A stretch of 64,000 nt of DNA from a virus, in the IMG/VR virus record IMGVR_UViG_3300042898_001439, positions 1-64,000 of that record; one strand, 5' to 3'. A program made the position numbers and the translations under genes. Shown one piece after another: positions 1-64,000 of the stretch. Within the stretch, counting starts at the first letter, position 1. The number at the start of each line of letters is the position of its first letter. The notes under the pieces are model-generated. The model saw only the letters and a list, made by a program, of their open reading frames with translations, was not told the DNA's origin and did not search any database.

Positions 1-1
1 C

Positions 2-103
2 TATGAAAAGATAGAAGCTATGATTACTGAAGCTGAGTCTAATGAGTTTATAGTTGAAACTGAAGACTTAGATGATGAAGATTCAGAAGATGATGAAGGC
101 TAA
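2..103 (+). CDS. C-terminal end of an unidentified protein with an acidic tail (partial)
   Basis: An open frame enters from the left edge and stops at TAA 101-103. The visible 33 residues are strongly acidic and end in a run of Asp and Glu (LDDEDSEDDEG). Too little is present to assign a function. Acidic tails of this kind are common on phage DNA-binding or SSB-like proteins, but that is only a possibility. The following gene starts inside its last codons, so the two are probably co-transcribed. Confidence 0.55.
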   Translation, partial: YEKIEAMITEAESNEFIVETEDLDDEDSEDDEG

Positions 104-473
104 AAAGAAAATATGCTCTGGTTGTGAGACCGAGCAATACATATGGAAGACAATTGGTAGGGACCGTTATTGTAAAGACTGTGCTGGACGCATCACACCT
201 GCAAAAAAGATTCCTGCCAAATCTTCCAAGAAAGCTGGAGAAGATCAGGTATATTCCAAATTAAGAAAGGACTACCTGACTCTTCATCCGGTTTGTAGAG
301 CAAAAGTTCCCGGTTGTACTAATGTTGCTACAGATGTACATCATAAAGCTGGCCGAGGTAAATACTATTTGATTACAACAACCTGGCTTCCAGTGTGTAG
401 AATCTGCCATAACTGGATTGAAACTCACCCTGTAGAAGCTAAAGAACTAGGTTTTTCAGAAAACAGATTATGA
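93..473 (+). CDS. HNH-type endonuclease
   Basis: The protein has an N-terminal CxxC...CxxC pair (CSGC and CKDC), which suggests a zinc ribbon. It is followed by a C-terminal HNH-like core: a CRAKVPGC pair, then DVHHKAGR, then LPVCRICHNWIE. The paired His, the Asn and the two extra Cys fit the HNH zinc-finger nuclease fold, and the size of about 126 residues is normal for phage HNH proteins. The frame is open from ATG 72. I chose ATG 93 (or 90) because the earlier start only reads the previous gene's acidic tail in another frame. It could be a free homing-type nuclease or a recombination nuclease. The stop overlaps the next start as ATGA. Confidence 0.75.
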   Translation: MKAKKKICSGCETEQYIWKTIGRDRYCKDCAGRITPAKKIPAKSSKKAGEDQVYSKLRKDYLTLHPVCRAKVPGCTNVATDVHHKAGRGKYYLITTTWLPVCRICHNWIETHPVEAKELGFSENRL

Positions 474-658
474 GATTACAACTTATCAAACTTGCTAACA
501 ACGATTACTTGACAATCAATGAAATTAAACGTAGTATTATGCAGTGGATTGCACAAGATCCACATGTCTTAAAAAACTACATAACAGCGAATAGAGATAA
601 GTATAAACTCAGCATACATGCTGATCTTGAACTAAAATATAAATTAAAAAATGTCTAG
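470..658 (+). CDS. Small protein of unknown function (62 aa)
   Basis: This 62-residue, Lys-rich, soluble-looking protein has no motif I recognise. It is held in the operon by an ATGA overlap with the HNH gene upstream, and it overlaps the helicase gene downstream by eight bases. The tight packing and sensible composition support it being real. It may be a helicase or nuclease accessory factor, but nothing in the sequence shows that. Confidence 0.55.
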   Translation: MRLQLIKLANNDYLTINEIKRSIMQWIAQDPHVLKNYITANRDKYKLSIHADLELKYKLKNV

Positions 659-1742
659 AGACAAAGTCCAATCGGAAGCGATTGTTGAAGCTAACAAACA
701 CTTCCGCTGCGGTCTTGGTATCTCAATGGGTGTCGGTAAGACCTTAATTGGTCTTACGCACATGGCTTCTCATTATAACGCTAATGCAAGATTTCTTGTA
801 GTTGCACCTAAAATATCTATATTTCAGTCTTGGAAAGACGATGCTGCTAAATTCAAAATGCAATATCTATTAGAAAAGATTGACTTTACTACTTACTTAT
901 CATTAGGTAAAAAAGATCCTTTAAAGTATACTGTTGTATATCTTGATGAATGTCACAGTCTTTTGTATTCACATAAAGACTTTCTTGACATTTATAAGAG
1001 TAAGATTCTTGGATTGACCGGTACTCCTCCAGTGAGACAGTTTACCGAAAAAGCTAAGATGGTAAATCAATATTGCCCTATTGTATTCCGTTATCAGGTA
1101 GATGAAGCAGTCAATGCGAACATCTTAAATGATTACAGAATCATAGTACATATGCTTTCTATTTCTGAAGTAAAAGACTTCAAAATCAATATGAAGAACG
1201 GTAAATCGTTTAAAACTTCAGAAAAAGAAAGATACGCTTATGCAAATAGCAAAATAATGAATAGCGTACAGGGTACTCAAGAGTATCAGTTTGCTTTAAT
1301 TAGTAGGATGACTGCCTTAAAACAGTTCAATACTAAAGAAAAATATGCTAAAGTCTTATTAGAAGAGCTTAACGGTAAGACTATTGTCTTCTGTAATACT
1401 CAAGTACAGGCTGATAGAATTTGTAAGCACAGCTACCACAGCAGTAATTACAAGTCTGAAGCTAACCTCACACTGTTTAAAGATGGTGAGATTGATAAGC
1501 TTAGTTGTGTAGATCAATTGAATGAGGGTGTTACTATACCACATCTAGATACCGGTATCATCATGCATGCATATGGTAATGAACGTAAAACTAATCAAAG
1601 AATTGGACGACTATTGCGTCTTAATCCTGATATGGTGTCCAACGTTCATATCCTATGCTATAGAGATACCATTGATACTAAATGGGTACAAGAAGCGCTT
1701 AAATCTACTGATCCAAATAAAATAACTTACTTGGAACGATGA
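651..1742 (+). CDS. SF2 DNA helicase (SNF2/DEAD-like)
   Basis: This is a superfamily 2 helicase or translocase of 363 residues. Visible motifs, in order: Walker A SMGVGKT (about residues 25-31), a Walker B DECH box (99-102), motif III-like GLTGTPP (121-127), a motif V-like segment in the NEGVTIPHLDTGIIM region, and motif VI QRIGRLLR (about 315-322). It is compact, with essentially two RecA lobes and no extra domains. SNF2/SF2 helicases are a standard member of the crAss-like replication block. It is likely to act in replication, fork remodelling or recombination. The stop overlaps the next gene by ATGA. Confidence 0.88.
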   Translation: MSRDKVQSEAIVEANKHFRCGLGISMGVGKTLIGLTHMASHYNANARFLVVAPKISIFQSWKDDAAKFKMQYLLEKIDFTTYLSLGKKDPLKYTVVYLDECHSLLYSHKDFLDIYKSKILGLTGTPPVRQFTEKAKMVNQYCPIVFRYQVDEAVNANILNDYRIIVHMLSISEVKDFKINMKNGKSFKTSEKERYAYANSKIMNSVQGTQEYQFALISRMTALKQFNTKEKYAKVLLEELNGKTIVFCNTQVQADRICKHSYHSSNYKSEANLTLFKDGEIDKLSCVDQLNEGVTIPHLDTGIIMHAYGNERKTNQRIGRLLRLNPDMVSNVHILCYRDTIDTKWVQEALKSTDPNKITYLER

Positions 1743-2113
1743 GTTTTACCATTAAAATGAAAAAAGGAGAGACTGGTCTTATTCCAGTTTCTCTTGCTCA
1801 TAAATCTCTATATAGAGAATTTGTTAGCAATCTTGATAAAGATGTAATTATTGAAGTTAGCTTTAGTGCTGTAACCGTAGAGGGTACAAGACAACAAGTG
1901 AATAAACTTCACGCCACCATCAGAGAGATTTCTAACTATACCGGCCAGGATTTCGAAGACGTTAAACTCTATGTTAAACAGAAAGCCGGTTTCATTATCA
2001 TCTCATCTGAAGGTGGTGATGTGAAATCTTTTGGTGATATGAGTAAAGATGAACTGTCCGCTTGTATTCAAGCAGCAATAAATCTTAGTGAACACCTAGG
2101 ATTAAGCCTCTAG
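1739..2113 (+). CDS. NinB (Orf)-like recombination protein, divergent
   Basis: The 124-residue protein has a beta-rich N-terminal half (VIIEVSFSAVTVEGTRQQVN). This precedes a helical segment with NKLHATIREISNYTGQ and a C-terminal KSFGDMSKDELSACI...LGLSL. That order resembles NinB/Orf: a central N-K/R-L segment, then a late S-x-x-E helix. These proteins help load phage recombinases on SSB-coated DNA. The match is by eye and remote. It would fit the RusA-like, Sak4-like and PD-(D/E)XK genes further along. It ends convergent with, and overlapping by 12 bases, the small - strand gene. Confidence 0.45.
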   Translation: MSFTIKMKKGETGLIPVSLAHKSLYREFVSNLDKDVIIEVSFSAVTVEGTRQQVNKLHATIREISNYTGQDFEDVKLYVKQKAGFIIISSEGGDVKSFGDMSKDELSACIQAAINLSEHLGLSL

Positions 2114-2380
2114 AGAGTTTCCAATCTCAGTCTCTTCAATCTTTCCTTGTTGTGTAGCTTCACGCTCAATCTCATTCATTAGGACAACTAATGTTTGAAT
2201 ATGTGCAGCAAGAGGCTCATCAATCTTATCACCATTAATCTTATCAAAGATTTCCTGGATCCGTTGTGGTTCAAGAGACTCAAGCATGTACATAATTAAG
2301 TGTTGAACTCTTGCATAGAAAGATCCGTTTACTTCAATCTTAATAATTGAATCCTCTTTAATTGTTGGAATAGTTGCCAT
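2102..2380 (-). CDS. Lone reverse-strand small protein of unknown function (92 aa)
   Basis: A 92-residue, mostly helical acidic protein (VQHLIMYMLESLEPQRIQEIFDKI in part) fills the only gap in the + strand block. It is read on the opposite strand. Its start ATG (2380-2378) overlaps the ATG of the glycosylase gene (2379) inside the palindromic CATG. Its stop overlaps the end of the NinB-like gene. I do not recognise a domain. The balanced composition and exact fit argue that it is a gene and not a shadow, since no + strand frame covers this stretch. Confidence 0.6.
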   Translation of the reverse strand: MATIPTIKEDSIIKIEVNGSFYARVQHLIMYMLESLEPQRIQEIFDKINGDKIDEPLAAHIQTLVVLMNEIEREATQQGKIEETEIGNSLEA

Positions 2381-3098
2381 GACAAACGTTGAAATTAATA
2401 CTGTAGAAATAGCTCAGAAGCTTTATGAAAAACTAAAAGGTACCGGTTGGGATGAAGCATTACGCACATACTTACTGGGAGATAGTTTTCAAACTCTTCT
2501 AAATGAGCTAGTAAAATTACGTAATGAGGGTAAAAGAATTACACCTTCCCTTAAAAATGTTTTTAGAGCATTCCAAGAGTGCCCTGCAAGCACTGTAAAG
2601 GTCGTAATGATAGGACAGGACCCCTATCCACAATTTAATGTAGCTGATGGTATTGCTTTCTCTTGCGGAAATACTAAATATCCAGAAGCATCTTTAAGGT
2701 ACATGCTGAAGGAAATATCCTTAACTGTACCTGAAAATCAAAAAGACCCCGTACAATCTGCAGATCTTAAACGATGGTCTAATCAAGGTTTACTAATGAT
2801 TAACTGTGCTCTTACAACAAACATTGGAGAAATTGGTAAACATTATGAGCTTTGGTCAGACTTTATTACTCACGTGTTGGACTATCTTGCATGGAACAAC
2901 CAAGGTATCGTTTATGTTATGCTTGGTAAGAAAGCTCAAGAATGGGATGATTGTATCTATGATAGCAATTACAAAATTCACGTGAGCCATCCTGCCAGCG
3001 CTGCTTATAATAAAGAATCTAGATGGAACAGCAACAATTTATTCAATCAAGTGAACGAATATTTGACCTCAGTCAACCAGACATCAATTATCTGGTAA
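2379..3098 (+). CDS. ung: Uracil-DNA glycosylase (family 1, Ung-like)
   Basis: This protein excises uracil from DNA. The family 1 signatures are clear. The water-activating loop VVMIGQDPYP spans about residues 75-84, with catalytic Asp81. The uracil-binding LLMINCALTT segment is near residue 140. The leucine-loop region SHPASAAY contains His204. The 239-residue length is typical. UDG genes are frequent in the crAss-like replication block, presumably to remove deaminated or misincorporated uracil. The N terminus starts within a shared CATG with the opposite-strand gene. Confidence 0.93.
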   Translation: MTNVEINTVEIAQKLYEKLKGTGWDEALRTYLLGDSFQTLLNELVKLRNEGKRITPSLKNVFRAFQECPASTVKVVMIGQDPYPQFNVADGIAFSCGNTKYPEASLRYMLKEISLTVPENQKDPVQSADLKRWSNQGLLMINCALTTNIGEIGKHYELWSDFITHVLDYLAWNNQGIVYVMLGKKAQEWDDCIYDSNYKIHVSHPASAAYNKESRWNSNNLFNQVNEYLTSVNQTSIIW

Positions 3099-3619
3099 CA
3101 AACTATTCTCCTAAAATACTGAAAGTATATTTAGAAAGAGTATTGTATTATATGTATGAAGCTGAAGATGATGGTAGTAGAAAGACCGGATCTATAGTTG
3201 TTAGAGCTGCTATTTCTAATTCTATGAAAAAGTATACAGCTTTTTCGTTAGCGTCCATTGGAAGCGCCCTAGGTAAAAATCATGCTACTGTTATACATCA
3301 AAACAGAAACCATGAGATTTACTATAAAAGCTTTCCTGAATATCGTACATATTATGATCACTGCTGTTTTATAGTAAAAAATATTTCTAAGCTGGTTGTA
3401 AAAGCTGCCAATTCTTATATTGATCTGTCAAAGCAAAACATTGACTATATGGAGCAACTTAAGAGAGAAGAGAAAACCAGACAAAGAAAACTAGACAAAC
3501 TAGGAGGTACTATTCGTTCTATTAAAAGTATTCTTAATAAAACTATAACTAATCAAGAGAAACTATATCTTATTGATGAGGTTATAAAAAAGAAAGGGGA
3601 TCTTATAGACCCCCTTTAA
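3023..3619 (+). CDS. Protein with DnaA domain IV-like DNA-binding helix-turn-helix
   Basis: Residues about 75-110 read SLASIGSALGKNHATVIH followed by an Asn/Arg helix and FPEYRTYYD. This matches the layout of the C-terminal DnaA signature, in which an IGxxLG-x-H/D-HATV-x-H HTH contacts the DnaA box. The AAA+ part of DnaA is absent. The 198-residue protein instead has a helical N terminus and a Lys/Arg-rich, coiled-coil-like C terminus. It could bind origin-like sequence or compete with host DnaA. ATG 3023 overlaps the glycosylase gene by 76 bases. A later start (ATG near 3152) would leave the HTH intact, so the start is uncertain. Confidence 0.65.
   Translation: MEQQQFIQSSERIFDLSQPDINYLVTNYSPKILKVYLERVLYYMYEAEDDGSRKTGSIVVRAAISNSMKKYTAFSLASIGSALGKNHATVIHQNRNHEIYYKSFPEYRTYYDHCCFIVKNISKLVVKAANSYIDLSKQNIDYMEQLKREEKTRQRKLDKLGGTIRSIKSILNKTITNQEKLYLIDEVIKKKGDLIDPL
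3593..3617 (-). terminator. Rho-independent terminator for the 3652-4595 cassette (- strand)
   Basis: AAAGGGG (3593-3599) pairs with CCCCTTT (3611-3617). On the - strand the stem is followed by TCTTTTTTAT. The hairpin lies inside the last codons of the + strand DnaA-like gene. It has no T-run in the + direction, so it should terminate leftward transcription only. Confidence 0.6.
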
Positions 3620-3651
3620 GCAATACTACATCGTGCATCAGTACGCTTCAC

Positions 3652-4089
3652 CTACAAGAAAAGAATAGTTAAAGCCCCAATACCAATACCAACAAGAGTA
3701 CCACTAATAAAGGATTTCTTCACTTTCCCCTGAATAATAGTTTTTTCTTCATTACAAATGGAGATAATTTTATCTTTCTCGGTAATGATTAATTCCAAGT
3801 TATTGATCTTAAGATCCTTGGTTTGAATAATTTGGTCTTGAATAGTGACCTGAGACTTTAATTTTGTTAGAATATCGGACAATATCCTGTTTTCTTTACG
3901 AACAAGATCTCCTTCTTCTAAATCAACAACAACGAGTTTAGCCATTTCTACCGGGAGGCAGATGATGGTGTCTTTAGTTGTTGTTATAGCGGTTTGAGAA
4001 ATACTCGGTAAGCTCATTACTAGAAAGCTTACTAATAGAATCAATTCTTTTTTTGTAATCATTTTTGATTTTTTGTAATTGTTTTTCAT
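3652..4089 (-). CDS. Secreted coiled-coil protein with C-terminal membrane anchor (spanin-like accessory)
   Basis: The protein has an N-terminal signal-like segment (LILLVSFLVMSLPSISQ). A long coiled-coil, Lys/Glu/Ile-rich middle follows, with QDQIIQTKDLKINNLELII in its core. A C-terminal hydrophobic segment, SGTLVGIGIGALTILFL, completes it. This topology is typical of small envelope proteins next to lysis genes in Bacteroidota phages. Its start overlaps the upstream i-spanin-like gene by 116 bases, as spanin pairs often do. There is no lipobox, so it is not a classical Rz1. ATG 4062 is a plausible alternative start. Confidence 0.6.
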   Translation of the reverse strand: MKNNYKKSKMITKKELILLVSFLVMSLPSISQTAITTTKDTIICLPVEMAKLVVVDLEEGDLVRKENRILSDILTKLKSQVTIQDQIIQTKDLKINNLELIITEKDKIISICNEEKTIIQGKVKKSFISGTLVGIGIGALTILFL

Positions 4090-4306
4090 CTGCGTTGATC
4101 TCTCTTCCTAGAGAGTCAACCTGTAAAACTAGCACATCTGTAAAGATATCTATAGAATCATTGGCTAGTCTTAGACTATCCACTCTTTGCTCTGAAAGCT
4201 CCTTGAGCTTTTCTAATTCATTCATGGTTTTGCGTCCTTCTCTCAAAAGGTATAGCTGGCCTACAATGATTACAGCAAAAATCAGCAAGATGATTCTTTT
4301 AAGCAT
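3974..4306 (-). CDS. Rz-like inner-membrane spanin candidate
   Basis: This 110-residue protein has one N-terminal transmembrane helix (IILLIFAVIIVGQLYLL) with a short cytoplasmic tail. A periplasmic alpha-helical coiled coil follows, and it ends in SSNELTEYFSNRYNNN. This is the i-spanin architecture, in which the protein spans the periplasm and helps fuse inner and outer membranes at lysis. It overlaps the holin-like gene upstream by eight bases and the secreted coiled-coil gene downstream. The identification rests on topology and context. Confidence 0.6.
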   Translation of the reverse strand: MLKRIILLIFAVIIVGQLYLLREGRKTMNELEKLKELSEQRVDSLRLANDSIDIFTDVLVLQVDSLGREINADEKQLQKIKNDYKKRIDSISKLSSNELTEYFSNRYNNN

Positions 4307-4595
4307 TTTTTATGGGTTTAACTTTTTTTTGTTCGTCTCTATACAATACAAGATCCGGAAGCACCAAACTAGCTTCTCGTGTTTTTTTGTTATAGAGGTG
4401 ATCCTCAATACGTAAGAATCTTGTCTCAAGATTGTCAATACGGACTTTGTCTTGAGCACTTTGGTTTAGTAGAAGCTTTATATCACTCTTCATCTCTTGC
4501 ATGTCTTGATACAGCATCATAGAGACAAAAGATAGTAAAGCTGGAGTAATCCAACTTTTAACTTCTTTTAAGATGTTAGAACTATTCTGTTCCAT
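4299..4595 (-). CDS. Small membrane protein, holin/XhlA-like topology
   Basis: In this 98-residue protein, one hydrophobic segment (SWITPALLSFVSMMLY) near residue 20 is followed by a coiled coil (QDKVRIDNLETRFLRIEDHL) and a charged tail. The layout resembles hemolysin XhlA-type or small holin-associated proteins of Gram-negative phages. It is the first gene of the leftward three-gene cassette and probably contributes to lysis. A second holin sits with the endolysin at 21067-21330, so the division of labour is unclear. Confidence 0.5.
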   Translation of the reverse strand: MEQNSSNILKEVKSWITPALLSFVSMMLYQDMQEMKSDIKLLLNQSAQDKVRIDNLETRFLRIEDHLYNKKTREASLVLPDLVLYRDEQKKVKPIKNA

Positions 4596-4814
4596 AGTTT
4601 TATAAAAAACACAGGACCCCGTCGCTCTTTGAGAAAGTGAAGAAAGCCCCTGCTATTAAGAAGATAATTTACAATACGACCACCACCACGGTACTTTGCC
4701 ACGGTGGTTGCAAGGTGGAGTCCTGGCCGGCTCGCAAGCCTAACATTTCGTATCTTGCAATACCTTGAGAGCATATCCCTCACTTATAAAATAACACATA
4801 ATTTTGATATTTCA
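4596..4814. promoter_or_regulatory. GC-rich structured divergent intergenic region
   Basis: This 219-base gap separates the leftward membrane cassette from the rightward replication operon. It is the least AT-rich stretch nearby. It can fold as ACCACC...GGTGGT around 4683-4709 with an inner GG/CC pair. The alternative CTTTGC...GCAAGG and the small hairpin GGCT-CGCA-AGCC (near 4730-4741) are also possible. CAGGAC near 4612 is complementary to GTCCTG near 4720. It also carries a + strand promoter-like motif at 4746. It is likely a divergent control region, and an origin is possible because a replication operon starts here. I see no tRNA signature. Confidence 0.45.
4746..4762 (+). promoter_or_regulatory. 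Promoter-like motif upstream of the replication operon
   Basis: TTTCGTATCTTGCAATA matches the motif seen upstream of three - strand units (21354, 28329 and 49510), sharing TTTCGTATCTT. It lies 52 bases before ATG 4815. The TATCTTG part resembles the Bacteroidota -7 element TAnnTTTG. The role as a promoter is inferred from position and recurrence. Confidence 0.5.
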
Positions 4815-5420
4815 ATGGAGGGACTATACAAATTGTGCTTAAAGCATGATATTACCCCAAATGAATTGATGGTATTGTATGCAATATCCATTAACCATAT
4901 TGCTCCTGAAAGGATTAAAAGGGATTTAAGCATAAGAGATATGATCTCTAGAGACCTAGTTAGTATTGTTGATAGGAAACCTATTCTCAGTACAAAGGGC
5001 AAAGCTTTACTGGATCAGTCAATTGGCTTATTTCTAAAGAGTCAAACTAAAAGAGATCTTACTAAAGATCCCACTTTCCTTGATAATGTAGATAAATACC
5101 AGAGTCTCTGGCCTAAAGTAAACCGTATTATTAATGGTCGTAAGTATCCTCTAAGAGATCCAATCAAAGAGGTTATTCAAGCTTTTAATAAGTTCTTTAC
5201 TGATTACCCTAATGAAGAATGGAATATAATATTTGAGGTCACACAAAAATATATCAATGGTCACAGAGACAATATGGACTATATGTTAGGGTCTAAGACT
5301 TTTATTTATAAAATGGAGGGAGGTATGAGTAAATCAAGACTTGCTGCTGAGATTGAATCTCGTGATAGCACATCTGATGATGACTTTGTACCAGACTTCT
5401 TTAGACCTAAATCTGTATGA
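4815..5420 (+). CDS. Replication-operon protein of unknown function, winged-helix-like N terminus
   Basis: The 201-residue protein begins MEGLYKLCLKHDITPNELMVL and then has short helices and a KPILSTKGKALLDQ wing-like segment. This pattern recalls winged-helix replication or helicase-loader proteins. The C-terminal part is acidic and ends DDDFVPDFFRPKSV. It is the first gene of the operon and overlaps the DnaB-type helicase by ATGA, so a loader or initiator role is attractive. There is no decisive motif. The frame is open from 4704, but I chose 4815 because the earlier codons run through the structured intergenic region and the promoter-like motif. Confidence 0.65.
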   Translation: MEGLYKLCLKHDITPNELMVLYAISINHIAPERIKRDLSIRDMISRDLVSIVDRKPILSTKGKALLDQSIGLFLKSQTKRDLTKDPTFLDNVDKYQSLWPKVNRIINGRKYPLRDPIKEVIQAFNKFFTDYPNEEWNIIFEVTQKYINGHRDNMDYMLGSKTFIYKMEGGMSKSRLAAEIESRDSTSDDDFVPDFFRPKSV

Positions 5421-6385
5421 GTGAATTTTTTGAATCATCTGCAATACACCAGTCGGAGTATTACAAGCAGGCAATCAAACATATTAAAGATCGTAAAGCT
5501 GGATTAATTACTTCATTTAAAACACCCTGGGAAAAACTAAACAATGAAACCCTGGATGGCTTTGAATGGAAGACTATGGTTGTTGTTGCTGCACGTTCTA
5601 GTGTTGGTAAGACTGCAATCAAAGATCAGATTATACGATCAGCTCACCACTTAAACCCAAACACTCAGTTTGAAGTTGTTGAGTTTCAGTTTGAATTACC
5701 ACCTGTACGCCATGTAATCCGTCAGCTTGCTGGCTATACAAATATGCCGTACAGTAAAATCCAATCAAAATCAGGGTTATCCGACTCTGACTTTGAAAAG
5801 ATCAAACTAAATGCTCAAAACATCGTAAAGAATCTTCCTTTACCATATGTAATCAGTAGACCCTTAACGGTTGAAGGACTACGTAAAGAAATAGAATACC
5901 ATTGTGGTGTAAAGTTTCCAGGTAAAAAGATTCTGTACACTCTTGATCATGCGGGTCTTGTTCTTAGAAATTCTAAATCTACAGAACGTGATACACTGAT
6001 TGAGTTGGCAGCCATGATAACAGAGATGAAGAATAAGTATGACTTAATCTTTGTATTGTTAGCACAGCTAAACCGTAATATAGAAAGACCAGAGAGAAAC
6101 GTTGACGGTTCTCCTGGTAACTTTATTACATCATCCGACATAATGGGCTCAGATGCTTTAATGCAGCATGCTGACATACTTATTGGAGCTAACAGACCCG
6201 GAATGTTTAACATTAGATACTACGGTCCAATGAGATATCAGATTACCACACGGTATGACACGGTATTTCATATGATTAAGAATCGTGATGGTGAAGCCGG
6301 TCAGTTGCTTTGGTTTAAGTTTGAAGGTTCCACTATGTCATTAGAGGAAATGGATGCTCCTAATTGTAAAGAAAATCTATTTTAA
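5417..6385 (+). CDS. DnaB-type replicative DNA helicase (RecA-like domain)
   Basis: This is a 322-residue ring-helicase ATPase that would unwind the phage replication fork. Walker A is ARSSVGKTA at about residues 59-67. Walker B is ILYTLDHAGLVL near 172-183, and the DnaB-specific FVLLAQLNRN lies near 212-221. A C-terminal HMIKNRDGEAGQLLWFKFEG matches the R-finger and closing strands of the DnaB family. The N-terminal primase-interacting domain of bacterial DnaB is missing, as is usual for phage versions. It is coupled to the previous gene by ATGA and to the next by TAATG. Confidence 0.9.
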   Translation: MSEFFESSAIHQSEYYKQAIKHIKDRKAGLITSFKTPWEKLNNETLDGFEWKTMVVVAARSSVGKTAIKDQIIRSAHHLNPNTQFEVVEFQFELPPVRHVIRQLAGYTNMPYSKIQSKSGLSDSDFEKIKLNAQNIVKNLPLPYVISRPLTVEGLRKEIEYHCGVKFPGKKILYTLDHAGLVLRNSKSTERDTLIELAAMITEMKNKYDLIFVLLAQLNRNIERPERNVDGSPGNFITSSDIMGSDALMQHADILIGANRPGMFNIRYYGPMRYQITTRYDTVFHMIKNRDGEAGQLLWFKFEGSTMSLEEMDAPNCKENLF

Positions 6386-6936
6386 TGACACATATTGAAT
6401 TTAAAAAGGAAGCATTATACTTCCATGCACAAACACTAGCAAATTTTGGAGAAGACGTTGATAATTGCTTCTTCAAGCCCGTACTAGAAGGCAACAAACC
6501 ACAAATTGGTTCTGGTAGATACATCTTCCTGTTTAAGAAAGAACTTGAGCAAATGGCACGTACACATGCTGCTTACTTTGAGTTTGCTCGTAAATATGAT
6601 GATGGCGCTTGGGGACCAAAAAGTGATAAGAGAGAGTTGTATAAGCTCGTTCATAATGGATATCCTGATGAACATGCTATTCCAACCAGTGATGATGGGG
6701 AAGGCTTTGCTATCTCTACAGATGAACTTATCATGGTAATGGACTACACTCCACCAACAGTTAATCTTGATCAACCTGTAAAGATTAGTGTTGCACACAA
6801 TACTAATTATCAAACAAAGGTTTCATCGAATTATCAACCACAGTTAAACTTTCAAAGTTTAAGTAGTATCTTAGACAAACGAGTCACGGATGCAACACTC
6901 GGAGATTTAGTTGAAGCTTTTAAAACATTAAGGTAA
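6385..6936 (+). CDS. Conserved-looking protein of unknown function (183 aa)
   Basis: This 183-residue soluble protein sits between the helicase and the Sak4-like ATPase. It has an aromatic-rich N-terminal half (ARTHAAYFEFARKYDDGAWG) and a Gln/Asn-rich linker. A short C-terminal helix (VTDATLGDLVEAFKTLR) resembles a protein-interaction tail. I do not recognise a domain. Both ends overlap its neighbours as TAATG, so it is translated with them. Confidence 0.65.
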   Translation: MTHIEFKKEALYFHAQTLANFGEDVDNCFFKPVLEGNKPQIGSGRYIFLFKKELEQMARTHAAYFEFARKYDDGAWGPKSDKRELYKLVHNGYPDEHAIPTSDDGEGFAISTDELIMVMDYTPPTVNLDQPVKISVAHNTNYQTKVSSNYQPQLNFQSLSSILDKRVTDATLGDLVEAFKTLR

Positions 6937-7625
6937 TGGCACATTCAGTATTGATTATTGGTGAATCTGGTAGTGGTAAGTCTACAGGTATTCGTAATTT
7001 GAATCCTGCAGAAACGGTAATCTTTAATACGGCAAATAAACCTTTGCCCTTTAAAGGTTGGAAGAGTAAGTACTCTGCTGAAAATAAGAATCTTCTTTCA
7101 CTTACAGATATTGTAGGTGATGACGGCAGAGTAAACTTTTCTAAATTAAGTAAAGTGTTTGGAAGAGTAAATGAGCGCACAGAGATCAAAAATTTTGTAA
7201 TTGATGATTTCCAGTACTTGTTTGCATTTGAATACTTTGCTCGCGCAAATGAGAAAGGTTATGACAAGTTTACTCAATTAGCTAAAGCTATGAGTGATAT
7301 TGCCACAGCCCCCATCACATTGCGTGATGACTTAATGGTTTACTTCCTAACACATGCTGAAGAAGCATATGATACGGAAGGTAACCGCAAAGTGAAAGCT
7401 AAAACAATCGGTAAGATGATTGACAATGTGCTGACACTTGAGGGACTCTTTTCTATAGTGCTATTTGCAAAAGCAAAGAAAACTAAAGAAGGAATTGAAT
7501 ATCTATTTGAGACTGAGACGAACGGTGAGAATACCTGTAAGGCCCCAATGGAGATGTTTAATTCTAAAGAGATCTCTAACGATCTTCAATTTGTAAGAGA
7601 AGCAATTATTAACTACGAAAATTAA
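6936..7625 (+). CDS. Sak4-like RecA-fold ATPase (single-strand annealing/recombination)
   Basis: A P-loop GESGSGKST lies at residues 9-17 and a Walker B-type FVIDDFQ near residue 87. The body has the layout of phage Sak4/AAA_24 proteins: a conserved LRDD...FLTHAE, then KAKTIGKMIDNVLTLEGLF, then a late CKAPMEMF. Sak4 proteins are short RecA/Rad51 relatives that stimulate strand annealing with a partner SSB. The next gene is an SSB-like protein with a 2-base gap, which is the known pairing. Confidence 0.82.
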   Translation: MAHSVLIIGESGSGKSTGIRNLNPAETVIFNTANKPLPFKGWKSKYSAENKNLLSLTDIVGDDGRVNFSKLSKVFGRVNERTEIKNFVIDDFQYLFAFEYFARANEKGYDKFTQLAKAMSDIATAPITLRDDLMVYFLTHAEEAYDTEGNRKVKAKTIGKMIDNVLTLEGLFSIVLFAKAKKTKEGIEYLFETETNGENTCKAPMEMFNSKEISNDLQFVREAIINYEN

Positions 7626-7627
7626 TT

Positions 7628-8317
7628 ATGTCATTTTCAACTAAAGGTATTGATACCACCCCTAAAAAAGAGATCGGCCCTGATAAGAGCCTTGGTCTTG
7701 GTAACCACACTGTTCGCGTATACGGAATTGAGCTACGTTCAATGCCTTATAACGAAGAGCAAATGGAACTCGTACTTACTCTTGTAGGTAAGTCTAATAA
7801 TCCAAACTTCGAGGGATGGTCAATTGATATGGATAACCCTAATAAGGGAAATTTTCCTGGTCCAATGTCACGTGTTGCAACTAGTCCGTTTAAGTTTGAG
7901 TCTAAAACTCTTACTGATGGTACTCGTATTGACCGTGATGCTCAAATTATGAAAACTATTGCTCACTTATCTGATGAGCTTGGTGTACGTAATGATGTTG
8001 ACGAGGTAGACGCTGCTACTCTTCAAGAGTATGTACAAGCAGTATCTCATATTTTCCGTTCAGCAAAATCTAAATTGAACGTTCTTATTGGAGGTTCTAA
8101 GTACTTGAACAAAGAAGGTAAACTTCGTACTAACTACTCTTTTCCTTATTTGAAGAAAGGACGTGCTTTTCAAAACGCTGAGGCTGAAGAAAACATTGTT
8201 CCAGCATATGAGGAAACGGTTCATCTATATGTTCCAGAGAAAGTCAAGAGTGCTCTTGTTCAAGAATCACAAGTTTCATCAGCTCCTGTTTCACAGGATG
8301 ATGATCTTGATTGGTAA
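7628..8317 (+). CDS. Single-stranded DNA-binding protein (SSB-like)
   Basis: The 229-residue protein has a beta-rich core (NHTVRVYGIELRS, MELVLTLVGKS, KLNVLIGGSKYLN) suggestive of an OB-type fold. A Ser/Gln linker follows, then an acidic C-terminal tip, SQDDDLDW. SSBs use such acidic, hydrophobic-ended tails to recruit partners. It lies directly after the Sak4-like gene and before the primase, and it is the last gene before a terminator at 8339. The OB fold is inferred; the tail and position are seen. Confidence 0.7.
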   Translation: MSFSTKGIDTTPKKEIGPDKSLGLGNHTVRVYGIELRSMPYNEEQMELVLTLVGKSNNPNFEGWSIDMDNPNKGNFPGPMSRVATSPFKFESKTLTDGTRIDRDAQIMKTIAHLSDELGVRNDVDEVDAATLQEYVQAVSHIFRSAKSKLNVLIGGSKYLNKEGKLRTNYSFPYLKKGRAFQNAEAEENIVPAYEETVHLYVPEKVKSALVQESQVSSAPVSQDDDLDW

Positions 8318-8338
8318 GATTCTTTAAGATAAATTGAT

Positions 8339-8368
8339 AAGGGGTGGTTTTCCACCCCTTTTCTTTTT
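8339..8368 (+). terminator. Rho-independent terminator after the SSB-like gene
   Basis: AAGGGGTGG (8339-8347), a TTTT loop and CCACCCCTT (8352-8360) make a nine-base stem followed by TTCTTTTT. It separates the SSB-like gene from the primase. Partial read-through would set a higher dose of the proteins upstream. Confidence 0.85.
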
Positions 8369-8378
8369 ACTTTTGGGT

Positions 8379-9344
8379 ATGCTCAGTACTAAATATGTTA
8401 TAACAGATATCAAAGATGTTCCTATAGCGTGGATCTTTGAGTATTATTTGAATCTACCTGAAAGACTTCATGGTCAACAAGTAAAACTTTTATCTGTGTT
8501 TAAACATGAACGTACTCCGAGTATGACACTCTGGTATGATCATTCTAAACGTGAATACAGATTCAAAGATTTTTCTAGTGGTGAAGGAGGTAGTGCTTAT
8601 GATCTTGTGTCAAAGCTTTACAATATCAGTTTCAAAGCTGCCATTAGTAGAATAATGGAAGACTATTCTAAAGCAAAAGCTTCTGGAATAGACAGTGCTG
8701 TTGAGATAAACCCACAAAGATCTTATACCATAGAATCATTTGAGACCCGTAACTGGATTGATAATGATGCTAAGTATTGGTCCCAGTATGGAATATCACG
8801 CAGACAGCTTGAAAGATATAATGTCAAGCCTTTGAAGTCATACAGGATGAACAATGGAGATAAAACATTAGATTTTACTCCTAGTATCATTACGTATGGT
8901 TACTTCAGTATGACTGGAACTCTATACAAGATCTATAGTCCAAAAAATCCTAAGAGAAAGTTCTTTAAGGTTGCTGATCATGTTCAGGGTATTGAACAAC
9001 TCAAGTATGAGTCCGACATTTTGGTTATTTGCTCCTCACTAAAGGATGCAATGTGCCTAGATGCTATGGGTTTTAAACTAGAAGTTATTGCCCCAGACAG
9101 TGAGAACACGGTAATCAAACCAATGTATATTGATGTACTTAAAAGAAAGTACAAAAAGATTATTACGTTGTTTGACAATGATGAAGCCGGTATCAAAGCA
9201 ATTGAGAGATACAAAACTGAGTTAGGTATTAACGGATGTTTCTATCCAACAGCAAAAGATGTTTCTGATGCTGTAGCTAGAGACGGACAAGAGAGTGTAA
9301 AGAATACTCTTGAAAGAATTTTAAGTGCAACTATTAACGTATGA
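8379..9344 (+). CDS. DnaG-family primase with TOPRIM domain
   Basis: This is the replication primase. The N-terminal part (about residues 10-85) follows the CHC2-type layout, LLSVFKHERTPSMTLWYD...FKDFSSGEGGSAYDLV, but has lost the zinc-binding Cys/His residues. A TOPRIM domain follows. ILVICSSLKDAMCLDAMG (about 213-230) is its first motif, with the usual Glu replaced by a Ser/Lys form, and ITLFDNDEAGIKAI (about 262-275) supplies the DxD. I chose ATG 8379. The longer frame from a TTG at 8334 would translate the terminator hairpin. The stop overlaps the RusA-like gene as ATGA. Confidence 0.83.
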   Translation: MLSTKYVITDIKDVPIAWIFEYYLNLPERLHGQQVKLLSVFKHERTPSMTLWYDHSKREYRFKDFSSGEGGSAYDLVSKLYNISFKAAISRIMEDYSKAKASGIDSAVEINPQRSYTIESFETRNWIDNDAKYWSQYGISRRQLERYNVKPLKSYRMNNGDKTLDFTPSIITYGYFSMTGTLYKIYSPKNPKRKFFKVADHVQGIEQLKYESDILVICSSLKDAMCLDAMGFKLEVIAPDSENTVIKPMYIDVLKRKYKKIITLFDNDEAGIKAIERYKTELGINGCFYPTAKDVSDAVARDGQESVKNTLERILSATINV

Positions 9345-9709
9345 GTGATATCTTCATCCCTGGCAGTGTTCCAAGCTCTAAAAATTCTAGAGTTTGGACA
9401 GGTAGATTCTTTATTGCTAGTAAAGCAGTGCAGAAGTGGCGTAAAGAAACAGAACCATTCTGGATTAAGCACAAAGCTGAATTTCTACAAAAGCTAGACG
9501 GATTGGAGAAGCCATACAAATTATCTATGCGGTTCGTTCGTGGTAGCAAACATGAGTTTGATTACCTTAACCCCGCTCAAACAATTCAAGATGAGATGGT
9601 AAAGCATGGGTGGTTAGAAGATGATAATGCTTCTATAGTGATACCAGTGTTTGAACCATACTCATACGATAAAAAAAATCCTGGAGTATATGTTAATATT
9701 ATTAGATGA
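9341..9709 (+). CDS. RusA-like Holliday junction resolvase
   Basis: This 122-residue protein has the RusA pattern. PSSKNSRVWTGRFFIASKAV with a following tryptophan forms the N-terminal part. A later FDYLNPAQTIQDEMVKHGW-LEDDNASIV block carries the conserved acidic residues: Asp of D-x-x-N, Asp of the helix, and the DD pair. RusA-type enzymes cut four-way junctions during phage recombination or genome resolution. It sits between the primase and small accessory genes. Confidence 0.78.
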   Translation: MSDIFIPGSVPSSKNSRVWTGRFFIASKAVQKWRKETEPFWIKHKAEFLQKLDGLEKPYKLSMRFVRGSKHEFDYLNPAQTIQDEMVKHGWLEDDNASIVIPVFEPYSYDKKNPGVYVNIIR

Positions 9710-10046
9710 ACTCAAAGTTTACTTTGCTTCAAAGAGCTTAGACGATATACGTTATATCAGAATCACTTATGATGGTGCCGGTGACAGTGGTGATATTGGT
9801 GATATAGAATTATTTTTTGATAATCATCGTTACCATGATAATGTTCATGGTGACGAATATGAAATGCTTTGTGAAGTATTTAATAAATACTTTGACGATA
9901 AAATTGGAGACTGGTATAATGATGATGGTGGTTTTGGATATGTAGAGATTGATGTTAAAGAAGCTACATATTATATTCAAGCTAACTACAGAACCGTTCA
10001 ATCATCAAATTTAGAAGGAAGTATTTTAGATTTAAAAGAAGATTAA
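9690..10046 (+). CDS. DUF6878-like protein
   Basis: The 118-residue acidic protein contains IRITYDGAGDSGDIGDIELF, then WYNDDGGFGYVEIDV and a late YIQANYRTVQ. That sequence of motifs matches the DUF6878 pattern, in which F-D-G-x-G-D-S-G is followed by a W-x-N-x-G-A-x-G block. The biochemical role of that family is unknown to me. I chose ATG 9690; the longer frame from 9651 overlaps more of the RusA-like gene. It is followed by a DUF6915-like gene one base away. Confidence 0.6.
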   Translation: MLILLDELKVYFASKSLDDIRYIRITYDGAGDSGDIGDIELFFDNHRYHDNVHGDEYEMLCEVFNKYFDDKIGDWYNDDGGFGYVEIDVKEATYYIQANYRTVQSSNLEGSILDLKED

Positions 10047-10047
10047 T

Positions 10048-10389
10048 ATGGCACATCCCTGTGAGCATTCTAAAAGCTCAGTAAAAAAATGGGGAGGTCA
10101 GCCAGAAGATTACTTACATATTCACAATTGGTTTGATGAAACCAAAGGGTGGTTGGGTCATAGTGCCCATAGATTATTCCGTCATCACAGTGAAGGAATA
10201 TTTGAGTGTGAAAAGATATTCGGTGTATCATTTGTTAATTCAGATGGTAAAACCGTATACACTCGTTATGTAGGTGAACAGCATGTCAAAGAAGACTGCT
10301 ATGGTAAGATCCCCTCAGCAAAAGAATGGATTGATAATTTTAACACTCCTAAAGAATGGATGAGGAAAACTCTGAAGATAGAAGACTAA
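10048..10389 (+). CDS. DUF6915-like protein
   Basis: The protein is 113 residues long, rich in His and aromatic residues. It reads SSVKKWGGQPEDYLHIHNWF in its first third, then HRLFRHHSEGIFECEKIFG, then VNSDGKTVYTRYVGEQHVKED. This is the arrangement of the DUF6915 family, which is shared by phages and plasmids and has no known function. The His cluster could bind a metal, but this is a guess. It pairs with the DUF6878-like gene upstream. Confidence 0.65.
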   Translation: MAHPCEHSKSSVKKWGGQPEDYLHIHNWFDETKGWLGHSAHRLFRHHSEGIFECEKIFGVSFVNSDGKTVYTRYVGEQHVKEDCYGKIPSAKEWIDNFNTPKEWMRKTLKIED

Positions 10390-10769
10390 AGATTGACGAA
10401 CCTTATTATTACAATCTCTTAGAGATTATTAGTTCTAATGATATTGAAAACCAAAAGATTGCTTTTCAAATCATTGAGAATATGGATTATGAAGACAATT
10501 TTGTCTATATCCTGTTTTTATACCGTAGTTGTGATACAAAGAAGCGTTCCGTTTGGAATGATTTTGCTCCTAAAAGCTGTTCATTTTGTGAGGAATTGAA
10601 AAACAAATACTCATTAAACGTTACTGGTCTTTATAAGAGTATGAAGGGTAAGGTTACTGAAGAGCAACAAGATTTTGTTTCTCGTCAGTTTTCTAGTTCT
10701 TTACTTAAAACTCTTTCTAACTATGGTTATGACTTTGTTGAAGAAATCCAATTTAAAATCAAATGGTAG
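10356..10769 (+). CDS. Protein of unknown function (137 aa)
   Basis: The 137-residue protein is mostly helical, with an acidic N terminus and one Cys-x-x-Cys (SCSFCEEL) near the middle that is too isolated to call a zinc site. The start overlaps the previous gene by 34 bases, and the end overlaps the VWA gene by seven. No family is recognised. The ATG at 10356 is the only early start in frame. Confidence 0.6.
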   Translation: MDEENSEDRRLKIDEPYYYNLLEIISSNDIENQKIAFQIIENMDYEDNFVYILFLYRSCDTKKRSVWNDFAPKSCSFCEELKNKYSLNVTGLYKSMKGKVTEEQQDFVSRQFSSSLLKTLSNYGYDFVEEIQFKIKW

Positions 10770-11911
10770 ATAAAAATGAAAGTCTAGCTAAAATTTCTAA
10801 AACATTGATACTTGAGCAGCCCTTTTACGGGCTGTTTTTGATTTCATTGAATAAGGTTTGGCGTAATGACTTACCGACAGCGGGTGTCTCTATCAGTGGT
10901 ATTAACCAGCAGCTTGCAATCAATCCAGAATTTTGGGCTAGCCTTAATGACGATGTCAAGAAAGGTGTTCTGATTCACGAGTTGATGCACATTGCTTTTA
11001 ATCACCTTGTAACTAGAGACAACTATCAAGATAAAAAGCTCTTCAATATTGCAGCTGATCTTGAGATCAACCAATATATTGATAGAGATTGGCTTCCTGA
11101 AAACGGTATCTTCTTGGATACATTTCCAGAGCTTAATCTTCCAGACAGAGCAGGTACTGATAAGTACTACAAACTTCTTCAACAAGCACATGAGGATGGT
11201 ACATCACCACAGCTTGATGAAATGCTAAGTGAAGATGACTTTCACTTTACTTGGGGAGAAGGTATTGATAATCTTACTGATGCAGAAAAGAAACTTATCC
11301 AAAAACAAGTTGAGCATCAGCTTAAAGATGTTGTAGAGGGTATAAAAGATCGTGGTAATATCCCCGGTCATTTTAGAGAACTCATAAACAATATCTTTCA
11401 TCAAGAGCCTGCCAAGTTTGACTGGAAAGGTTATCTACGCAGATTTGCTGGTAACAGTAATAAGATCTATACTAAGAAGACTAGACGTAAACCTAACAAG
11501 CGATATGATGGTAACCCAGCATTGAAAATCAAAATGCGGAATCACGTATTACTTGCTGTAGATACTTCTGCTTCTGTAAGTAGCAGTGAGCTTCAGGAAT
11601 TCTTATCTGAGATGAATCACATTCATAAGACAGGTACAGATATTACTGTAGTACAGTGTGATACTCACATGCATGATCCAGAAGCATTTAATCCAAAGAA
11701 AGAATTCAAGGTTAAAGGTCGTGGTGGTACTGATTTTCAGCCAGTTATAGATCACTATAACAAAAATTCTAAGAAGTATACTTCTATTATTTACTTCACC
11801 GATGGTGAATGTAGTTCTCCGAACAATGTTCGTTGTAAAATTTTATGGGTTCATTCTTCAAAATGTACAATCAATCAGGATCTACCTGGTTTCAAAATCC
11901 AACTTAATTAA
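10763..11911 (+). CDS. VWA-domain protein with HExxH metallopeptidase-like N-terminal half
   Basis: The N-terminal half carries HELMHIAFNHL with H72-E73-x-x-H76, a zinc metallopeptidase-type motif. Residues about 260-380 form a von Willebrand A domain: VLLAVDTSASVSS (MIDAS DxSxS near 267), GGTDFQPVI and FTDGE. This is the DUF2201-type combination usually encoded beside a MoxR AAA+ ATPase, and the next gene is exactly that. Such pairs act as metal- or complex-remodelling chaperones. Their target in the phage is unknown. The gene contains a terminator-like hairpin at 10817. Confidence 0.8.
   Translation: MVDKNESLAKISKTLILEQPFYGLFLISLNKVWRNDLPTAGVSISGINQQLAINPEFWASLNDDVKKGVLIHELMHIAFNHLVTRDNYQDKKLFNIAADLEINQYIDRDWLPENGIFLDTFPELNLPDRAGTDKYYKLLQQAHEDGTSPQLDEMLSEDDFHFTWGEGIDNLTDAEKKLIQKQVEHQLKDVVEGIKDRGNIPGHFRELINNIFHQEPAKFDWKGYLRRFAGNSNKIYTKKTRRKPNKRYDGNPALKIKMRNHVLLAVDTSASVSSSELQEFLSEMNHIHKTGTDITVVQCDTHMHDPEAFNPKKEFKVKGRGGTDFQPVIDHYNKNSKKYTSIIYFTDGECSSPNNVRCKILWVHSSKCTINQDLPGFKIQLN
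10817..10839 (+). terminator. Terminator-like hairpin inside the VWA gene
   Basis: CAGCCC (10817-10822), a TTTTAC loop and GGGCTG (10829-10834) are followed by TTTTT. The hairpin is at codons 19-26 of the VWA gene. It may be chance, or an attenuator that lowers distal expression. Confidence 0.35.
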
Positions 11912-11912
11912 A

Positions 11913-13115
11913 ATGGCACACGTAAATCTTAATACTAACGAAGTAAAAGACTTTCTTCGTCATATTATATCTAACAACCAAGTAATTCAATCTCAGGGCA
12001 AGAATCCTGTTGCTGTTGAGGTTGTTGGTGACTCAGGTATAGGTAAGACTTCTACTATCATCCAGCTTGCAGAAGAGCTCAAATTAAACTTTGTAAAACT
12101 AAACCTTGCTCAGATTGAAGAATTAGGTGACCTTGTAGGTTTCCCAATTGTACAATATCAAATTCAAGAAAAGATGACCACATCTAATCCTAATGAAGTG
12201 CGTACTCCACGTACCGCATGGGTTAATGAAGTATCTTTTCAAGAGTATCTTAAAGCTGGTTTTAAAGACACGGGTAAAACTCGTATGTCTTATGCTGCAC
12301 CTGAATGGATTGCAGGTAAAGAAGATGGTGGTATCCTTCTTCTTGATGACTGGAACCGTGCTGATACTCGTTTCATTCAAGCTGTAATGGAACTTGTTGA
12401 TCGTCAGACTTATATCTCTTGGAGTCTTCCAAAGAACTGGCATATTATCCTGACTAGTAATCCGGATAATGGTGACTACATGGTTAATAGTATTGACAGT
12501 GCACAACGCACTCGTTTTATTACTGCTAACCTTAAGTTTGATGTTGATGTATGGGCTAAGTGGGCAGAAGAAAATGGTGTTGACGGTCGTTGCATCAATT
12601 TCTTGCTAATGCACCCTGAACTTGTTACTCAAGAAACTAATGCTCGTAGTATTACTACCTTCTTCAATTCTATCTCTAGTATTGAGAACTTTGAAGATCA
12701 GTTACCTCTTATCCAAATGATTGGTGAGGGTTCTGTTGGAGCTGAGTTTGCAACAATGTTTACCATGTTTATCAATAACCGTCTTGACAAGATCATTACT
12801 CCTGAGAAGGTAATGTCTATGGATGATTGGTCTTCTGTAAAAGGACAGTTGACTAGTGTTATTGGTAAAGAAGACAACTACCGTGCAGACATTGCATCGG
12901 TAATCACACGTCGTTTGATTAACTACAATCTTATCAATGCAGAGAAATCTGCTATTAACCAAAAGGTTTTCGATAGACTGTCTTATTTGATGACTGAAGA
13001 CCTATTTACAAATGACCTTAAGTACACTCTTGTACGAGAAATTGTAAACGGTAACCGCACGAAGTTCCAAAAACTTCTAATGAATCCAGAAATTGTTAAA
13101 ATGACTATTAGCTAA
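11913..13115 (+). CDS. MoxR-type AAA+ ATPase
   Basis: The 400-residue AAA+ protein has Walker A VGDSGIGKTS (about 38-47) and Walker B ILLLDDWNRAD (about 142-152). The sensor-1 region is IILTSNPDNGDY and the arginine-finger region is DSAQRTRFITA. The DDWNRA version of Walker B and the pairing with a VWA/HExxH protein are typical of MoxR ATPases, which remodel protein complexes. The open frame runs from 11802. ATG 11913 is chosen because it directly follows the VWA stop and has the TTAATTAAAATG context common here. It ends in a TAATG overlap. Confidence 0.85.
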   Translation: MAHVNLNTNEVKDFLRHIISNNQVIQSQGKNPVAVEVVGDSGIGKTSTIIQLAEELKLNFVKLNLAQIEELGDLVGFPIVQYQIQEKMTTSNPNEVRTPRTAWVNEVSFQEYLKAGFKDTGKTRMSYAAPEWIAGKEDGGILLLDDWNRADTRFIQAVMELVDRQTYISWSLPKNWHIILTSNPDNGDYMVNSIDSAQRTRFITANLKFDVDVWAKWAEENGVDGRCINFLLMHPELVTQETNARSITTFFNSISSIENFEDQLPLIQMIGEGSVGAEFATMFTMFINNRLDKIITPEKVMSMDDWSSVKGQLTSVIGKEDNYRADIASVITRRLINYNLINAEKSAINQKVFDRLSYLMTEDLFTNDLKYTLVREIVNGNRTKFQKLLMNPEIVKMTIS

Positions 13116-14242
13116 TGATTACATTTAACCAGTTTGGTGAGGTTGATCCCAGTGTCAGAGCGGCACTGGGCAACCACATCTCCGAAGTATATTTTGTAAA
13201 GAAAAACACAGCCGATTATTATACTCCTCTTTTTCATAAAGTTTATAAACTCAGTATTGCAGTTGGGGAAAAACTTTTGAATAAAGTGACTTCTTCTAAT
13301 GATGACATTGTATCTGGTGATAAAGTTTTCTTTGTTCCTGGTAACAAAATGTCAGCTATGAAGCTGAAGGACTCCATTGAAAAACAAGGAGCTAAGATTA
13401 GTAAGACTTATGACACTGCTAATGTTATAGTATTTCCACAGGATATCTATTTTACACATCTAGATAATTATAGACCTGAGACTGTTATACCTTGTCTTCA
13501 TCAAAAAGATAGTTTTAGTGGTAGCACTTTAGTTTCTCATAGTGATCACTACTATTACGTTAAAGATGCTTCAAATTATTCAGAAAATAAACTACCGGAT
13601 AAAACTGAAGGTACTGTTTACATATCTCCATTAGGAACATACCGATTAAATCGTGGTACTAATGGTGAATTGCTGGAGAAAGTATCAGAGGAAACTCTAG
13701 CGTTCTCTGGTTATCTTTTGAACATGCTGTACTATGCAGCAAAGAATAAGATAAAGATCATTTCTGCTGAAAACTTTGAAGACAAGTATTGTGAGTCTAT
13801 GACTATTCTTGATAAAGAGTCTATGCAAACAATTATTCAAATGTTTTCTGGAAGCGATCAAGATACAACACTAGCATCAATTCTTTTAGCTAACTCTGAC
13901 CATGAAGAAAAGTCTTTTTATCTATGGTATATCATGGATAAAATTTCTTTGCATAGATTAGAACAAAATAAAAGAGTTAAGGACGTTAAGTACTTTATAG
14001 AAAACTCCGAAGCTTCGAATTATGCTGGACTTACGGCTAATGAATTCTATGAGCATGTGCTTAAAGAACTAAAAAAGCCTGAAGTATTTGTAGAAGATGA
14101 TTATGCTTTTAAGACTATTTCTAACAAGATGCTCTCAGAATATGTTAAATCTTTACCTAACGCTGTTCAAAGACTTATTAAAAGTGATGCTATTGAAGCA
14201 AGCTTTGTTGTTAAATTGCCAGTTCAACAGGGGGTAGAGTAA
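13115..14242 (+). CDS. Protein of unknown function (375 aa)
   Basis: This 375-residue soluble protein follows the MoxR gene by TAATG and may belong to the same functional unit. A segment KVFFVPGNKMSAMKLKDSIE plus the following AKISKTYDTANVIVF resembles the first strand-helix-strand of BRCT-type folds, but the match is weak. The C-terminal half is helical. Its stop codon lies in the loop of the terminator at 14231. I do not recognise a family. Confidence 0.65.
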   Translation: MITFNQFGEVDPSVRAALGNHISEVYFVKKNTADYYTPLFHKVYKLSIAVGEKLLNKVTSSNDDIVSGDKVFFVPGNKMSAMKLKDSIEKQGAKISKTYDTANVIVFPQDIYFTHLDNYRPETVIPCLHQKDSFSGSTLVSHSDHYYYVKDASNYSENKLPDKTEGTVYISPLGTYRLNRGTNGELLEKVSEETLAFSGYLLNMLYYAAKNKIKIISAENFEDKYCESMTILDKESMQTIIQMFSGSDQDTTLASILLANSDHEEKSFYLWYIMDKISLHRLEQNKRVKDVKYFIENSEASNYAGLTANEFYEHVLKELKKPEVFVEDDYAFKTISNKMLSEYVKSLPNAVQRLIKSDAIEASFVVKLPVQQGVE

Positions 14243-14266
14243 TCTACCCCTTTTAACTTTTTATTT
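14231..14266 (+). terminator. Rho-independent terminator with stop codon in its loop
   Basis: GGGGTAGA (14231-14238) pairs with TCTACCCC (14243-14250) around GTAA. TTTTAACTTTTTATTT follows. The TAA of the upstream gene forms most of the loop. The next gene starts at 14267, right after the T-run. Confidence 0.85.
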
Positions 14267-15226
14267 ATGAATGTAACTCTCAGTTATTCAGGGCTTAACA
14301 AAATGTTGTTTTCCCCTAAACTTTATTATAAACACTATATTCTTGGTCAAAGAGAAGAATCTGTTGATTCTTGGGCAGTAGATGGTAGTATCGTAGATGC
14401 TTATCTAACTGATCAGAAGATTGAAGACAAGTTTGCTATTGTACCAGGTGTAATCCCTACAGAAAGCACTAAGAAACTTGTTTATAAAATTTATAAGCAG
14501 CGTGATGAAGAGCATGTCTCTACTGATTTATCTGCTTATAGTGAGGATATCCTTGATATTCTTATAGAAATCAATCTTCACCAGTCATTGAAGACTGATG
14601 CTCAACGTCTAGAAAAGATCTTAACGGATGATGCTAAAAACTACTTTAAGTTTTTATGTGAGTCTGAAGGTAAGATTGTAATTGACATGGAAACTCTTGA
14701 AAGAAACAAAGCACGAGCAGACATGGTCAAAGCTGATGCTGTTGCATCTGATAGACTGAAGCTCACTGGTTCTGACTTTAACTATGAAGTCATTACACAA
14801 AAGATGCTACAAGTTGCGCTTAAAAAGTATCCAGGTGTTACTCTGCGCGGTATTCCGGATAGAATTGTTATTGATAACAAGAATAAGGTTATCCGAATTA
14901 TTGATATCAAGACAACCAGTAAGTCTCTTAATGACTTCTATCCTGACACATATAACTTTTACAGCTATGGATTGCAAAGTGCTATCTATGTTGTTCTAGT
15001 AATGGGTGATTCGTCAATGCAAGAGTACAAAGGTTACAAACTTGAGTTTGAATTCTTTGTAATAGATAAGTATGATGATTTTTGTTTCTTCCCAATTAGC
15101 AGTGCTCTTATGTCTCACAATCATGATGAGCTAGAGAACGCTATTCAAATTGCAACATATCACATTCAAAACGAAGACTACAATAGACCATACAAATTTA
15201 GAACTGGTATATTTGTATTGTCATGA
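14267..15226 (+). CDS. PD-(D/E)XK nuclease (RecB/exonuclease VIII-like)
   Basis: The 319-residue protein opens LSYSGLNKMLFSPKLYYKHY, a start typical of Cas4/RecB-like nucleases where this helix helps organise the site. The catalytic core is GIPDRIVID (near 195-203) followed by IRIIDIKTTSK (near 208-218), giving the D...DxK motif. A downstream YGLQSAIYV helix matches the usual Q-x-x-x-Y motif. It likely resects DNA ends in concert with the Sak4-like and SSB-like proteins. It overlaps the next gene by ATGA. Confidence 0.83.
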   Translation: MNVTLSYSGLNKMLFSPKLYYKHYILGQREESVDSWAVDGSIVDAYLTDQKIEDKFAIVPGVIPTESTKKLVYKIYKQRDEEHVSTDLSAYSEDILDILIEINLHQSLKTDAQRLEKILTDDAKNYFKFLCESEGKIVIDMETLERNKARADMVKADAVASDRLKLTGSDFNYEVITQKMLQVALKKYPGVTLRGIPDRIVIDNKNKVIRIIDIKTTSKSLNDFYPDTYNFYSYGLQSAIYVVLVMGDSSMQEYKGYKLEFEFFVIDKYDDFCFFPISSALMSHNHDELENAIQIATYHIQNEDYNRPYKFRTGIFVLS

Positions 15227-15780
15227 TTGAGAAACTGAGGAAAGAGTACTTTCAGAAATCGAAGGTATTCTTGTACCCTCTCTTAAAAATTCCAAAAGGA
15301 CACAAATATGTTCCAATAGGTACTTATGTTGCTTGGGTTGAAGAAATTGATTCTGCAGATAAAAAATTCTTGTGTGTATACACTCTTCAGGCAACTGATG
15401 AGTTTTATAAATTTGAGAACAAGTATCTTCTTGGTAATGAAATGTTTAGCAACTTTCATTTACTTGAGGACAATACGGGTTTGTTTGTATTTAATTACAA
15501 CAGGTTTAACGAGGACTATATCAAGTTTCTTGCTGGTAGATATTCAACTATGTCTGAAGACTTCAAGCGGGTTATTGTGCAGTTCTTTAAATCTAAGGAT
15601 ATAAAGAACATTGGGTTTCATCATGTAAATAGCTATCTGTACCCGGACTTCTACTTTGGTAGATATGCACAACTACTAGGTGTAGATAAAGATGTTCTTG
15701 TTGATGTTGGTGAGCTCTGTCCACCAGTTGATATACAAAAGGAAACACTTAAAGTCAAAAAACTAATACTTAATATATGA
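15223..15780 (+). CDS. Protein of unknown function between nuclease and DNA polymerase (185 aa)
   Basis: The 185-residue protein is rich in Phe, Tyr and Lys, with a beta-rich first half (KYVPIGTYVAWVEEI) and a helical second half. It is locked between the PD-(D/E)XK gene and the DNA polymerase gene by four-base overlaps at both ends, so it should be made in similar amounts. No motif is recognised. A polymerase accessory role is possible but not shown. Confidence 0.65.
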   Translation: MIEKLRKEYFQKSKVFLYPLLKIPKGHKYVPIGTYVAWVEEIDSADKKFLCVYTLQATDEFYKFENKYLLGNEMFSNFHLLEDNTGLFVFNYNRFNEDYIKFLAGRYSTMSEDFKRVIVQFFKSKDIKNIGFHHVNSYLYPDFYFGRYAQLLGVDKDVLVDVGELCPPVDIQKETLKVKKLILNI

Positions 15781-17774
15781 AAAAGAAGTTTTGGGTTTAT
15801 GACATTGAAGTATTTGAAAACTTTTTTTGTATTGTTCTTGAGGGAGTTGAAGATGAAGATACGTTGACGTATATGATTCACCCTAGTTATCGTAATGAAT
15901 ACGATGACATGGTAAAATTCCTTAAACAAGAAGGTAAAGCTGGTAGTATATTCTTCGGTTATAACAATCTATCTTACGATTCTCAAGTAATTGAGTTTTT
16001 AATTCAAAATGAAGCTGACTTCACAACAAAGAAGCCAATAGAGATATGTCGTGAAGCTTGGATGTTTTCAAATGCTCTTATACACGGTCAGGATAATCCG
16101 GGATTTAGAACCCCGTATCCTGAGTTTAAGCAGACTTTGAAACAGATTGATGTATTTAAATTGAATCATTGGGACAATCCTGCAAAGAGTTCTTCTCTTA
16201 AATGGATTCAGTATACAATGGACTGGTACAACATCAAAGAGTCAAGCATATCCTTTAATGCTCTAATAGATACAGCAGATCAGATCAGGGAGACCTTGAA
16301 GTATTGTGTAAACGATGTCAAGTCAACTAAAAAGATTGTTCTGTTGAGTAAAGATCTAATCAAGCTTCGCATGAACTTGAGTAGAACTTACAAAATAAAT
16401 CTATTAAGTGCTTCAGAACCAAAGATCAGTAAGGAATTGTTTGCATACTTCTTGGGTCAAAAGCTTAAGATGCATCCTAAAGATGTAAAAGCTCTTCCGA
16501 CTCAGAAGAGAACCTTAATTAGAGTTAATGATATCATCTTATCCTATGTACAGTTTCAAACACCAATATTCAAAGCGGTGCTTGAGAAGTTCAAAACGGT
16601 AATTATTGATCCAGAAAACACTAAGAATGGTTTCAAGCATAGTGTTTTGAATAACGGCGTCAAAACTGACTACGGTCTTGGCGGTATTCATGGCTGTCGT
16701 GCAAGTGGTGTATATGAATCTACCAGTGATTTGATCATCATGACTTCTGACGTAACGTCTTTCTATCCTAATCTAGCTATTCGTAACAAATGGTCTCCTG
16801 GTCACTTAGATCAAGAAGCTTTTAGTGAACAATATGAATGGTTCTTTGAAGAAAGAAATAAAATACCTAAGAAAGATCCGCTAAACTATGTCTATAAGCT
16901 TATTTTAAACTCTACCTATGGTTTGAGTAATGATAAGCACAGTTTTCTGTATGATCCGGAACTTACAATGAAGATTACCATCAACGGTCAGCTTAGTTTA
17001 ACTATGCTGTACGAGATGATATCCGTTGCAATTCCAGAATCTATACCTCTGATGCAAAACACAGATGGTCTTGAGACAATCATACCTAGAAATAAAGTAG
17101 ATATATACCTGCAGATATGTGCAGAATGGGAGAAGATTACTAATCTTCAGCTTGAGCACGATAAATATCAAAGATTAATCTTAGCGGATGTAAACAACTA
17201 CATAGCAGTACACGATTGGAAGTTTATAGATCATGATTCCTGGAAAAAGATGAAAGAATCTAATCCAGATTATGTCTATAAGGTTCTTCCTGAAGGGTTT
17301 GCATATGCAGCTACTAAGTGCAAGGGTAGATTTGAATTTTCTAATCTAGCTCTTCACAAGAACAAATCGCATCTTGTGATATCAAAAGCTGTTTACAATT
17401 ACTTTGTGCACGATATACTTCCCGAAGATTACATAATGACTAACAAGAACATTTATGATTTCTGCGGTGGGGTAAAAGCAAACAGTGCGTACGCCGTACA
17501 AATTGTTTGTGTAGAAAATGGTAAGGAGACTCTGCAAAACATGCATAAGATCACTCGTTACTATTTATCCAATAAAGGTTGCAAAATGCATAAAATGCAT
17601 AGAGAGACGGGTAAAATCATCAGTATTGATGCCGGATCTTGGGTCGTTACTGTATTTAATCAGTACGAAGAAAAACCTTTTGAGGAATATGACATTAACT
17701 ATAAATATTACTTACAGAGAATTACGAGAGAAATAGAAAGTGCTCGTGGTTCTCAACTCTCACTTTTATTTTAA
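15777..17774 (+). CDS. Family B DNA polymerase with 3'-5' exonuclease
   Basis: This is the replicative polymerase. Exonuclease motifs: ExoI YDIEVFENF (D9, E11), ExoII FGYNNLSYDSQ near residue 60 and ExoIII YCVNDVKSTKK near 179. Polymerase motifs: motif A TSDVTSFYPN near 325, motif B KLILNSTYGLSN near 375-386 and motif C MQNTDGLE near 428, where the usual Y-x-D-T-D is reduced to NTDG. At 665 residues it is a short family B enzyme, close to the protein-primed or compact phage types. Crassviruses carry either family A or B; this one is B. Confidence 0.9.
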   Translation: MKKKFWVYDIEVFENFFCIVLEGVEDEDTLTYMIHPSYRNEYDDMVKFLKQEGKAGSIFFGYNNLSYDSQVIEFLIQNEADFTTKKPIEICREAWMFSNALIHGQDNPGFRTPYPEFKQTLKQIDVFKLNHWDNPAKSSSLKWIQYTMDWYNIKESSISFNALIDTADQIRETLKYCVNDVKSTKKIVLLSKDLIKLRMNLSRTYKINLLSASEPKISKELFAYFLGQKLKMHPKDVKALPTQKRTLIRVNDIILSYVQFQTPIFKAVLEKFKTVIIDPENTKNGFKHSVLNNGVKTDYGLGGIHGCRASGVYESTSDLIIMTSDVTSFYPNLAIRNKWSPGHLDQEAFSEQYEWFFEERNKIPKKDPLNYVYKLILNSTYGLSNDKHSFLYDPELTMKITINGQLSLTMLYEMISVAIPESIPLMQNTDGLETIIPRNKVDIYLQICAEWEKITNLQLEHDKYQRLILADVNNYIAVHDWKFIDHDSWKKMKESNPDYVYKVLPEGFAYAATKCKGRFEFSNLALHKNKSHLVISKAVYNYFVHDILPEDYIMTNKNIYDFCGGVKANSAYAVQIVCVENGKETLQNMHKITRYYLSNKGCKMHKMHRETGKIISIDAGSWVVTVFNQYEEKPFEEYDINYKYYLQRITREIESARGSQLSLLF

Positions 17775-17775
17775 A

Positions 17776-18723
17776 ATGAAAAAAATCCCTAGTGTTACGG
17801 AGCAAGAACTTGCTACCGTTACAATCCCCAATCACGGCAAGCGGTATGCACCAATTACTTACACTCAAATTATCAGTGAAGTAAAACGTCAGGCTGCTGC
17901 TCACGGAATTGACATTGTTAATTCTGTTTACAGAACTACTCTAGGTGGTAACATTGCCACCGGTCAGTATTTTTTGAACTATGGTAACGATCCAGACATC
18001 AAGTTGATGTTTGCTTGGACTAACAGCTACAATAAAATGCGCAGATTCTCTTGTGGAATGGGCACTTATGTTAGTGTTTGTCTAAACGGTATGCTAACTG
18101 CGGATTACAGTAAGTATTCTCGCAAGCATATTGGTAGTACCAAAAAGGGTAACACAGCTTATGTAGAGATGGTAGATCAGATTGAAGAACAATTCAAGCT
18201 GGCTTCTAATGTCTTTGCTAAGATGGTCCAAGATAAGAACAGTATGATCGATCGTAGTCTTAGCAATGCTGAGATTAATGAATTACTCGGTCGTCTTTTC
18301 ATGGATGATGTTGTTGGTAGTGTACAAATGAATATTGTAAAACAGCAGCTTAAAGCTCCTAGTTATATGTATTCAGGTGAGAAAAACTCATTGTGGCACT
18401 TCTATAACCACGTTACCCATGCTCTTAAAGAGGAGCACCCAATTAGTTTTGATGAAGCTCATTATAAGCTTCATGAAATGATTACTAATAATTATCTAAC
18501 TTCTACAGTTGCTGCACCTATGAACATTAAAGCAGTAGTTTTATCGGAGGATGATGATGATCAGTTGATGGAAGAGTTTCAACCACTAGATCAAGAAGTA
18601 GATGCTATTCTTGAACAAGAGGAAACTAGCACTGAATTAGTTTTTGTTGAAGATTTAACGGAAAACGTTAAAGAAGAAAATAAAACTGAGGAGGATAATG
18701 ATTTAGACTGGTTAAATTTCTAA
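17776..18723 (+). CDS. DUF932-like phage protein with acidic SSB-type tail
   Basis: The 315-residue protein has a conserved-looking core. TYTQIISEVKRQAAAHGIDI is followed by IATGQYFLNYGNDPD, then FAWTNSYNKMRRFSCGMGTY, then VSVCLNGMLTADYSK, and RKHIG. This order resembles DUF932-type phage and plasmid proteins, whose function is unknown. The last 70 residues are very acidic and end EEDNDLDWLNF, echoing the tip of the SSB-like protein at 7628. ATG 17776 follows a TTTTAAA context. A longer frame from 17740 overlaps the polymerase gene. The stop precedes a structured RNA element. Confidence 0.6.
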   Translation: MKKIPSVTEQELATVTIPNHGKRYAPITYTQIISEVKRQAAAHGIDIVNSVYRTTLGGNIATGQYFLNYGNDPDIKLMFAWTNSYNKMRRFSCGMGTYVSVCLNGMLTADYSKYSRKHIGSTKKGNTAYVEMVDQIEEQFKLASNVFAKMVQDKNSMIDRSLSNAEINELLGRLFMDDVVGSVQMNIVKQQLKAPSYMYSGEKNSLWHFYNHVTHALKEEHPISFDEAHYKLHEMITNNYLTSTVAAPMNIKAVVLSEDDDDQLMEEFQPLDQEVDAILEQEETSTELVFVEDLTENVKEENKTEEDNDLDWLNF

Positions 18724-18789
18724 CTTTGGGTTGCTTGTGTGACCGTCCCTGGTATCTGGGGACGGTTACCCAACTCAAAACTTTAAATC
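18724..18789 (+). ncRNA. Structured RNA leader between two genes
   Basis: The 66-base gap folds as a two-tier hairpin. The outer stem is TTGGGT (18726-18731) with ACCCAA (18768-18773). The inner stem is ACCGTCCC (18742-18749) with GGGACGGT (18759-18766), capped by a nine-base loop. A ten-base 5' internal loop (TGCTTGTGTG) faces a single T. No T-run follows, so it is not a terminator. It may be a leader, processing or stability element for the DUF1599-like gene. Confidence 0.55.
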
Positions 18790-19125
18790 ATGAACAGAAA
18801 AGACTTTTTTAATTACGTTGACTTCGTTAAAGAACGAACCTCTAATGTGCTACAAGCAAAAGGTGATGAGTATTCTTACAACTTAGGAGCCTTTGAAAAC
18901 TTTGAAGAAGGTGTTTCTATTGGTTTAGCTAATACCAGAGAGGCTATTGCTTGGGGTTACGTTACCAAACACATTCAATCGGTACGTGCTCTTATTAGAG
19001 AGGTTGATAGCGGCAAAGAAGATCATCTTACAGACAAACTGATTGATGAAAAGTTTGGTGATGTCATCAACTACATGATTCTTATTGAAGCAATGTTGAA
19101 AGAAAGAATTCAAATAAATAATTAA
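18790..19125 (+). CDS. DUF1599-like (nucleotide modification-associated domain 1) protein
   Basis: The all-helical 111-residue protein reads LQAKGDEYSYNLGAFENFEE near its start. Later it reads KHIQSVRALIRE and KLIDEKFGDVINYMILIEAML. These follow the DUF1599 layout of K-x-x-x-Y-x-x-N...F, K-H/D-K and D-x-x-N-Y-x-x-L, related to MazG-like nucleotide pyrophosphohydrolases. It could act on dNTP pools or modified nucleotides. It is preceded by the two-tier RNA hairpin and followed two bases later by a tiny membrane protein gene. Confidence 0.6.
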   Translation: MNRKDFFNYVDFVKERTSNVLQAKGDEYSYNLGAFENFEEGVSIGLANTREAIAWGYVTKHIQSVRALIREVDSGKEDHLTDKLIDEKFGDVINYMILIEAMLKERIQINN

Positions 19126-19127
19126 TT

Positions 19128-19295
19128 ATGGAAATTGCATTAGCCGTTGTTGGCTTTATTACCGCTGTCGTATATTTGGGTATCTTACTCAACGTAAAGA
19201 AAGACATCAAAACTTTGAAAGAAGAATTTGAAGATTTAAAACAAAAGCAAAAGCGTCAGTTTTATTACAATAAGAATAAGAAAAGTAACATCTAA
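19128..19295 (+). CDS. Tiny single-pass membrane protein (55 aa)
   Basis: ATG 19128 opens a 55-residue frame. One N-terminal transmembrane helix (IALAVVGFITAVVYLGILL) is followed by a Lys/Glu coiled coil (KKDIKTLKEEFEDLKQKQKR) and a basic tail. It has the AATTAATTATG start context of its neighbours. It is the last gene of the + operon. A role at the inner membrane is likely, but the function is unknown. Confidence 0.65.
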   Translation: MEIALAVVGFITAVVYLGILLNVKKDIKTLKEEFEDLKQKQKRQFYYNKNKKSNI

Positions 19296-19296
19296 A

Positions 19297-19395
19297 GGTA
19301 GACCTTAAAAAGGGCCCTTCCGTATCTGCGTGAACGGCTTAGCTGGGCCCGGGTCTACCCCCTTAATTGCATGCCGTGCATACTCCGTATGGAGG
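19297..19395 (+). ncRNA. GC-rich structured RNA candidate after the + operon
   Basis: The 100-base stretch after the last + gene has three nested stems. GGTAGACC (19297-19304) pairs with GGTCTACC (19352-19359). GGGCCC (19312-19317) pairs with GGGCCC (19345-19350). CCGT (19320-19323) pairs with ACGG (19334-19337). Small hairpins ATGC-CGT-GCAT (19371-19381) and CTCC-GTAT-GGAG (19383-19394) follow, then a terminator. The ends form a strong stem and the inner sequence is GC-rich in an AT-rich genome, as expected of a functional RNA. It has no tRNA features. Confidence 0.55.
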
Positions 19396-19403
19396 AAAAA
19401 AGA

Positions 19404-19435
19404 AGAGAGGGTTAATAGCCCTCTCTTTTTATTTT
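19404..19435. terminator. Bidirectional rho-independent terminator
   Basis: AGAGAGGG (19404-19411) pairs with CCCTCTCT (19419-19426). TTTTATTTT follows on the + strand, and TCTTTTTTCC follows on the - strand. It insulates the convergent replication operon and PhoH gene. Confidence 0.88.
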
Positions 19436-19436
19436 T

Positions 19437-20120
19437 CTAATCTCTAAATGTTTGATATACTTCTAGAATAGATTCTACAATTGGGTGACGGTGATTCTTC
19501 TTAAGTACAACTACTCGCACACCTTTCACTTGTTCTTCTAACTTAGAAAGAAAAGAAAATCCAGTTTCTTTTTTATTCTTAAGATCTACCTGAGCAAGGT
19601 CTCCACATATAGACATCCAGCTACCTTTACCAAGTCTACCCAATACCATTTCCATTTGTGTATGAGTAACGTTCTGTGCTTCGTCTACAATAACAAAAGC
19701 ATTAACAAAAGTTCTACCACGCATAAATGCAAACGGTAAGATTTCAATTGTACCTTCTTCTACTTCTTTATCAATCTTTTCTTTTGAATAGAGGAGGTAG
19801 AGATTGTGGTAGATTGGTGCAAGCCAGGGGTCCATTTTTTCTTTGATGTCTCCTGGGAGAAAGCCAATGTCTTCTTTAGCCACCGTTGGTCTTGTGATGA
19901 TAATCTTTTCGACTTGTTTAGTGAATAGAAGGTCCAACGCAGTTTGAACAGCAACCAAAGTTTTACCACTTCCGGCCATACCCTTAAGTACAGTAACCGG
20001 ATTTGCAAGTATAATCTCTTTAGCAAGCTTTTGTTCTTCATTCAGTGAGATATTAAACTTAATAGGATTTTTAGGGCGTCTCTTTACTTGAAACACCTCA
20101 TCGTTATGATCTCTTTGCAT
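19437..20120 (-). CDS. phoH: PhoH-like ATPase
   Basis: This is a 227-residue P-loop ATPase of the PhoH family. Walker A GMAGSGKT is at residues 47-54 and Walker B FVIVDEAQN near 141-149. IIITRPTVAKEDIGFLPGDI and the closing WMSICGDLAQVD plus VVVLKKNHRHPIVE are also family hallmarks. It is close to the minimal PhoH domain. PhoH genes are common in marine and gut phages; a helicase/RNase role is suggested for the family but is not settled. It is the last gene of its - strand unit, before the bidirectional terminator. Confidence 0.93.
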   Translation of the reverse strand: MQRDHNDEVFQVKRRPKNPIKFNISLNEEQKLAKEIILANPVTVLKGMAGSGKTLVAVQTALDLLFTKQVEKIIITRPTVAKEDIGFLPGDIKEKMDPWLAPIYHNLYLLYSKEKIDKEVEEGTIEILPFAFMRGRTFVNAFVIVDEAQNVTHTQMEMVLGRLGKGSWMSICGDLAQVDLKNKKETGFSFLSKLEEQVKGVRVVVLKKNHRHPIVESILEVYQTFRD

Positions 20121-20122
20121 TA

Positions 20123-20236
20123 TTATTGGTTCTTAAGTCTGTTTAAGACTTCTAAGTTAGATTGAATTCTTCTATTTCTTTCTAGAACCGTCTTTCTATT
20201 TGTAGATTTCGGTATTCTTTTAGTTGACTTTGCCAT
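20123..20236 (-). CDS. Tiny basic protein (37 aa)
   Basis: The frame begins MAKSTKRIPKSTNRKTVLER and encodes a Lys/Arg/Asn-rich 37-residue peptide with a helical second half. Its ATG shares a base with the stop of the next upstream gene (TAATG), which supports translation. It is too short to classify; nucleic acid binding is likely from its charge. Confidence 0.5.
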   Translation of the reverse strand: MAKSTKRIPKSTNRKTVLERNRRIQSNLEVLNRLKNQ

Positions 20237-20379
20237 TATCTACCTTGACCTTTATAAGATTTCTTATAATTTTTAGAACTCTTTAATACTGAAGTTTGAG
20301 TCTTAGAGTGAATACCAGGTCGGCTTTTGGGAGCTTTTGGTTTAAAACTAGCAGCCGATTGAGCTTTAATCTTTGCCAT
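20236..20379 (-). CDS. Tiny basic protein (47 aa)
   Basis: This 47-residue peptide begins MAKIKAQSAASFKPKAPKSR and ends NYKKSYKGQGR. It is strongly basic and without predicted structure. Similar MAK...KPKAPK...GRP/GQGR peptides are common in phage genomes of this kind. Its function is unknown and nucleic-acid binding is possible. It heads the PhoH unit with TAATG coupling to the next peptide. Confidence 0.55.
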   Translation of the reverse strand: MAKIKAQSAASFKPKAPKSRPGIHSKTQTSVLKSSKNYKKSYKGQGR

Positions 20380-20404
20380 AAGTTGGTTTAATTAAAAGGT
20401 TAAT

Positions 20405-20446
20405 GAAAAGAGAGGAACTCCAACGTAGCACGTAGGAGTCCCCTCA
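20405..20446 (-). terminator. Terminator of the endolysin-holin unit
   Basis: GAGG-A-ACTCC (20412-20421) pairs with GGAGT-C-CCTC (20435-20445). On the - strand TCTCTTTTCATT follows. The gap 20380-20455 contains this hairpin and no gene. Confidence 0.6.
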
Positions 20447-20455
20447 AAATATACT

Positions 20456-21070
20456 TTACTTTACCCATCCGTAGTACTTCAGGGTTTTTTCTTTACGATC
20501 TTCTAGACCATGAGTACCTCCATTGATTCTCTTTGTAAGAGCAAGAATAGTGTCGTTATTTACACCTTTATCACAGATATCCCACAACTTATTACGATCA
20601 AAGAAGAAGATAGCAGATTCAAATGCATACTCAGTAGCAACCAGATCAGGATTAGTCATGATTTCTGGCTTCTTCAAGTATTCAGCAAATGCTTGGTAGT
20701 TAGATTTACCAGTCAATTGCAGAGCACCACGTCCACGAAACTTATATCCATCACCAGATGCTTCATCACCATTACCCATACGAGATGCATACACACGGTT
20801 TGCAATCTTTTCTGGCTTACGCTCATACTGAGCAGCTAGAGCTTCTGTAGGGAAGTACTTTTTAAAAATACCAAGCAATCCTTTAGCACTATAGTTCAAG
20901 TTCTCAGAGAAAGCTTTAAACCCTCCGGTCTCGTGAGCTGTTTGTGCAAAGAAATGTGCAGCACGTTCAGGTGTAAACTTGTAGTAAGTCATTCCTGCTT
21001 TTAGAGTGCCCGGACCAAATGCTCCATCCGCCGTAACACCCGCTTTGGTTTGTAAACTCTTTAGACTCAT
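20456..21070 (-). CDS. Endolysin, GH19 chitinase/lysozyme-like
   Basis: This is a lytic peptidoglycan hydrolase of 204 residues. A short N-terminal peptidoglycan-binding-like stretch (LKSLQTKAGVTADGAFGPGTL) precedes the glycoside hydrolase 19 core. AAHFFAQTAHETGGFKAF carries the catalytic Glu47, and SENLNYS carries the second Glu56. GDGYKFRGRGALQLTGKSNY is the diagnostic GH19 substrate-binding segment. There is no signal peptide, so release needs the holin encoded just upstream with a four-base overlap (ATGA). Confidence 0.92.
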   Translation of the reverse strand: MSLKSLQTKAGVTADGAFGPGTLKAGMTYYKFTPERAAHFFAQTAHETGGFKAFSENLNYSAKGLLGIFKKYFPTEALAAQYERKPEKIANRVYASRMGNGDEASGDGYKFRGRGALQLTGKSNYQAFAEYLKKPEIMTNPDLVATEYAFESAIFFFDRNKLWDICDKGVNNDTILALTKRINGGTHGLEDRKEKTLKYYGWVK

Positions 21071-21330
21071 TCTTCTTCTTTTTTAGCACCGAAAATCTTT
21101 CCAGCTTCAGCAATACCGAAAGCTCCCAGTGTGATTATTACAAACGAATTAAAAATTGTATCAGAAATAATGAGCTCATTGCCCATAATACCTGTTACCA
21201 CATCGGCAATAGCTGTAATACTCATTACAGTGAATGACAAGAAACCAACAATAGTCTTCTCGTTCCACTCATTATTGTCCTTAAAAATATCCCAAAAAGC
21301 CATAAACTTATTTTTTAATTGATTAAACAT
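21067..21330 (-). CDS. Holin
   Basis: The 87-residue membrane protein has two hydrophobic segments (VGFLSFTVMSITAIADVV and ISDTIFNSFVIITLGAFGIAE), a charged N terminus and a Lys/Glu tail (GAKKEEE). Two-helix proteins like this, overlapping the endolysin gene by ATGA, are typical holins of Bacteroidota phages. It has its own promoter-like motif at 21354-21373, so lysis can be expressed apart from the upstream surface operon. Confidence 0.78.
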   Translation of the reverse strand: MFNQLKNKFMAFWDIFKDNNEWNEKTIVGFLSFTVMSITAIADVVTGIMGNELIISDTIFNSFVIITLGAFGIAEAGKIFGAKKEEE

Positions 21331-21353
21331 GACTGTTGGTTTTCATTGTTGGT

Positions 21354-21373
21354 TCTATATAAAATATACGAAA
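21354..21373 (-). promoter_or_regulatory. Promoter-like motif upstream of holin-endolysin
   Basis: On the - strand this reads TTTCGTATATTTTATATAGA, 23 bases before the holin ATG. It shares the core TTTCGTAT and the TATAGA-like end with the sites at 49510 and 28329. Confidence 0.5.
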
Positions 21374-21374
21374 T

Positions 21375-21797
21375 TTAGTCCAGAGCATCAACTATTGCCT
21401 TCTTAACAGCAACAGAAAATTCTGTTCTTTCAAACTCAAGATTCTCATCCTGAAGCTGCATAAGGGTTGCAGCAACATTTGTATTAGCTTTTCCTACTCC
21501 GTGATAAACCTTAGAGCCGATTGCAATGTCTACTTCTACAATGGTTTTCTTTTGCTTGAATTCAAACGGACCTAGACGTATACCTTGAGTTGGAGCTTTG
21601 ATGTCGGTGATTGTCACATATACCGGACTTGCACCCTCTGAAGACTGATCACACAAGGGATTTCCTTGTTGTAGAAGAATGTCTTCAGTCATTTGCTTGA
21701 GACCAAAAGTGAACTTCTGGTTATCGATACCAGCTAGATTTGCATTAGATGTCACAGTAGCAACATAAAAGCACATTGTAATAATTGAATTGATCAT
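21375..21797 (-). CDS. Small exported protein, last gene of the surface operon (140 aa)
   Basis: The protein has a weak N-terminal hydrophobic stretch (IITMCFYVATVTSNANLA) that could be a signal peptide. It continues FTFGLKQMTEDILLQ, PVYVTITDIKAPTQGIR and TIVEVDIAIGSKVYHGVGKA, then a helical end (FSVAVKKAIVDALD). The strand-rich centre and final helix loosely recall the C-terminal half of CsgG-like or other small periplasmic assembly proteins. The resemblance is too weak to name it. It overlaps the 393-residue protein gene by ATGA. Confidence 0.6.
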   Translation of the reverse strand: MINSIITMCFYVATVTSNANLAGIDNQKFTFGLKQMTEDILLQQGNPLCDQSSEGASPVYVTITDIKAPTQGIRLGPFEFKQKKTIVEVDIAIGSKVYHGVGKANTNVAATLMQLQDENLEFERTEFSVAVKKAIVDALD

Positions 21798-22975
21798 TGG
21801 AGTTTACCTGAGTTAATTGATTGAGTTGCATTATGTATTCCTGTACCCATTATGTAGAATTGATTTTGATTTTCAATCGTACGTGTTTGGGCGGGAGAAT
21901 ATGTATTATAATAATTAGCGTTAGGATTAGCTTCAATAGTAATTTTTTCTGCCTGAGTGAAGATGTACTTGTTATGTAGTGCATTTGTTTTTAAAAGCGT
22001 ATAACAAAAGTTTATATCCTCCCAATCAAAAGTTGAGGAGTTATTACAGTCACAAGTGTAAAAGTCCCAGTCCTGTAACGGACCTAAATTACCTTTTATA
22101 AACATCATGTAAATAAGACTGAAGTCAGTAATAGGGTGAAACTTCTGAGAGGTGTTGATTGTAACCTTGTACTGCTTATTGGTAGGATTAGAAACTACTA
22201 CCTGACCAGTTGCGTTTGTGTTCTGAGTTGATATTGTAGACCAGCTTCCTTGATTTGAAGAGGATGTAAATCTAAAAGCAGTACCGGCTGCATAACTTGT
22301 AGTCGTGATATAATTCACACCCAGCCATGCAGCACCGCTTGAAATGCCCATCTGCTCTTGATTAGAACCATCAGCAGTAAATGCGCGCATCACTACGTAA
22401 AAGACTGTAGGTTGAGTTTTTACAAAGTATAGATCCCATATCACATTTACTCCTGATTGACTGTACTGGCAGTTCCCCTCATACCTAACCCTGAACACGT
22501 CCCCCCAAGTTCCATCAGTATAGGTTTCAGTTGAAACCTTAGACATATTGTTGTCTGAGGATCCGTTATCAACCGAGGTTATGTGAATAGTAGGAACGTT
22601 TGGGTTGGTTGCATTACCCTGGTAGCCTGAACTGCTTGTAGTTCCAAATCCAAACCAAGAGTTAGAATTAACGTGACCTTGTGTATACGTTGTTGTACCT
22701 ATAGTAGGAGTGAAGCCGGATGGAAATGTTATAGCAGCAGAAGCTTCATCCGCATTAGCACTACTAAAAATTATAGTACTCCCGGCTCCCCTATTAGCTG
22801 GTATATAAGCTGTCTGAGATTGAACGGTGCCACTTAAACCTCCTGCAGTGTAATGCTCAACCGTAATAGGTATACCACTAACGTCCTGAGTTCCAATTGG
22901 AGTCAGGGTGATTGTCTGCCCTATCAGAGATAGAGGTAGAATTAACAGGAGTATTATGTTTAATTTAGAAATCAT
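21794..22975 (-). CDS. Secreted protein of unknown function (393 aa), surface operon
   Basis: A clear signal peptide (KLNIILLLILPLSLIGQT) leads into a Thr/Ser/Asn-rich, beta-rich protein with many aromatic residues. Segments include FPSGFTPTIGTTTYTQGHVN and WDLYFVKTQPTVFYVVMRAF. There is one Cys pair (YTCDCNNSSTFDW). The look is that of an extracellular beta-sandwich or adhesin-like protein. No family is recognised and no T9SS C-terminal domain is visible. It overlaps both neighbours, so it belongs to the seven-gene operon. Confidence 0.65.
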   Translation of the reverse strand: MISKLNIILLLILPLSLIGQTITLTPIGTQDVSGIPITVEHYTAGGLSGTVQSQTAYIPANRGAGSTIIFSSANADEASAAITFPSGFTPTIGTTTYTQGHVNSNSWFGFGTTSSSGYQGNATNPNVPTIHITSVDNGSSDNNMSKVSTETYTDGTWGDVFRVRYEGNCQYSQSGVNVIWDLYFVKTQPTVFYVVMRAFTADGSNQEQMGISSGAAWLGVNYITTTSYAAGTAFRFTSSSNQGSWSTISTQNTNATGQVVVSNPTNKQYKVTINTSQKFHPITDFSLIYMMFIKGNLGPLQDWDFYTCDCNNSSTFDWEDINFCYTLLKTNALHNKYIFTQAEKITIEANPNANYYNTYSPAQTRTIENQNQFYIMGTGIHNATQSINSGKLQ

Positions 22976-23789
22976 AGTTACATCCTATTGAAAGTATATA
23001 GGGAGTTGCCTTACGAAACCCAATAGTTTTGTCTGAAGGAGAGTATGTGTAGCAGCTTCTAAGTTTACTACCAAACATAAATTTCTCAGTTAATTTATAT
23101 TTTAATGAAGCTCCGTAGTATGCATTAAGATTAAAATCATCCCAGTACCAGATGTCTAGTGCACCCTCAAAGTCGTCTAAATTAAAATAGTGAGTTCTTA
23201 CAGACGATAGTAAGAATAATTCGGGTCCTAATACAAATCTCTTATATTCAAATTCTTTCATTGCTATGAGCATCCCACTGTATTTTGTATAGGATGCCGC
23301 AGGATAAAATTGCTCAAATAAATAAAAATCATCGTGAGTGTTATCTCTAATAAATAAGGTATATCCAAGTTTGGTATTATTCTTAAACTCGTAAATTTGA
23401 TTAAAATAAGGGCTTACCACTACAGCCGAATGGTCAGCAAACGCTGATACTGTTACTCCGTATGTGGTTGTTCTATCTATATTCTTAAGAGTCTTAGCTC
23501 TAGTATGACTGTATCCTACTTTTGTGTACTTAAAAAAAGGAGTATTGGATGCAAATATTCCATTTGTTACATTCTCTTTACCCCATTCATAGGTTAGGTT
23601 GTAACTCAATATCCTCATATCACCTAGGTACCCAACTGATACGTTAGAGCTACTCATAACATCATTATCAAAATCAATATACTGTATTGAAGTAACATCA
23701 GATATAGTCTGAGTATTCCCAGAAGTTTGAGAATACGCCTGTATTGATACCGACAGTATAAAAATCAAGCTTAAAATAAACTTTCTCAT
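22965..23789 (-). CDS. Predicted outer-membrane beta-barrel protein (274 aa)
   Basis: A signal peptide (KFILSLIFILSVSIQAYSQ) is followed by alternating hydrophobic/polar strands such as VSVGYLGDMRILSYNLTYEW, TTYGVTVSAFADHSAVVV and KFMFGSKLRSCYTYS. The protein ends ILSIGCNYDF, a terminal aromatic typical of barrel proteins inserted by BamA. The size suits a 10-14 strand barrel. It sits between the linker-barrel protein and the 393-residue secreted protein. The partner or ligand is unknown. Confidence 0.7.
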   Translation of the reverse strand: MRKFILSLIFILSVSIQAYSQTSGNTQTISDVTSIQYIDFDNDVMSSSNVSVGYLGDMRILSYNLTYEWGKENVTNGIFASNTPFFKYTKVGYSHTRAKTLKNIDRTTTYGVTVSAFADHSAVVVSPYFNQIYEFKNNTKLGYTLFIRDNTHDDFYLFEQFYPAASYTKYSGMLIAMKEFEYKRFVLGPELFLLSSVRTHYFNLDDFEGALDIWYWDDFNLNAYYGASLKYKLTEKFMFGSKLRSCYTYSPSDKTIGFRKATPYILSIGCNYDF

Positions 23790-25240
23790 AGTAACATCTT
23801 TGTTCCGGTTGATAACTGAAAGTTAAGAATATCTGCGTTGTATTGGTATGCTCCTGAGAATGAGATACTCCACTTAAACTTATCGGTAAGTTTAAAGTCA
23901 ACGCTTGCTAGGGGTACAATAAGAAACCCGGATTTGTACCATTGTCCTTCGTAGTAAAAGATATAAGGTGAGTATACACCTAGAGCCATTATGTTAGCAG
24001 ATAAAGTCTTACCCCCTTTAAAACTAGTGAATGTTCCTCCTACTACAGATAAGTTTTGAAACTCAGATTTACCTATCTGACCTAGAGTAAAATTAGCTCC
24101 GCCCATAAAAGTAAACTTCCAAAGTTTTTGTGCACTTAGCAGAGTTACTGTGTTAAACCAGTCAGATTTAAAATCAGTCATAAAAGAATTGGAACCCACC
24201 GCCATGAAATCTTTTTTCTTATAGGACCCATACAAAGTGAGATTGCTTATATTTTCTCCTGTAGTATAGTTTAGGTTGACACCTTTAATAAAGTTTTGCT
24301 TGGTGTTGACGTGAGTAACTGACGTATTGAAACGGAAGTTATCATTACGCTTACTGATGTCGTTACCATTACGGATAACAACCATGTCCCCTGAACCAAT
24401 CAGAGAACCCCTACCAATCTTTTCTTGCTTTTGTTTTGGTTTATTACCTCCACCACCTCCACCACCGGAGTCTCCAGAACTTTCTGATTCTCCACCCGAT
24501 GCTGTAGTAGTATTTTCACCGGTACCAGACCCACCGGATTCAGATGTAGAGCCACCTTGTGCAGTACCACCACTTCCGGTGCTACCGCCACCTTCTACTC
24601 CTCCTTGTGGTTGTCCTCCACCGGAACCACCAGACCCTGAGTTTCCTCCAGAACTGCCACCAGAAGAAGAACCACCAGATCCAGAGCCACCAGAGCCTGA
24701 AGAACCTGAAGAACCGCCTGTTGGAGGTTTGGTTCCAGATCCGCTTGAACTGCCAGTATTGCCACCACCGCTAGTAGCACCATTTTCACCAGTATTATCA
24801 CCTGAGTTTTCACCACCTGAACCGCCTGTATTACCTGTTGATATTGAACCTGAACTTACGCTACCCCCTCCGAGACTGCCCGCGATGGAAGTGCTAATAG
24901 AGACAATACCGCTAACACTATTTGCTGTGTTTGTACCGATGTTTGCGTTACTATTATTAGCGTTAGAAGAACCATTACCTGCACAAGGGTTGCTACCTGG
25001 AGGAAACTGAGTATTAATTTGAGCAATCCAATTTTCATAAGCTCCTGATTGAAGTTGAGCTGCTGTAAAAGTTTGGTATTGCCCAGCATAAAACATCACC
25101 ACTGTCCCAGATGTCTGAGACAGGATGACTGACTGTAGCACTCCCGTACAAGGATCCGTATAATTGTAAGTAAATGTTTGTGCTTGCAACCCTATACATC
25201 CCAGCAGAAATAATAATAATATTTTGAATTTACCATTCAT
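23786..25240 (-). CDS. Surface protein: signal peptide, N-domain, Gly/Ser linker, C-terminal beta-barrel
   Basis: After a signal peptide (KFKILLLFLLGCIGLQAQ), residues about 20-85 form a small domain with two Cys (YTDPCTGVLQ and SNPCAGNG). A low-complexity Gly/Ser/Thr/Asn tract of roughly 180 residues follows (85-270). The last 210 residues form a barrel-like domain with strands such as NLTLYGSYKKKDFMAVGSN and FKWSISFSGAYQYNADIL. The build resembles a passenger on a long flexible arm anchored to a barrel. The repetitive DNA (24440-24900) is GGW/TCC-rich. It overlaps both neighbours. Confidence 0.7.
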   Translation of the reverse strand: MNGKFKILLLFLLGCIGLQAQTFTYNYTDPCTGVLQSVILSQTSGTVVMFYAGQYQTFTAAQLQSGAYENWIAQINTQFPPGSNPCAGNGSSNANNSNANIGTNTANSVSGIVSISTSIAGSLGGGSVSSGSISTGNTGGSGGENSGDNTGENGATSGGGNTGSSSGSGTKPPTGGSSGSSGSGGSGSGGSSSGGSSGGNSGSGGSGGGQPQGGVEGGGSTGSGGTAQGGSTSESGGSGTGENTTTASGGESESSGDSGGGGGGGNKPKQKQEKIGRGSLIGSGDMVVIRNGNDISKRNDNFRFNTSVTHVNTKQNFIKGVNLNYTTGENISNLTLYGSYKKKDFMAVGSNSFMTDFKSDWFNTVTLLSAQKLWKFTFMGGANFTLGQIGKSEFQNLSVVGGTFTSFKGGKTLSANIMALGVYSPYIFYYEGQWYKSGFLIVPLASVDFKLTDKFKWSISFSGAYQYNADILNFQLSTGTKMLL

Positions 25241-25976
25241 ATTGGTCCATGCGTTTCATAAGGTTTACCGTGGCAACCTCTAACGCACGTTGTGTAGACA
25301 CACCCACCGTTGACTGATCAAAGCCCATAGTGGGATTCTTAAAGAAGCCCTCACCAACCTGAGTAGAAGTTCCTTGACCAGATGCAACAATATATTGAGA
25401 GTTATCTACATTAACCATCTTAATTTGAATACCGATGATGGTAGTATTAGTTTTCTGAAGTTTTCCTTTATCATAAGTTTCTCCATAAGACGTAGAAAAT
25501 TCATAGATCTCAGCGTAGACAATGTACTTAGGTAGAACTACCGAGCCTACGTTAAGCTTGGTTCTACCATCACCCATGTCATTGAGATCTTTCTCCCATA
25601 CATCAAGCATTTGATTAACGATAGCTTCTTTTTCTTCCGCATAGAGAAATCTCTGAGTTACCTCAAAGTTCTCTATAATACGGTTAGATACACCCATACC
25701 AACTCTTTTGTCTCTAAGCTCCGGAAACATCTCCCAGAGTTCTTTATTAACGTTAAGAGTGGCTATTTGAATTACTTTTTTCTCACCAGTGAATACAGGA
25801 AATGTATTTAGAGGTTGAGCTTTTTCAAATTCAGCTTGGTATTGTGTAGTAGCAATAGAAGAAGAGCAAGATGTAGCTAAACCTCCTATAGTGAGAAGGC
25901 CAACCGTGATAATCACAATTCCAAGAATACTTGCAGCTATTGCAATGTATTCTTCTTTTTTAGTTTGATGTTCCAT
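25230..25976 (-). CDS. CsgG-like outer-membrane lipoprotein (curli secretion pore family)
   Basis: The 248-residue protein has an N-terminal hydrophobic segment ending GGLATSCSSS, a plausible lipobox with Cys. The body follows the CsgG/FlgT pattern. VIQIATLNVNKELWEMFPEL is followed by VGMGVSNRIIENFEVTQRF, where the N-terminal helix binds DNA-independent partners in the family. Then come ADYxV-type YIVYAEIYEFSTSY, IGIQIKMVNVDNSQYIVASG and a final helical ALEVATVNLMKRM. CsgG forms a nine-fold pore that exports curli subunits. ATG 25976 is chosen over 26009 because it gives a normal signal-anchor. CsgE, CsgF and curlin genes are not evident. Confidence 0.72.
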   Translation of the reverse strand: MEHQTKKEEYIAIAASILGIVIITVGLLTIGGLATSCSSSIATTQYQAEFEKAQPLNTFPVFTGEKKVIQIATLNVNKELWEMFPELRDKRVGMGVSNRIIENFEVTQRFLYAEEKEAIVNQMLDVWEKDLNDMGDGRTKLNVGSVVLPKYIVYAEIYEFSTSYGETYDKGKLQKTNTTIIGIQIKMVNVDNSQYIVASGQGTSTQVGEGFFKNPTMGFDQSTVGVSTQRALEVATVNLMKRMDQYEW

Positions 25977-26352
25977 CTTTAGCTGCTTTATCTTTTTTAA
26001 GTCTTGCAATACGCTCAGCAGTAGTTTCTTTCTTTTCTTCTACTGGTGCAGCAGGTTGTGCAGCAGGTACTTCACGTACAGTTTCTTTAATTACTGTAGT
26101 ATGTGACGATGCAGCTTGTTGTTGCTCAGGAACATTGATAGTAATAGCAGGACCAGATACGTTAACGCTCTGATTGTTGGACTGCTCTACAGGAGCTACT
26201 TGTTCAGTAGCGGCTCCTCCCTCTTCTTCTATACCTAGAATGGTATTGATCTGAGTAGTAGCCCAGATACCTACTCCGGTAACGGCTGTTCCTAGTACTC
26301 CTAGAATTGTTTTCTTTAAACCGGACATTCCTCCTTCTTGATCTTCGCTCAT
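25960..26352 (-). CDS. Small membrane protein with Pro/Ala/Gln-rich tail, surface operon
   Basis: The 130-residue protein starts with a Gly-rich segment and a single hydrophobic stretch (KTILGVLGTAVTGVGIWATTQI). It continues as a disordered Gln/Asn/Pro/Ala-rich region (NQSVNVSGPAITINVPEQQQ) and ends in a basic, helical tail. It overlaps the CsgG-like gene by 17 bases. It may link the inner membrane to the CsgG-like pore or to exported cargo. This is inferred only from context. Confidence 0.6.
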   Translation of the reverse strand: MSEDQEGGMSGLKKTILGVLGTAVTGVGIWATTQINTILGIEEEGGAATEQVAPVEQSNNQSVNVSGPAITINVPEQQQAASSHTTVIKETVREVPAAQPAAPVEEKKETTAERIARLKKDKAAKDGTSN

Positions 26353-26358
26353 GGTTTC

Positions 26359-28287
26359 TTAGTATTTAATAATTTTGTAAAACTTCTCTCTATCGTTAGT
26401 TGTCAGCTTTATGATGTAAATACCATTAGGAAGATCACCGAACCAAATACCTTGAGTTTGGAAACCTCTTTCAGTAATTTTACTAGAAACTGACTTAACA
26501 ATCTGACCTTGAGAGTTAAGAACCAGACCGCTAAAGTTTGTAAAGTCTTCAATGTAAAAGTCTACAACTAACCAGTGGTTGGTAAGATCAGTTACAGGAT
26601 TAGGATAAGTAATAAATCCAGTAAGAAGAGCAAGAGTCCGCTCATCCATTTCTGCTCTACCGTTAATTACAGAGCCGTCATTAGGGGAAGGACGGATAGA
26701 CATATCGTAAGCATTCTCATCACCTGCAGCTTTATTAAAGATTGCAAGAGGAGAAGTTCTCCATCCAAGAATAGACTTAACTGCAAATCTGAAAGTAAAT
26801 ACTTGAGATGGCCCTTGAAGAAGAGCAGGATTCATCTTATCTTCGTGACCAGCCCAGAATACACCACCATCTTTAAACGTCATAAATGATGTCCACTTTG
26901 AAGCAGAATCTCCCATATTCAGAGACACAAACTCAAACACCGCAGTATCATACTGGATCCCCATCTGCAGAGCTCCAACCTTATTACCAAACGTGTACAC
27001 TGTCACAGGTACATCAATGTAGTTATCAGTTGTTACAATAAGTTTAGGAATTCTAAACTCAATTGAGTCTGGCTTATTAGAGAGGTATACTGCCGGATCA
27101 AGAATGTAATCTGTACCAGATCCAGGGTTTACCATCTTAGCAAGAATAGTTGCAGGGTTGTTGTATCCTGAAGTTGTGGCATCACCTACTACATAGATGT
27201 ACGGTCTAAGACTATCCATACTATTAACAATAGTATCAATTGAATATACTCTAGGTACGTTTGTCCAGTTAGGAGCAGCTACGGCGGCATTTGCAGTTGC
27301 CCACTCAGAAGGCCAAAGAACTGAAACGTTGTTTACTCCCGTAAAGAGTTGATCCCAACCTGTCTGACCTAGAGCAAGTCTGTTAAATACAGCAAATGCA
27401 TCAGACACTGTTACAGACTGGCTCTCGTTAATATCACCCTCGTAGTACTCAATACCACCTAAAGTATCTTGAGAAGATACATGGTTAGCCAATTTGTAAG
27501 CATCTACAATAGTTAGAGCCCCGCCATCAGACATAGAGTCTGTTTGTGCAGAGATCTTCATATGCCAGTAGTTTGTATCAAGCGGATGAGTAAACTCTAC
27601 TAAACCTGTAGCATTAGTTGAGTCAGTAGTAATTGATTGCCAAGTAGCAAGAGGTGTTGATTTAAGTCTTTTCTTAGCAGAAAACCAAACACCTTGAGCA
27701 GGTGAACTATCAGCGTTTCTAACCTTTACAGGAAACGTCATCGGAGTCATTTGGAAAGCACCACCGTAGCTGTAGAGCTCAAGGTTTACATCAGTACCGT
27801 TACCAATTGTTGCCAGATTAGTGTAATTACTAGATCCTGAAATTGCCATAGAGGTAGCTACACCATTATATGCACCAGAATGAAAAAGACGAAGCTTAAA
27901 CATAGCTCCGTCTGCCCAGTCAAAGTTTGGCGTAGAACCAGTATATGACGCTACTACGTTAATGTATCCAGCATTTGTAAAATAAGAACCGTACTTATCG
28001 GCGATGGGTTGTGCTGTTGGTCCCCAAAACATGACAGCGTTTGAAAACTTAGCATTGTCATAGAAGAGTCGGAACTGTACAGCCTTTACAGAAGTAGCGG
28101 TAGGGTTGGCAAAGTGAACGTATACATCTGTGTACGTTGCCGGATAGTTGTCCAGTGTAAATAGAGTATCTACAAGGATATAAGGGTTGTTACTTGCGGG
28201 TGCTACAAGTATTTCATTAGCACCGTTTTGAGCAAGAAGACTTAAAGAAATAAGAGAAGTTGAAAGACTCCACCAGAACTTTTTCAT
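26359..28287 (-). CDS. T9SS-sorted extracellular protein with cohesin- and dockerin-like domains
   Basis: A signal peptide (KKFWWSLSTSLISLSLLAQ) precedes a beta-rich domain (residues about 25-180) and a second one near 400-540, both of cohesin-like layout. Residues about 249-307 hold two Asp/Asn-rich helical repeats (MSDGGALTIVDAYKLANHV and GDINESQSVTVSDAFAVFNR), the dockerin pattern. The last 85 residues form a type A T9SS sorting domain: TYPNPVTD...NFSGLVLNSQGQIV...GIWFGDLPNGIYIIKL...KFYKIIKY. Such proteins are exported by the host type IX machinery and anchored on the surface. ATG 28287 is chosen over an upstream TTG. Confidence 0.82.
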   Translation of the reverse strand: MKKFWWSLSTSLISLSLLAQNGANEILVAPASNNPYILVDTLFTLDNYPATYTDVYVHFANPTATSVKAVQFRLFYDNAKFSNAVMFWGPTAQPIADKYGSYFTNAGYINVVASYTGSTPNFDWADGAMFKLRLFHSGAYNGVATSMAISGSSNYTNLATIGNGTDVNLELYSYGGAFQMTPMTFPVKVRNADSSPAQGVWFSAKKRLKSTPLATWQSITTDSTNATGLVEFTHPLDTNYWHMKISAQTDSMSDGGALTIVDAYKLANHVSSQDTLGGIEYYEGDINESQSVTVSDAFAVFNRLALGQTGWDQLFTGVNNVSVLWPSEWATANAAVAAPNWTNVPRVYSIDTIVNSMDSLRPYIYVVGDATTSGYNNPATILAKMVNPGSGTDYILDPAVYLSNKPDSIEFRIPKLIVTTDNYIDVPVTVYTFGNKVGALQMGIQYDTAVFEFVSLNMGDSASKWTSFMTFKDGGVFWAGHEDKMNPALLQGPSQVFTFRFAVKSILGWRTSPLAIFNKAAGDENAYDMSIRPSPNDGSVINGRAEMDERTLALLTGFITYPNPVTDLTNHWLVVDFYIEDFTNFSGLVLNSQGQIVKSVSSKITERGFQTQGIWFGDLPNGIYIIKLTTNDREKFYKIIKY

Positions 28288-28328
28288 GTGCAAATAGCAT
28301 TATAAGTTTCATAAAAGTTGTTGGTTTA

Positions 28329-28349
28329 TCTCACATATAAGATACAAAA
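28329..28349 (-). promoter_or_regulatory. Promoter-like motif upstream of the surface operon
   Basis: On the - strand this reads TTTTGTATCTTATATGTGAG, 41 bases before ATG 28287. It matches the shared core TTT(C/T)GTAT(C/A)TT. The gap 28288-28391 has no other feature I can support. Confidence 0.5.
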
Positions 28350-28391
28350 TGTTAGTCAAAGTCCTTATCTTTAACCACAAATTTTTCCATT

Positions 28392-28559
28392 ATGACACAG
28401 TTAAGTTTTCTTTTTTTACCTAAAAACCAATTATTGGTAGGCATCAACCACAGTGTTGAAGAAGGAGAAACAAGCGTAAACACATCGTTTCGTGTTCACA
28501 CTTTACAACTAGGGCTCTTTTTCTTTATTCTACAGCTAGTTAGAATTAAAGAGTCCTAA
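28392..28559 (+). CDS. Small + strand protein between - strand operons (55 aa)
   Basis: ATG 28392 to TAA 28557-28559 encodes 55 residues: LSFLFLPKNQLLVGINHSVE followed by a Thr/Ser stretch and a hydrophobic end (HTLQLGLFFFILQLVRIKES). The stop is the base before the stop of the giant - strand gene at 28560. The exact convergent fit and balanced composition suggest a real gene. No family is known to me, and the hydrophobic end suggests membrane association. Confidence 0.5.
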   Translation: MTQLSFLFLPKNQLLVGINHSVEEGETSVNTSFRVHTLQLGLFFFILQLVRIKES

Positions 28560-31500
28560 TTATTTATTTCTAGCTTCAATGCTTATGAAGGTTTTTATAC
28601 CTTCACTAGGATCTACAGTTGTTCCTTTTATACCAACAAGTTTTGCAGTGTGATTCAAAACCTTGGCATCACCCTTTTGTTGGAATTCAAATGGTCCCAT
28701 ATCTCTACCATAGAAAGCTCTATCATCCTCACCAGCTAACTGCATTACGTCATTAATAATGCTTCCGTAAGCACCAAAGGTTGGAGCAATTACAATAGAA
28801 CTAGCATCTAATAGATTAGCATAATCAGTTAATCCAAAACTATACTGAGTTCCTTTATAGGCAACCGTAGGTAAAGGAATAAACTGTCTATTCTCAGCTT
28901 GAACAAGCATAGTTTGGTAAAGAGCATGGTTCATTAACCAGCCACCAAGATCAAATTCATATTCTGATTCTGCTACACCGGGTAGTTGGAGCGGTCCACT
29001 TCTTTTTCTAAGCTTTTCATATTTGTCCTCATCATCAAGGTCAAATCCAAAGGCAAACGTAGAGATAAGAGTAAGAGCCATCAATTGACCAATTTCAGCA
29101 ACAGTTTTAAGAGCTCCTCTTTTTTCTGATTCGGTAAAGTAAAAACCACCTTGACCAAGTCCACGCATTAGAGATACAAAGAAGTTTCCGAATTCTTTGT
29201 AGTAACCAGCGCTAACCTCAGCACCAGCTGCATTGAATCTTCTGTTACCAAATCTATGCATAAACATAGAAGTAAAATATCTTCTAAGGAATGATACAAA
29301 TCTAAATGCTAGATATCTCTGTGCTTCTGGTTGATCAAACTGGGCATAAGTACCTTGAAGCTTATTCATAAGATCGTGAGTCTTATTTACAAACAGCTTA
29401 AAGTTTTTACCACCTTTATCCCAGCTTTTATCTACTCCTTCTTTAAGAGTTAATTGTCCATCAACAATGTCCCAAGCGTCTACATAGTCAATCATTCTTG
29501 TTTCACCGTTCTGGGTAAATTCAATCTTTTGACCGTGCATCATAGAGAAGAAGAATTCCATTGAACCTTCAAGTTCCAAAACCTTTCTTGGAGAGAATAG
29601 TACTGAGCCTTCAGATAAATCTCTAAGCAAAGTTCTAGAACCAAGGTCTGCCATCTTCTGCTCAAATCTTCCTTGTACTGGATCAAACACTTCAACAAGT
29701 TGCACATTCAAACTCTTAGGGCCCTTTTTATAAATCTGAGAAGATATCTCACTAGTTACTTGCCAACCTTTAAGCTTTCCCTTAGTATAGTCTTTAGAAC
29801 TAAAATTACTACCACCAATTGCTTCAATGTTATTTTGAATGATTGCACCAAAGCGGTTCTTTAAAGCTGAAGGAATGTTACCTGCAAAGAATCTAAATGA
29901 AGCCAGACCAAATAAAGTACTAGATACTTTTTGTATAGTAGTGCTTTCTGAACCAAGACCGGTAAACTTAATACCTTCAAATTCTCTTTCAATAAGATTA
30001 TCAATAGCCTTAGCTCTTACAGATTCACCTTTCTTAGTAATTGGAGATATAATTCCCCTGTAGATATAAGCAGATCTGTTTACTTTACCCATGTCTTTAA
30101 CTCCATTTCTAGGATCTTTAAGAACCTTTTGAAGCGCTTTAACATGGGGGTTAATCTCAATCAATTTCTTTTGTCGCTCTACACTTGCCATGTACTTGAC
30201 CATAGAACCAACAACATCAAGAGATACTTGGTCTATATCAAGACGGTATTTACCTGCAACAGGGATACCGCTGATTTCATTGTCAAACATGTCTGCAGAT
30301 ACAAGATCAAAGTTTTCCTGGGTAAAGTTGTATCCATCTTCAGCATCGTCAGCAGCTCCTACAAACTGGGATTTGAGAGCTTTAGCTATAGAGGTAATGG
30401 CGCCTACTTTTTCTTTACCCTTCTCTGCAAGATTTGTAGTTCTGATAAACTCAAGGTTATGCTTTCTAAATCTTGGGATCTCTAAATACAGCTTAGCAGA
30501 CTTATTAGCACCCAACTGATTCTCTAAATGAACTTTACTAAGTGATTCTAAAGCTGCAAACTTTTCCGGACTGTTCTTTCTAAGAGCTTCGTAATCTTGA
30601 TTAATATACTTATCATCAATAGCTCCCTGCTGAACAGTCTTAGGTAGCCAGTAACCTCTGTTATCTACAGTCTCACCAACTACTTTCTTAGTTCTATACT
30701 GATCTTTAACTCTTGCATAGAAGAATTCTCTTTTGGGTATTCCCTGAACAACTTCTCCAGTGCTAAGCTCAGTAGTCTTAACAAATTCTTTTGCCGGAAC
30801 GTTTCTATTCCAAGCAAAGAGTCTTTGATATTTAGTTACTTCTTCTCCTGTACTGTAATCAAAGCGCTTAACTTGAACATGATTAGCTTCATACCAAGCT
30901 TTAAACTCTGGTGAAGCTTTTAGCAACGGATTAACAATAGTTGGTTGAAGGAGTAGATCAGCTGTTCTGTTGTTTACAGACTTAAACAGTACAGAGTTCA
31001 TCTCAGGATTGTTGAATCTAACCTGCTGGATCTTTTCATTTGCCAGTTCTACATAGTAATCTGTAGCAACTTTTGATTGCAGTTTACTAAGTTCAGAGTA
31101 AAGAGCGGACAATCTTCCTTTGTCACGCATTGTCATACGAGACATTTCCTTAGCTTGAAGAAGTACAGACATCTCGTCAATCTCTTCATCAGTAAGTTCT
31201 CTTTGTTCTTTCTGCTCAAGAAGTTCTTGAAGTCTATCAAACTCTGATACGGTAAGTCCGCTAACTTGAGCAAGCTTATCTCTAAGAAGAATGGCTTTTT
31301 CCTGAAGAGTTTTGATCTCCTCAATTCTAGCATCAGACATATCAGTCCCTACAATCTGACCATCCTCATCTTTAAAACCAGAGACAAGATCTACAATATC
31401 ATTATAGGTATCAGACACCTCTTTTGAGAGTTGACCTGACCCAGGATACTTGCTTAGAATCTGAGAAATCTCAGAGCTTGCTCTTTGCTTTCTTTCGTAA

Positions 31501-33929
31501 TACTCAGAATCAACAGCATATCTAGTGTTGTCTTCAATCCACTCTTTTCTCTTTTGCTCAAGTTCCGGACTACCGGGTTGCAAACCATTAGCAATCAATC
31601 CATCAAGATAGTCATTCAATCTTCCCTCAAAGACATCAATCATAGGAATCTGCTCATAGAACTTAGACGACTCCTCTCTGTATTGTCTGTGGAGATTTGC
31701 TTTCTCTAAGTCATTACCAGTCTTCTTGGTTCCATCAGGATATCTCAGTGAGAAAAGATTTGAGTACTGTGACCAAAGTTCTTTAACTCTGTCTTGGTGA
31801 TCTTGATCAACAGAAGTTTTAGATTGATCCAAAGCATCCATTTCATTCTGAACACTCTCTAGAATCTTCTCTCTTTCATATCTAGCTTCTGCACCTAGTT
31901 CACCAGCATCATCATAGATTTTATTCTTTTCGTAAAACTCATTGACATACTCTCTGTGCATGTAATTAGTTTCCCACTGCTGAAGTTCTTTCTTTTTATT
32001 ACGAGCTTCTTTGTTTTTACCTTCTTTGATAAGTTGCTCATACTCAAAGTTTAAGCGAATTCTATCTGCCTCATAGTTCTTAAACTGGTTTAGAAGTTTA
32101 ACAACTTGATACTCTTCAAGCTCTCCTTTGTCATTAACTCTTGTCTTATTGTCTATGAAAGTTAAAACCTTCATAAGCTCAGCAGGATTGCTAGCATCAT
32201 AACCAGCTTTGTCTAACTTAGACATAAGTTCGGTTGACATCTGATTTACCCTGCTTTGAACTTTTACTTGTACATCAATAAGATTATCCTTAAGATATTT
32301 AGCAAAGCCACCAACTATAATATCCGGGTTATTAATGTAGCTTTCAAGGAATGCAGAAAACGCATTAGTATCTCCAAGACTTCCTCTTAGAGTAGCTTTA
32401 ATCTTAGCTCTATCAAAACTAAACTTTTCCAAATCGGCTCTAAGCTTTTTAATCTTTCCAGCTGGAGCATTTGCTTTAATAGCTTTTTCTAGTTCAGCTT
32501 TTATGTTAGACTGAATGTTCTCTGATACAGTCTGAAGAGTATCCCAAAGCAAATCAGCACTTGCCTCAGTGTAAACGTTTACAATGTTTTTTTGAGATCT
32601 CTCAACAATACCCTTAATATTATCAATTAGATTAGCAATCTGTCCTGTGCTACTTAAACCACCTTCACTTAATACATCATTAGCGTGTTCAAGAAGCTTG
32701 TTCCAGTTACTGGTAAGATTATCTAAATAGTAAATCTTTTGAAAAGCTTCTTGAGTATCAAGTTGAGTAAGTTCGTTAATCTCAGTATCAATGAGTTTCA
32801 TCATCGCTTCAATCTTTCTCAAAGCAATAACAAACTGAGTAGCCCTTCTAGAAATAATCTCTGCATCAGCTGCAGCATCATCAATTACAGACTCTAAGCC
32901 AGATACTGTCTTCAGGGTATCTCTAACACCCTGAAGTAATCCTCTACCACTATCTTCGGCAAGTAGTTCTTTGATGAACTTCTGCTTTCCGCTTCTCTGT
33001 ATAGATCTAATCTGAGACGTTACTAGCTGAAAAGTATCCTCAACCGTTTGTACAAGTGCATCATTCTGCACTTTCTCAAGCTCTGCTTTAAGCTTTAGAT
33101 CATTAGCACGGAGATATGCAACATACTCTTCCTCACTAATAGAATCAGTATTGATCTCAAAGTTTTCACTCTTTAGCATCTCTGCCAAATCAGCAATCTT
33201 AGTATCAAGTGTGAGTCTCTCAACTTTTACCTTTCTACCAAACATGTTTCTAAACAGTTGCTTGATAGCATAGAGAACTTTCTGAATAAATCCGTTAGCC
33301 TGGAAGTCTTGTGCAGATACGTTCTTTTGTACAGCACGTACAATTGCCTCCTCAAACTTTAGATCTTGCTCTTCTTCACCATAGAGCTCTTCAACAATAG
33401 CATTAATCTGTGTATCAGCAATAGCTTCAGCTGCCAACCGGTCAAACAATGCTCTGTTTTCATTCTTAATAGCTCTAACTAATGGGTGAATAAACTCGTG
33501 GATTGCATCATCTGCACCAAATGCTCCGTCAAGCAAGTATACTTTACCACCAACAAAGAATGCTTTTTCACCTGACCAAGGATTCTTACTGTTCTTAGTC
33601 AGCTCAATTGCATCATCACCGCTAATAATCTGGTAATCAACTCCAAGCTTTTCTTGAAGGACATCCAAAATTCTAGCAGTAGTACCAGCAACAATAGCTT
33701 TACCACTAGTACCAATATTTAAATCAGGTATAGCTTGAACCGTTTCAAATTTTACAGTACCATCTGAAGACAAAAACTTTATAGTATCTCCTGGAACATA
33801 TGCACGACCTAATTCTTCTGTAGTAAGCAGGTCTCCTTTTTTAGCATAAGCACGGTAAGCTTCAAACTCACCAAGCTTATCTACCATATTAACCCACTCT
33901 TTGGAACTCTTGTTTGGACAAGCAATCAT
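28560..33929 (-). CDS. Giant virion/cargo protein with HExxH protease-like domain (RNA polymerase-linked)
   Basis: The 1,789-residue protein starts MIACPNKSSKEWVNMVDKLG, an N terminus typical of large polyvalent phage proteins. Near residue 144 it has AIHEFIHPLVRAI (H144-E-x-x-H148) with a downstream FEEAIVRAV, a gluzincin-type protease pattern. Much of the rest is predicted coiled coil, Lys/Glu/Gln-rich. The C-terminal third carries LRDLSEGSVLFSPRKVLELE and MNKLQGTYAQFDQP, which I do not assign. By position next to the DFDID protein it corresponds to one of the giant proteins packaged and ejected by crassviruses. Its start overlaps the stop of the next gene. Confidence 0.72.
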   Translation of the reverse strand: MIACPNKSSKEWVNMVDKLGEFEAYRAYAKKGDLLTTEELGRAYVPGDTIKFLSSDGTVKFETVQAIPDLNIGTSGKAIVAGTTARILDVLQEKLGVDYQIISGDDAIELTKNSKNPWSGEKAFFVGGKVYLLDGAFGADDAIHEFIHPLVRAIKNENRALFDRLAAEAIADTQINAIVEELYGEEEQDLKFEEAIVRAVQKNVSAQDFQANGFIQKVLYAIKQLFRNMFGRKVKVERLTLDTKIADLAEMLKSENFEINTDSISEEEYVAYLRANDLKLKAELEKVQNDALVQTVEDTFQLVTSQIRSIQRSGKQKFIKELLAEDSGRGLLQGVRDTLKTVSGLESVIDDAAADAEIISRRATQFVIALRKIEAMMKLIDTEINELTQLDTQEAFQKIYYLDNLTSNWNKLLEHANDVLSEGGLSSTGQIANLIDNIKGIVERSQKNIVNVYTEASADLLWDTLQTVSENIQSNIKAELEKAIKANAPAGKIKKLRADLEKFSFDRAKIKATLRGSLGDTNAFSAFLESYINNPDIIVGGFAKYLKDNLIDVQVKVQSRVNQMSTELMSKLDKAGYDASNPAELMKVLTFIDNKTRVNDKGELEEYQVVKLLNQFKNYEADRIRLNFEYEQLIKEGKNKEARNKKKELQQWETNYMHREYVNEFYEKNKIYDDAGELGAEARYEREKILESVQNEMDALDQSKTSVDQDHQDRVKELWSQYSNLFSLRYPDGTKKTGNDLEKANLHRQYREESSKFYEQIPMIDVFEGRLNDYLDGLIANGLQPGSPELEQKRKEWIEDNTRYAVDSEYYERKQRASSEISQILSKYPGSGQLSKEVSDTYNDIVDLVSGFKDEDGQIVGTDMSDARIEEIKTLQEKAILLRDKLAQVSGLTVSEFDRLQELLEQKEQRELTDEEIDEMSVLLQAKEMSRMTMRDKGRLSALYSELSKLQSKVATDYYVELANEKIQQVRFNNPEMNSVLFKSVNNRTADLLLQPTIVNPLLKASPEFKAWYEANHVQVKRFDYSTGEEVTKYQRLFAWNRNVPAKEFVKTTELSTGEVVQGIPKREFFYARVKDQYRTKKVVGETVDNRGYWLPKTVQQGAIDDKYINQDYEALRKNSPEKFAALESLSKVHLENQLGANKSAKLYLEIPRFRKHNLEFIRTTNLAEKGKEKVGAITSIAKALKSQFVGAADDAEDGYNFTQENFDLVSADMFDNEISGIPVAGKYRLDIDQVSLDVVGSMVKYMASVERQKKLIEINPHVKALQKVLKDPRNGVKDMGKVNRSAYIYRGIISPITKKGESVRAKAIDNLIEREFEGIKFTGLGSESTTIQKVSSTLFGLASFRFFAGNIPSALKNRFGAIIQNNIEAIGGSNFSSKDYTKGKLKGWQVTSEISSQIYKKGPKSLNVQLVEVFDPVQGRFEQKMADLGSRTLLRDLSEGSVLFSPRKVLELEGSMEFFFSMMHGQKIEFTQNGETRMIDYVDAWDIVDGQLTLKEGVDKSWDKGGKNFKLFVNKTHDLMNKLQGTYAQFDQPEAQRYLAFRFVSFLRRYFTSMFMHRFGNRRFNAAGAEVSAGYYKEFGNFFVSLMRGLGQGGFYFTESEKRGALKTVAEIGQLMALTLISTFAFGFDLDDEDKYEKLRKRSGPLQLPGVAESEYEFDLGGWLMNHALYQTMLVQAENRQFIPLPTVAYKGTQYSFGLTDYANLLDASSIVIAPTFGAYGSIINDVMQLAGEDDRAFYGRDMGPFEFQQKGDAKVLNHTAKLVGIKGTTVDPSEGIKTFISIEARNK

Positions 33930-36900
33930 GATTTACAATTCTTAATTAGGTCAAGTACGTCTTGATCAGTTACATCTTGTGTTGTTTGAACAGCCTCTCT
34001 ATATGTAGCACTAGGTGCATTGTTTGTTGGGAGTACACCAAAAGTATTAGTAAACTCCTCAATAAACACAGTGTAGTATTCGGGTTTACCCTCAAATACA
34101 TCTGAGTATAAAGAAGAGTCCATAACAGGTGTCAAACCCTCACTATTAAGATACTGCAATTTCTGGAAAGCTTCTCTAACACTTTCACGGAATTCCTCAA
34201 GGGATACCGCAGATGGTAATTTAAATGAAGCAGCATTTTTAACGTTTCTACCAGCAGCTTCTAAAGTCTTAGCTAGAGGAATAGCATATGCAAACTTGGG
34301 ATTCTTAACTGCAGTTTCTAATGGATTCTTAGCAGTATAGTTAGTAGCGCTGAGAAGTATGTTTGTGCCTTCAATGTAGTTTTGTTGAATAGCACTGTAC
34401 TCCGACAAATAGTTATTTACAGAACTTCTATAGACATATTCTTGAGCACCACTTTCATCAAACTTTACAAACTTTGTGGTTAATCCTTTTAAGTACTCAG
34501 ATATAGATTCACCTTTACTAGCAACAAATTGCTGCATTAAAGATGAGTAATTATTATCTGGTGCAATCTTACCAAGATTGTATTCACCAGAGGTAAATCC
34601 ATTCTGAAGGAATGCTATAGTTGTGAACTGAGAGAAGAAGTCAGATATTTTCTTATTTTCTTTAGCATCAGATACCTTTTGTATAGATGGATCAGCAAGA
34701 GCCACGAGATTATCATGATAAGAATCCAGAACTTCGGCCTCAGTAATTCTAGTAGATAGCTTGAGTCTGTCAATACCATTTGTTCTATTAAACACCAAAT
34801 CATCTAGTACTGGGTACTGACTGGTTAATTCAGGATGCTTTTCTACAATACTAGTAAAAGTGCTAGCATAGCTTCTTGCTTCATCTGAAGAAGAGAACAT
34901 GTACCAAAGATTGTTTGAGTTTCTTAGTGCAGCATCTCTAAGCTTAGCCTCATACTGCTCTTGAGTCTCGGTCTCCAACTTTGTTGTAATAGATCTTAAG
35001 TACTCTCTTTCAAGAGTAAAGTTGTAATACTGATCAAAGCTATTCTTACCATTAATGGTTTTGAAGTTAAAAGCAGAAGGATTAACTCTTGCTCTATCAA
35101 ACTTAGTAAGACTAGTATTTATATTCTGAAGATCTCTTCTAAGTTGTGCAGGGTCTACATAAAGAATACCATTCTTTATAGTAGCACCAGCCTCTAGAGA
35201 TACTTTCTGAATTGGTAATCCCTTATATTCTTTAGTAGAAAGGTCTGCTCCCAGTAGTGCTTCTTGGTAAACAGCGGTAAATATTTGAGACAAAGCATTT
35301 GAAATACCTGACTCTTTGTTTTCTGCAAAAGCAAATGTCTTAGTAATAAAATCTACTACTGCAGGGTTGTTTCTTATTGCAAAGAAATCCCAAGCTTCTT
35401 TTTGAGAATACGACGCTTTTGCAAAACTCTTTAAGATCTTATTACCGTAGTATTTAGAAGCAGTTTCTTCCGGAACAATATTATATCTACCACCAGCAAG
35501 TGCTTTCTGAACATTACCCTCTCTAAGATTTAGAGCAAAAGAATTGTTAAATGTGCTTGTATCAAAGTTTGAAGAAAGCTTTAGACCTGTAATATCATCA
35601 CTAACAGCCTCAAGTTGTAAGAAGTGAGCAAATGCTTCTAATTGTAATTGATCTGAAGCAGCACCAGTAGACAGTTCTGTAAGTTCACTTTCTGAAAATG
35701 ATTTATTATTTCTTTCTTTTTTCAAAAAGTTAAGAGCGCTATTCAAATAATCAAGCTTTCCGGAGCTAGCTTTTGCAGCCGCAGTAGCCCTTCTTCTTGT
35801 TTTAGTAGTTGCTGCTGTAAGATTAAAGGGAGAAGTTTGTAGTTTAAACTCTTCTACATATGACTTTACAAGAGGATTAGAAACAAAGTTTATAGCTTGT
35901 CTTAAAGGAACTCCAGCTCCAAGCATAAACAATAAAACCGGACCCGCAATATTATTACCCTGAACTTCAAAAATCCAAGCATCTTTTTCTACGTCTACCC
36001 AACCATTCATAAGCTGAGCAATGATATCACCAATACTTTCTTTTTGCATAGTTCTAAGTCTATCCATTACAATAGCACCATCTTCAGAATTATGCGGAAG
36101 TAAAATATTATTATCAAATTCAAACTTTTTCGCACCTAGCGAATATTGTATTTTTAAAGAAAGTTTAAATCCTGTTCTATTCATTACAGTATTATTGGTA
36201 TTATCTACTGCAGCAATACCTAATACCATTTTGCCCACCCCGTTACTTTCGTGTTTATTAAGATTGTAACCAACCTCAATAATTTTAAGAGGAGAATTGC
36301 TCCAGTTAAACTTCTTGTTGTAACCCTTTGCAGCAAACTCATCAGCAATAGGTTTAACCATGTCTGTTGCGTTAGGTCTGATAAGGTTTACAAAGTTTTC
36401 TGGAGATTCAAGAATCTCAACTACACTCTGAATAATATTATTCTCTACCCCCTCGATAGTTTCCTCTGACAGATCTAGTATTAGCTCTCCGTTCTTAACC
36501 TTGATATTAGGCATCATAACGGTAAGCTTGTCAATATCAAAGTCACCACCAGATTTAGTTGTAATCTCGTAGGGTAGTACAATACTGATACCACTCTCTT
36601 CGGGTAAGAACTCTGCAACCTGCATAAACTCCATAGAATTGTGACCCTGTACTGGAATACGTACAGCAATCATCTGAAGCATCTCTTTATAAAGAACGTT
36701 GAATGAGGTCTTTTTAATCATCTCATTCAATCTTTCAAGAGTACCGATCTCTTTACCGTCATTGTGGTTAAGCTTCAACAGCTCCTTAAATCTACCCTGC
36801 AAAGCAATCTTAACCTCCATAGGTTCTGTAATGTCACCAGCTTTACGGTAGAACTTAAGTTTAGACTCACCCTCAGTACCAATCTTTTCAAAACCAACAC

Positions 36901-39900
36901 CAGATACTTGTACGAGTGATTCACCGTTTACCTTAGTGCGGATAACCTCGTTAGCCACAATAGAATAAAGAGCTTTTTCAATCTCGTTTGCAGCTAGAGA
37001 AAAGTCAAGAGCTGATTTTAAATTACCGTTTCCAGCTTGCTCTACATAATCTACAACATGCTGAGGAAGCTGACGCTGCTCCAGCTTTTGCTTTAAATAA
37101 GTAAGAAGCTTGCTTGTATCTGTAACAGTGTAGCTACCATTTTCTTTTGCAATACCAATCTCAGTGTAGAGTTTCTCAAGCTTAAGCGTAACCTGCTTTT
37201 CAACAAGTGCTTCATATTGATCTACAAGTCTTTCTGCATTCTTAGATACCGGCTTACCACCATCATACATATACTGAAGAATAAGCTTTCTCAACTGAGT
37301 AGAGAATCTAACTTCTTCTTTAAATGAATCAGAAATATTTACCTGATCTTTCAAGAACGGTAGGTGAACCTGATATGTATTGAGCGGACCCTCTACAAAC
37401 TTGCCATCAGCATCTACAAACTTTGTTGCAGGCTTACCATCGGCAAGCTTACTACCAGACTTAAATGTCACATAGTGCACATTCTGTCTAACCATCTGAT
37501 TATGCAATTGCTCAAGGTTAGTACCTTTTACAACGGAGGGAACCAGTGGGAATAGTGAGAACTTATGAAAAGCGTATACAGCAAGATTAGAAGTTTGGAT
37601 AGGTCCAAAGTACTGATACTTTAAAGGAGGGAATGTTTTAAGAATCTTATTAGGATCTACAGCCTCACCGTTAGCAATCTTTTTATAAAGATCTTCTTGT
37701 TGTGGTGACCACTTACCAAGAAGTTGTCTTGAAGCTTTATAAAAATCAAAGCTAATGTAACCCTGACCATCAGCAGCGTTGGTTTCTTTATACCCGTCAA
37801 GATATTTAGTATCAAGACCTGCAGCTTCAAATGCTTTTGTATATTCAGCAAATAGCTTAGGATTTGATTCTTCCATATTCTGAATCAAATCTTCAAGTAC
37901 GGCAACGTTTAACACACCATCAAAGGGGTTAATAGTAAAGCCTTCTTGTGCTGCTAGTCCTTTTGCATATTGGAATCCTGTTCTTGTTACATGATCAAAT
38001 GCTTTCTTGTTCATTGTATGAACATCACCGGTAGAAGCTACACCAGCATTACGCTTGTGGAAGTCATCTTTTGCATGATTGTACAGTGCAGCATCACCAT
38101 AAAGAATAGGTAATACTTCAAGATTATGAATAAGAGCATTAGCAGTATAAGCAGCTACTGCTACATCATTACTAACACCGGCAAGATTTCTAAGACTCTC
38201 TGATTTAAATGGAAGACGAGCAAAGATTTCTTTATTATTATTTATCTGACCAACAACATACTTTGCCAAAGCTTGATTAATCTTTTCAGATAGCTCCGTA
38301 TTAGCGTTAATCTGAGAAAGAATATCTCTATTATAGTCAAGAGCCATAAGCTCGTCCTTAGAGTCTTTAAGAATATCACCAAACAAAGTAAGATCTTTTG
38401 CTTTATCTGTGTAACCTGGAATATCTACATCCTGATTAATAACTGTAAGAGCTCGTGTTACTTCATTAGCAACATGCTGTTTCATTAAGTCAACAGTAGC
38501 CTTGATACCACGATCATCAGCAAATCTATTTATATCTACGTAAAGATGTGGGTTGTTTGTATTGTACTTAGTACTCAATCTAGCACCTTTAACTGCATAA
38601 GCACTGGATTTAGAAGCATGACGCATAAGCTCCATATCACCGGAGCTAAGCATTGCATTCATATCATAGATAAACTTGCTGTAAGGATCAAGAGCTGTTG
38701 TAGATATACCTGTAGATCTATCACTATCAATAAGCTTTACACCATTGAAGTTAGAAAGCTCAAGCTTTCCTCCAGGTATTCTCTCACCAAACTTAACTCT
38801 TACTGTTTCACCAGTAGCGGGATTTCTGTACGACGTAAACTCCTTGGTGATATCAAGATTAAATACAGATCCTAAGATGTGGTTACCCTTAAGCATAGGA
38901 TTCTTTGTAATATCCCAGCTTGCCATATGTGGCATCTTAACGATATCTTGGTAAGTCAACTCAGGATTGTTAATCATAGAAACAATCTGAGTAATAGTAT
39001 TATTCAGAGAGTATTCATTCTGAGGATTGTTCTCAGCGTTAAGAACTTGACCCATCAAAGCTTTATCAGAAGAAAGTCTTCTGTAATCTAATAGGTCATT
39101 AATAAGCTTAGCATTACTCTCAAGCTCAAGATCTTTTCTAGTCTGCTTTAGAGTTGATACAGAATTAGCAATACCAGTAAACTCCGGTGACTTAGAATCT
39201 TTAGCGTAGATCTTATTGAGTGCAGGACGCAAGTAAGTATTTACTCTATTAGTAAACTTCTTTAGATCTTCTCTAACAATAGCAGTGTCATCAAAGTAAA
39301 TACCAATTGCCTGAAGGTAATCGTATACGTTTGCATGTGTTACAGCTTTAAAGTCTTGATTGAGTTTTGTTACATTCAAGACAGTACCTGCACTAGTCTT
39401 AGTTACATAAGGATTTACTTCTCCACTAATCGTTTGACCAAGAGTAAACAGTCTATGCCACTCTCTTTCTACCTTTTTATTATCACCAATAGCACGACCA
39501 AAAGTCTCAAGAGTTTTACCCTCAGCTTTAGTAACAGTCATTTCCTTAATAGGAATCTCGTACTTATTAAATGTCTGGTAGAACTTTGTCCACATAGATA
39601 GACCAGCATCGCTAACAATAACTAAAGGATCTCCAAGCTTATCCGCAACTTGGTTTAGCATAGAGTTTTTAGAAGACTTGAGAATCTCATACATCTTCTG
39701 CTCATTGTAACCCTTACCTGATACAGCTTTGGCTACTTTCTTAAATACTTCTTCTCCGCTATAGAGTTTAGGTAGACCAAAGTAATTCGTCGTATCAGCT
39801 TTAATACTGCGAAGAGTGTACATAATTACCGGATCCGCATAATCAACCAGTGTACCTTCAGTTCCAGATCTATCTTGAAGCTGAGTGTAGTCCATTGTGT

Positions 39901-41248
39901 CATTCTCATCAATATCAAGAATATCAGCAACAGACTTTGCAGTAATCTTAAAATCAAGATACTTACTACGCTTCTTATGGTATGCAATCGTACCGGTAGC
40001 ACCACGCTTGGATGCAGAAACTACATCACCATAGTTATTAATAGCAAAGTCAAGAGCATTTAGTTTTTCAATTAGTTGCTCTCTTTCAATTGGATCAATT
40101 GTAGCTTCTACTCCTGCAGCTACTGCACTGCGTACAGCTTTTAAACCTGACAGAGCTACATCATACACAGACTTAAGAGTTTCTTCTGTAGAGAAGAGTA
40201 CGCTTACAGGTAGATTGTTTTTATCAAGAGCTTCAGAGATGAAGTAATCAATTGCCTCAACCACAGCCAAAGACTGAGTAGAAGTCAAAGATGTTTGCTT
40301 GTCTTCAATTCCGGTTAAACCTTTATTAAGAAGACCAAACTGTACATTATCAAGAGACGGTTTAAGATTTAAGGTATGACCCTTATAAAGGTTATCATAC
40401 ATCTCTTGTATACTAACAAGAGCAGTCTGCTTGCTGAGAGCTTCTCTTGCAGATACTCCGCCAAAGAGTTGCTTCAAGAATCTAAGAAGCTTTCTAAAAA
40501 TTGTATTTCTTTCTGGACGCTTACCAAGTACAAGCTTACCATCAGACAAAAGATATTTTCTAAAATCTTCTGCAAGTGTTTCTTCTACCTGAAAATCGGT
40601 AAGCTTAGAACCAAGAACCTTTCTTGCTTCATTGTATAGAGCTTGCTTCTGACCTTTTGTAAGATATAACTGGCTGAATCCGTGAAAAGCTTCGTGGTAG
40701 ATATCAGTGTAGTTAGCACCATGAAATAGTGTGATACCATACTGAGTCCACTGTGCAAACGCATTACTGTTTACCACATTGAATGCTTCTTGCAAACCAA
40801 TGTTCTTACTCAGAGGGCTTTTATCCCACCATTCTTTAGCAGCTTTTACCTGATCTACAGTAGCTTGGTTATCATTACCCTTAAGCTTAAAGAGATACCA
40901 ATCGTCATAAGTAATACCGGAACGCTCTGCATCTTGACGTTGAACATTTCTAGCATCTTCACGCTCTTCATACTTTCTAAAGACACGATCTACAAATGCC
41001 GGATCGGGTGTAATGTCAATGTACTTCTGACCATTATCCTCAAATGCAATCTTTGCAGCTTTACCACCAAACAAGTCATTGATTTGGTTTACAGCTTTAG
41101 CTATAGCATTACTTTTTTGTCCTGCCTGATTAATACCAATATAAGTAATAGAATTAGTAGACTCTAGATATTCTCTAGCGCTTTCCTTGATTCTTTTTAC
41201 AAATTCAATCCGGATACTCTCCTCAATATCAAGCGAACATAGTCTCAT
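33926..41248 (-). CDS. Crassvirus virion RNA polymerase (DFDID) with N-terminal HExxH domain
   Basis: In this 2,440-residue protein, GGDFDIDKLTVMMPN places the catalytic DFDID triad of acidic residues at about 1569-1573. This is the hallmark of the single-chain crAss RNA polymerase, related to the two-barrel core of cellular enzymes and QDE-1. It is preceded by the conserved IAVRIPVQGHNSMEFMQV. The N terminus contains YHEAFHGFSQLYL (H185-E-x-x-H189) with a later EETLAEDF, a metallopeptidase-type motif, so it may self-process or cleave neighbours. In phage phi14:2 the homologue is packaged and transcribes early genes. It overlaps the next genes as TAATG. Confidence 0.93.
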   Translation of the reverse strand: MRLCSLDIEESIRIEFVKRIKESAREYLESTNSITYIGINQAGQKSNAIAKAVNQINDLFGGKAAKIAFEDNGQKYIDITPDPAFVDRVFRKYEEREDARNVQRQDAERSGITYDDWYLFKLKGNDNQATVDQVKAAKEWWDKSPLSKNIGLQEAFNVVNSNAFAQWTQYGITLFHGANYTDIYHEAFHGFSQLYLTKGQKQALYNEARKVLGSKLTDFQVEETLAEDFRKYLLSDGKLVLGKRPERNTIFRKLLRFLKQLFGGVSAREALSKQTALVSIQEMYDNLYKGHTLNLKPSLDNVQFGLLNKGLTGIEDKQTSLTSTQSLAVVEAIDYFISEALDKNNLPVSVLFSTEETLKSVYDVALSGLKAVRSAVAAGVEATIDPIEREQLIEKLNALDFAINNYGDVVSASKRGATGTIAYHKKRSKYLDFKITAKSVADILDIDENDTMDYTQLQDRSGTEGTLVDYADPVIMYTLRSIKADTTNYFGLPKLYSGEEVFKKVAKAVSGKGYNEQKMYEILKSSKNSMLNQVADKLGDPLVIVSDAGLSMWTKFYQTFNKYEIPIKEMTVTKAEGKTLETFGRAIGDNKKVEREWHRLFTLGQTISGEVNPYVTKTSAGTVLNVTKLNQDFKAVTHANVYDYLQAIGIYFDDTAIVREDLKKFTNRVNTYLRPALNKIYAKDSKSPEFTGIANSVSTLKQTRKDLELESNAKLINDLLDYRRLSSDKALMGQVLNAENNPQNEYSLNNTITQIVSMINNPELTYQDIVKMPHMASWDITKNPMLKGNHILGSVFNLDITKEFTSYRNPATGETVRVKFGERIPGGKLELSNFNGVKLIDSDRSTGISTTALDPYSKFIYDMNAMLSSGDMELMRHASKSSAYAVKGARLSTKYNTNNPHLYVDINRFADDRGIKATVDLMKQHVANEVTRALTVINQDVDIPGYTDKAKDLTLFGDILKDSKDELMALDYNRDILSQINANTELSEKINQALAKYVVGQINNNKEIFARLPFKSESLRNLAGVSNDVAVAAYTANALIHNLEVLPILYGDAALYNHAKDDFHKRNAGVASTGDVHTMNKKAFDHVTRTGFQYAKGLAAQEGFTINPFDGVLNVAVLEDLIQNMEESNPKLFAEYTKAFEAAGLDTKYLDGYKETNAADGQGYISFDFYKASRQLLGKWSPQQEDLYKKIANGEAVDPNKILKTFPPLKYQYFGPIQTSNLAVYAFHKFSLFPLVPSVVKGTNLEQLHNQMVRQNVHYVTFKSGSKLADGKPATKFVDADGKFVEGPLNTYQVHLPFLKDQVNISDSFKEEVRFSTQLRKLILQYMYDGGKPVSKNAERLVDQYEALVEKQVTLKLEKLYTEIGIAKENGSYTVTDTSKLLTYLKQKLEQRQLPQHVVDYVEQAGNGNLKSALDFSLAANEIEKALYSIVANEVIRTKVNGESLVQVSGVGFEKIGTEGESKLKFYRKAGDITEPMEVKIALQGRFKELLKLNHNDGKEIGTLERLNEMIKKTSFNVLYKEMLQMIAVRIPVQGHNSMEFMQVAEFLPEESGISIVLPYEITTKSGGDFDIDKLTVMMPNIKVKNGELILDLSEETIEGVENNIIQSVVEILESPENFVNLIRPNATDMVKPIADEFAAKGYNKKFNWSNSPLKIIEVGYNLNKHESNGVGKMVLGIAAVDNTNNTVMNRTGFKLSLKIQYSLGAKKFEFDNNILLPHNSEDGAIVMDRLRTMQKESIGDIIAQLMNGWVDVEKDAWIFEVQGNNIAGPVLLFMLGAGVPLRQAINFVSNPLVKSYVEEFKLQTSPFNLTAATTKTRRRATAAAKASSGKLDYLNSALNFLKKERNNKSFSESELTELSTGAASDQLQLEAFAHFLQLEAVSDDITGLKLSSNFDTSTFNNSFALNLREGNVQKALAGGRYNIVPEETASKYYGNKILKSFAKASYSQKEAWDFFAIRNNPAVVDFITKTFAFAENKESGISNALSQIFTAVYQEALLGADLSTKEYKGLPIQKVSLEAGATIKNGILYVDPAQLRRDLQNINTSLTKFDRARVNPSAFNFKTINGKNSFDQYYNFTLEREYLRSITTKLETETQEQYEAKLRDAALRNSNNLWYMFSSSDEARSYASTFTSIVEKHPELTSQYPVLDDLVFNRTNGIDRLKLSTRITEAEVLDSYHDNLVALADPSIQKVSDAKENKKISDFFSQFTTIAFLQNGFTSGEYNLGKIAPDNNYSSLMQQFVASKGESISEYLKGLTTKFVKFDESGAQEYVYRSSVNNYLSEYSAIQQNYIEGTNILLSATNYTAKNPLETAVKNPKFAYAIPLAKTLEAAGRNVKNAASFKLPSAVSLEEFRESVREAFQKLQYLNSEGLTPVMDSSLYSDVFEGKPEYYTVFIEEFTNTFGVLPTNNAPSATYREAVQTTQDVTDQDVLDLIKNCKS

Positions 41249-43056
41249 TACTTACAAGAGTTTTGTTTTCCTTTATTAATGTTTTCGGTAATCTTGGAAT
41301 CAACAGACTCCTGTATATTAAAGGTAGCACCTAATCCTTGATTAACAATGCTTTCTTTAAGTTGATTAGCAACAGCTTCACCTATAGAGACTAAGTCTAA
41401 TTGAAAAGACGGAGCTTTAACAACATCTGATTTTTGTTTTATTTTAACTTTTGAAACTGGTTCAGTTTTTACCTCTACTGCTTTTTGAGTTTCTAACTGT
41501 AAAGCAGGATCAAATGAAAGATTAAAGTAAGGTTTAGTAGTCTCCTCCAATCTTGCTGTAGTATTAAAATACTTAAGCATGTAATCAGTAGCAGATAGCG
41601 TATTATACTTCAAAGAATTTTGATCGTAATAAGGAATATCTACAGAGCCATTTGAACTAATGGGTGCATTGGCTCTATAAGTTGATGTTACAACACCTGA
41701 TGCAGATTCAGTAACAGACTTCAAAATTTGAGTGAGTGCTTCTTCTGTAACAGGTTGTCCTTTATAGAGAATAGCCGTCTCTCTTACTCTAATGTCTTTT
41801 GTAAATAACAAAGACTCAAAAATTTCTTTTTTTGTTTGATAGGGAACAGAAGTATCAAAAAGATATTTTGCTAAGATCTCAGCAGGTATTACATCTGTAA
41901 TTCCAGGTCTATCAATTCTAATTAATTTATTAGAAAAAGAAACATTAAAATATGCTCTTCCTGTCGCAGGATCTACTTCATAAATAAACTCTTCTCCAAA
42001 AGACTTAAAATCAATCTCAGAAAGTTTTATTGGATTACCGGAATCAAAGGTTACAGAAGCTCCAGCACTAGTATTAATATCTAGATAAATCTTTTGATCA
42101 GGATTAACCTGCAAAGCTTCTCTAATATTATATAAAGTACGATATTCTTTTTGTCTTGCCTCTTGAGCTATGTCAATATCTACTCCAGCCGCAGATGCAA
42201 CTTCTGATATAGGTGCTTCTCCTTTTACGGTAAATACACCATTAACCAAGGAAGGCTTATTTATAACATATTGTGGAGTTGTACCCTCTTCAGCAATATT
42301 ACCGGCAGCATCTACTTTAACAGGATTACCCTCAGCATTAACAATAATAGCTTTTACTCCGGCATATTCAGGATTAGCTTCAAGAAAATCTTTTTCTCTT
42401 GTAGGTATTTCACCCTCAAAAGATCTTGAATCAATTATCTGAATACGTAAACTACTATAAACAGAATCATTTGTTTTTTTACCCTGATGATACTTAGCAA
42501 TAAACTGTTGAGAAGCCTGTATGATTGGATCAATATTTCCTTCCGGTATAACATTAAATGCTGTTAAAGCACTTTTACCAACAGCTTTAAAAGGAACAGA
42601 AATAGCAGACTTATTTGTAGGCACTGCTGTACCTAATACAACTTCTGAAGATGCTCCTAATGTTTCGTCTTCTTGTAGATCTAAGCTAGCTTCATTATTT
42701 GCAAGAACCTCTTCTTTCTTTTGTTCTGCTGCTTCATTACCAATACCCAAATAAGTACCTACAGCATCAAAATTTTCAAACGTATCTCTAAGCATATCAA
42801 ACTCTGCAAAAGCAGGTCTAAGATGCTTTACTGCTTCTTTGTTTACAGAATAGATTGCTACTAAATTATTCGGAATAAACGATGCAAATGTCTGAGCCTT
42901 TGCTCGGTCACCGGTCTTTTCAAAGATTTGTTTGTACGTATCCTTGATGTAATTCTCTAAAGAAAAGGATTGACCTGAACGTGCAGACGCTAGTACGTCT
43001 CCCACCATCTTGGCAAGAAACTTTTCTTTCAGCTTATCAGAAACAGCACAAATCAT
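41248..43056 (-). CDS. Large virion/cargo protein beside RNA polymerase (602 aa)
   Basis: The 602-residue protein begins MICAVSDKLKEKFLAKMVGD. It is Ala/Ser/Thr/Val-rich with a beta-rich middle (FKAVGKSALTAFNVIPEGNI, VRETAILYKGQPVTEEALTQ). No catalytic motif is seen. It is placed between the polymerase and a 1,215-residue protein in an operon with TAATG and two-base junctions. By position it is one of the proteins packaged with the crass RNA polymerase; this is inferred. Confidence 0.65.
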   Translation of the reverse strand: MICAVSDKLKEKFLAKMVGDVLASARSGQSFSLENYIKDTYKQIFEKTGDRAKAQTFASFIPNNLVAIYSVNKEAVKHLRPAFAEFDMLRDTFENFDAVGTYLGIGNEAAEQKKEEVLANNEASLDLQEDETLGASSEVVLGTAVPTNKSAISVPFKAVGKSALTAFNVIPEGNIDPIIQASQQFIAKYHQGKKTNDSVYSSLRIQIIDSRSFEGEIPTREKDFLEANPEYAGVKAIIVNAEGNPVKVDAAGNIAEEGTTPQYVINKPSLVNGVFTVKGEAPISEVASAAGVDIDIAQEARQKEYRTLYNIREALQVNPDQKIYLDINTSAGASVTFDSGNPIKLSEIDFKSFGEEFIYEVDPATGRAYFNVSFSNKLIRIDRPGITDVIPAEILAKYLFDTSVPYQTKKEIFESLLFTKDIRVRETAILYKGQPVTEEALTQILKSVTESASGVVTSTYRANAPISSNGSVDIPYYDQNSLKYNTLSATDYMLKYFNTTARLEETTKPYFNLSFDPALQLETQKAVEVKTEPVSKVKIKQKSDVVKAPSFQLDLVSIGEAVANQLKESIVNQGLGATFNIQESVDSKITENINKGKQNSCK

Positions 43057-43057
43057 T

Positions 43058-46000
43058 TTAACACTCGTTTATATTATCAAAGAAGTCTTCATCAAGATCT
43101 TCTTTAGGTTTAGAAGCAGCATCATCAATAATTCTATTCTGCTTATTCATCATATCCTCACTAGTAGGAATAGATTCTTCGGCAAGAGTCTTCTCCTCTT
43201 CTGTAACAGCAGGAATAACTTCTCCGGCATCTGACCCAAGTTCAGCTTTTCTTTCAGCAATTCTAGTCATAATAACGTTTGCGGTTGCATCATCAAGATC
43301 TCCATCAAGGGATACCTCTGATTCAATTCTTTTAAGATCGGCAATAGATGTAGCTGACTCTACTCTAGCAGAATATTTATTTGTAGTTGGTGTCTCAGCA
43401 AAAGCTTCTTCTGCAGTTGCCGGAACAATTCCTGTTTCTTCTACTTGAGGATTAGCAGCAAAATATTCTCTAATTCTAGCTTGTGGAGTTGGGAATGTAG
43501 CGTACTGAACCACACTTCTAATAAGGTTCTCATCATTGGCTCTACGCTTAGCATTCTCACGCTCAAACATATTATCAATAATGTCCTTAAGTTCTTGCGG
43601 TAGATCAGAATACTGGTATTTCTGAGTTGGCCCTGCAGGTTCTTCAGTAGTAACTCTTACGGGCTCTGCAAATTCAGTTGCAACAGTAGGTGCTTCTTCA
43701 GTCGGAGTAACTGGTGTTTCTAAAACACCCTCTTCAGTCTGTACTTCTTCTTGTGGTTTAGCTCCAAACTCAGGTGCAAACAGACCAAGAAGATTTCTTA
43801 CAGATGCAGCCTCTTCAGAGTTAATGTCTACTTCTTTTCTACCTCTAACAGTATAAAGTTTAGTAGGCATCTTGCCCTCATCAAAGTATGCTTTTAATTC
43901 ATCATAACCAATAAAGTATCCACTCTTGTAGATTTGATTAATGATCTCATTCTTTTGAGCATTCTTTTTAAAGAGATCTAAAGACTTGCCAAGATATACT
44001 CTCTTATTTACAATAACATCTTCAATGGCAGCAGCATTTCTTCTTGCATATTCAGTTAGTCTTTCTGGACTGTTCAATGCATTAATAGCATCAATCAAAC
44101 CAAACTGATCTCTACCCAGAGCAATTGAATCTACAATAGACGTAATATCACTATCAATGTTTTGTGCATTTACTCTAGCACCTTTAGCTGTCAGACCTGC
44201 ATAAGCAGCATAAGCTTCTCTAAGACCTTCTATTGCTTTTGCTCTTTTCTCTTGAGCTGCTTCAGATATATCAGATGCATTTTTGCCAGTAATAAGTTTT
44301 TCATATCTCTGACGGGCAATCCTGTATTTATCAAGAGCCTTTCTTTTAGCTTTCTTTTCTGCAAGTAGTTGCTTTTGTTCAGGAGTAGTTGCTTCAGCAA
44401 GAACTTCCTTACTTAAAAGATCTAGTTCATTAGTTAATGCGGGAAGACTAGTAACCACATCAACATCAGAGGATGTAGTATTACCAGAAGTATTACGTTT
44501 AGAAATATCAGTCTTTAATGATTCAAATCTTTCTTTAGTCTTTTCTTGAGTTTCCTGTAAGAATATCAAATCTCTTTTAGCTTGCTCATATGAAAAGTGA
44601 TTAAGTCTTACTCTATTGTAAGCATCACTACCAGCAGCATATTGAGAAGCATCAAAAGGATTACCGTATTGCTTTTCTACTTCTTTAAATTTTTTCTGAA
44701 GATTGTCAGCATATACTACGGTCTCAGTAATTCTTTGTCTAGCTTCAGCAGCATCATCTAAACCAGTTGCCTCCATAACACCTTGATCATCAAGCTGTTG
44801 TAAAGAAGCAAGCTTCTGTTTAAAGTTATCCATTTGGCCTGTCTGAAGAACAGTCATCAAGTGACCAAAACGAAGTTCTTCAAGAACGTCTTTTGCTTTC
44901 TTCTCATCACCTTGTTGCTTAGCCTGCTGCCACTCAGCAAGAGCTTTACTCTGATCAATGTAGTTCTTGATTCTAGGATTGAAAAGAGAATAAACATCTT
45001 TAGATCCGTTATTAAGAATATCAACAAGCTCCTGAGTTCTTTCAGCTTGTTGTTGATTAAGTGTTCTGATTTCTTCTCTACCGGTAGAAGTTGCAGACTT
45101 CATAAGTCTAGATAACTTATTACCACCAACTCCAGTTATTCCACCAATAAACGCACCTGACATAAAGGTTTCCAAACCTTGTGCTGAAAACTGATCAGCA
45201 AGTGCTTCACTACTATATCTTCTAAGGGCAGGATCTGCTGCAAGATTTAGTACTTCACCAACACCATCAAATGTTCCTCTCATATCTTGAAAAGGAATAT
45301 TCAACGGATCTGATAGTATGCTACTATAGTAATCTTTATAAGACTGTGATACAATCTCCTGGAAGTTTTCTTGAAGACCTTCTGATACTGCAGGTAAAAA
45401 TACGTTTCTACCAAATCTAGAAATAGATCCAGCAGTAAATGCATTTCTTAATCCATTCTTAAAGCCTTTACCAACTGTCTCATATACACCATTTGCAGTC
45501 TGACGAATGCCATACTTAGAAAGATCAGATGTCATATCACCAGCCTTACCAAATACTCTTGAAGCAGTCTTACCCATTCCAAGAAGTGGCTTCATTACAA
45601 TAGCATCGGTAAGATAAATAACTGGAAGGTTAGCCATTACAGCTCTGTCACCAGCTTCTTTAGAAGCTTTAGAAATATTCTCAAGCTCTTCAGTTGACGG
45701 CATTACACCAAACTGATCATAATAATTATTAAGAGCTTCTCTATATAGTTCATTCTGAACAAAGCCACCTTCTAATTGAGCTTCAGTAGCCGCCGCTTTT
45801 ACAAGCTGTACTTCTTTAAATAGGGCCCCGGCACCACGAACAGCAGAGGGTAAATCTTCTCCAATAGCAGCAGCTTTAAAAGCATCACTAACATACTCAC
45901 TCATATTAGGCATTACTACTTTACCAATACCACCAGCTCCAGATTTAATCCAGTTTGGTGTGCTAGCTGAAATTGCATTTAATGCTGAAGCAGCTTTAGA

Positions 46001-46705
46001 AGGAGTAGTAATATCATCTAATGCGCTAACAACTCTTCCTGCTTTGATAGCATCATCAACTTTTGATATACCTCTAACACCTTGGAATATTTTTGAACCT
46101 AGCACACCAACACCGGCTTCAGGTCCAAGTAGCGCAGATGCAATAACACCCTCACCAAGACCTTCTACAACCATACCAGCCATAAAACCAAGATTAATAG
46201 CATTGTTTGCAAGAAATCCCTGTACTCCACCCTCTGTAGAACCATAAAGTCTATTTATCTCTTCAAATCTAGCAGCAGCTGCAGGATCTGATTCAAACAT
46301 AGTGTCCCAGTTTCCAGTAATAAGATCATAAGTACCTTCTGCCATATCAGCAGCAGTGGTTGCTGTATTAAGCAACATGCCCTGAAGACCTCTACCAATC
46401 TCTCCCCAAGCACTTGAGTGAGCATTATAAAGAGATTCATTATCAGCATACGGAGTAAATCCTAGCTCATCAAAGTTTGATCTACGAGCATAACGATAGT
46501 AGTTTGTCTCATGCAAACCAAAAGGTTCCGGAGCTTTTAACTCTACTAAAGGTTTAACATCTGCTTGAATTGAAGGTGTCCAATTAGGATTTGTAGAAGA
46601 ATTTTCTTTAATAAGTCTTTGTAATACAGGATCACCATATCCTTGAAGCTTACGAGGATCTGGCAAATTATCACCGCTTATACTTTGTAGTGAATTTAAA
46701 TCCAT
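43058..46705 (-). CDS. Large virion/cargo protein with hydrophobic segments (1,215 aa)
   Basis: The first part has several Gly/Ala-rich hydrophobic stretches (NAINLGFMAGMVVEGLGEGV, ASALLGPEAGVGVLG, MSGAFIGGITGVGGNKLS). Phage ejection proteins use such segments to cross host membranes. The middle is helical and charged (QQAERTQELVDILNNGSKDV). The C terminus is Thr/Pro/Glu-rich and acidic (EEAPTVATEFAEPV, PATAEEAF). No enzyme motif is visible. I infer an internal virion or cargo protein from its place beside the RNA polymerase. Confidence 0.65.
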   Translation of the reverse strand: MDLNSLQSISGDNLPDPRKLQGYGDPVLQRLIKENSSTNPNWTPSIQADVKPLVELKAPEPFGLHETNYYRYARRSNFDELGFTPYADNESLYNAHSSAWGEIGRGLQGMLLNTATTAADMAEGTYDLITGNWDTMFESDPAAAARFEEINRLYGSTEGGVQGFLANNAINLGFMAGMVVEGLGEGVIASALLGPEAGVGVLGSKIFQGVRGISKVDDAIKAGRVVSALDDITTPSKAASALNAISASTPNWIKSGAGGIGKVVMPNMSEYVSDAFKAAAIGEDLPSAVRGAGALFKEVQLVKAAATEAQLEGGFVQNELYREALNNYYDQFGVMPSTEELENISKASKEAGDRAVMANLPVIYLTDAIVMKPLLGMGKTASRVFGKAGDMTSDLSKYGIRQTANGVYETVGKGFKNGLRNAFTAGSISRFGRNVFLPAVSEGLQENFQEIVSQSYKDYYSSILSDPLNIPFQDMRGTFDGVGEVLNLAADPALRRYSSEALADQFSAQGLETFMSGAFIGGITGVGGNKLSRLMKSATSTGREEIRTLNQQQAERTQELVDILNNGSKDVYSLFNPRIKNYIDQSKALAEWQQAKQQGDEKKAKDVLEELRFGHLMTVLQTGQMDNFKQKLASLQQLDDQGVMEATGLDDAAEARQRITETVVYADNLQKKFKEVEKQYGNPFDASQYAAGSDAYNRVRLNHFSYEQAKRDLIFLQETQEKTKERFESLKTDISKRNTSGNTTSSDVDVVTSLPALTNELDLLSKEVLAEATTPEQKQLLAEKKAKRKALDKYRIARQRYEKLITGKNASDISEAAQEKRAKAIEGLREAYAAYAGLTAKGARVNAQNIDSDITSIVDSIALGRDQFGLIDAINALNSPERLTEYARRNAAAIEDVIVNKRVYLGKSLDLFKKNAQKNEIINQIYKSGYFIGYDELKAYFDEGKMPTKLYTVRGRKEVDINSEEAASVRNLLGLFAPEFGAKPQEEVQTEEGVLETPVTPTEEAPTVATEFAEPVRVTTEEPAGPTQKYQYSDLPQELKDIIDNMFERENAKRRANDENLIRSVVQYATFPTPQARIREYFAANPQVEETGIVPATAEEAFAETPTTNKYSARVESATSIADLKRIESEVSLDGDLDDATANVIMTRIAERKAELGSDAGEVIPAVTEEEKTLAEESIPTSEDMMNKQNRIIDDAASKPKEDLDEDFFDNINEC

Positions 46706-46708
46706 AGC

Positions 46709-49498
46709 TTAGAAGCCTTGGTAGATATTTTCTGCTTGTAATACAATTTCAGCAAGAGGATCAATAGCTTCTCCACGATTTCTCCTTGCTTCTAATTTTT
46801 TAAATTCCTCATTAAGAGTGTATTCTAAATATTCACCGATAGGAACAGTCTTACCATTATCAACTCTAAAACCAATTACTTCTAGCTGATTAACACCAGG
46901 ATTATATGTTATAGTCATTTGACCACCGTCTCCTGTTGCATTTCCACCAAAGCTTATCTTATTATTCAATAGGAATCTTTGCTGTGCTGATGTAAGCTTT
47001 TTAGTACCAATAATATTAGCAGGAAGTGATCCAGCGGGAAACTTTAAAGTAATACCACTACTCATCATATCATTAATGATGGTAGCATCTGTCATACTTG
47101 TCTTACCCTTATCAGAAGTCTCAGTAATAAGCTTTGCAGTATTCTCATCAGGAATAATGTGAACATACTGTGGTTTATCAGGACCTTCCTGATATACGTT
47201 AACACTAACACCTCTAAGTGTTCCGGTATTTTCTTTCTGCTTTTGAAGGACAACATCAGTCATTATACGTACAGCATTTGCCAACCCACCTTCAACCTTC
47301 TTATAATCTTTCTGATCTGCTTTGATATTGGTAGTAAATTCACCAGTAACATATTCAGCATTACCTGCACTAAGTGCATTTGCAGCTGTAGACAAAACAA
47401 CATCAGCACTAGTATTTGCAATATTGGTTGCACGTCCAAGACTCCTTGCATAAGGAACAATACCACCAACACCAATCTTAGAACCTAAACTATTTGTTTG
47501 TTTACCGAGTTCAACAAATTTATCGGCAACTGTAGACCTGCCCACTAATTTATTAAATGAAAAAGCAGAACCCATTAGTTGATCAAACTCTTCCCTAGCA
47601 TCTTCTTCATAACTATCTAATAAGCCAAATCTAGTACCTGCTAAAGAAAGAGTTGAAAGTGTATTACCCATCATCATTCCTGACATATCGCGGCCTTCTA
47701 ATTGAACAGCTCTATCTTTTGCGTAAGCAGCTTTTAACTCTTCAAGAGAATCTGCTCCAGTAGTATCAATAAGATTCAATAAAGTTCTTCTAGCTGCTTC
47801 ATCTCGTACTCCTGAAACAATAGCGGCTCTAAGATTACCTCTATATTCAGTTGATAGAGAACCGTAAACTGAAGTATAATTATCAAGCTGTGAAAGTTTT
47901 CCTGCTAGACGTTTATGAGCTTCAGCAGGTAATGAAGCCGCTTCTTTAAGAGCTGTAGCTTTTTTAACGATAAGACTTCTTTCTCGATCATTAAGCTCAT
48001 TGATAGCTTTACCCTTTAAATCTTGAGGATATCTATTAGCGTAAAACTTAATAATATCATTTTCAGCAACTTTTACATTAGAAGCAGAAGCAGTTAACTC
48101 TGTTTCTTTTATATTATAAATAGTTTCAGGATTATCCTCGCTAAATTGAGTTTGAGCAGTCAACGGAATATCTACTTCTTGTGATGTAGCAGTAGCAGTA
48201 GCAGTGGTTGCTGCAGCCATAGCATCAAGTTGAGCTTTATAAAGTAATTCTTCTTTCTTATTTCTCAGTTCTAAATTCTTTTTAAACTGCTCCAATGCAT
48301 ATGGATTCTGCTCCATTGTTTGAGAGAATCTAGACATTGCAAGTCTATTAGCAATAGTGCCCACTCTATTTTGAAATGCTAGAGAATCAAGCTGTTCTGG
48401 AGTGTAAGTCTTACCGTTAATTCTTAAAGTGTAAGGAGCTGTAGCTTTAGACTTTGTAGTTGTTGTGGCAATAACACTATTTGTTTCTTGCTTAATACCT
48501 TGCTGAAGCTTTTTCAACTGCTCTGCAGTTTTTTGCAAACGGTCTCTTACGCTTAGAGCATCATCTGTAAGGGGTACATTATCGGTGTTTTCACCCTTTG
48601 CCAATTCTCTTGTAACAGTTTCGGCAACCTCCACCTCTTCATTAATCTGATCAATTACCTTTTTACTCTCAGCTTCAAGGAAATTAATTTCTCCAGAATA
48701 CTTCTGCTGGTAAAATGCAGCTTCTGTAGCAATTTTATCACCGTTATAGTTCATTAGATTAGCCTCAACAAAATCTCTCTTCTGCATCTGATTTTCAAGA
48801 GCAATGTTTTGTCTAACTAAAGGATCACCATAAAATTCAGAAAGCAGACCAGCTCTAAGATTTCCCTCTACAAGCTTACCACCTTTCGTTTTTACAATCC
48901 ATTGACCAGTATTCTGTTCAATTTCTACGTCATAGTCTTGACGATTAAAAAAGTCAAGAGCCATCTTCTCAATATTAATACCTGGAAGATAGCTAGGTGC
49001 TTGCATGTTCACTGCTTCACTAGGACTAGCAGCTCTAAAATCTTGCAAAAAGTAATTCAATTGCTTTAAAGAATCTTCATTATATAGATCTCTTTCTGCA
49101 GGATTCAAAGACGTTGCTTGCTGTTGTGCTTTTATCTGAGCATCTCTTACAGCACGAGTATTCAAGATGTCACGGATGTACATCTTATTATCTGCTAAAG
49201 GGTTAAACACAGCTTCAGCAGCTTTTACATTTCTAGGATCTGTTAAATCGGCACCCGCAACCTGCTTAACAAACTCATCAGCATTCTTTTTGTACTGATC
49301 TCTAAGGGCAACATTGTCCTCTCTGGTTAAATCACCATCAATAATAGAATTGTAACGCTGAGCAAAATCTGCAAAGTTTTTTTTCTGAGTAGCGGATAGT
49401 TGTGCTTGCCCCTGAGCCAGAAAGTTCCAGTCAGGAGTAAATGCTTGCACATCTTGTATGCGAGCATTCTGAAAAATATTATCAATATATGATGCCAT
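46709..49498 (-). CDS. Large virion/cargo protein, first gene of the RNA polymerase operon (929 aa)
   Basis: The 929-residue protein begins MASYIDNIFQNARIQDVQAF and is rich in Gln, Asn and Ala, with long predicted helices (VIDQINEEVEVAETVTREL, KKLQQGIKQETNSV). No catalytic motif is seen. It follows the 49510 promoter-like site directly and leads the 1,215-, 602-, 2,440- and 1,789-residue genes. It probably builds or fills the virion tail barrel, or is ejected with the polymerase. Confidence 0.65.
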   Translation of the reverse strand: MASYIDNIFQNARIQDVQAFTPDWNFLAQGQAQLSATQKKNFADFAQRYNSIIDGDLTREDNVALRDQYKKNADEFVKQVAGADLTDPRNVKAAEAVFNPLADNKMYIRDILNTRAVRDAQIKAQQQATSLNPAERDLYNEDSLKQLNYFLQDFRAASPSEAVNMQAPSYLPGINIEKMALDFFNRQDYDVEIEQNTGQWIVKTKGGKLVEGNLRAGLLSEFYGDPLVRQNIALENQMQKRDFVEANLMNYNGDKIATEAAFYQQKYSGEINFLEAESKKVIDQINEEVEVAETVTRELAKGENTDNVPLTDDALSVRDRLQKTAEQLKKLQQGIKQETNSVIATTTTKSKATAPYTLRINGKTYTPEQLDSLAFQNRVGTIANRLAMSRFSQTMEQNPYALEQFKKNLELRNKKEELLYKAQLDAMAAATTATATATSQEVDIPLTAQTQFSEDNPETIYNIKETELTASASNVKVAENDIIKFYANRYPQDLKGKAINELNDRERSLIVKKATALKEAASLPAEAHKRLAGKLSQLDNYTSVYGSLSTEYRGNLRAAIVSGVRDEAARRTLLNLIDTTGADSLEELKAAYAKDRAVQLEGRDMSGMMMGNTLSTLSLAGTRFGLLDSYEEDAREEFDQLMGSAFSFNKLVGRSTVADKFVELGKQTNSLGSKIGVGGIVPYARSLGRATNIANTSADVVLSTAANALSAGNAEYVTGEFTTNIKADQKDYKKVEGGLANAVRIMTDVVLQKQKENTGTLRGVSVNVYQEGPDKPQYVHIIPDENTAKLITETSDKGKTSMTDATIINDMMSSGITLKFPAGSLPANIIGTKKLTSAQQRFLLNNKISFGGNATGDGGQMTITYNPGVNQLEVIGFRVDNGKTVPIGEYLEYTLNEEFKKLEARRNRGEAIDPLAEIVLQAENIYQGF

Positions 49499-49509
49499 GT
49501 ATCTGTAGA

Positions 49510-49530
49510 TCTACATTAAAAGATACGAAA
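49510..49530 (-). promoter_or_regulatory. Promoter-like motif for the RNA polymerase/cargo operon
   Basis: On the - strand this reads TTTCGTATCTTTTAATGTAG, 11 bases before the 929-residue gene. It is the clearest copy of the shared motif. The 69-base gap holds no gene. Confidence 0.55.
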
Positions 49531-49567
49531 AAATCTTGTAAGTTTTTAAACCTGAAAGGTTTATTAC

Positions 49568-51487
49568 TTATTCGGGAGACATAAATCCAAAACTAGGCAT
49601 ATAAGCATTAGATAGATATTGTCTAAGAGGATCAACCGATTGTTGTGCATTTTGAAAATTCTTTGACATCTGCTCATTTATATAAGCAGCTCTAAAAGCC
49701 GCATTCTCATCTTTTCCATCAGATCCAACTTTTACAGGGTGGAATGTAAATGCTTCTTGAGTAATTCTATTAATAGCGCTTTGTCTTTGATCTGATTGTT
49801 GTTGCTTAAATTTCTCAGGATCCTGCATTGCTCTGAGAACTTCAGGATTAGCTGTAATATCACCATACATACCAGGCATAGTATTAATCTGGAAGTCAGG
49901 GTAAAGCTGATTAAGCAACCCTGCTTTAGATCTATTAGTCTCAAGAGTGTTTCTGAGTTTGTTACCCATTGTGCGGTAACCTCTCATCTTCTCGTCATAA
50001 ACCTCATCTACCTTAACTGTATCATCATAAAGATTTTTAGCAAGCTGAGCATTCATCATTCTAGATTGATTACCAATCTGTGAATTATATTGATTAGCCC
50101 AGTTAGCAATACCTACATTCTGATTACCAATTGTAGCAGCAACATTAGCAGCTTGATCAGCAGCTTCTCCGGAAATCTTAGAAGCCATTGAAGCTTGTCT
50201 TCCTGGACCAGCAAATGCACCAAGAGCTTCTACTGTACCTCTAGCACGTCCAGCAATTTGTTGCTGCTGACGAGTATCATCCAAGTAAGTAGGATCAAAT
50301 GGTGTAAGCGGAACTCTTGGAGCGTATGGGTATCTTCTTGTTTCACTAAATCTATTCCTAAGATTAGTGTACATGTTATTTACATCCTGCTGGAAAGGAT
50401 AAGTTTTATTTTTAGGGTTAGGTGTAAATGTAGGTGTAGGTGTTGGTGTTAGTTCTGGTTCTGGTTCTGGTGTTAGTTTTGGTTCTGGTTCTGGTGTTGG
50501 TGTAGCTAAAGGATCAAGCTGTCTTGCACCAAAGTAGCTATCAGCATAAGCAGAACGAAGATTCTTTAGATCTTCATCAGAAAGAGACTTAGGATCAATC
50601 TGACCTTTTTCATACTTAGACTTAAGTGAAGGATCCTTCAAACCTTTAGCAGTCAAACCGTAAGTTCCCCACATATTTTTTACAACATCTGGCTCATTCT
50701 CTAACATATAGTCGTAGATTTTTTCTTGAGCTTGTTTGTTAGAAAGCTTAGTCACTCCCGGAATAGCAGATTCCCACTGAGACAAATAATCAATATCTCT
50801 ATCAAATATATTCTGCTTACCTGTAGGAGTTACAGTTCCAGCTTTTGTTTTACCACCAGGATAAAGAGTAATACCCTTTTGAGCTTTAGGAATATAACCA
50901 CCATAAGCAGCCATAGGTGCACCCATAATACCTTCTGCATAATCAGCAGCTACTGCAGGAATACCCTGCGGAAATCCTTTCATTGCTTCCTGGTAGAATG
51001 CAATCTCACCAGCCTTATCCTTGTACTTATCAATCATAGCTTGTGCAGTTCTTTTTTGAATGGGATCTGCATTTTGATCATAAAGAGTATTAGTAAAATC
51101 ATTAACTCCTAAAAAAGGCTTAACAAGTTTTGCAGGAGTAGTGGGCTTTGTTTTACCGTACTTAGCAAGAAACCCTGAATCCTTAATCTTCATCTTTCTT
51201 GTATCAGAATAAATAAAAGATCCTGGATCTAAATTAAGCGGTGTACCACCATTAGAATGTCTCTGACCACCAATGTTGTAAAGACCCATCATTCCGGTAT
51301 TGCCAAGATCAGTCATAGCAACTTCACCCCTTTCTGCTTCAAGATTTGCCATACCTCTAGGAATAGGTGAAAGACTTTTATTAACCGATCCACCTTCTGC
51401 CATGTGTGCACTGTCTTCCATAACAGTACCGTCAGGCATCATATGATACCCTTGGGGCAAACTCTTAATTCTTACTTTTCTTTTCAT
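49568..51487 (-). CDS. Virion protein with Glu/Pro and Thr/Pro repeats (639 aa)
   Basis: The 639-residue protein opens with GYHMMPDGTVMEDSAHMAEGG, then a conserved-looking ANLEAERGEVAMTDLG and GGQRHSNGGTPLNLDPGSFI. This segment is shared by large crass virion proteins. A low-complexity arm of Glu-Pro and Thr-Pro repeats lies at about residues 325-365 (TPEPEPKLTPEPEPELTPTP). Then comes a helical C-terminal half (IAGRARGTVEALGAFAGP). It is likely a tail or internal structural protein. The function is not recognised. Confidence 0.65.
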   Translation of the reverse strand: MKRKVRIKSLPQGYHMMPDGTVMEDSAHMAEGGSVNKSLSPIPRGMANLEAERGEVAMTDLGNTGMMGLYNIGGQRHSNGGTPLNLDPGSFIYSDTRKMKIKDSGFLAKYGKTKPTTPAKLVKPFLGVNDFTNTLYDQNADPIQKRTAQAMIDKYKDKAGEIAFYQEAMKGFPQGIPAVAADYAEGIMGAPMAAYGGYIPKAQKGITLYPGGKTKAGTVTPTGKQNIFDRDIDYLSQWESAIPGVTKLSNKQAQEKIYDYMLENEPDVVKNMWGTYGLTAKGLKDPSLKSKYEKGQIDPKSLSDEDLKNLRSAYADSYFGARQLDPLATPTPEPEPKLTPEPEPELTPTPTPTFTPNPKNKTYPFQQDVNNMYTNLRNRFSETRRYPYAPRVPLTPFDPTYLDDTRQQQQIAGRARGTVEALGAFAGPGRQASMASKISGEAADQAANVAATIGNQNVGIANWANQYNSQIGNQSRMMNAQLAKNLYDDTVKVDEVYDEKMRGYRTMGNKLRNTLETNRSKAGLLNQLYPDFQINTMPGMYGDITANPEVLRAMQDPEKFKQQQSDQRQSAINRITQEAFTFHPVKVGSDGKDENAAFRAAYINEQMSKNFQNAQQSVDPLRQYLSNAYMPSFGFMSPE

Positions 51488-53610
51488 CAGTCAAGGATTT
51501 CAATTTCAGCTCCAAGAGCTACAAGTTGTCTAATTTGGTCTTCGGTCATTTCAATTTCACCACCCATTTGAGCATAGGCTTCACCCATATAAGTTCTTGA
51601 AGCAAGAGTTTCATCAGGTCTAAAATTACCCATAATATCATAATCACCTCTTTGTCCAGTAACACCCATAGGTGCAGCTTCATAAAGGTTATCTGTAAAC
51701 GTTCTACGTTGAATCTCTCTTGCAGCCTGACTCTCTTTTTTATTTCTACCAAACCACGAACCAAGACTTACAAGATCACCCACAGTATTTGTAGCACTTT
51801 TAAAACCTTTTCCAAATGTAGAATAATCAGCATATCTATCTTTTAGATAGTCTTTACCCTTATCAACAAGGGCCCTCCCAATCTCTGGTGCAGCCTTTTT
51901 TAGACGATACATATCTTCATCCATAGGTTGACCACGTTTATTCTGAGTCATGTAGGCAATATCTTTCTTATCAAAAGGATTATTAGTTTCCCAAAACTTA
52001 GAAAAATCAGATGAAAGCTGTTGATCTGGAAGCATTGGTCCCATTTGTGTATTCTTAGGTTTAGAAGGCCACAAGGTACCATATTTGTCTAATTGACCTT
52101 TCGCGACTTCATAAGCAGCGTTATCTGCTACATTATCTACATCGTAGTTTCCATCAGCTCTGGCAGCTATCTCAGCATTCGCCAAGATTTCATCCATAGC
52201 CATCTGACCCATTCCAGATCTACCACTTGGAAAGCAGTTTGTTTTATCTTGACCCATACCTGATCCACCACTTGGAAAGCAGTTTGTTATGACTTGACCC
52301 ATACCTGATCCAGCACCTCTTCTAGCCGGTGCAGGGATATCTGAAACAAATCCAGCAGGAGCTGCTTGCTCATCAAGAGAGTATTCTCTCATTCCAGCAA
52401 TATCTGGACTAAGTGGTGCATCAGATAATCCAGCCGTTCTAGAATCAAAATCCATTTCATCTAAATACATATTACCCATTCCAGAGCCACCCTTTTGGTA
52501 TTCCATCATACCACCGTAAGCTTTAGCAAAGTTTTTAGCAAAGTTTGCTTTACGTCTCATCTCAGGTGAATACTTGCCCTCTGGTGCATCTAAAATCTTT
52601 TTGGCAGCTTCCTGTACACTAAGACCCATACGTGTAGCCTGTGCTTTAAAAGTGCCCTTCTTAGCAGGATCTAGTTCAATACCACCATCCTTAAAGTAAG
52701 CCATTGCAGTAAAAGGTATTCCACCTTTCTTATACTCCATTTGACCTCCACACTCATAGCAAGGCATACCACCTTGAGCATACATATCACCACCGTACAT
52801 CATGTTAGCCATAATCTTAGCTTGTACTTCTTGTGGTAATGCTTGAAATCCTTCATTTTGGGGTTCACCACCTTCTGCCCAAGTACGGAATCTTTTATGC
52901 CAGTAAAGGGGGCTAAACGGATCAGTAGCTTTAGCTGAGTTACGTCCACCCATTCTATCCCAAAAACGGTCTCTACGATTTTCATTACGGTGTTGGGTAA
53001 AGTCTTTCATACCCTTATAACCACCATGTACTACTTTGTACTTATCACCTTTTTTAGCAAGTACCATCCATTTCTTACCAGGACGTGTAGATTGTTTCTT
53101 TGTACCAACTTTAGTAAAACCTTGATTCTTATAACGCTGAGGTATACCACCATTACGCATTTCTTCCATTTCACCCTGTTCTTGAGCTTCAGGATTGTAC
53201 ATCATGTAATCATAGATAGCACCAGCACTATCATCCATTACGGCAAGCTTAGATGCTACCCACGGTTCAACTTCTGAGTTTGAATTAAGAAACTGTTGAA
53301 GCTTAGACATTTTATCAGTAACAGCAGCAATCTGACCTAGTGCCATTTCACCACCTTCATCCATCATTGGAAACTTATAGTCACCGTACATAATACCACC
53401 ATTAGCCATCATGCTCAAGTCTGCCATCATTTGGTTAACTGAGCCTTGTACTTCCATACCATCTTCCGCTTTACGGTAACCACCACCTCTTTTTTTATAA
53501 GTCTCAACTAACCATGACGAAGCATAAGCAGAAGGCCAAACATCAAACTTAGATTTTGCTTCTGATTTAACTCGTGCGTAGAGTTCGGGATTTGTAGGTT
53601 TGTTAGCCAT
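51487..53610 (-). CDS. Virion protein with tandem GSGMGQ repeats and CxxC (707 aa)
   Basis: The 707-residue Gly/Met/Lys-rich protein contains many Glu-Met-Gly-Gly motifs (FPMMDEGGEMALGQIA, EGGEPQNEGF) and a YECGG Cys pair (GGMPCYECGGQMEYKKGG). Near residues 435-470 a 15-residue unit, GSGMGQ-x-x-T-N-C-F-P-S-G, is tandemly repeated, matching a 45-base DNA repeat. The N terminus resembles short phage structural proteins (KFDVWPSAYASSWLVETYKK). A structural role is inferred from location. Confidence 0.65.
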   Translation of the reverse strand: MANKPTNPELYARVKSEAKSKFDVWPSAYASSWLVETYKKRGGGYRKAEDGMEVQGSVNQMMADLSMMANGGIMYGDYKFPMMDEGGEMALGQIAAVTDKMSKLQQFLNSNSEVEPWVASKLAVMDDSAGAIYDYMMYNPEAQEQGEMEEMRNGGIPQRYKNQGFTKVGTKKQSTRPGKKWMVLAKKGDKYKVVHGGYKGMKDFTQHRNENRRDRFWDRMGGRNSAKATDPFSPLYWHKRFRTWAEGGEPQNEGFQALPQEVQAKIMANMMYGGDMYAQGGMPCYECGGQMEYKKGGIPFTAMAYFKDGGIELDPAKKGTFKAQATRMGLSVQEAAKKILDAPEGKYSPEMRRKANFAKNFAKAYGGMMEYQKGGSGMGNMYLDEMDFDSRTAGLSDAPLSPDIAGMREYSLDEQAAPAGFVSDIPAPARRGAGSGMGQVITNCFPSGGSGMGQDKTNCFPSGRSGMGQMAMDEILANAEIAARADGNYDVDNVADNAAYEVAKGQLDKYGTLWPSKPKNTQMGPMLPDQQLSSDFSKFWETNNPFDKKDIAYMTQNKRGQPMDEDMYRLKKAAPEIGRALVDKGKDYLKDRYADYSTFGKGFKSATNTVGDLVSLGSWFGRNKKESQAAREIQRRTFTDNLYEAAPMGVTGQRGDYDIMGNFRPDETLASRTYMGEAYAQMGGEIEMTEDQIRQLVALGAEIEILD
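52223..52312. repeat. 45-base tandem repeat (two copies)
   Basis: The unit starting CCACTTGGAAAGCAGTTTGT occurs at 52223 and again at 52268, a period of 45 bases or 15 codons. The copies differ slightly at TTATC/ATGAC. They encode GMGQ...NCFPSG, so this is an in-frame duplication within the 707-residue protein. Confidence 0.8.
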
Positions 53611-53669
53611 AATTTAAAAACAATAAGTCCTCTATATAATTTCGTCTTTTTTTACTAGATTTCCAAACA

Positions 53670-56636
53670 TTAATCGTTACTAATAGCTTTTTGGTAAGCC
53701 TTTTGGAAATCTTTAAACGCTTCTTCTTTTGATTTGTACTTCAAAACTCCATTACCATTGTAGTTTTTTAACCAATAGTCAAATAATTCACGTGAGTTAC
53801 TTGGATCTGGTAGTGCTTTTGGTGACAAGGCATATCTATATCTAGCTGCAGCCATTGCAGCAACTGGATTATCTTCTCTAAGAAGCTTATTAAAGTCTTT
53901 CTTATCCGTTGGAAGATTCAGCTTTTTAAAGTTTTCAAACTGTCTTTGCTGTGCAGTATTATAAGCACCCTCATTACCTCTGCCAGTAAACATATCAGTT
54001 AATGCAATAGGGTCAATAGACATAAATGAAGATGTATAGTTTCTACCGTAAGCACTTGGATTCGTACCATATGTGTTTTCCATATATGCAGTAGCCTGTA
54101 GTAAATTCTCAACAGCTTTTCTATTCTTAGGATCTTCTAAGGCAACAATCTGATTGATACCGTAATCAATTTGTTCAGGTCTAGAAAGTTTTTTCCAATC
54201 TGTAGGTTTGGTTTTGGTCGCTGGTTCATCGGAAGAAGCCATAAAAGATTTAAAAGCATTTACTGCTGCATCCTTCATACCAGTAAAAAATGCTGGTTTA
54301 ATTCCTTCCGGCATCATAAAACCACCAAGTTGATATCCCTTTGGTGAATATGTAGTTGGTGAAGGTCTTTTATTTCTAGTATTCTTATACATAGGTGGAG
54401 AGTAAGTTGCTTTAACTGCACCATATGGTTCAGGTCTAAACTCACCAACACTACCATATCTGTTACCAACACCTACTCCAAGATCACCCTCAATACTAAA
54501 TCTACCACGATTAGCAAGCTCACGGTTATACTCAGCGTTAGCACCTGCGGTTAATCTAGGTCTAAGATTATTATAATCTAACTCATTACCCGTACCGGTA
54601 AATTCCGTGTAATCATTAGTCTGAAAGTTTACACCACCATAGGGTCCCCAAGAAAGATCTTCTTTTCTGTTATCAATAGGGTTGAATCTTTTACCTGCTT
54701 GTGCTCTAATACTGGCACCGCGTAAAGGATCTGCACCAAGTCTAACCATACCTTGTGTACCATACTTCTGATTATCATAATCTAAACCAGCTGCAATACC
54801 GGGACCTTGTTTAGTACCATATACTTCTCCGTAATACTTAGATTCATCTTTAGGATTCATCATATATCTAAAAGAAGCAATAGGAGAATTATACATAGAG
54901 TCATAACCAGCAGATGCTGACATTTGTCCACCTTGTTGGTATCGTACAGGCTTATATCCTTTCAACCAATCTTTTTGTAATATTCTACCTTCATCAATTG
55001 ATATCTGTTTATCAGCAATTTGACTCCACGGCTTATTTTTATATCTATTTCTCCAATTAGCGGAGCCTATTGGAACTTCAGCTATAAAGTTATCACCATA
55101 ATCTGCAGCAGTCTTAAACTTTGGTGTAAAGTATGGATTAGTTCCAAAACTTTTACTTGCTCTGAAAGTTTTTCCAGGAAAATATTCAACAGGAACATCT
55201 TGTTTAGCTCTAAATACTCTTGATTGCAAAGCATCTTCCATACCCTCTTGACCTATTCCTCTCCACATTGTATTTTCTGGAAGATTATATTGATATGCTT
55301 TTGGATTTAATCTCCACGCATTTCTTAAAGGTGTTTGTGTTGCAGCATAACTTGCTGCATCACCCATAATTTTCATTAATGGTTTTGCTACAGCTTTAAC
55401 CATTGGTGCAGCAACAACAGGTAGCACAGCATCAATCAAACCTTCACCCTCTATTCTACCAGTTGCAGGTGTAGCATAAGCACGTGCAGCAGCAATTCTA
55501 TCTTGCTGTAAACGTTGTTCTGCAGCTTGAATTTGCTGAGGACTAAAGAAATCCGGACGTATATATGGTTGTGGTATTTCAAGTCCAGCTTGAGCTCTTT
55601 TATGATTATAGTTAATTCTTTGACTGGAAGTCTTTTCTCTTTTAAATCTTGCCTTTTCAGAAGATGACATTTCTGATGTAGTCTTAGGAGTAGTAGAGTT
55701 TACTCTTTTACTTGGTCTGCATGCAGGATAAGGTCTACCGTCTTTGTCTTTACCAGAACGTCCGCAGTCTTTACCTGTCTTTACATCAACCCACTTCTCA
55801 GCAAACCATTGTTTTAGTCCACCAGAACCAAACTCTTCAAGATCTCCACCGTATTCTTTTTTAAAATATAAATCTTTAGAATGATTAGGATGTATTTGTG
55901 CATAACCATCTGGAAGATAATTTTCATAAGACATCTTTACAATAAAATCTTCTTTTTCTTTTTCATTCATAAATGGATTAAGAGAAAGTGCTGATCCAAC
56001 AAAGTTGTTAATCATGTCTTCAGCGCTCATTCTTGCAGTAGCAGGAATATTTCTATAGTTACCTTCCAAACTGGGCACAAATGCTTTTACTTCATGTGCA
56101 AGTCCTGCAAGATTTGAACCTATAAAACCTAATGCTTTTGCTGGAATTGTCGTAGGACCCATTGGATACGGTGCTAACTTATTAGCAATAGCATCAGCAG
56201 TATACATACCAGCAACAGTATGTCTAATATTATCTACCGGACCTTCACCTTCAGGTGCAACTTTTTGTGAAAGATCAGCAGCTCTACCTTTTGGGTCACC
56301 CAACATTTCATTAATTCTACCTTCAGCAGTTAAAGGTGTTTTACCCTGAGCAACATCAATTCTTGCTTGACGTATTTGTCTTGGTGTAAAAAAGTTAGGA
56401 CGAATAAAAGGTTGCGGTACTTGAGCACCAACTTGAGCCATTGGTATTTCAAACACCTGCTTACCAGGAAATTGATATTCACCACCCGGATACATCATCT
56501 GAGCATTACCCGTATCATCTATACCGTATACAGGAAAGTCTACATCCTTCATAGTAATTCTACCAGAAGGAATAATATTATACGGCTTCTTTACATCCGG
56601 AGAATATCTCTTGTATCCAAGTTTTGATTTCTTCAT
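53670..56636 (-). CDS. Multidomain virion protein: DUF5872-like, ART-like, barrel-like, lysozyme-like
   Basis: This 988-residue protein has several modules. Residues about 67-92 and 345-375 repeat a QPFIRPNFFTPRQI-type motif. Near 287 the CGRSGKDKDGRPYPACRP segment resembles DUF5872. Residues about 445-560 (NTMWRGIGQEG, KSFGTNPYFTP, KQISIDEGRIL) have the order of an ADP-ribosyltransferase R-S-E core; this is a weak match. Residues 575-775 are strand-rich and barrel-like. The C terminus (about 830-985) is lysozyme/transglycosylase-like: YMENTYGTNPSAYGRN and AAARYRYAL...YWLKNYNGNG, with Glu851 likely catalytic. It may help DNA entry by digesting the wall. Confidence 0.7.
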   Translation of the reverse strand: MKKSKLGYKRYSPDVKKPYNIIPSGRITMKDVDFPVYGIDDTGNAQMMYPGGEYQFPGKQVFEIPMAQVGAQVPQPFIRPNFFTPRQIRQARIDVAQGKTPLTAEGRINEMLGDPKGRAADLSQKVAPEGEGPVDNIRHTVAGMYTADAIANKLAPYPMGPTTIPAKALGFIGSNLAGLAHEVKAFVPSLEGNYRNIPATARMSAEDMINNFVGSALSLNPFMNEKEKEDFIVKMSYENYLPDGYAQIHPNHSKDLYFKKEYGGDLEEFGSGGLKQWFAEKWVDVKTGKDCGRSGKDKDGRPYPACRPSKRVNSTTPKTTSEMSSSEKARFKREKTSSQRINYNHKRAQAGLEIPQPYIRPDFFSPQQIQAAEQRLQQDRIAAARAYATPATGRIEGEGLIDAVLPVVAAPMVKAVAKPLMKIMGDAASYAATQTPLRNAWRLNPKAYQYNLPENTMWRGIGQEGMEDALQSRVFRAKQDVPVEYFPGKTFRASKSFGTNPYFTPKFKTAADYGDNFIAEVPIGSANWRNRYKNKPWSQIADKQISIDEGRILQKDWLKGYKPVRYQQGGQMSASAGYDSMYNSPIASFRYMMNPKDESKYYGEVYGTKQGPGIAAGLDYDNQKYGTQGMVRLGADPLRGASIRAQAGKRFNPIDNRKEDLSWGPYGGVNFQTNDYTEFTGTGNELDYNNLRPRLTAGANAEYNRELANRGRFSIEGDLGVGVGNRYGSVGEFRPEPYGAVKATYSPPMYKNTRNKRPSPTTYSPKGYQLGGFMMPEGIKPAFFTGMKDAAVNAFKSFMASSDEPATKTKPTDWKKLSRPEQIDYGINQIVALEDPKNRKAVENLLQATAYMENTYGTNPSAYGRNYTSSFMSIDPIALTDMFTGRGNEGAYNTAQQRQFENFKKLNLPTDKKDFNKLLREDNPVAAMAAARYRYALSPKALPDPSNSRELFDYWLKNYNGNGVLKYKSKEEAFKDFQKAYQKAISND

Positions 56637-59600
56637 CGAGGTGAATATTGTACTTTAACAGTAGCCAGATTCAAAAGAATGTGATTATTTCCACTAAAGT
56701 TCTTTCTAAACATAATGTGATTATGATAGTGTCTGAACTTCTTACGCTGATGCGGATCCTTAGTATAGTCTAGGTTTACAGTATTAAGATTTCTGATATA
56801 CCCATTAGGTTCAGTATTCCAAATAGTTCTACGTACAGTACTAAACTCACCACGGTCACTGGTAATATCCCAGAACTGATTAAATCTGTACTTATTCTCT
56901 TCCTTACTGTAAAGAATATCAATATCAGCAACGTTTACTCTCGGATAGGTGAGAATTGCAGCAGAGTTATTCTTAGGAGTAAGATTAAGTTTTAGCATAC
57001 CAGAAACCTGTTCAGAGTTATGTACAACAGCTCTGTCAAAATTGAAGTCTAGAACATGGTGCGCATCAGAACAGTTCTCTCTGTATTGATAAGCTTCTAT
57101 TTGGTATTCTACACTACGAAGTGTAGTTATAGTCACCCCTGTATTAGACAGAATCTCTACTTCAAAAGGGTAATCTGTTCCATAGAAGTTATTAAAGCTT
57201 TGGCAAGTGTCATTATGCAACCACAGCTTGTTATCCTTAATTGAGAAAAAGTGTGACTGCGAAGGAATCAAAAGATTTGGATGCCAGTCATGCAAAGAAA
57301 CCCAAGAGTTGCTTTTCAAGTCATAACTCAAAGTCCAAGAAGCTTCAGCAAAATAATTCGGATCCTGTAGGGTAACCGTTACAAGACGATTATTAGCAAG
57401 AGCAAACTGATTATCTCTAACATGCACAAGTTGTCCTTTAAACTCTGGACGAAGCATGTAGTCTTTCTTACTGAAGTATACAAGCTCCTCAGTACTATCA
57501 AAGATTACCGATGTTCCAACACCGTTTACAGAGTTATCAGTAAGCGGAAAATCCGGAAAGTCTTCAAGAATCATAAACGGCATGTAACGTGATAACCACC
57601 ATTTCATACCAGTTCTTGAAATCTCTTTTAACCCTTCAGAATACTGGAAAATCTTACCTTGTTTAGATGACATCCAGAATACACCGTATGGTGTAGATGT
57701 TGACCCAAACGTGCTTTGACAAGTACCATATTCATATCCTGAATCAGCAGCAAGCAAAGCTTGTGGTGCTCTGTCAAATACCTCAGCGTCACCCACAGAT
57801 ATCTTAGTACCCAAATCCAACTGAAGAGTATCCTGAGCTAAGAATCTCAAAGGCGGATGATTCTCCTGAAGAATTAAGAACGTTCCGTCAACATTGATCT
57901 TAATATTAGCAACACGGCTATCAAAATCATAAACATTATTAGTTAAGAAAACTTTCCAAGGATCTTTAATCTGCGTACTACTTGTAGACGGTAAAGAATA
58001 AATAGCTTTTGTAGGGTAGTAAATCTCACAATCTTCTGCTGTTACCGGATTGTAGTAGCGAGCTTGAAGAATAGAGTGAGTATACTTTTGAGTTGGGAAG
58101 TTAGAGATATTAAGAGTAAGGTCATACTTGTAGTAGTTACCAGTAGTAATAATCTTAATATCAAACAGATCTTCTAGTCTTGTGTATTCTTTATGATCAT
58201 AGTGACGAGTTTCAGGTCTATCATCATGATCTCTATGTGCAGTATTAAACTCAGACTCTACAAAGAAGTCTTTAATACCAGAGCTAAACAAGTAGATGTA
58301 ACCGTATCTAATTCCAAAACCTATACTATTAACTAGACTTCTATTCATGTCTAAGTTATGAAGATTCGAGGGAAGAGTTGCTGCATCAGGAATAGTTTCT
58401 CTATTCTGTTGTGCAATGCTACTACTAAACAATCCTGAAACCCAGTTAGATATATTGTCACCGATTCCAGTAAAGAACTCTTCAAGCTCCCATCTTTCTG
58501 TGTTCATCCAATATGTTGGGAACGGAACGTTAATATACTTTGTATAGTCATATACGGTTCCGTCTGGCTGATCTGTCATCCAGTTATTAAAAAAGAACAT
58601 TGTATTCTTCTCTGTATAACGGTTGATGTAAATGTCACCACCAAATACTAATGGAGAAGTAAACTTCTGTCCATTTTGTACAAATCCAGGAATTACAAAT
58701 CTGCAACCAGTTGGAAGAATAATAGTACTATCAATCTGACCATATTGATTCTCGTAATCAATCTTCATTGCACCATAGTGCGAAGAAATATTACGAACCT
58801 TTTCATCAAATGGATTCTTCCAAGAACGTGATTCTCCAACAGTGTAACGAGAATCATCTACAATAGTAGGATGCTGTAGATCACTACCAGTTTTAAATAC
58901 TACAGTTCTAGTTCTGTAAAGGTTATTCACAGAAATCCTATTTTCAAACTGTTGAAGCTGAGGATATACATAAGCAGATTCTGAAATCAACCTACGGGTA
59001 TTACCTACCGGTGCCTTCTTAAACTGATTATAAAACCCATAAGCAACATGTTGTAAAGCATGCTGTCTGTACTGAAGAAAATCATAAAACTTATCAAGGT
59101 AATCATTTGTACCCTCAGTTAGTCCTTGAATAATGGCAGGAATAGCTGCTGCAAATCTCAAAGGTTGAGGTAAATCATTAAGATCGGAACTTTCAATATT
59201 TTGTGTTAAAAAACCAAGTGATGCCCATTGAGCAGCACCTGAAGGATCAAGCAAAGTGCCAAGTGTAGTAGCCCATCTATCAAGAGTTCCTGCAGAGGGA
59301 GGAAGAAGTCCACCTCTTATTATACTTGGAATATTTGGTAATGTAAATGTTCTTTGACCTCTTAAGTGTTTATCCAACTTGCCAAGACCTAAAAGCAAAG
59401 AAACCAAAGCTGTAAGGTTTCTAATAATTACATGCTTGGGGTGCTCACTTGGTTCAATGAACTTACCTTTTGCTTTACCGTATGCTTCACCATAAACCTT
59501 AAGTTCTGTAGCGGACAAGAACGTTTTGTTAAAACCAAACTCAGGTGAGTGAAAAGAAAAGTATCTCTTGTTATTCTTATAGGTATCTAGCTCTTCAACC

Positions 59601-61336
59601 TGGTGGTTGTTAAGTGCGGTTCCACCCTTTACAAAGTTTGTAGAAAGGAACGGATCTTTTCTTAGATCATTAAATGGATAGTTTGTAAAAAGAATAGTTT
59701 GATCATCTTCTTCTCTCTCACCAGGCAACTGGTAAGTACCCATGTTATTAATGAGACCCTTGGCAAGAATAGTTTTATTACCAAGTCTTGATCCTCTAAG
59801 AATCTCATACCCTACAATAGAAGTAATACGATTACCATCATTATCTACAGGAACGGTAATATTGGTAAAGTCAATACCAAGAACTACAATCTTAGTTCCA
59901 TCAGTATTATGTCTAGGAATCAACCCATCATCTGGAAACTTGTGATGTCTAATAGGTTTACCACACAATTCAGCCCAACGTTCTGGTTTGTTATCAGGAT
60001 ATCTTTCTGTAGATTCCCAGTAACCCATCTCACCTCTTCCAATAATCTTACCTCCATCAGAGAGTAATTCTGTCTGTGCAGAAGTAATTGTAGCAGTATT
60101 GTAGTTCTGCCAACGCTTACTCTTATTAGAATAAATTACGTCATTACCAACAACATTCTCTAAATCAGATGGTAATGCAGCTCTTCCAGGAATATGGTAT
60201 GCAAGTGATCTTTCACCTGTATTGTAAACCCAGCGAATAAAGAAGGCATATTGCTCATCACGCATGTAACCACGGTTACTACCATTCTGATAGTAATCTG
60301 CTGGATACTCTACAGCAACCCATCTGCTCTTAATTTTATTTGCTTGAGACTGATAGTTGAAGTTAAAACGCTCATATACCCCTGTTCTAATAAGATAGTT
60401 TCCGGTTGGAAACATTGTATCAGACTTCTCATATACAGCATTAAGAATAGGAATTCTAGACAGCTCAACAGTTACAAGAGAAATTGCAACATTATCAACA
60501 CTAATGATATTCTGATTTGTACTATAGTAACCTAAGATCTTAGCATCAGCTTGTAAAGTCTTAGTATTACTAATAATTACAAGTTCGTATTCTTCAAAAG
60601 CTTCTGTCTCTAAACCTGTAATCTTAATCTCAAAAGAACCGTTTGCATTATCATGATCAAACAATGATAAAACATTAGACAAAGCAATATAGTCTGTTAC
60701 TCGTTGTCCGTTGATTGAGTAGGCGATGGCCGCTTGATATGAGCCATTATATAAAGTGCCAGCATTGTCTCCTCTTCCCATTGAAATACATGGTACTTTA
60801 AAGAGAGGAGCCAAACGTAAGGCTTCACAATTGAGTTCATCTGTTGGGGTATTTACCACACAGTCATTAACTACAGTTCTTGTAGTTATGTACGGAGGGT
60901 TATTAATATTCAGTGTGCGTGATGGATTCTTTCCATCATCCCAATAGATCTGCCTACTGCAGTCAAAGTTCTCCCTAGAGGCTCCTGTAATAAGATGATT
61001 CTTATCAAATGCTAAGCATGAGGCGTTAACAATTTTAGTATAAGTGCAAGTAGCTTCTTTAAAATAACCAATCTCACTATTGTTGTTATCCGTAGAAAAT
61101 ATTACCCACTCATCATCTGTGATATGGATTGTACCTATAACTGTGTATGGAGCTTGTGCACAGAACTTATTAGAAGGTTCATTAGATAATACACCTACAT
61201 CACCCTGAAATGAAGAGTTCACAGCATTACGTGCGTGTGACCAAGAACCATCAGGGTGAAACAGATCGGCATTATCTTTCACCATCCCCTTGTTAAAGGC
61301 AATGGGTGATGTTCCTTCTTGATTCTGTTTAGCCAT
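56633..61336 (-). CDS. Muzzle/P22 gp10-like tail protein
   Basis: The 1,567-residue beta-rich protein begins SPIAFNKGMVKDNADLFHPD and continues SHARNAVNSSFQGDVGVLSN. This is the start typical of the phage tail-stabilisation (P22 gp10) family in its crAss form, called the muzzle protein in the phicrAss001 virion. It should form the end of the tail tube. Its size and place before the ring-type genes match. It overlaps the next gene by four bases (ATGA). Confidence 0.82.
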   Translation of the reverse strand: MAKQNQEGTSPIAFNKGMVKDNADLFHPDGSWSHARNAVNSSFQGDVGVLSNEPSNKFCAQAPYTVIGTIHITDDEWVIFSTDNNNSEIGYFKEATCTYTKIVNASCLAFDKNHLITGASRENFDCSRQIYWDDGKNPSRTLNINNPPYITTRTVVNDCVVNTPTDELNCEALRLAPLFKVPCISMGRGDNAGTLYNGSYQAAIAYSINGQRVTDYIALSNVLSLFDHDNANGSFEIKITGLETEAFEEYELVIISNTKTLQADAKILGYYSTNQNIISVDNVAISLVTVELSRIPILNAVYEKSDTMFPTGNYLIRTGVYERFNFNYQSQANKIKSRWVAVEYPADYYQNGSNRGYMRDEQYAFFIRWVYNTGERSLAYHIPGRAALPSDLENVVGNDVIYSNKSKRWQNYNTATITSAQTELLSDGGKIIGRGEMGYWESTERYPDNKPERWAELCGKPIRHHKFPDDGLIPRHNTDGTKIVVLGIDFTNITVPVDNDGNRITSIVGYEILRGSRLGNKTILAKGLINNMGTYQLPGEREEDDQTILFTNYPFNDLRKDPFLSTNFVKGGTALNNHQVEELDTYKNNKRYFSFHSPEFGFNKTFLSATELKVYGEAYGKAKGKFIEPSEHPKHVIIRNLTALVSLLLGLGKLDKHLRGQRTFTLPNIPSIIRGGLLPPSAGTLDRWATTLGTLLDPSGAAQWASLGFLTQNIESSDLNDLPQPLRFAAAIPAIIQGLTEGTNDYLDKFYDFLQYRQHALQHVAYGFYNQFKKAPVGNTRRLISESAYVYPQLQQFENRISVNNLYRTRTVVFKTGSDLQHPTIVDDSRYTVGESRSWKNPFDEKVRNISSHYGAMKIDYENQYGQIDSTIILPTGCRFVIPGFVQNGQKFTSPLVFGGDIYINRYTEKNTMFFFNNWMTDQPDGTVYDYTKYINVPFPTYWMNTERWELEEFFTGIGDNISNWVSGLFSSSIAQQNRETIPDAATLPSNLHNLDMNRSLVNSIGFGIRYGYIYLFSSGIKDFFVESEFNTAHRDHDDRPETRHYDHKEYTRLEDLFDIKIITTGNYYKYDLTLNISNFPTQKYTHSILQARYYNPVTAEDCEIYYPTKAIYSLPSTSSTQIKDPWKVFLTNNVYDFDSRVANIKINVDGTFLILQENHPPLRFLAQDTLQLDLGTKISVGDAEVFDRAPQALLAADSGYEYGTCQSTFGSTSTPYGVFWMSSKQGKIFQYSEGLKEISRTGMKWWLSRYMPFMILEDFPDFPLTDNSVNGVGTSVIFDSTEELVYFSKKDYMLRPEFKGQLVHVRDNQFALANNRLVTVTLQDPNYFAEASWTLSYDLKSNSWVSLHDWHPNLLIPSQSHFFSIKDNKLWLHNDTCQSFNNFYGTDYPFEVEILSNTGVTITTLRSVEYQIEAYQYRENCSDAHHVLDFNFDRAVVHNSEQVSGMLKLNLTPKNNSAAILTYPRVNVADIDILYSKEENKYRFNQFWDITSDRGEFSTVRRTIWNTEPNGYIRNLNTVNLDYTKDPHQRKKFRHYHNHIMFRKNFSGNNHILLNLATVKVQYSPR

Positions 61337-61353
61337 TTTTTATTTCTTTAGTA

Positions 61354-62217
61354 CTATACAGTCGGATAAGACTTAAACATATCTACGTACTTATGGTATT
61401 GTGCTTTACGGTTAACCTCCCAAAGCTTTTTCATCTCTGCAAAATCGGGGGTATTAACAATAGACAAAGCATTGTTTCTAGAACCTCTAAGACGTTGTTC
61501 TACAAGTGTAAGCTTCTGAACTACATCTTCACCGTTAATGTACATGTTCTCAAGAATGCGCTGCTTAATTGCATATTCATAGTATTCATTGATCATAGGA
61601 TGATCCATAACCTGAAGCTCACCGTTCTCATCTTCAAGAGCTCCTTGGTAGTTTATATAAAGCTTACCCGTCTGAAAGCTGGTATAAATAAACCCGCCAC
61701 GGATGTCTGCTTGATATTGTGCACTCCAACGTGTATTAGGACAATCTCCACTTACTGAACTAGAAGGTTTAATTCTTAGTGTCTGTAAACATTCATAAGT
61801 AACGGTCTTTGTTTTAAACTTTTGAATGAGCTGGTAGTAGTTACCACAATCAGATTGACAAACAGAGGTATTTACCGGACAATCATTAGCATCAAGCTCA
61901 ACTAAATTTGCATCAAGAATAACATCTTCAATATGAGTACCGGATAATACAGGCTCTAACCAAGTAGCTTTACTTGCAAGAAGAGCAAAGTTTAAAGTAT
62001 AAAAGTCTGACGGTAGTTTTGCTTTACCATGCTCAACATCAATAACAACTTCTTTCTGCTGATGAATTCTAAGACCAAGATCATAGTTTACTCTCAAAGC
62101 AACTTTAATAAGCTGCTGAGGCTCAATCATACCTTCAAGAGCATATGAGCTAAAGTCAACTGTTACATCCTCAAGCAGTTGATCAAATGAACGGTATTTA
62201 ACTGTGTACTGTGCCAT
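61354..62217 (-). CDS. Tail-ring/adaptor protein (gp4/gp11-like fold)
   Basis: The 287-residue protein has the layout of crassvirus ring or adaptor proteins. An N-terminal helical part (FSSYALEGMIEPQQLIKVAL) is followed by KAKLPSDFYTLNFALLA. A Cys-rich insertion (NDCPVNTSVCQSDCGNYYQL) comes next. The C-terminal GKLYINYQGALEDENGELQ and HPMINEYYEYAIKQRILENM are a signature of head-tail connector proteins. It would sit between portal and muzzle. It overlaps the next gene by one base. Confidence 0.72.
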   Translation of the reverse strand: MAQYTVKYRSFDQLLEDVTVDFSSYALEGMIEPQQLIKVALRVNYDLGLRIHQQKEVVIDVEHGKAKLPSDFYTLNFALLASKATWLEPVLSGTHIEDVILDANLVELDANDCPVNTSVCQSDCGNYYQLIQKFKTKTVTYECLQTLRIKPSSSVSGDCPNTRWSAQYQADIRGGFIYTSFQTGKLYINYQGALEDENGELQVMDHPMINEYYEYAIKQRILENMYINGEDVVQKLTLVEQRLRGSRNNALSIVNTPDFAEMKKLWEVNRKAQYHKYVDMFKSYPTV

Positions 62218-62888
62218 TATCTAAGAACGTTTAATTTATCATCACTCATATCAGCAGGTACGCTAGCTTGAGCAGCCAAGTCTTTCAAGACCATTGCTTC
62301 AATCTCAGCAAACAGAAAATCCGGAACATTAAAAGGTTGATGATGTCTTGGATCACAATCATCTTTAGGATCACAATTCCACTTAGTGATATCTCCTTCA
62401 AATACACCCTCAATCAAAATAGCATCCCAATCAATATTAGGCATGTATAGATAACCGTTAAGAAACCAATAGTACTTAGTTGTATTGTACTTAAAAGAAC
62501 TTGTTTTAGTCATAGACGTAAAAGTTCCCGGCATAGTAGGTTGCAACTCAATAGAGCCATCAATAGAACTTACAGTTCTAATAACAGGCCCCCAGTAACC
62601 CTGCATAAAACTAGGAAGCTTTTCCTTAGTACGTTTAATTGTAATACCACTCTTTACACCAGAGCAGTGAGCTTCTACCTTGTCTACTTCAATAAGTTCT
62701 ACAAATGGTAAAGTTTGAAACACACTGTTGAACTTCATCAGTTTATTTGTAGAGTCCTGACGACGCATGTATACAGCAGCGTATTTCAAAATAAGACTGT
62801 AGATATATCTATCAGTCAGAAAAGGATCCTGTTTGGATCCTTTCATCAGGTTTCTAACTCTAGAAACAACTTCTTTAATTGTAGTCAT
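62217..62888 (-). CDS. Tail-ring/adaptor protein
   Basis: The 223-residue protein begins MTTIKEVVSRVRNLMKGSKQ and DPFLTDRYIYSLILKYAAVY, a helical start typical of tail-tube adaptor proteins. It then has a beta-rich middle (GVKSGITIKRTKEKLPSFMQ, GSIELQPTMPGTFTSMTKTS) and a short helical end (LFAEIEAMVLKDLAAQ). The gene order matches the ring proteins stacked under the crassvirus portal. The exact ring number cannot be told from sequence. Confidence 0.68.
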   Translation of the reverse strand: MTTIKEVVSRVRNLMKGSKQDPFLTDRYIYSLILKYAAVYMRRQDSTNKLMKFNSVFQTLPFVELIEVDKVEAHCSGVKSGITIKRTKEKLPSFMQGYWGPVIRTVSSIDGSIELQPTMPGTFTSMTKTSSFKYNTTKYYWFLNGYLYMPNIDWDAILIEGVFEGDITKWNCDPKDDCDPRHHQPFNVPDFLFAEIEAMVLKDLAAQASVPADMSDDKLNVLR

Positions 62889-62898
62889 AAGACTTGGT

Positions 62899-63480
62899 TT
62901 AATCTATCTGAAACTCATCGTACATCTCTAATAGTTCGGGTAATTTTTTTTCATCATAAAACTTATGATTCATTTTCCTATACAAATGTGATATCTTAGA
63001 AAGGTTATCAATGACGATATATCTTTCCCAGTTATCTACATATGCTTTAGAAACTGAACGTTTAAACTGCCTTACAGCACCAAAAGTCCATACCTCTCTA
63101 TTAGCAAACCTATACTTGGAAGGATAGTTAGTGTAGAAGATCTTGCAAATTCTGTTATTGGTGGCCCAGTTCATGTGAGTAATTGATACTCCCATTTCTG
63201 CTGATTTGGCCGGATCAGGGTTTTCACTTTTTGAAGTGGCTGTTCCAATGAACAAAAACCCTAAACCTTCAGGAAGTTCAACACCTTCCCTCTCATCAAT
63301 AACCATTTGCCAAAGAACACCGTTGTAAGTCTCAATAATACTCTTAAGTTTCTTATTGTCTATTTCAGAATACCGTGGGTATTTTGTTTTAAAGTCTTCT
63401 AAGAAGCTAATGTTTAAAATATTATGTGTTGTCTTTCTATAACGTGGTCCTTTTAAATCTGGTTTTCTATACTTCCTCAT
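62899..63480 (-). CDS. Virion protein with IHF-like domain
   Basis: This 193-residue basic protein reads YSEIDNKKLKSIIETYNGVL then WQMVIDEREGVELPEGLGFL and FIGTA, resembling the IHF/HU helical N terminus and its first beta arm. The second half, MNWATNNRICKIFYTNYPSK and WTFGAVRQFKRSVSKAY, has no HU counterpart. IHF-like subunits are listed among conserved crass genes, and this gene has the right place. A structural, DNA-contacting role is likely. The gap to the next gene has a weak promoter-like run. Confidence 0.6.
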   Translation of the reverse strand: MRKYRKPDLKGPRYRKTTHNILNISFLEDFKTKYPRYSEIDNKKLKSIIETYNGVLWQMVIDEREGVELPEGLGFLFIGTATSKSENPDPAKSAEMGVSITHMNWATNNRICKIFYTNYPSKYRFANREVWTFGAVRQFKRSVSKAYVDNWERYIVIDNLSKISHLYRKMNHKFYDEKKLPELLEMYDEFQID

Positions 63481-63525
63481 ATAGGTACACTATAATTTAC
63501 ATAAAAAAGCTGGAAGAACCAACCA

Positions 63526-64000
63526 TTAATCTTTACTAATGTGGCAGATTTCTCCAGCTTTACCATCATATTTTTCATGAATGTCCATGATTGCTGATCT
63601 CTTGCTACCAACAAACTTATTATGATAGTGCCAATAATCAGTTCTAGAAAGACTCGGCATGATCTTTATAGCAAATCCATGAATCTCATTCTCTGAAACA
63701 AAGGAGGTTGTTTTCTTCATGTGATAGTGACCTGTGTACAATGTTCTATACTTTGTAACTCCCCAATCTTGTGGAAACTCAAACGCATAAACCATAGGGG
63801 CATTCTTAGTATTTACATCCCCATGCTCAAAAGCAAAGAAGTTGTCACCCCAGATAATTACTTTTCTTTCAGAATACTCAACATTAAAAGTGATGGTAGG
63901 CAAATCAATAGCTTTAGAAAGAGCATGCGCTAAATGGTAAGAGCTTAGTCTATCATGATTACCCGGAACATATACAACTTCAAGATCACTAGTAATAGTT
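63526..64000 (-). CDS. Calcineurin-like metallophosphoesterase (C-terminal part; gene runs off the window)
   Basis: The visible part contains VYVPGNHDRLSSYHLAH, the GNHD motif, then FFAFEHGD and TGHYHMKKTTSFV, the GHxH-type metal ligands. These are the late motifs of the calcineurin-like phosphoesterase family. The first motifs (DxH and GDxxD) lie beyond 64000. Metallophosphoesterases occur near the structural genes of crass-like phages, possibly in DNA or nucleotide processing. It ends near 63526. Confidence 0.83.
   Translation of the reverse strand, partial: TITSDLEVVYVPGNHDRLSSYHLAHALSKAIDLPTITFNVEYSERKVIIWGDNFFAFEHGDVNTKNAPMVYAFEFPQDWGVTKYRTLYTGHYHMKKTTSFVSENEIHGFAIKIMPSLSRTDYWHYHNKFVGSKRSAIMDIHEKYDGKAGEICHISKD

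Follow-up and report, generated by a model that had tools for sequence, protein, structure and literature searches.

Why do phages carry envelope cassettes with a CsgG-fold lipoprotein, and what might such a cassette do for them? The question is raised by the window, the whole 64,000-nucleotide stretch of viral DNA analysed here, in which seven ORFs (P0001 to P0007), all on the minus strand and packed head to tail, span 21375-28287, as a preliminary description had reported. The genes were also described as overlapping, which is so at five junctions: P0001/P0002, P0002/P0003, P0003/P0004 and P0004/P0005 share 4-11 nt, and P0005/P0006 share 17 nt given a P0005 start at ATG 25976, whereas P0006 and P0007 lie 6 nt apart. 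When single sequences were scanned against Pfam and PHROG, P0007 alone among the seven proteins was annotated. The best-supported functional signal in the set is a cohesin scaffold, P0007, together with swappable glycan-binding proteins of the P0002 family that bear a dockerin-like module, and this gene set has no counterpart among described systems.

Conservation and genomic context

Among 109 distinct viral loci, 80 keep the order P0007-P0006-P0005-P0004-(P0003)-P0002-P0001, and 24 of the other 29 reach contig ends. Because the order recurs in 80 distinct loci, the gene set is not a chance arrangement. The preliminary description had suggested a search for conserved gene order among crass-like genomes; the order proved to be conserved outside crAss-like phages as well. 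Carriers comprise the window's crAss-like phage, myoviruses with sheath and baseplate, and contigs of up to 373 kb, so that the cassette is not peculiar to crassviruses. An isolated phage, Flavobacterium phage immuto, is also a carrier, and its pairing with Flavobacterium sp. LMO8 as host is on record; its gp013 corresponds to the lectin, gp014-015 to P0007 and gp017 to P0005. Homologues of the cassette were not found in 395 other Bacteroidota genomes sampled, and the sole match to a genome contig, 254 kb long and part of a MAG, is probably a large phage.

In the window, the cassette belongs to the same unit as a putative holin (21067..21330, minus strand; 87 aa, two hydrophobic segments), which matched nothing in any library searched, and lies near a GH19-type endolysin (20456..21070, minus strand; phrog_181, 1.2e-63). 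Two strong terminator-like sites bracket the cassette and these lysis genes: a hairpin upstream of the cassette (28472..28503, minus strand) and another downstream of PhoH, which closes the unit (19403..19427, minus strand). In the flanking DNA examined, endolysin and/or holin homologues accompany 67 of the 80 complete cassettes and neither was found for 13; in 11 of the 80 a holin homologue sits inside the cassette, between P0006 and P0005. The neighbouring lysis genes are the sole basis for suggesting that the cassette is probably expressed late, and they can equally be read as pointing to a role in lysis.

A cohesin scaffold and exchangeable lectins

P0007 (642 aa; 26359..28287, minus strand, ATG 28287) is an exported scaffold with Cohesin, dockerin-like and T9SS domains. 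Its Cohesin domain (26770..27030, minus strand) scores 7.3e-9, above the Pfam cut-off, matches the cellulosome-anchoring cohesin 3ul4 in PDB (E 0.0047), and is detected by Pfam in 31 of 33 family members. The C-terminal sorting domain (26368..26607, minus strand; Por_Secre_tail, 1.9e-6) matches T9SS C-terminal domains in PDB (8glj/8glk) and is present in all 33 members, in agreement with the earlier view that the cassette includes a T9SS-sorted protein. P0007 has both a Sec leader and a C-terminal sorting domain, as a T9SS substrate should, and from the latter we infer a location at the cell surface. Between leader and Cohesin lies a dockerin-like module (27163..27696, minus strand) made up of a TTR-like strand region, Ca-loop-like repeats and a tail, and Dockerin_1 scored in 6 of the 33 family members. 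A candidate second cohesin in the N-terminal domain was left out (hhalign probability about 1%).

The same dockerin-like module is found at the C-terminus of the P0002 family (hhalign against the P0007 module, probability 99.5, E 4.6e-23). P0002 itself (393 aa; 21794..22975, minus strand) is exported and consists of a variable N-terminal module followed by this C-terminus (21818..22288, minus strand). Among 90 family members we detected Lectin_C in 34, PA14 in 23, LamG in 10, GEVED in 10 and Dockerin_1 in 17, the last at E<=0.01 with a best value of 0.0011. The window's own proteins do not reach Dockerin_1: its P0002 falls below detection, and the family module is homologous to that of P0007. 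The N-terminus of the window P0002 matched no lectin family. Three features are absent from the preliminary description: the Cohesin and dockerin-like modules of P0007, the combination of lectin and dockerin-like modules in P0002 relatives, and the conservation of the set outside crAss-like phages.

A glutamine directly after the leader is invariant in P0002 relatives (Q20, 90/90), in the P0007 family alignment and in an alignment of 35 P0004 sequences, which agrees with export under the Bacteroidetes Q-rule, whereby exported proteins are expected to carry Gln at this position (PMC5837995).

P0003 and P0002 together form an exchangeable block (approximately 21800..23600, minus strand) whose history differs from that of its flanks. 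Against a myovirus locus (L020), nucleotide identity is 87-99% in most 150-base windows of the block and about 65-80% outside it. The lectin module is 96% identical to that of this myovirus, compared with 65-88% for the other cassette genes, and only 40% identical to that of a sister phage (L002), in which most other cassette genes reach 88-95%. These identities indicate that phages exchange the lectin block, even across morphotypes, as between a podovirus and a myovirus. That the ligand-binding part is the one swapped fits glycan recognition, not a pore. For the comparison of lectin and tail-fibre co-variation, relatives' fibres were only partly present or recovered.

Folds and export of the other proteins

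The lipoprotein with a CsgG-like core that had been noted earlier is P0005 (248 aa; 25230..25976, minus strand, start ATG 25976 chosen by alignment). Its AlphaFold model is of moderate confidence (pLDDT 64.6), and all of its top 23 Foldseek matches in PDB are CsgG (best E 4.5e-9; 4uv2, 6l7c and 4uv3 at 1e-9 to 1e-8), so that on the modelled structure P0005 has a CsgG fold. Sequence comparison found no Pfam CsgG match at E<1, no match by profile against PDB, and an hhalign probability of 1.7% against the E. coli CsgG profile. The hairpins of P0005 are polar and short (22 and 26 residues vs 28 and 35 in CsgG), and pore formation is uncertain. P0001 (140 aa; 21375..21797, minus strand; pLDDT 77.9) has a predicted LptE-like fold, with Foldseek matches to Cj1090c (7rxu) and LptE at E about 4e-4. 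None of the seven proteins matched curlin, CsgE or CsgF at E<1, and the cassette is indeed not a plain curli operon, as had been recognised.

P0004 (484 aa; 23786..25240, minus strand) comprises an exported N-terminal two-Cys domain, a Gly/Ser/Asn-rich linker and a strand-rich C-terminal domain, with no Pfam match and no meaningful PDB homologue. P0003 (274 aa; 22965..23789, minus strand), an optional exported protein found in a minority of distinct loci, ends in NYDF, which would suit an outer-membrane protein, and is a possible barrel. The two proposed outer-membrane barrels are unconfirmed: a test of strand alternation was uninformative, with z about 0-0.5 for P0003 and P0004, and neither had a barrel homologue in Pfam or PDB. 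P0006 (130 aa; 25960..26352, minus strand) has a Pro/Ala-rich tail and, in an alignment of relatives, a single N-terminal hydrophobic helix, which bears out its earlier description as a single-pass membrane protein; a weak DUF2570 match is its only hit. It was considered as an i-spanin and rejected, the match being weak and a coiled coil not evident. Nor is export supported for all seven proteins, apparent as it had seemed, since P0006 lacks a signal peptide and the window P0001 lacks the leader that the alignment shows in its relatives. The evidence supports a phage-borne, exported envelope cassette whose members include a CsgG-fold lipoprotein and a T9SS-sorted protein, but not the original stress on pores and barrels.

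Surface display and its alternatives

We propose that the cassette is an operon by which glycan-binding proteins are displayed on the cell surface through cohesin-dockerin pairing and T9SS, a reading with moderate support and about an even chance of being right. P0007, P0004, P0003 and P0002 would leave the cytoplasm through Sec and signal peptidase I, as their sequences suggest, and the host T9SS would carry P0007 to the surface with its cohesin displayed. P0002 relatives, with their exchangeable glycan-binding domains, might then dock on this cohesin by their dockerin-like C-terminus, and P0007, having the same module, may also chain. Because P0002 has no T9SS domain, the display model does not account for its path over the outer membrane; P0005, P0001, P0004 and P0006 could conceivably assemble into an anchor or conduit through the envelope and so move it across. 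As to purpose, the displayed lectins might cover glycan receptors on infected cells and on their debris, keeping progeny and competitors from adsorbing there; we put forward such masking against re-adsorption and superinfection only tentatively, and the main alternative purpose is to hold neighbouring cells close. A bolder version appears unlikely, namely that P0007 polymerises into T9SS-exported fibres tipped by P0002 lectins through a CsgG/LptE-like envelope machine, as a virus-encoded surface organelle traded among unrelated Bacteroidota phages that masks or captures glycan-bearing surfaces.

Of the roles first proposed, surface display or masking fits best, and permeabilisation of the outer membrane at lysis is still a competing account, given the lysis genes close to the cassette in most loci. 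On this view, P0005 with P0001, P0004 and P0006 would open or destabilise the outer membrane when infection ends, replacing spanins or acting as a lysis-timing pore, an account supported by the lysis homologues flanking or inside most complete cassettes, by the stretch shared between terminator-like sites in the window, and by a published proposal that the CsgG of phage Melnitz acts like a pinholin (PMC9004378). However, it leaves the cohesin, dockerin-like modules, T9SS sorting and swapped lectins without explanation, the 13 cassettes with neither lysis homologue in the flanking DNA examined and the short, polar P0005 hairpins speak against it, and we regard it as improbable. It is somewhat less probable still that the cassette serves adhesion, making infected cells sticky and thereby helping released progeny to meet neighbouring hosts. 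A surface scaffold bearing lectin modules would suit this, and such 'sibling capture' has already been proposed for the curli cassettes of pelagimyophages (PMC7029224); but curlin, CsgE and CsgF are unmatched here, phage Melnitz caused no clumping (PMC9004378), and the machinery is equally suited to masking, from which sequence does not separate it.

Lectin-type domains and module swapping are also typical of receptor-binding proteins, and structural genes lie near some loci (tail sheath in L021, baseplate in L008), as might be expected if P0002 and P0007 were tail-fibre or decoration proteins. Yet virion proteins should lack export signals, whereas both have leaders, with invariant Gln, and P0007 has a T9SS domain, which would direct them out of the cell; separate tail-fibre genes also exist (L070, 11830-15144), making a virion role very unlikely. 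A secreted Endonuclease_NS homologue occurs in 18 of the 109 loci (E about 1e-19) and adjoins the cassette in immuto, which would fit a display that holds enzymes such as this nuclease, but it is missing from the window and from most loci, and we consider this the least credible account.

Should surface display be borne out, lytic phages that infect environmental Bacteroidota would be remodelling the dying host's surface with a cellulosome-like display exported by the host T9SS, a strategy for which we found no counterpart in the literature. The presence of CsgG-fold envelope cassettes in phages would then have a concrete explanation open to genetic testing, and hundreds of hypothetical proteins would be accounted for (528 IMG/VR matches for P0005 and 322 for P0007).

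Comparison with known systems

In the literature on phage cohesin/dockerin or T9SS substrates we did not find this cassette described; the nearest note concerns Q-rule exported proteins of Porphyromonas gingivalis phages (PMC10367356). Pelagiphages and the methylophage Melnitz carry type VIII (curli) cassettes, which are likewise multi-gene envelope cassettes with a CsgG-fold outer-membrane lipoprotein, conserved in order and moved between phage morphotypes (PMC7029224, PMC9599517, PMC9004378). In contrast to them, the present cassette is without CsgF, CsgE and curlin, its P0005 is missed by CsgG sequence models, it has cohesin, dockerin-like, lectin and T9SS parts, and its hosts are Bacteroidota. 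As in the cellulosome, a surface-bound scaffold with cohesin is combined with partner proteins that bear dockerin-like modules, although here the parts are phage-encoded, lectins take the place of cellulases, each scaffold has one recognised cohesin, and the pairing is predicted from sequence. P0007 shares its Sec leader and type-A C-terminal sorting domain (Por_Secre_tail) with T9SS surface proteins of Bacteroidota, but is virus-encoded and tied to a dedicated envelope cassette.

In proposed outcome the cassette resembles Llp of phage T5, a superinfection-exclusion lipoprotein that is made early and binds FhuA, in that the receptor, on infected cells as on fragments left by lysis, is blocked by an exported phage protein (PMC9586334); Llp is, however, a single early lipoprotein and not a multi-gene cassette, and no homology is claimed. 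After CsgG, P0005 is structurally closest to the PelC, LptE and GNA1162 lipoproteins, which also share the fold of P0001; these have no detectable sequence similarity to the phage proteins and serve in envelope polymer export, or in unknown roles, in bacteria.

Organization of the cassette and its phage

The seven ORFs of the cassette occupy positions 28287-21375 on the minus strand, beginning with the 642-residue scaffold protein P0007. Downstream come genes for a putative holin, an endolysin of the GH19 type and PhoH, in that order. We suggest that the cassette and the lysis genes probably form one unit, since a consensus scan places terminator-like hairpins on either side, at 28503-28472 and 19427-19403; such a scan is not proof, as weaker matches turn up inside genes too. 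The complete virus record behind the window comprises 78,725 bases. A 1567-residue virion protein has matches in the Cellulophaga phages phi4:1 and phi17:2 and in csAssE, which is consistent with a crAss-like phage.

A module shared by the scaffold and a variable exported protein

Both a T9SS sorting domain and a Cohesin domain were detected above Pfam's cut-offs in the window's P0007, and PDB searches agree with these domain calls. Among the relatives of P0007 that were scanned, the sorting domain recurs in 33 out of 33 and the Cohesin domain in 31 out of 33. The middle part of P0007 is homologous to the dockerin-like C-terminal module of P0002 (99.5% probability, E 4.6e-23). The relatives of P0002 (n=90) contain Lectin_C (34), PA14 (23), LamG (10), GEVED (10) and Dockerin_1 (17) domains, and a search assigned no family to the N-terminal module of the window's own P0002. 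The residue following the leader is Gln in 90 out of 90 P0002 proteins and likewise in P0007 and P0004, the pattern known as the Bacteroidetes Q-rule (PMC5837995).

The remaining proteins are putative envelope parts. The CsgG fold of the lipoprotein P0005 was seen by structure, not by sequence, and because its hairpins are short and polar, the transmembrane pore put forward in the preliminary description is uncertain. The outer-membrane barrels proposed there, P0003 and P0004, are likewise unconfirmed. P0001 adopts an LptE-like fold, and P0006 is a single-pass membrane protein. The lipobox cysteine of P0005 is not universal, about 10 out of 103 leaders having no Cys and some being of Q-rule type instead. 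In 18 out of 109 loci, a secreted Endonuclease_NS protein is encoded alongside the cassette.

Distribution and conservation of gene order

A search with P0005 found 62 viral relatives with 36-91% identity, and wider profile scans found 528 stretches matching P0005 and 322 matching P0007. Sequences were retrieved for the best 80 of the 528 and the best 80 of the 322. In all, 109 distinct loci were compared, deduplicated on exact DNA. The full order P0007-P0006-P0005-P0004-(P0003)-P0002-P0001 is found in 80 out of these 109, sometimes with two copies of P0002. As for the incomplete loci, 24 out of 109 reach contig ends (a few with less than ~400 bases to spare) and 5 out of 109 are real variants.

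Myoviruses are among the carriers, as indicated by a tail sheath in locus L021 and a baseplate wedge in L008, and the largest cassette-bearing contigs reach 373 kb. An isolated Flavobacterium phage, vB_FspM_immuto, also carries the cassette, its genes being annotated as hypothetical or 'cohesin domain'; among the 50,697 phage records searched, the only matches were immuto isolates. One cassette (L069/L231) lies on a contig of 254 kb that was assigned to a Bacteroidetes MAG (G008:C291). This contig, which encodes a second T9SS-domain protein at 133097-133330, probably represents a large phage that was misbinned as host. Given the viral carriers and the finding of P0005 in no other Bacteroidota genome among 395, the cassette looks phage-borne.

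Module swapping between phages

When compared with the sister phage L002, most cassette genes share 88-95% identity, whereas P0002 shares 40% and P0006 65%. The comparison with the myovirus L020 yields 96% for P0002 and 65-88% for the remaining cassette genes. At the DNA level, L020 is ~65-80% identical up to P0003-P0002, mostly 87-99% identical over these two genes, and less similar again beyond them. Judging by these identities, the block holding the variable ligand-binding domain is swapped between phage types.

Possible function and relation to known systems

Several features are established by sequence comparison: leaders for export, a T9SS sorting domain, a Cohesin domain, members of glycan-binding families, a common dockerin-like module, module swapping and a conserved order. 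From these we infer that P0002 would dock at the cell surface with P0007 as its partner, and that P0005, P0001, P0004 and P0006 would help it to cross or anchor. More tentatively, the cassette might serve to mask receptors on infected cells and on debris, with a result comparable to that of T5 Llp (PMC9586334). Alternatively, the cassette could capture neighbouring cells (PMC7029224), or it could have a role in lysis (PMC9004378), an idea in keeping with the lysis homologues in the examined DNA of 67 out of 80 complete cassettes and with a holin lying inside 11 out of 80.

The nearest systems are phage curli cassettes, but their defining curli parts were not found here, nor is P0005 recognised as CsgG by sequence. 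In its cohesin-dockerin logic the cassette is similar to the cellulosome, although the pairing here is predicted. For these reasons we assign the cassette to neither. Its single parts are known folds; their combination is not described in the open-access PMC literature searched.

Variant loci

In immuto, P0007 is annotated as two adjoining ORFs in different frames (gp014/gp015, L068:11598-13422), which jointly cover 90% of it. On the myovirus contig L021, two P0002-type genes of the cassette are separated by an ORF (13907-14836) that is TnpB/IS605-like, judged by eye. A distant clade encodes a conserved exported protein of ~150 residues ('..VGDGW..KVDSA..'), without a PHROG match, after P0001 (L043:13905-14366, L052:14255-14710 and L025:7646-8098). 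In a divergent clade, P0004 has no Gly-rich linker, and another protein, of 155 residues, takes the P0001 position (L123:9589-10056 and L125:9580-10050).
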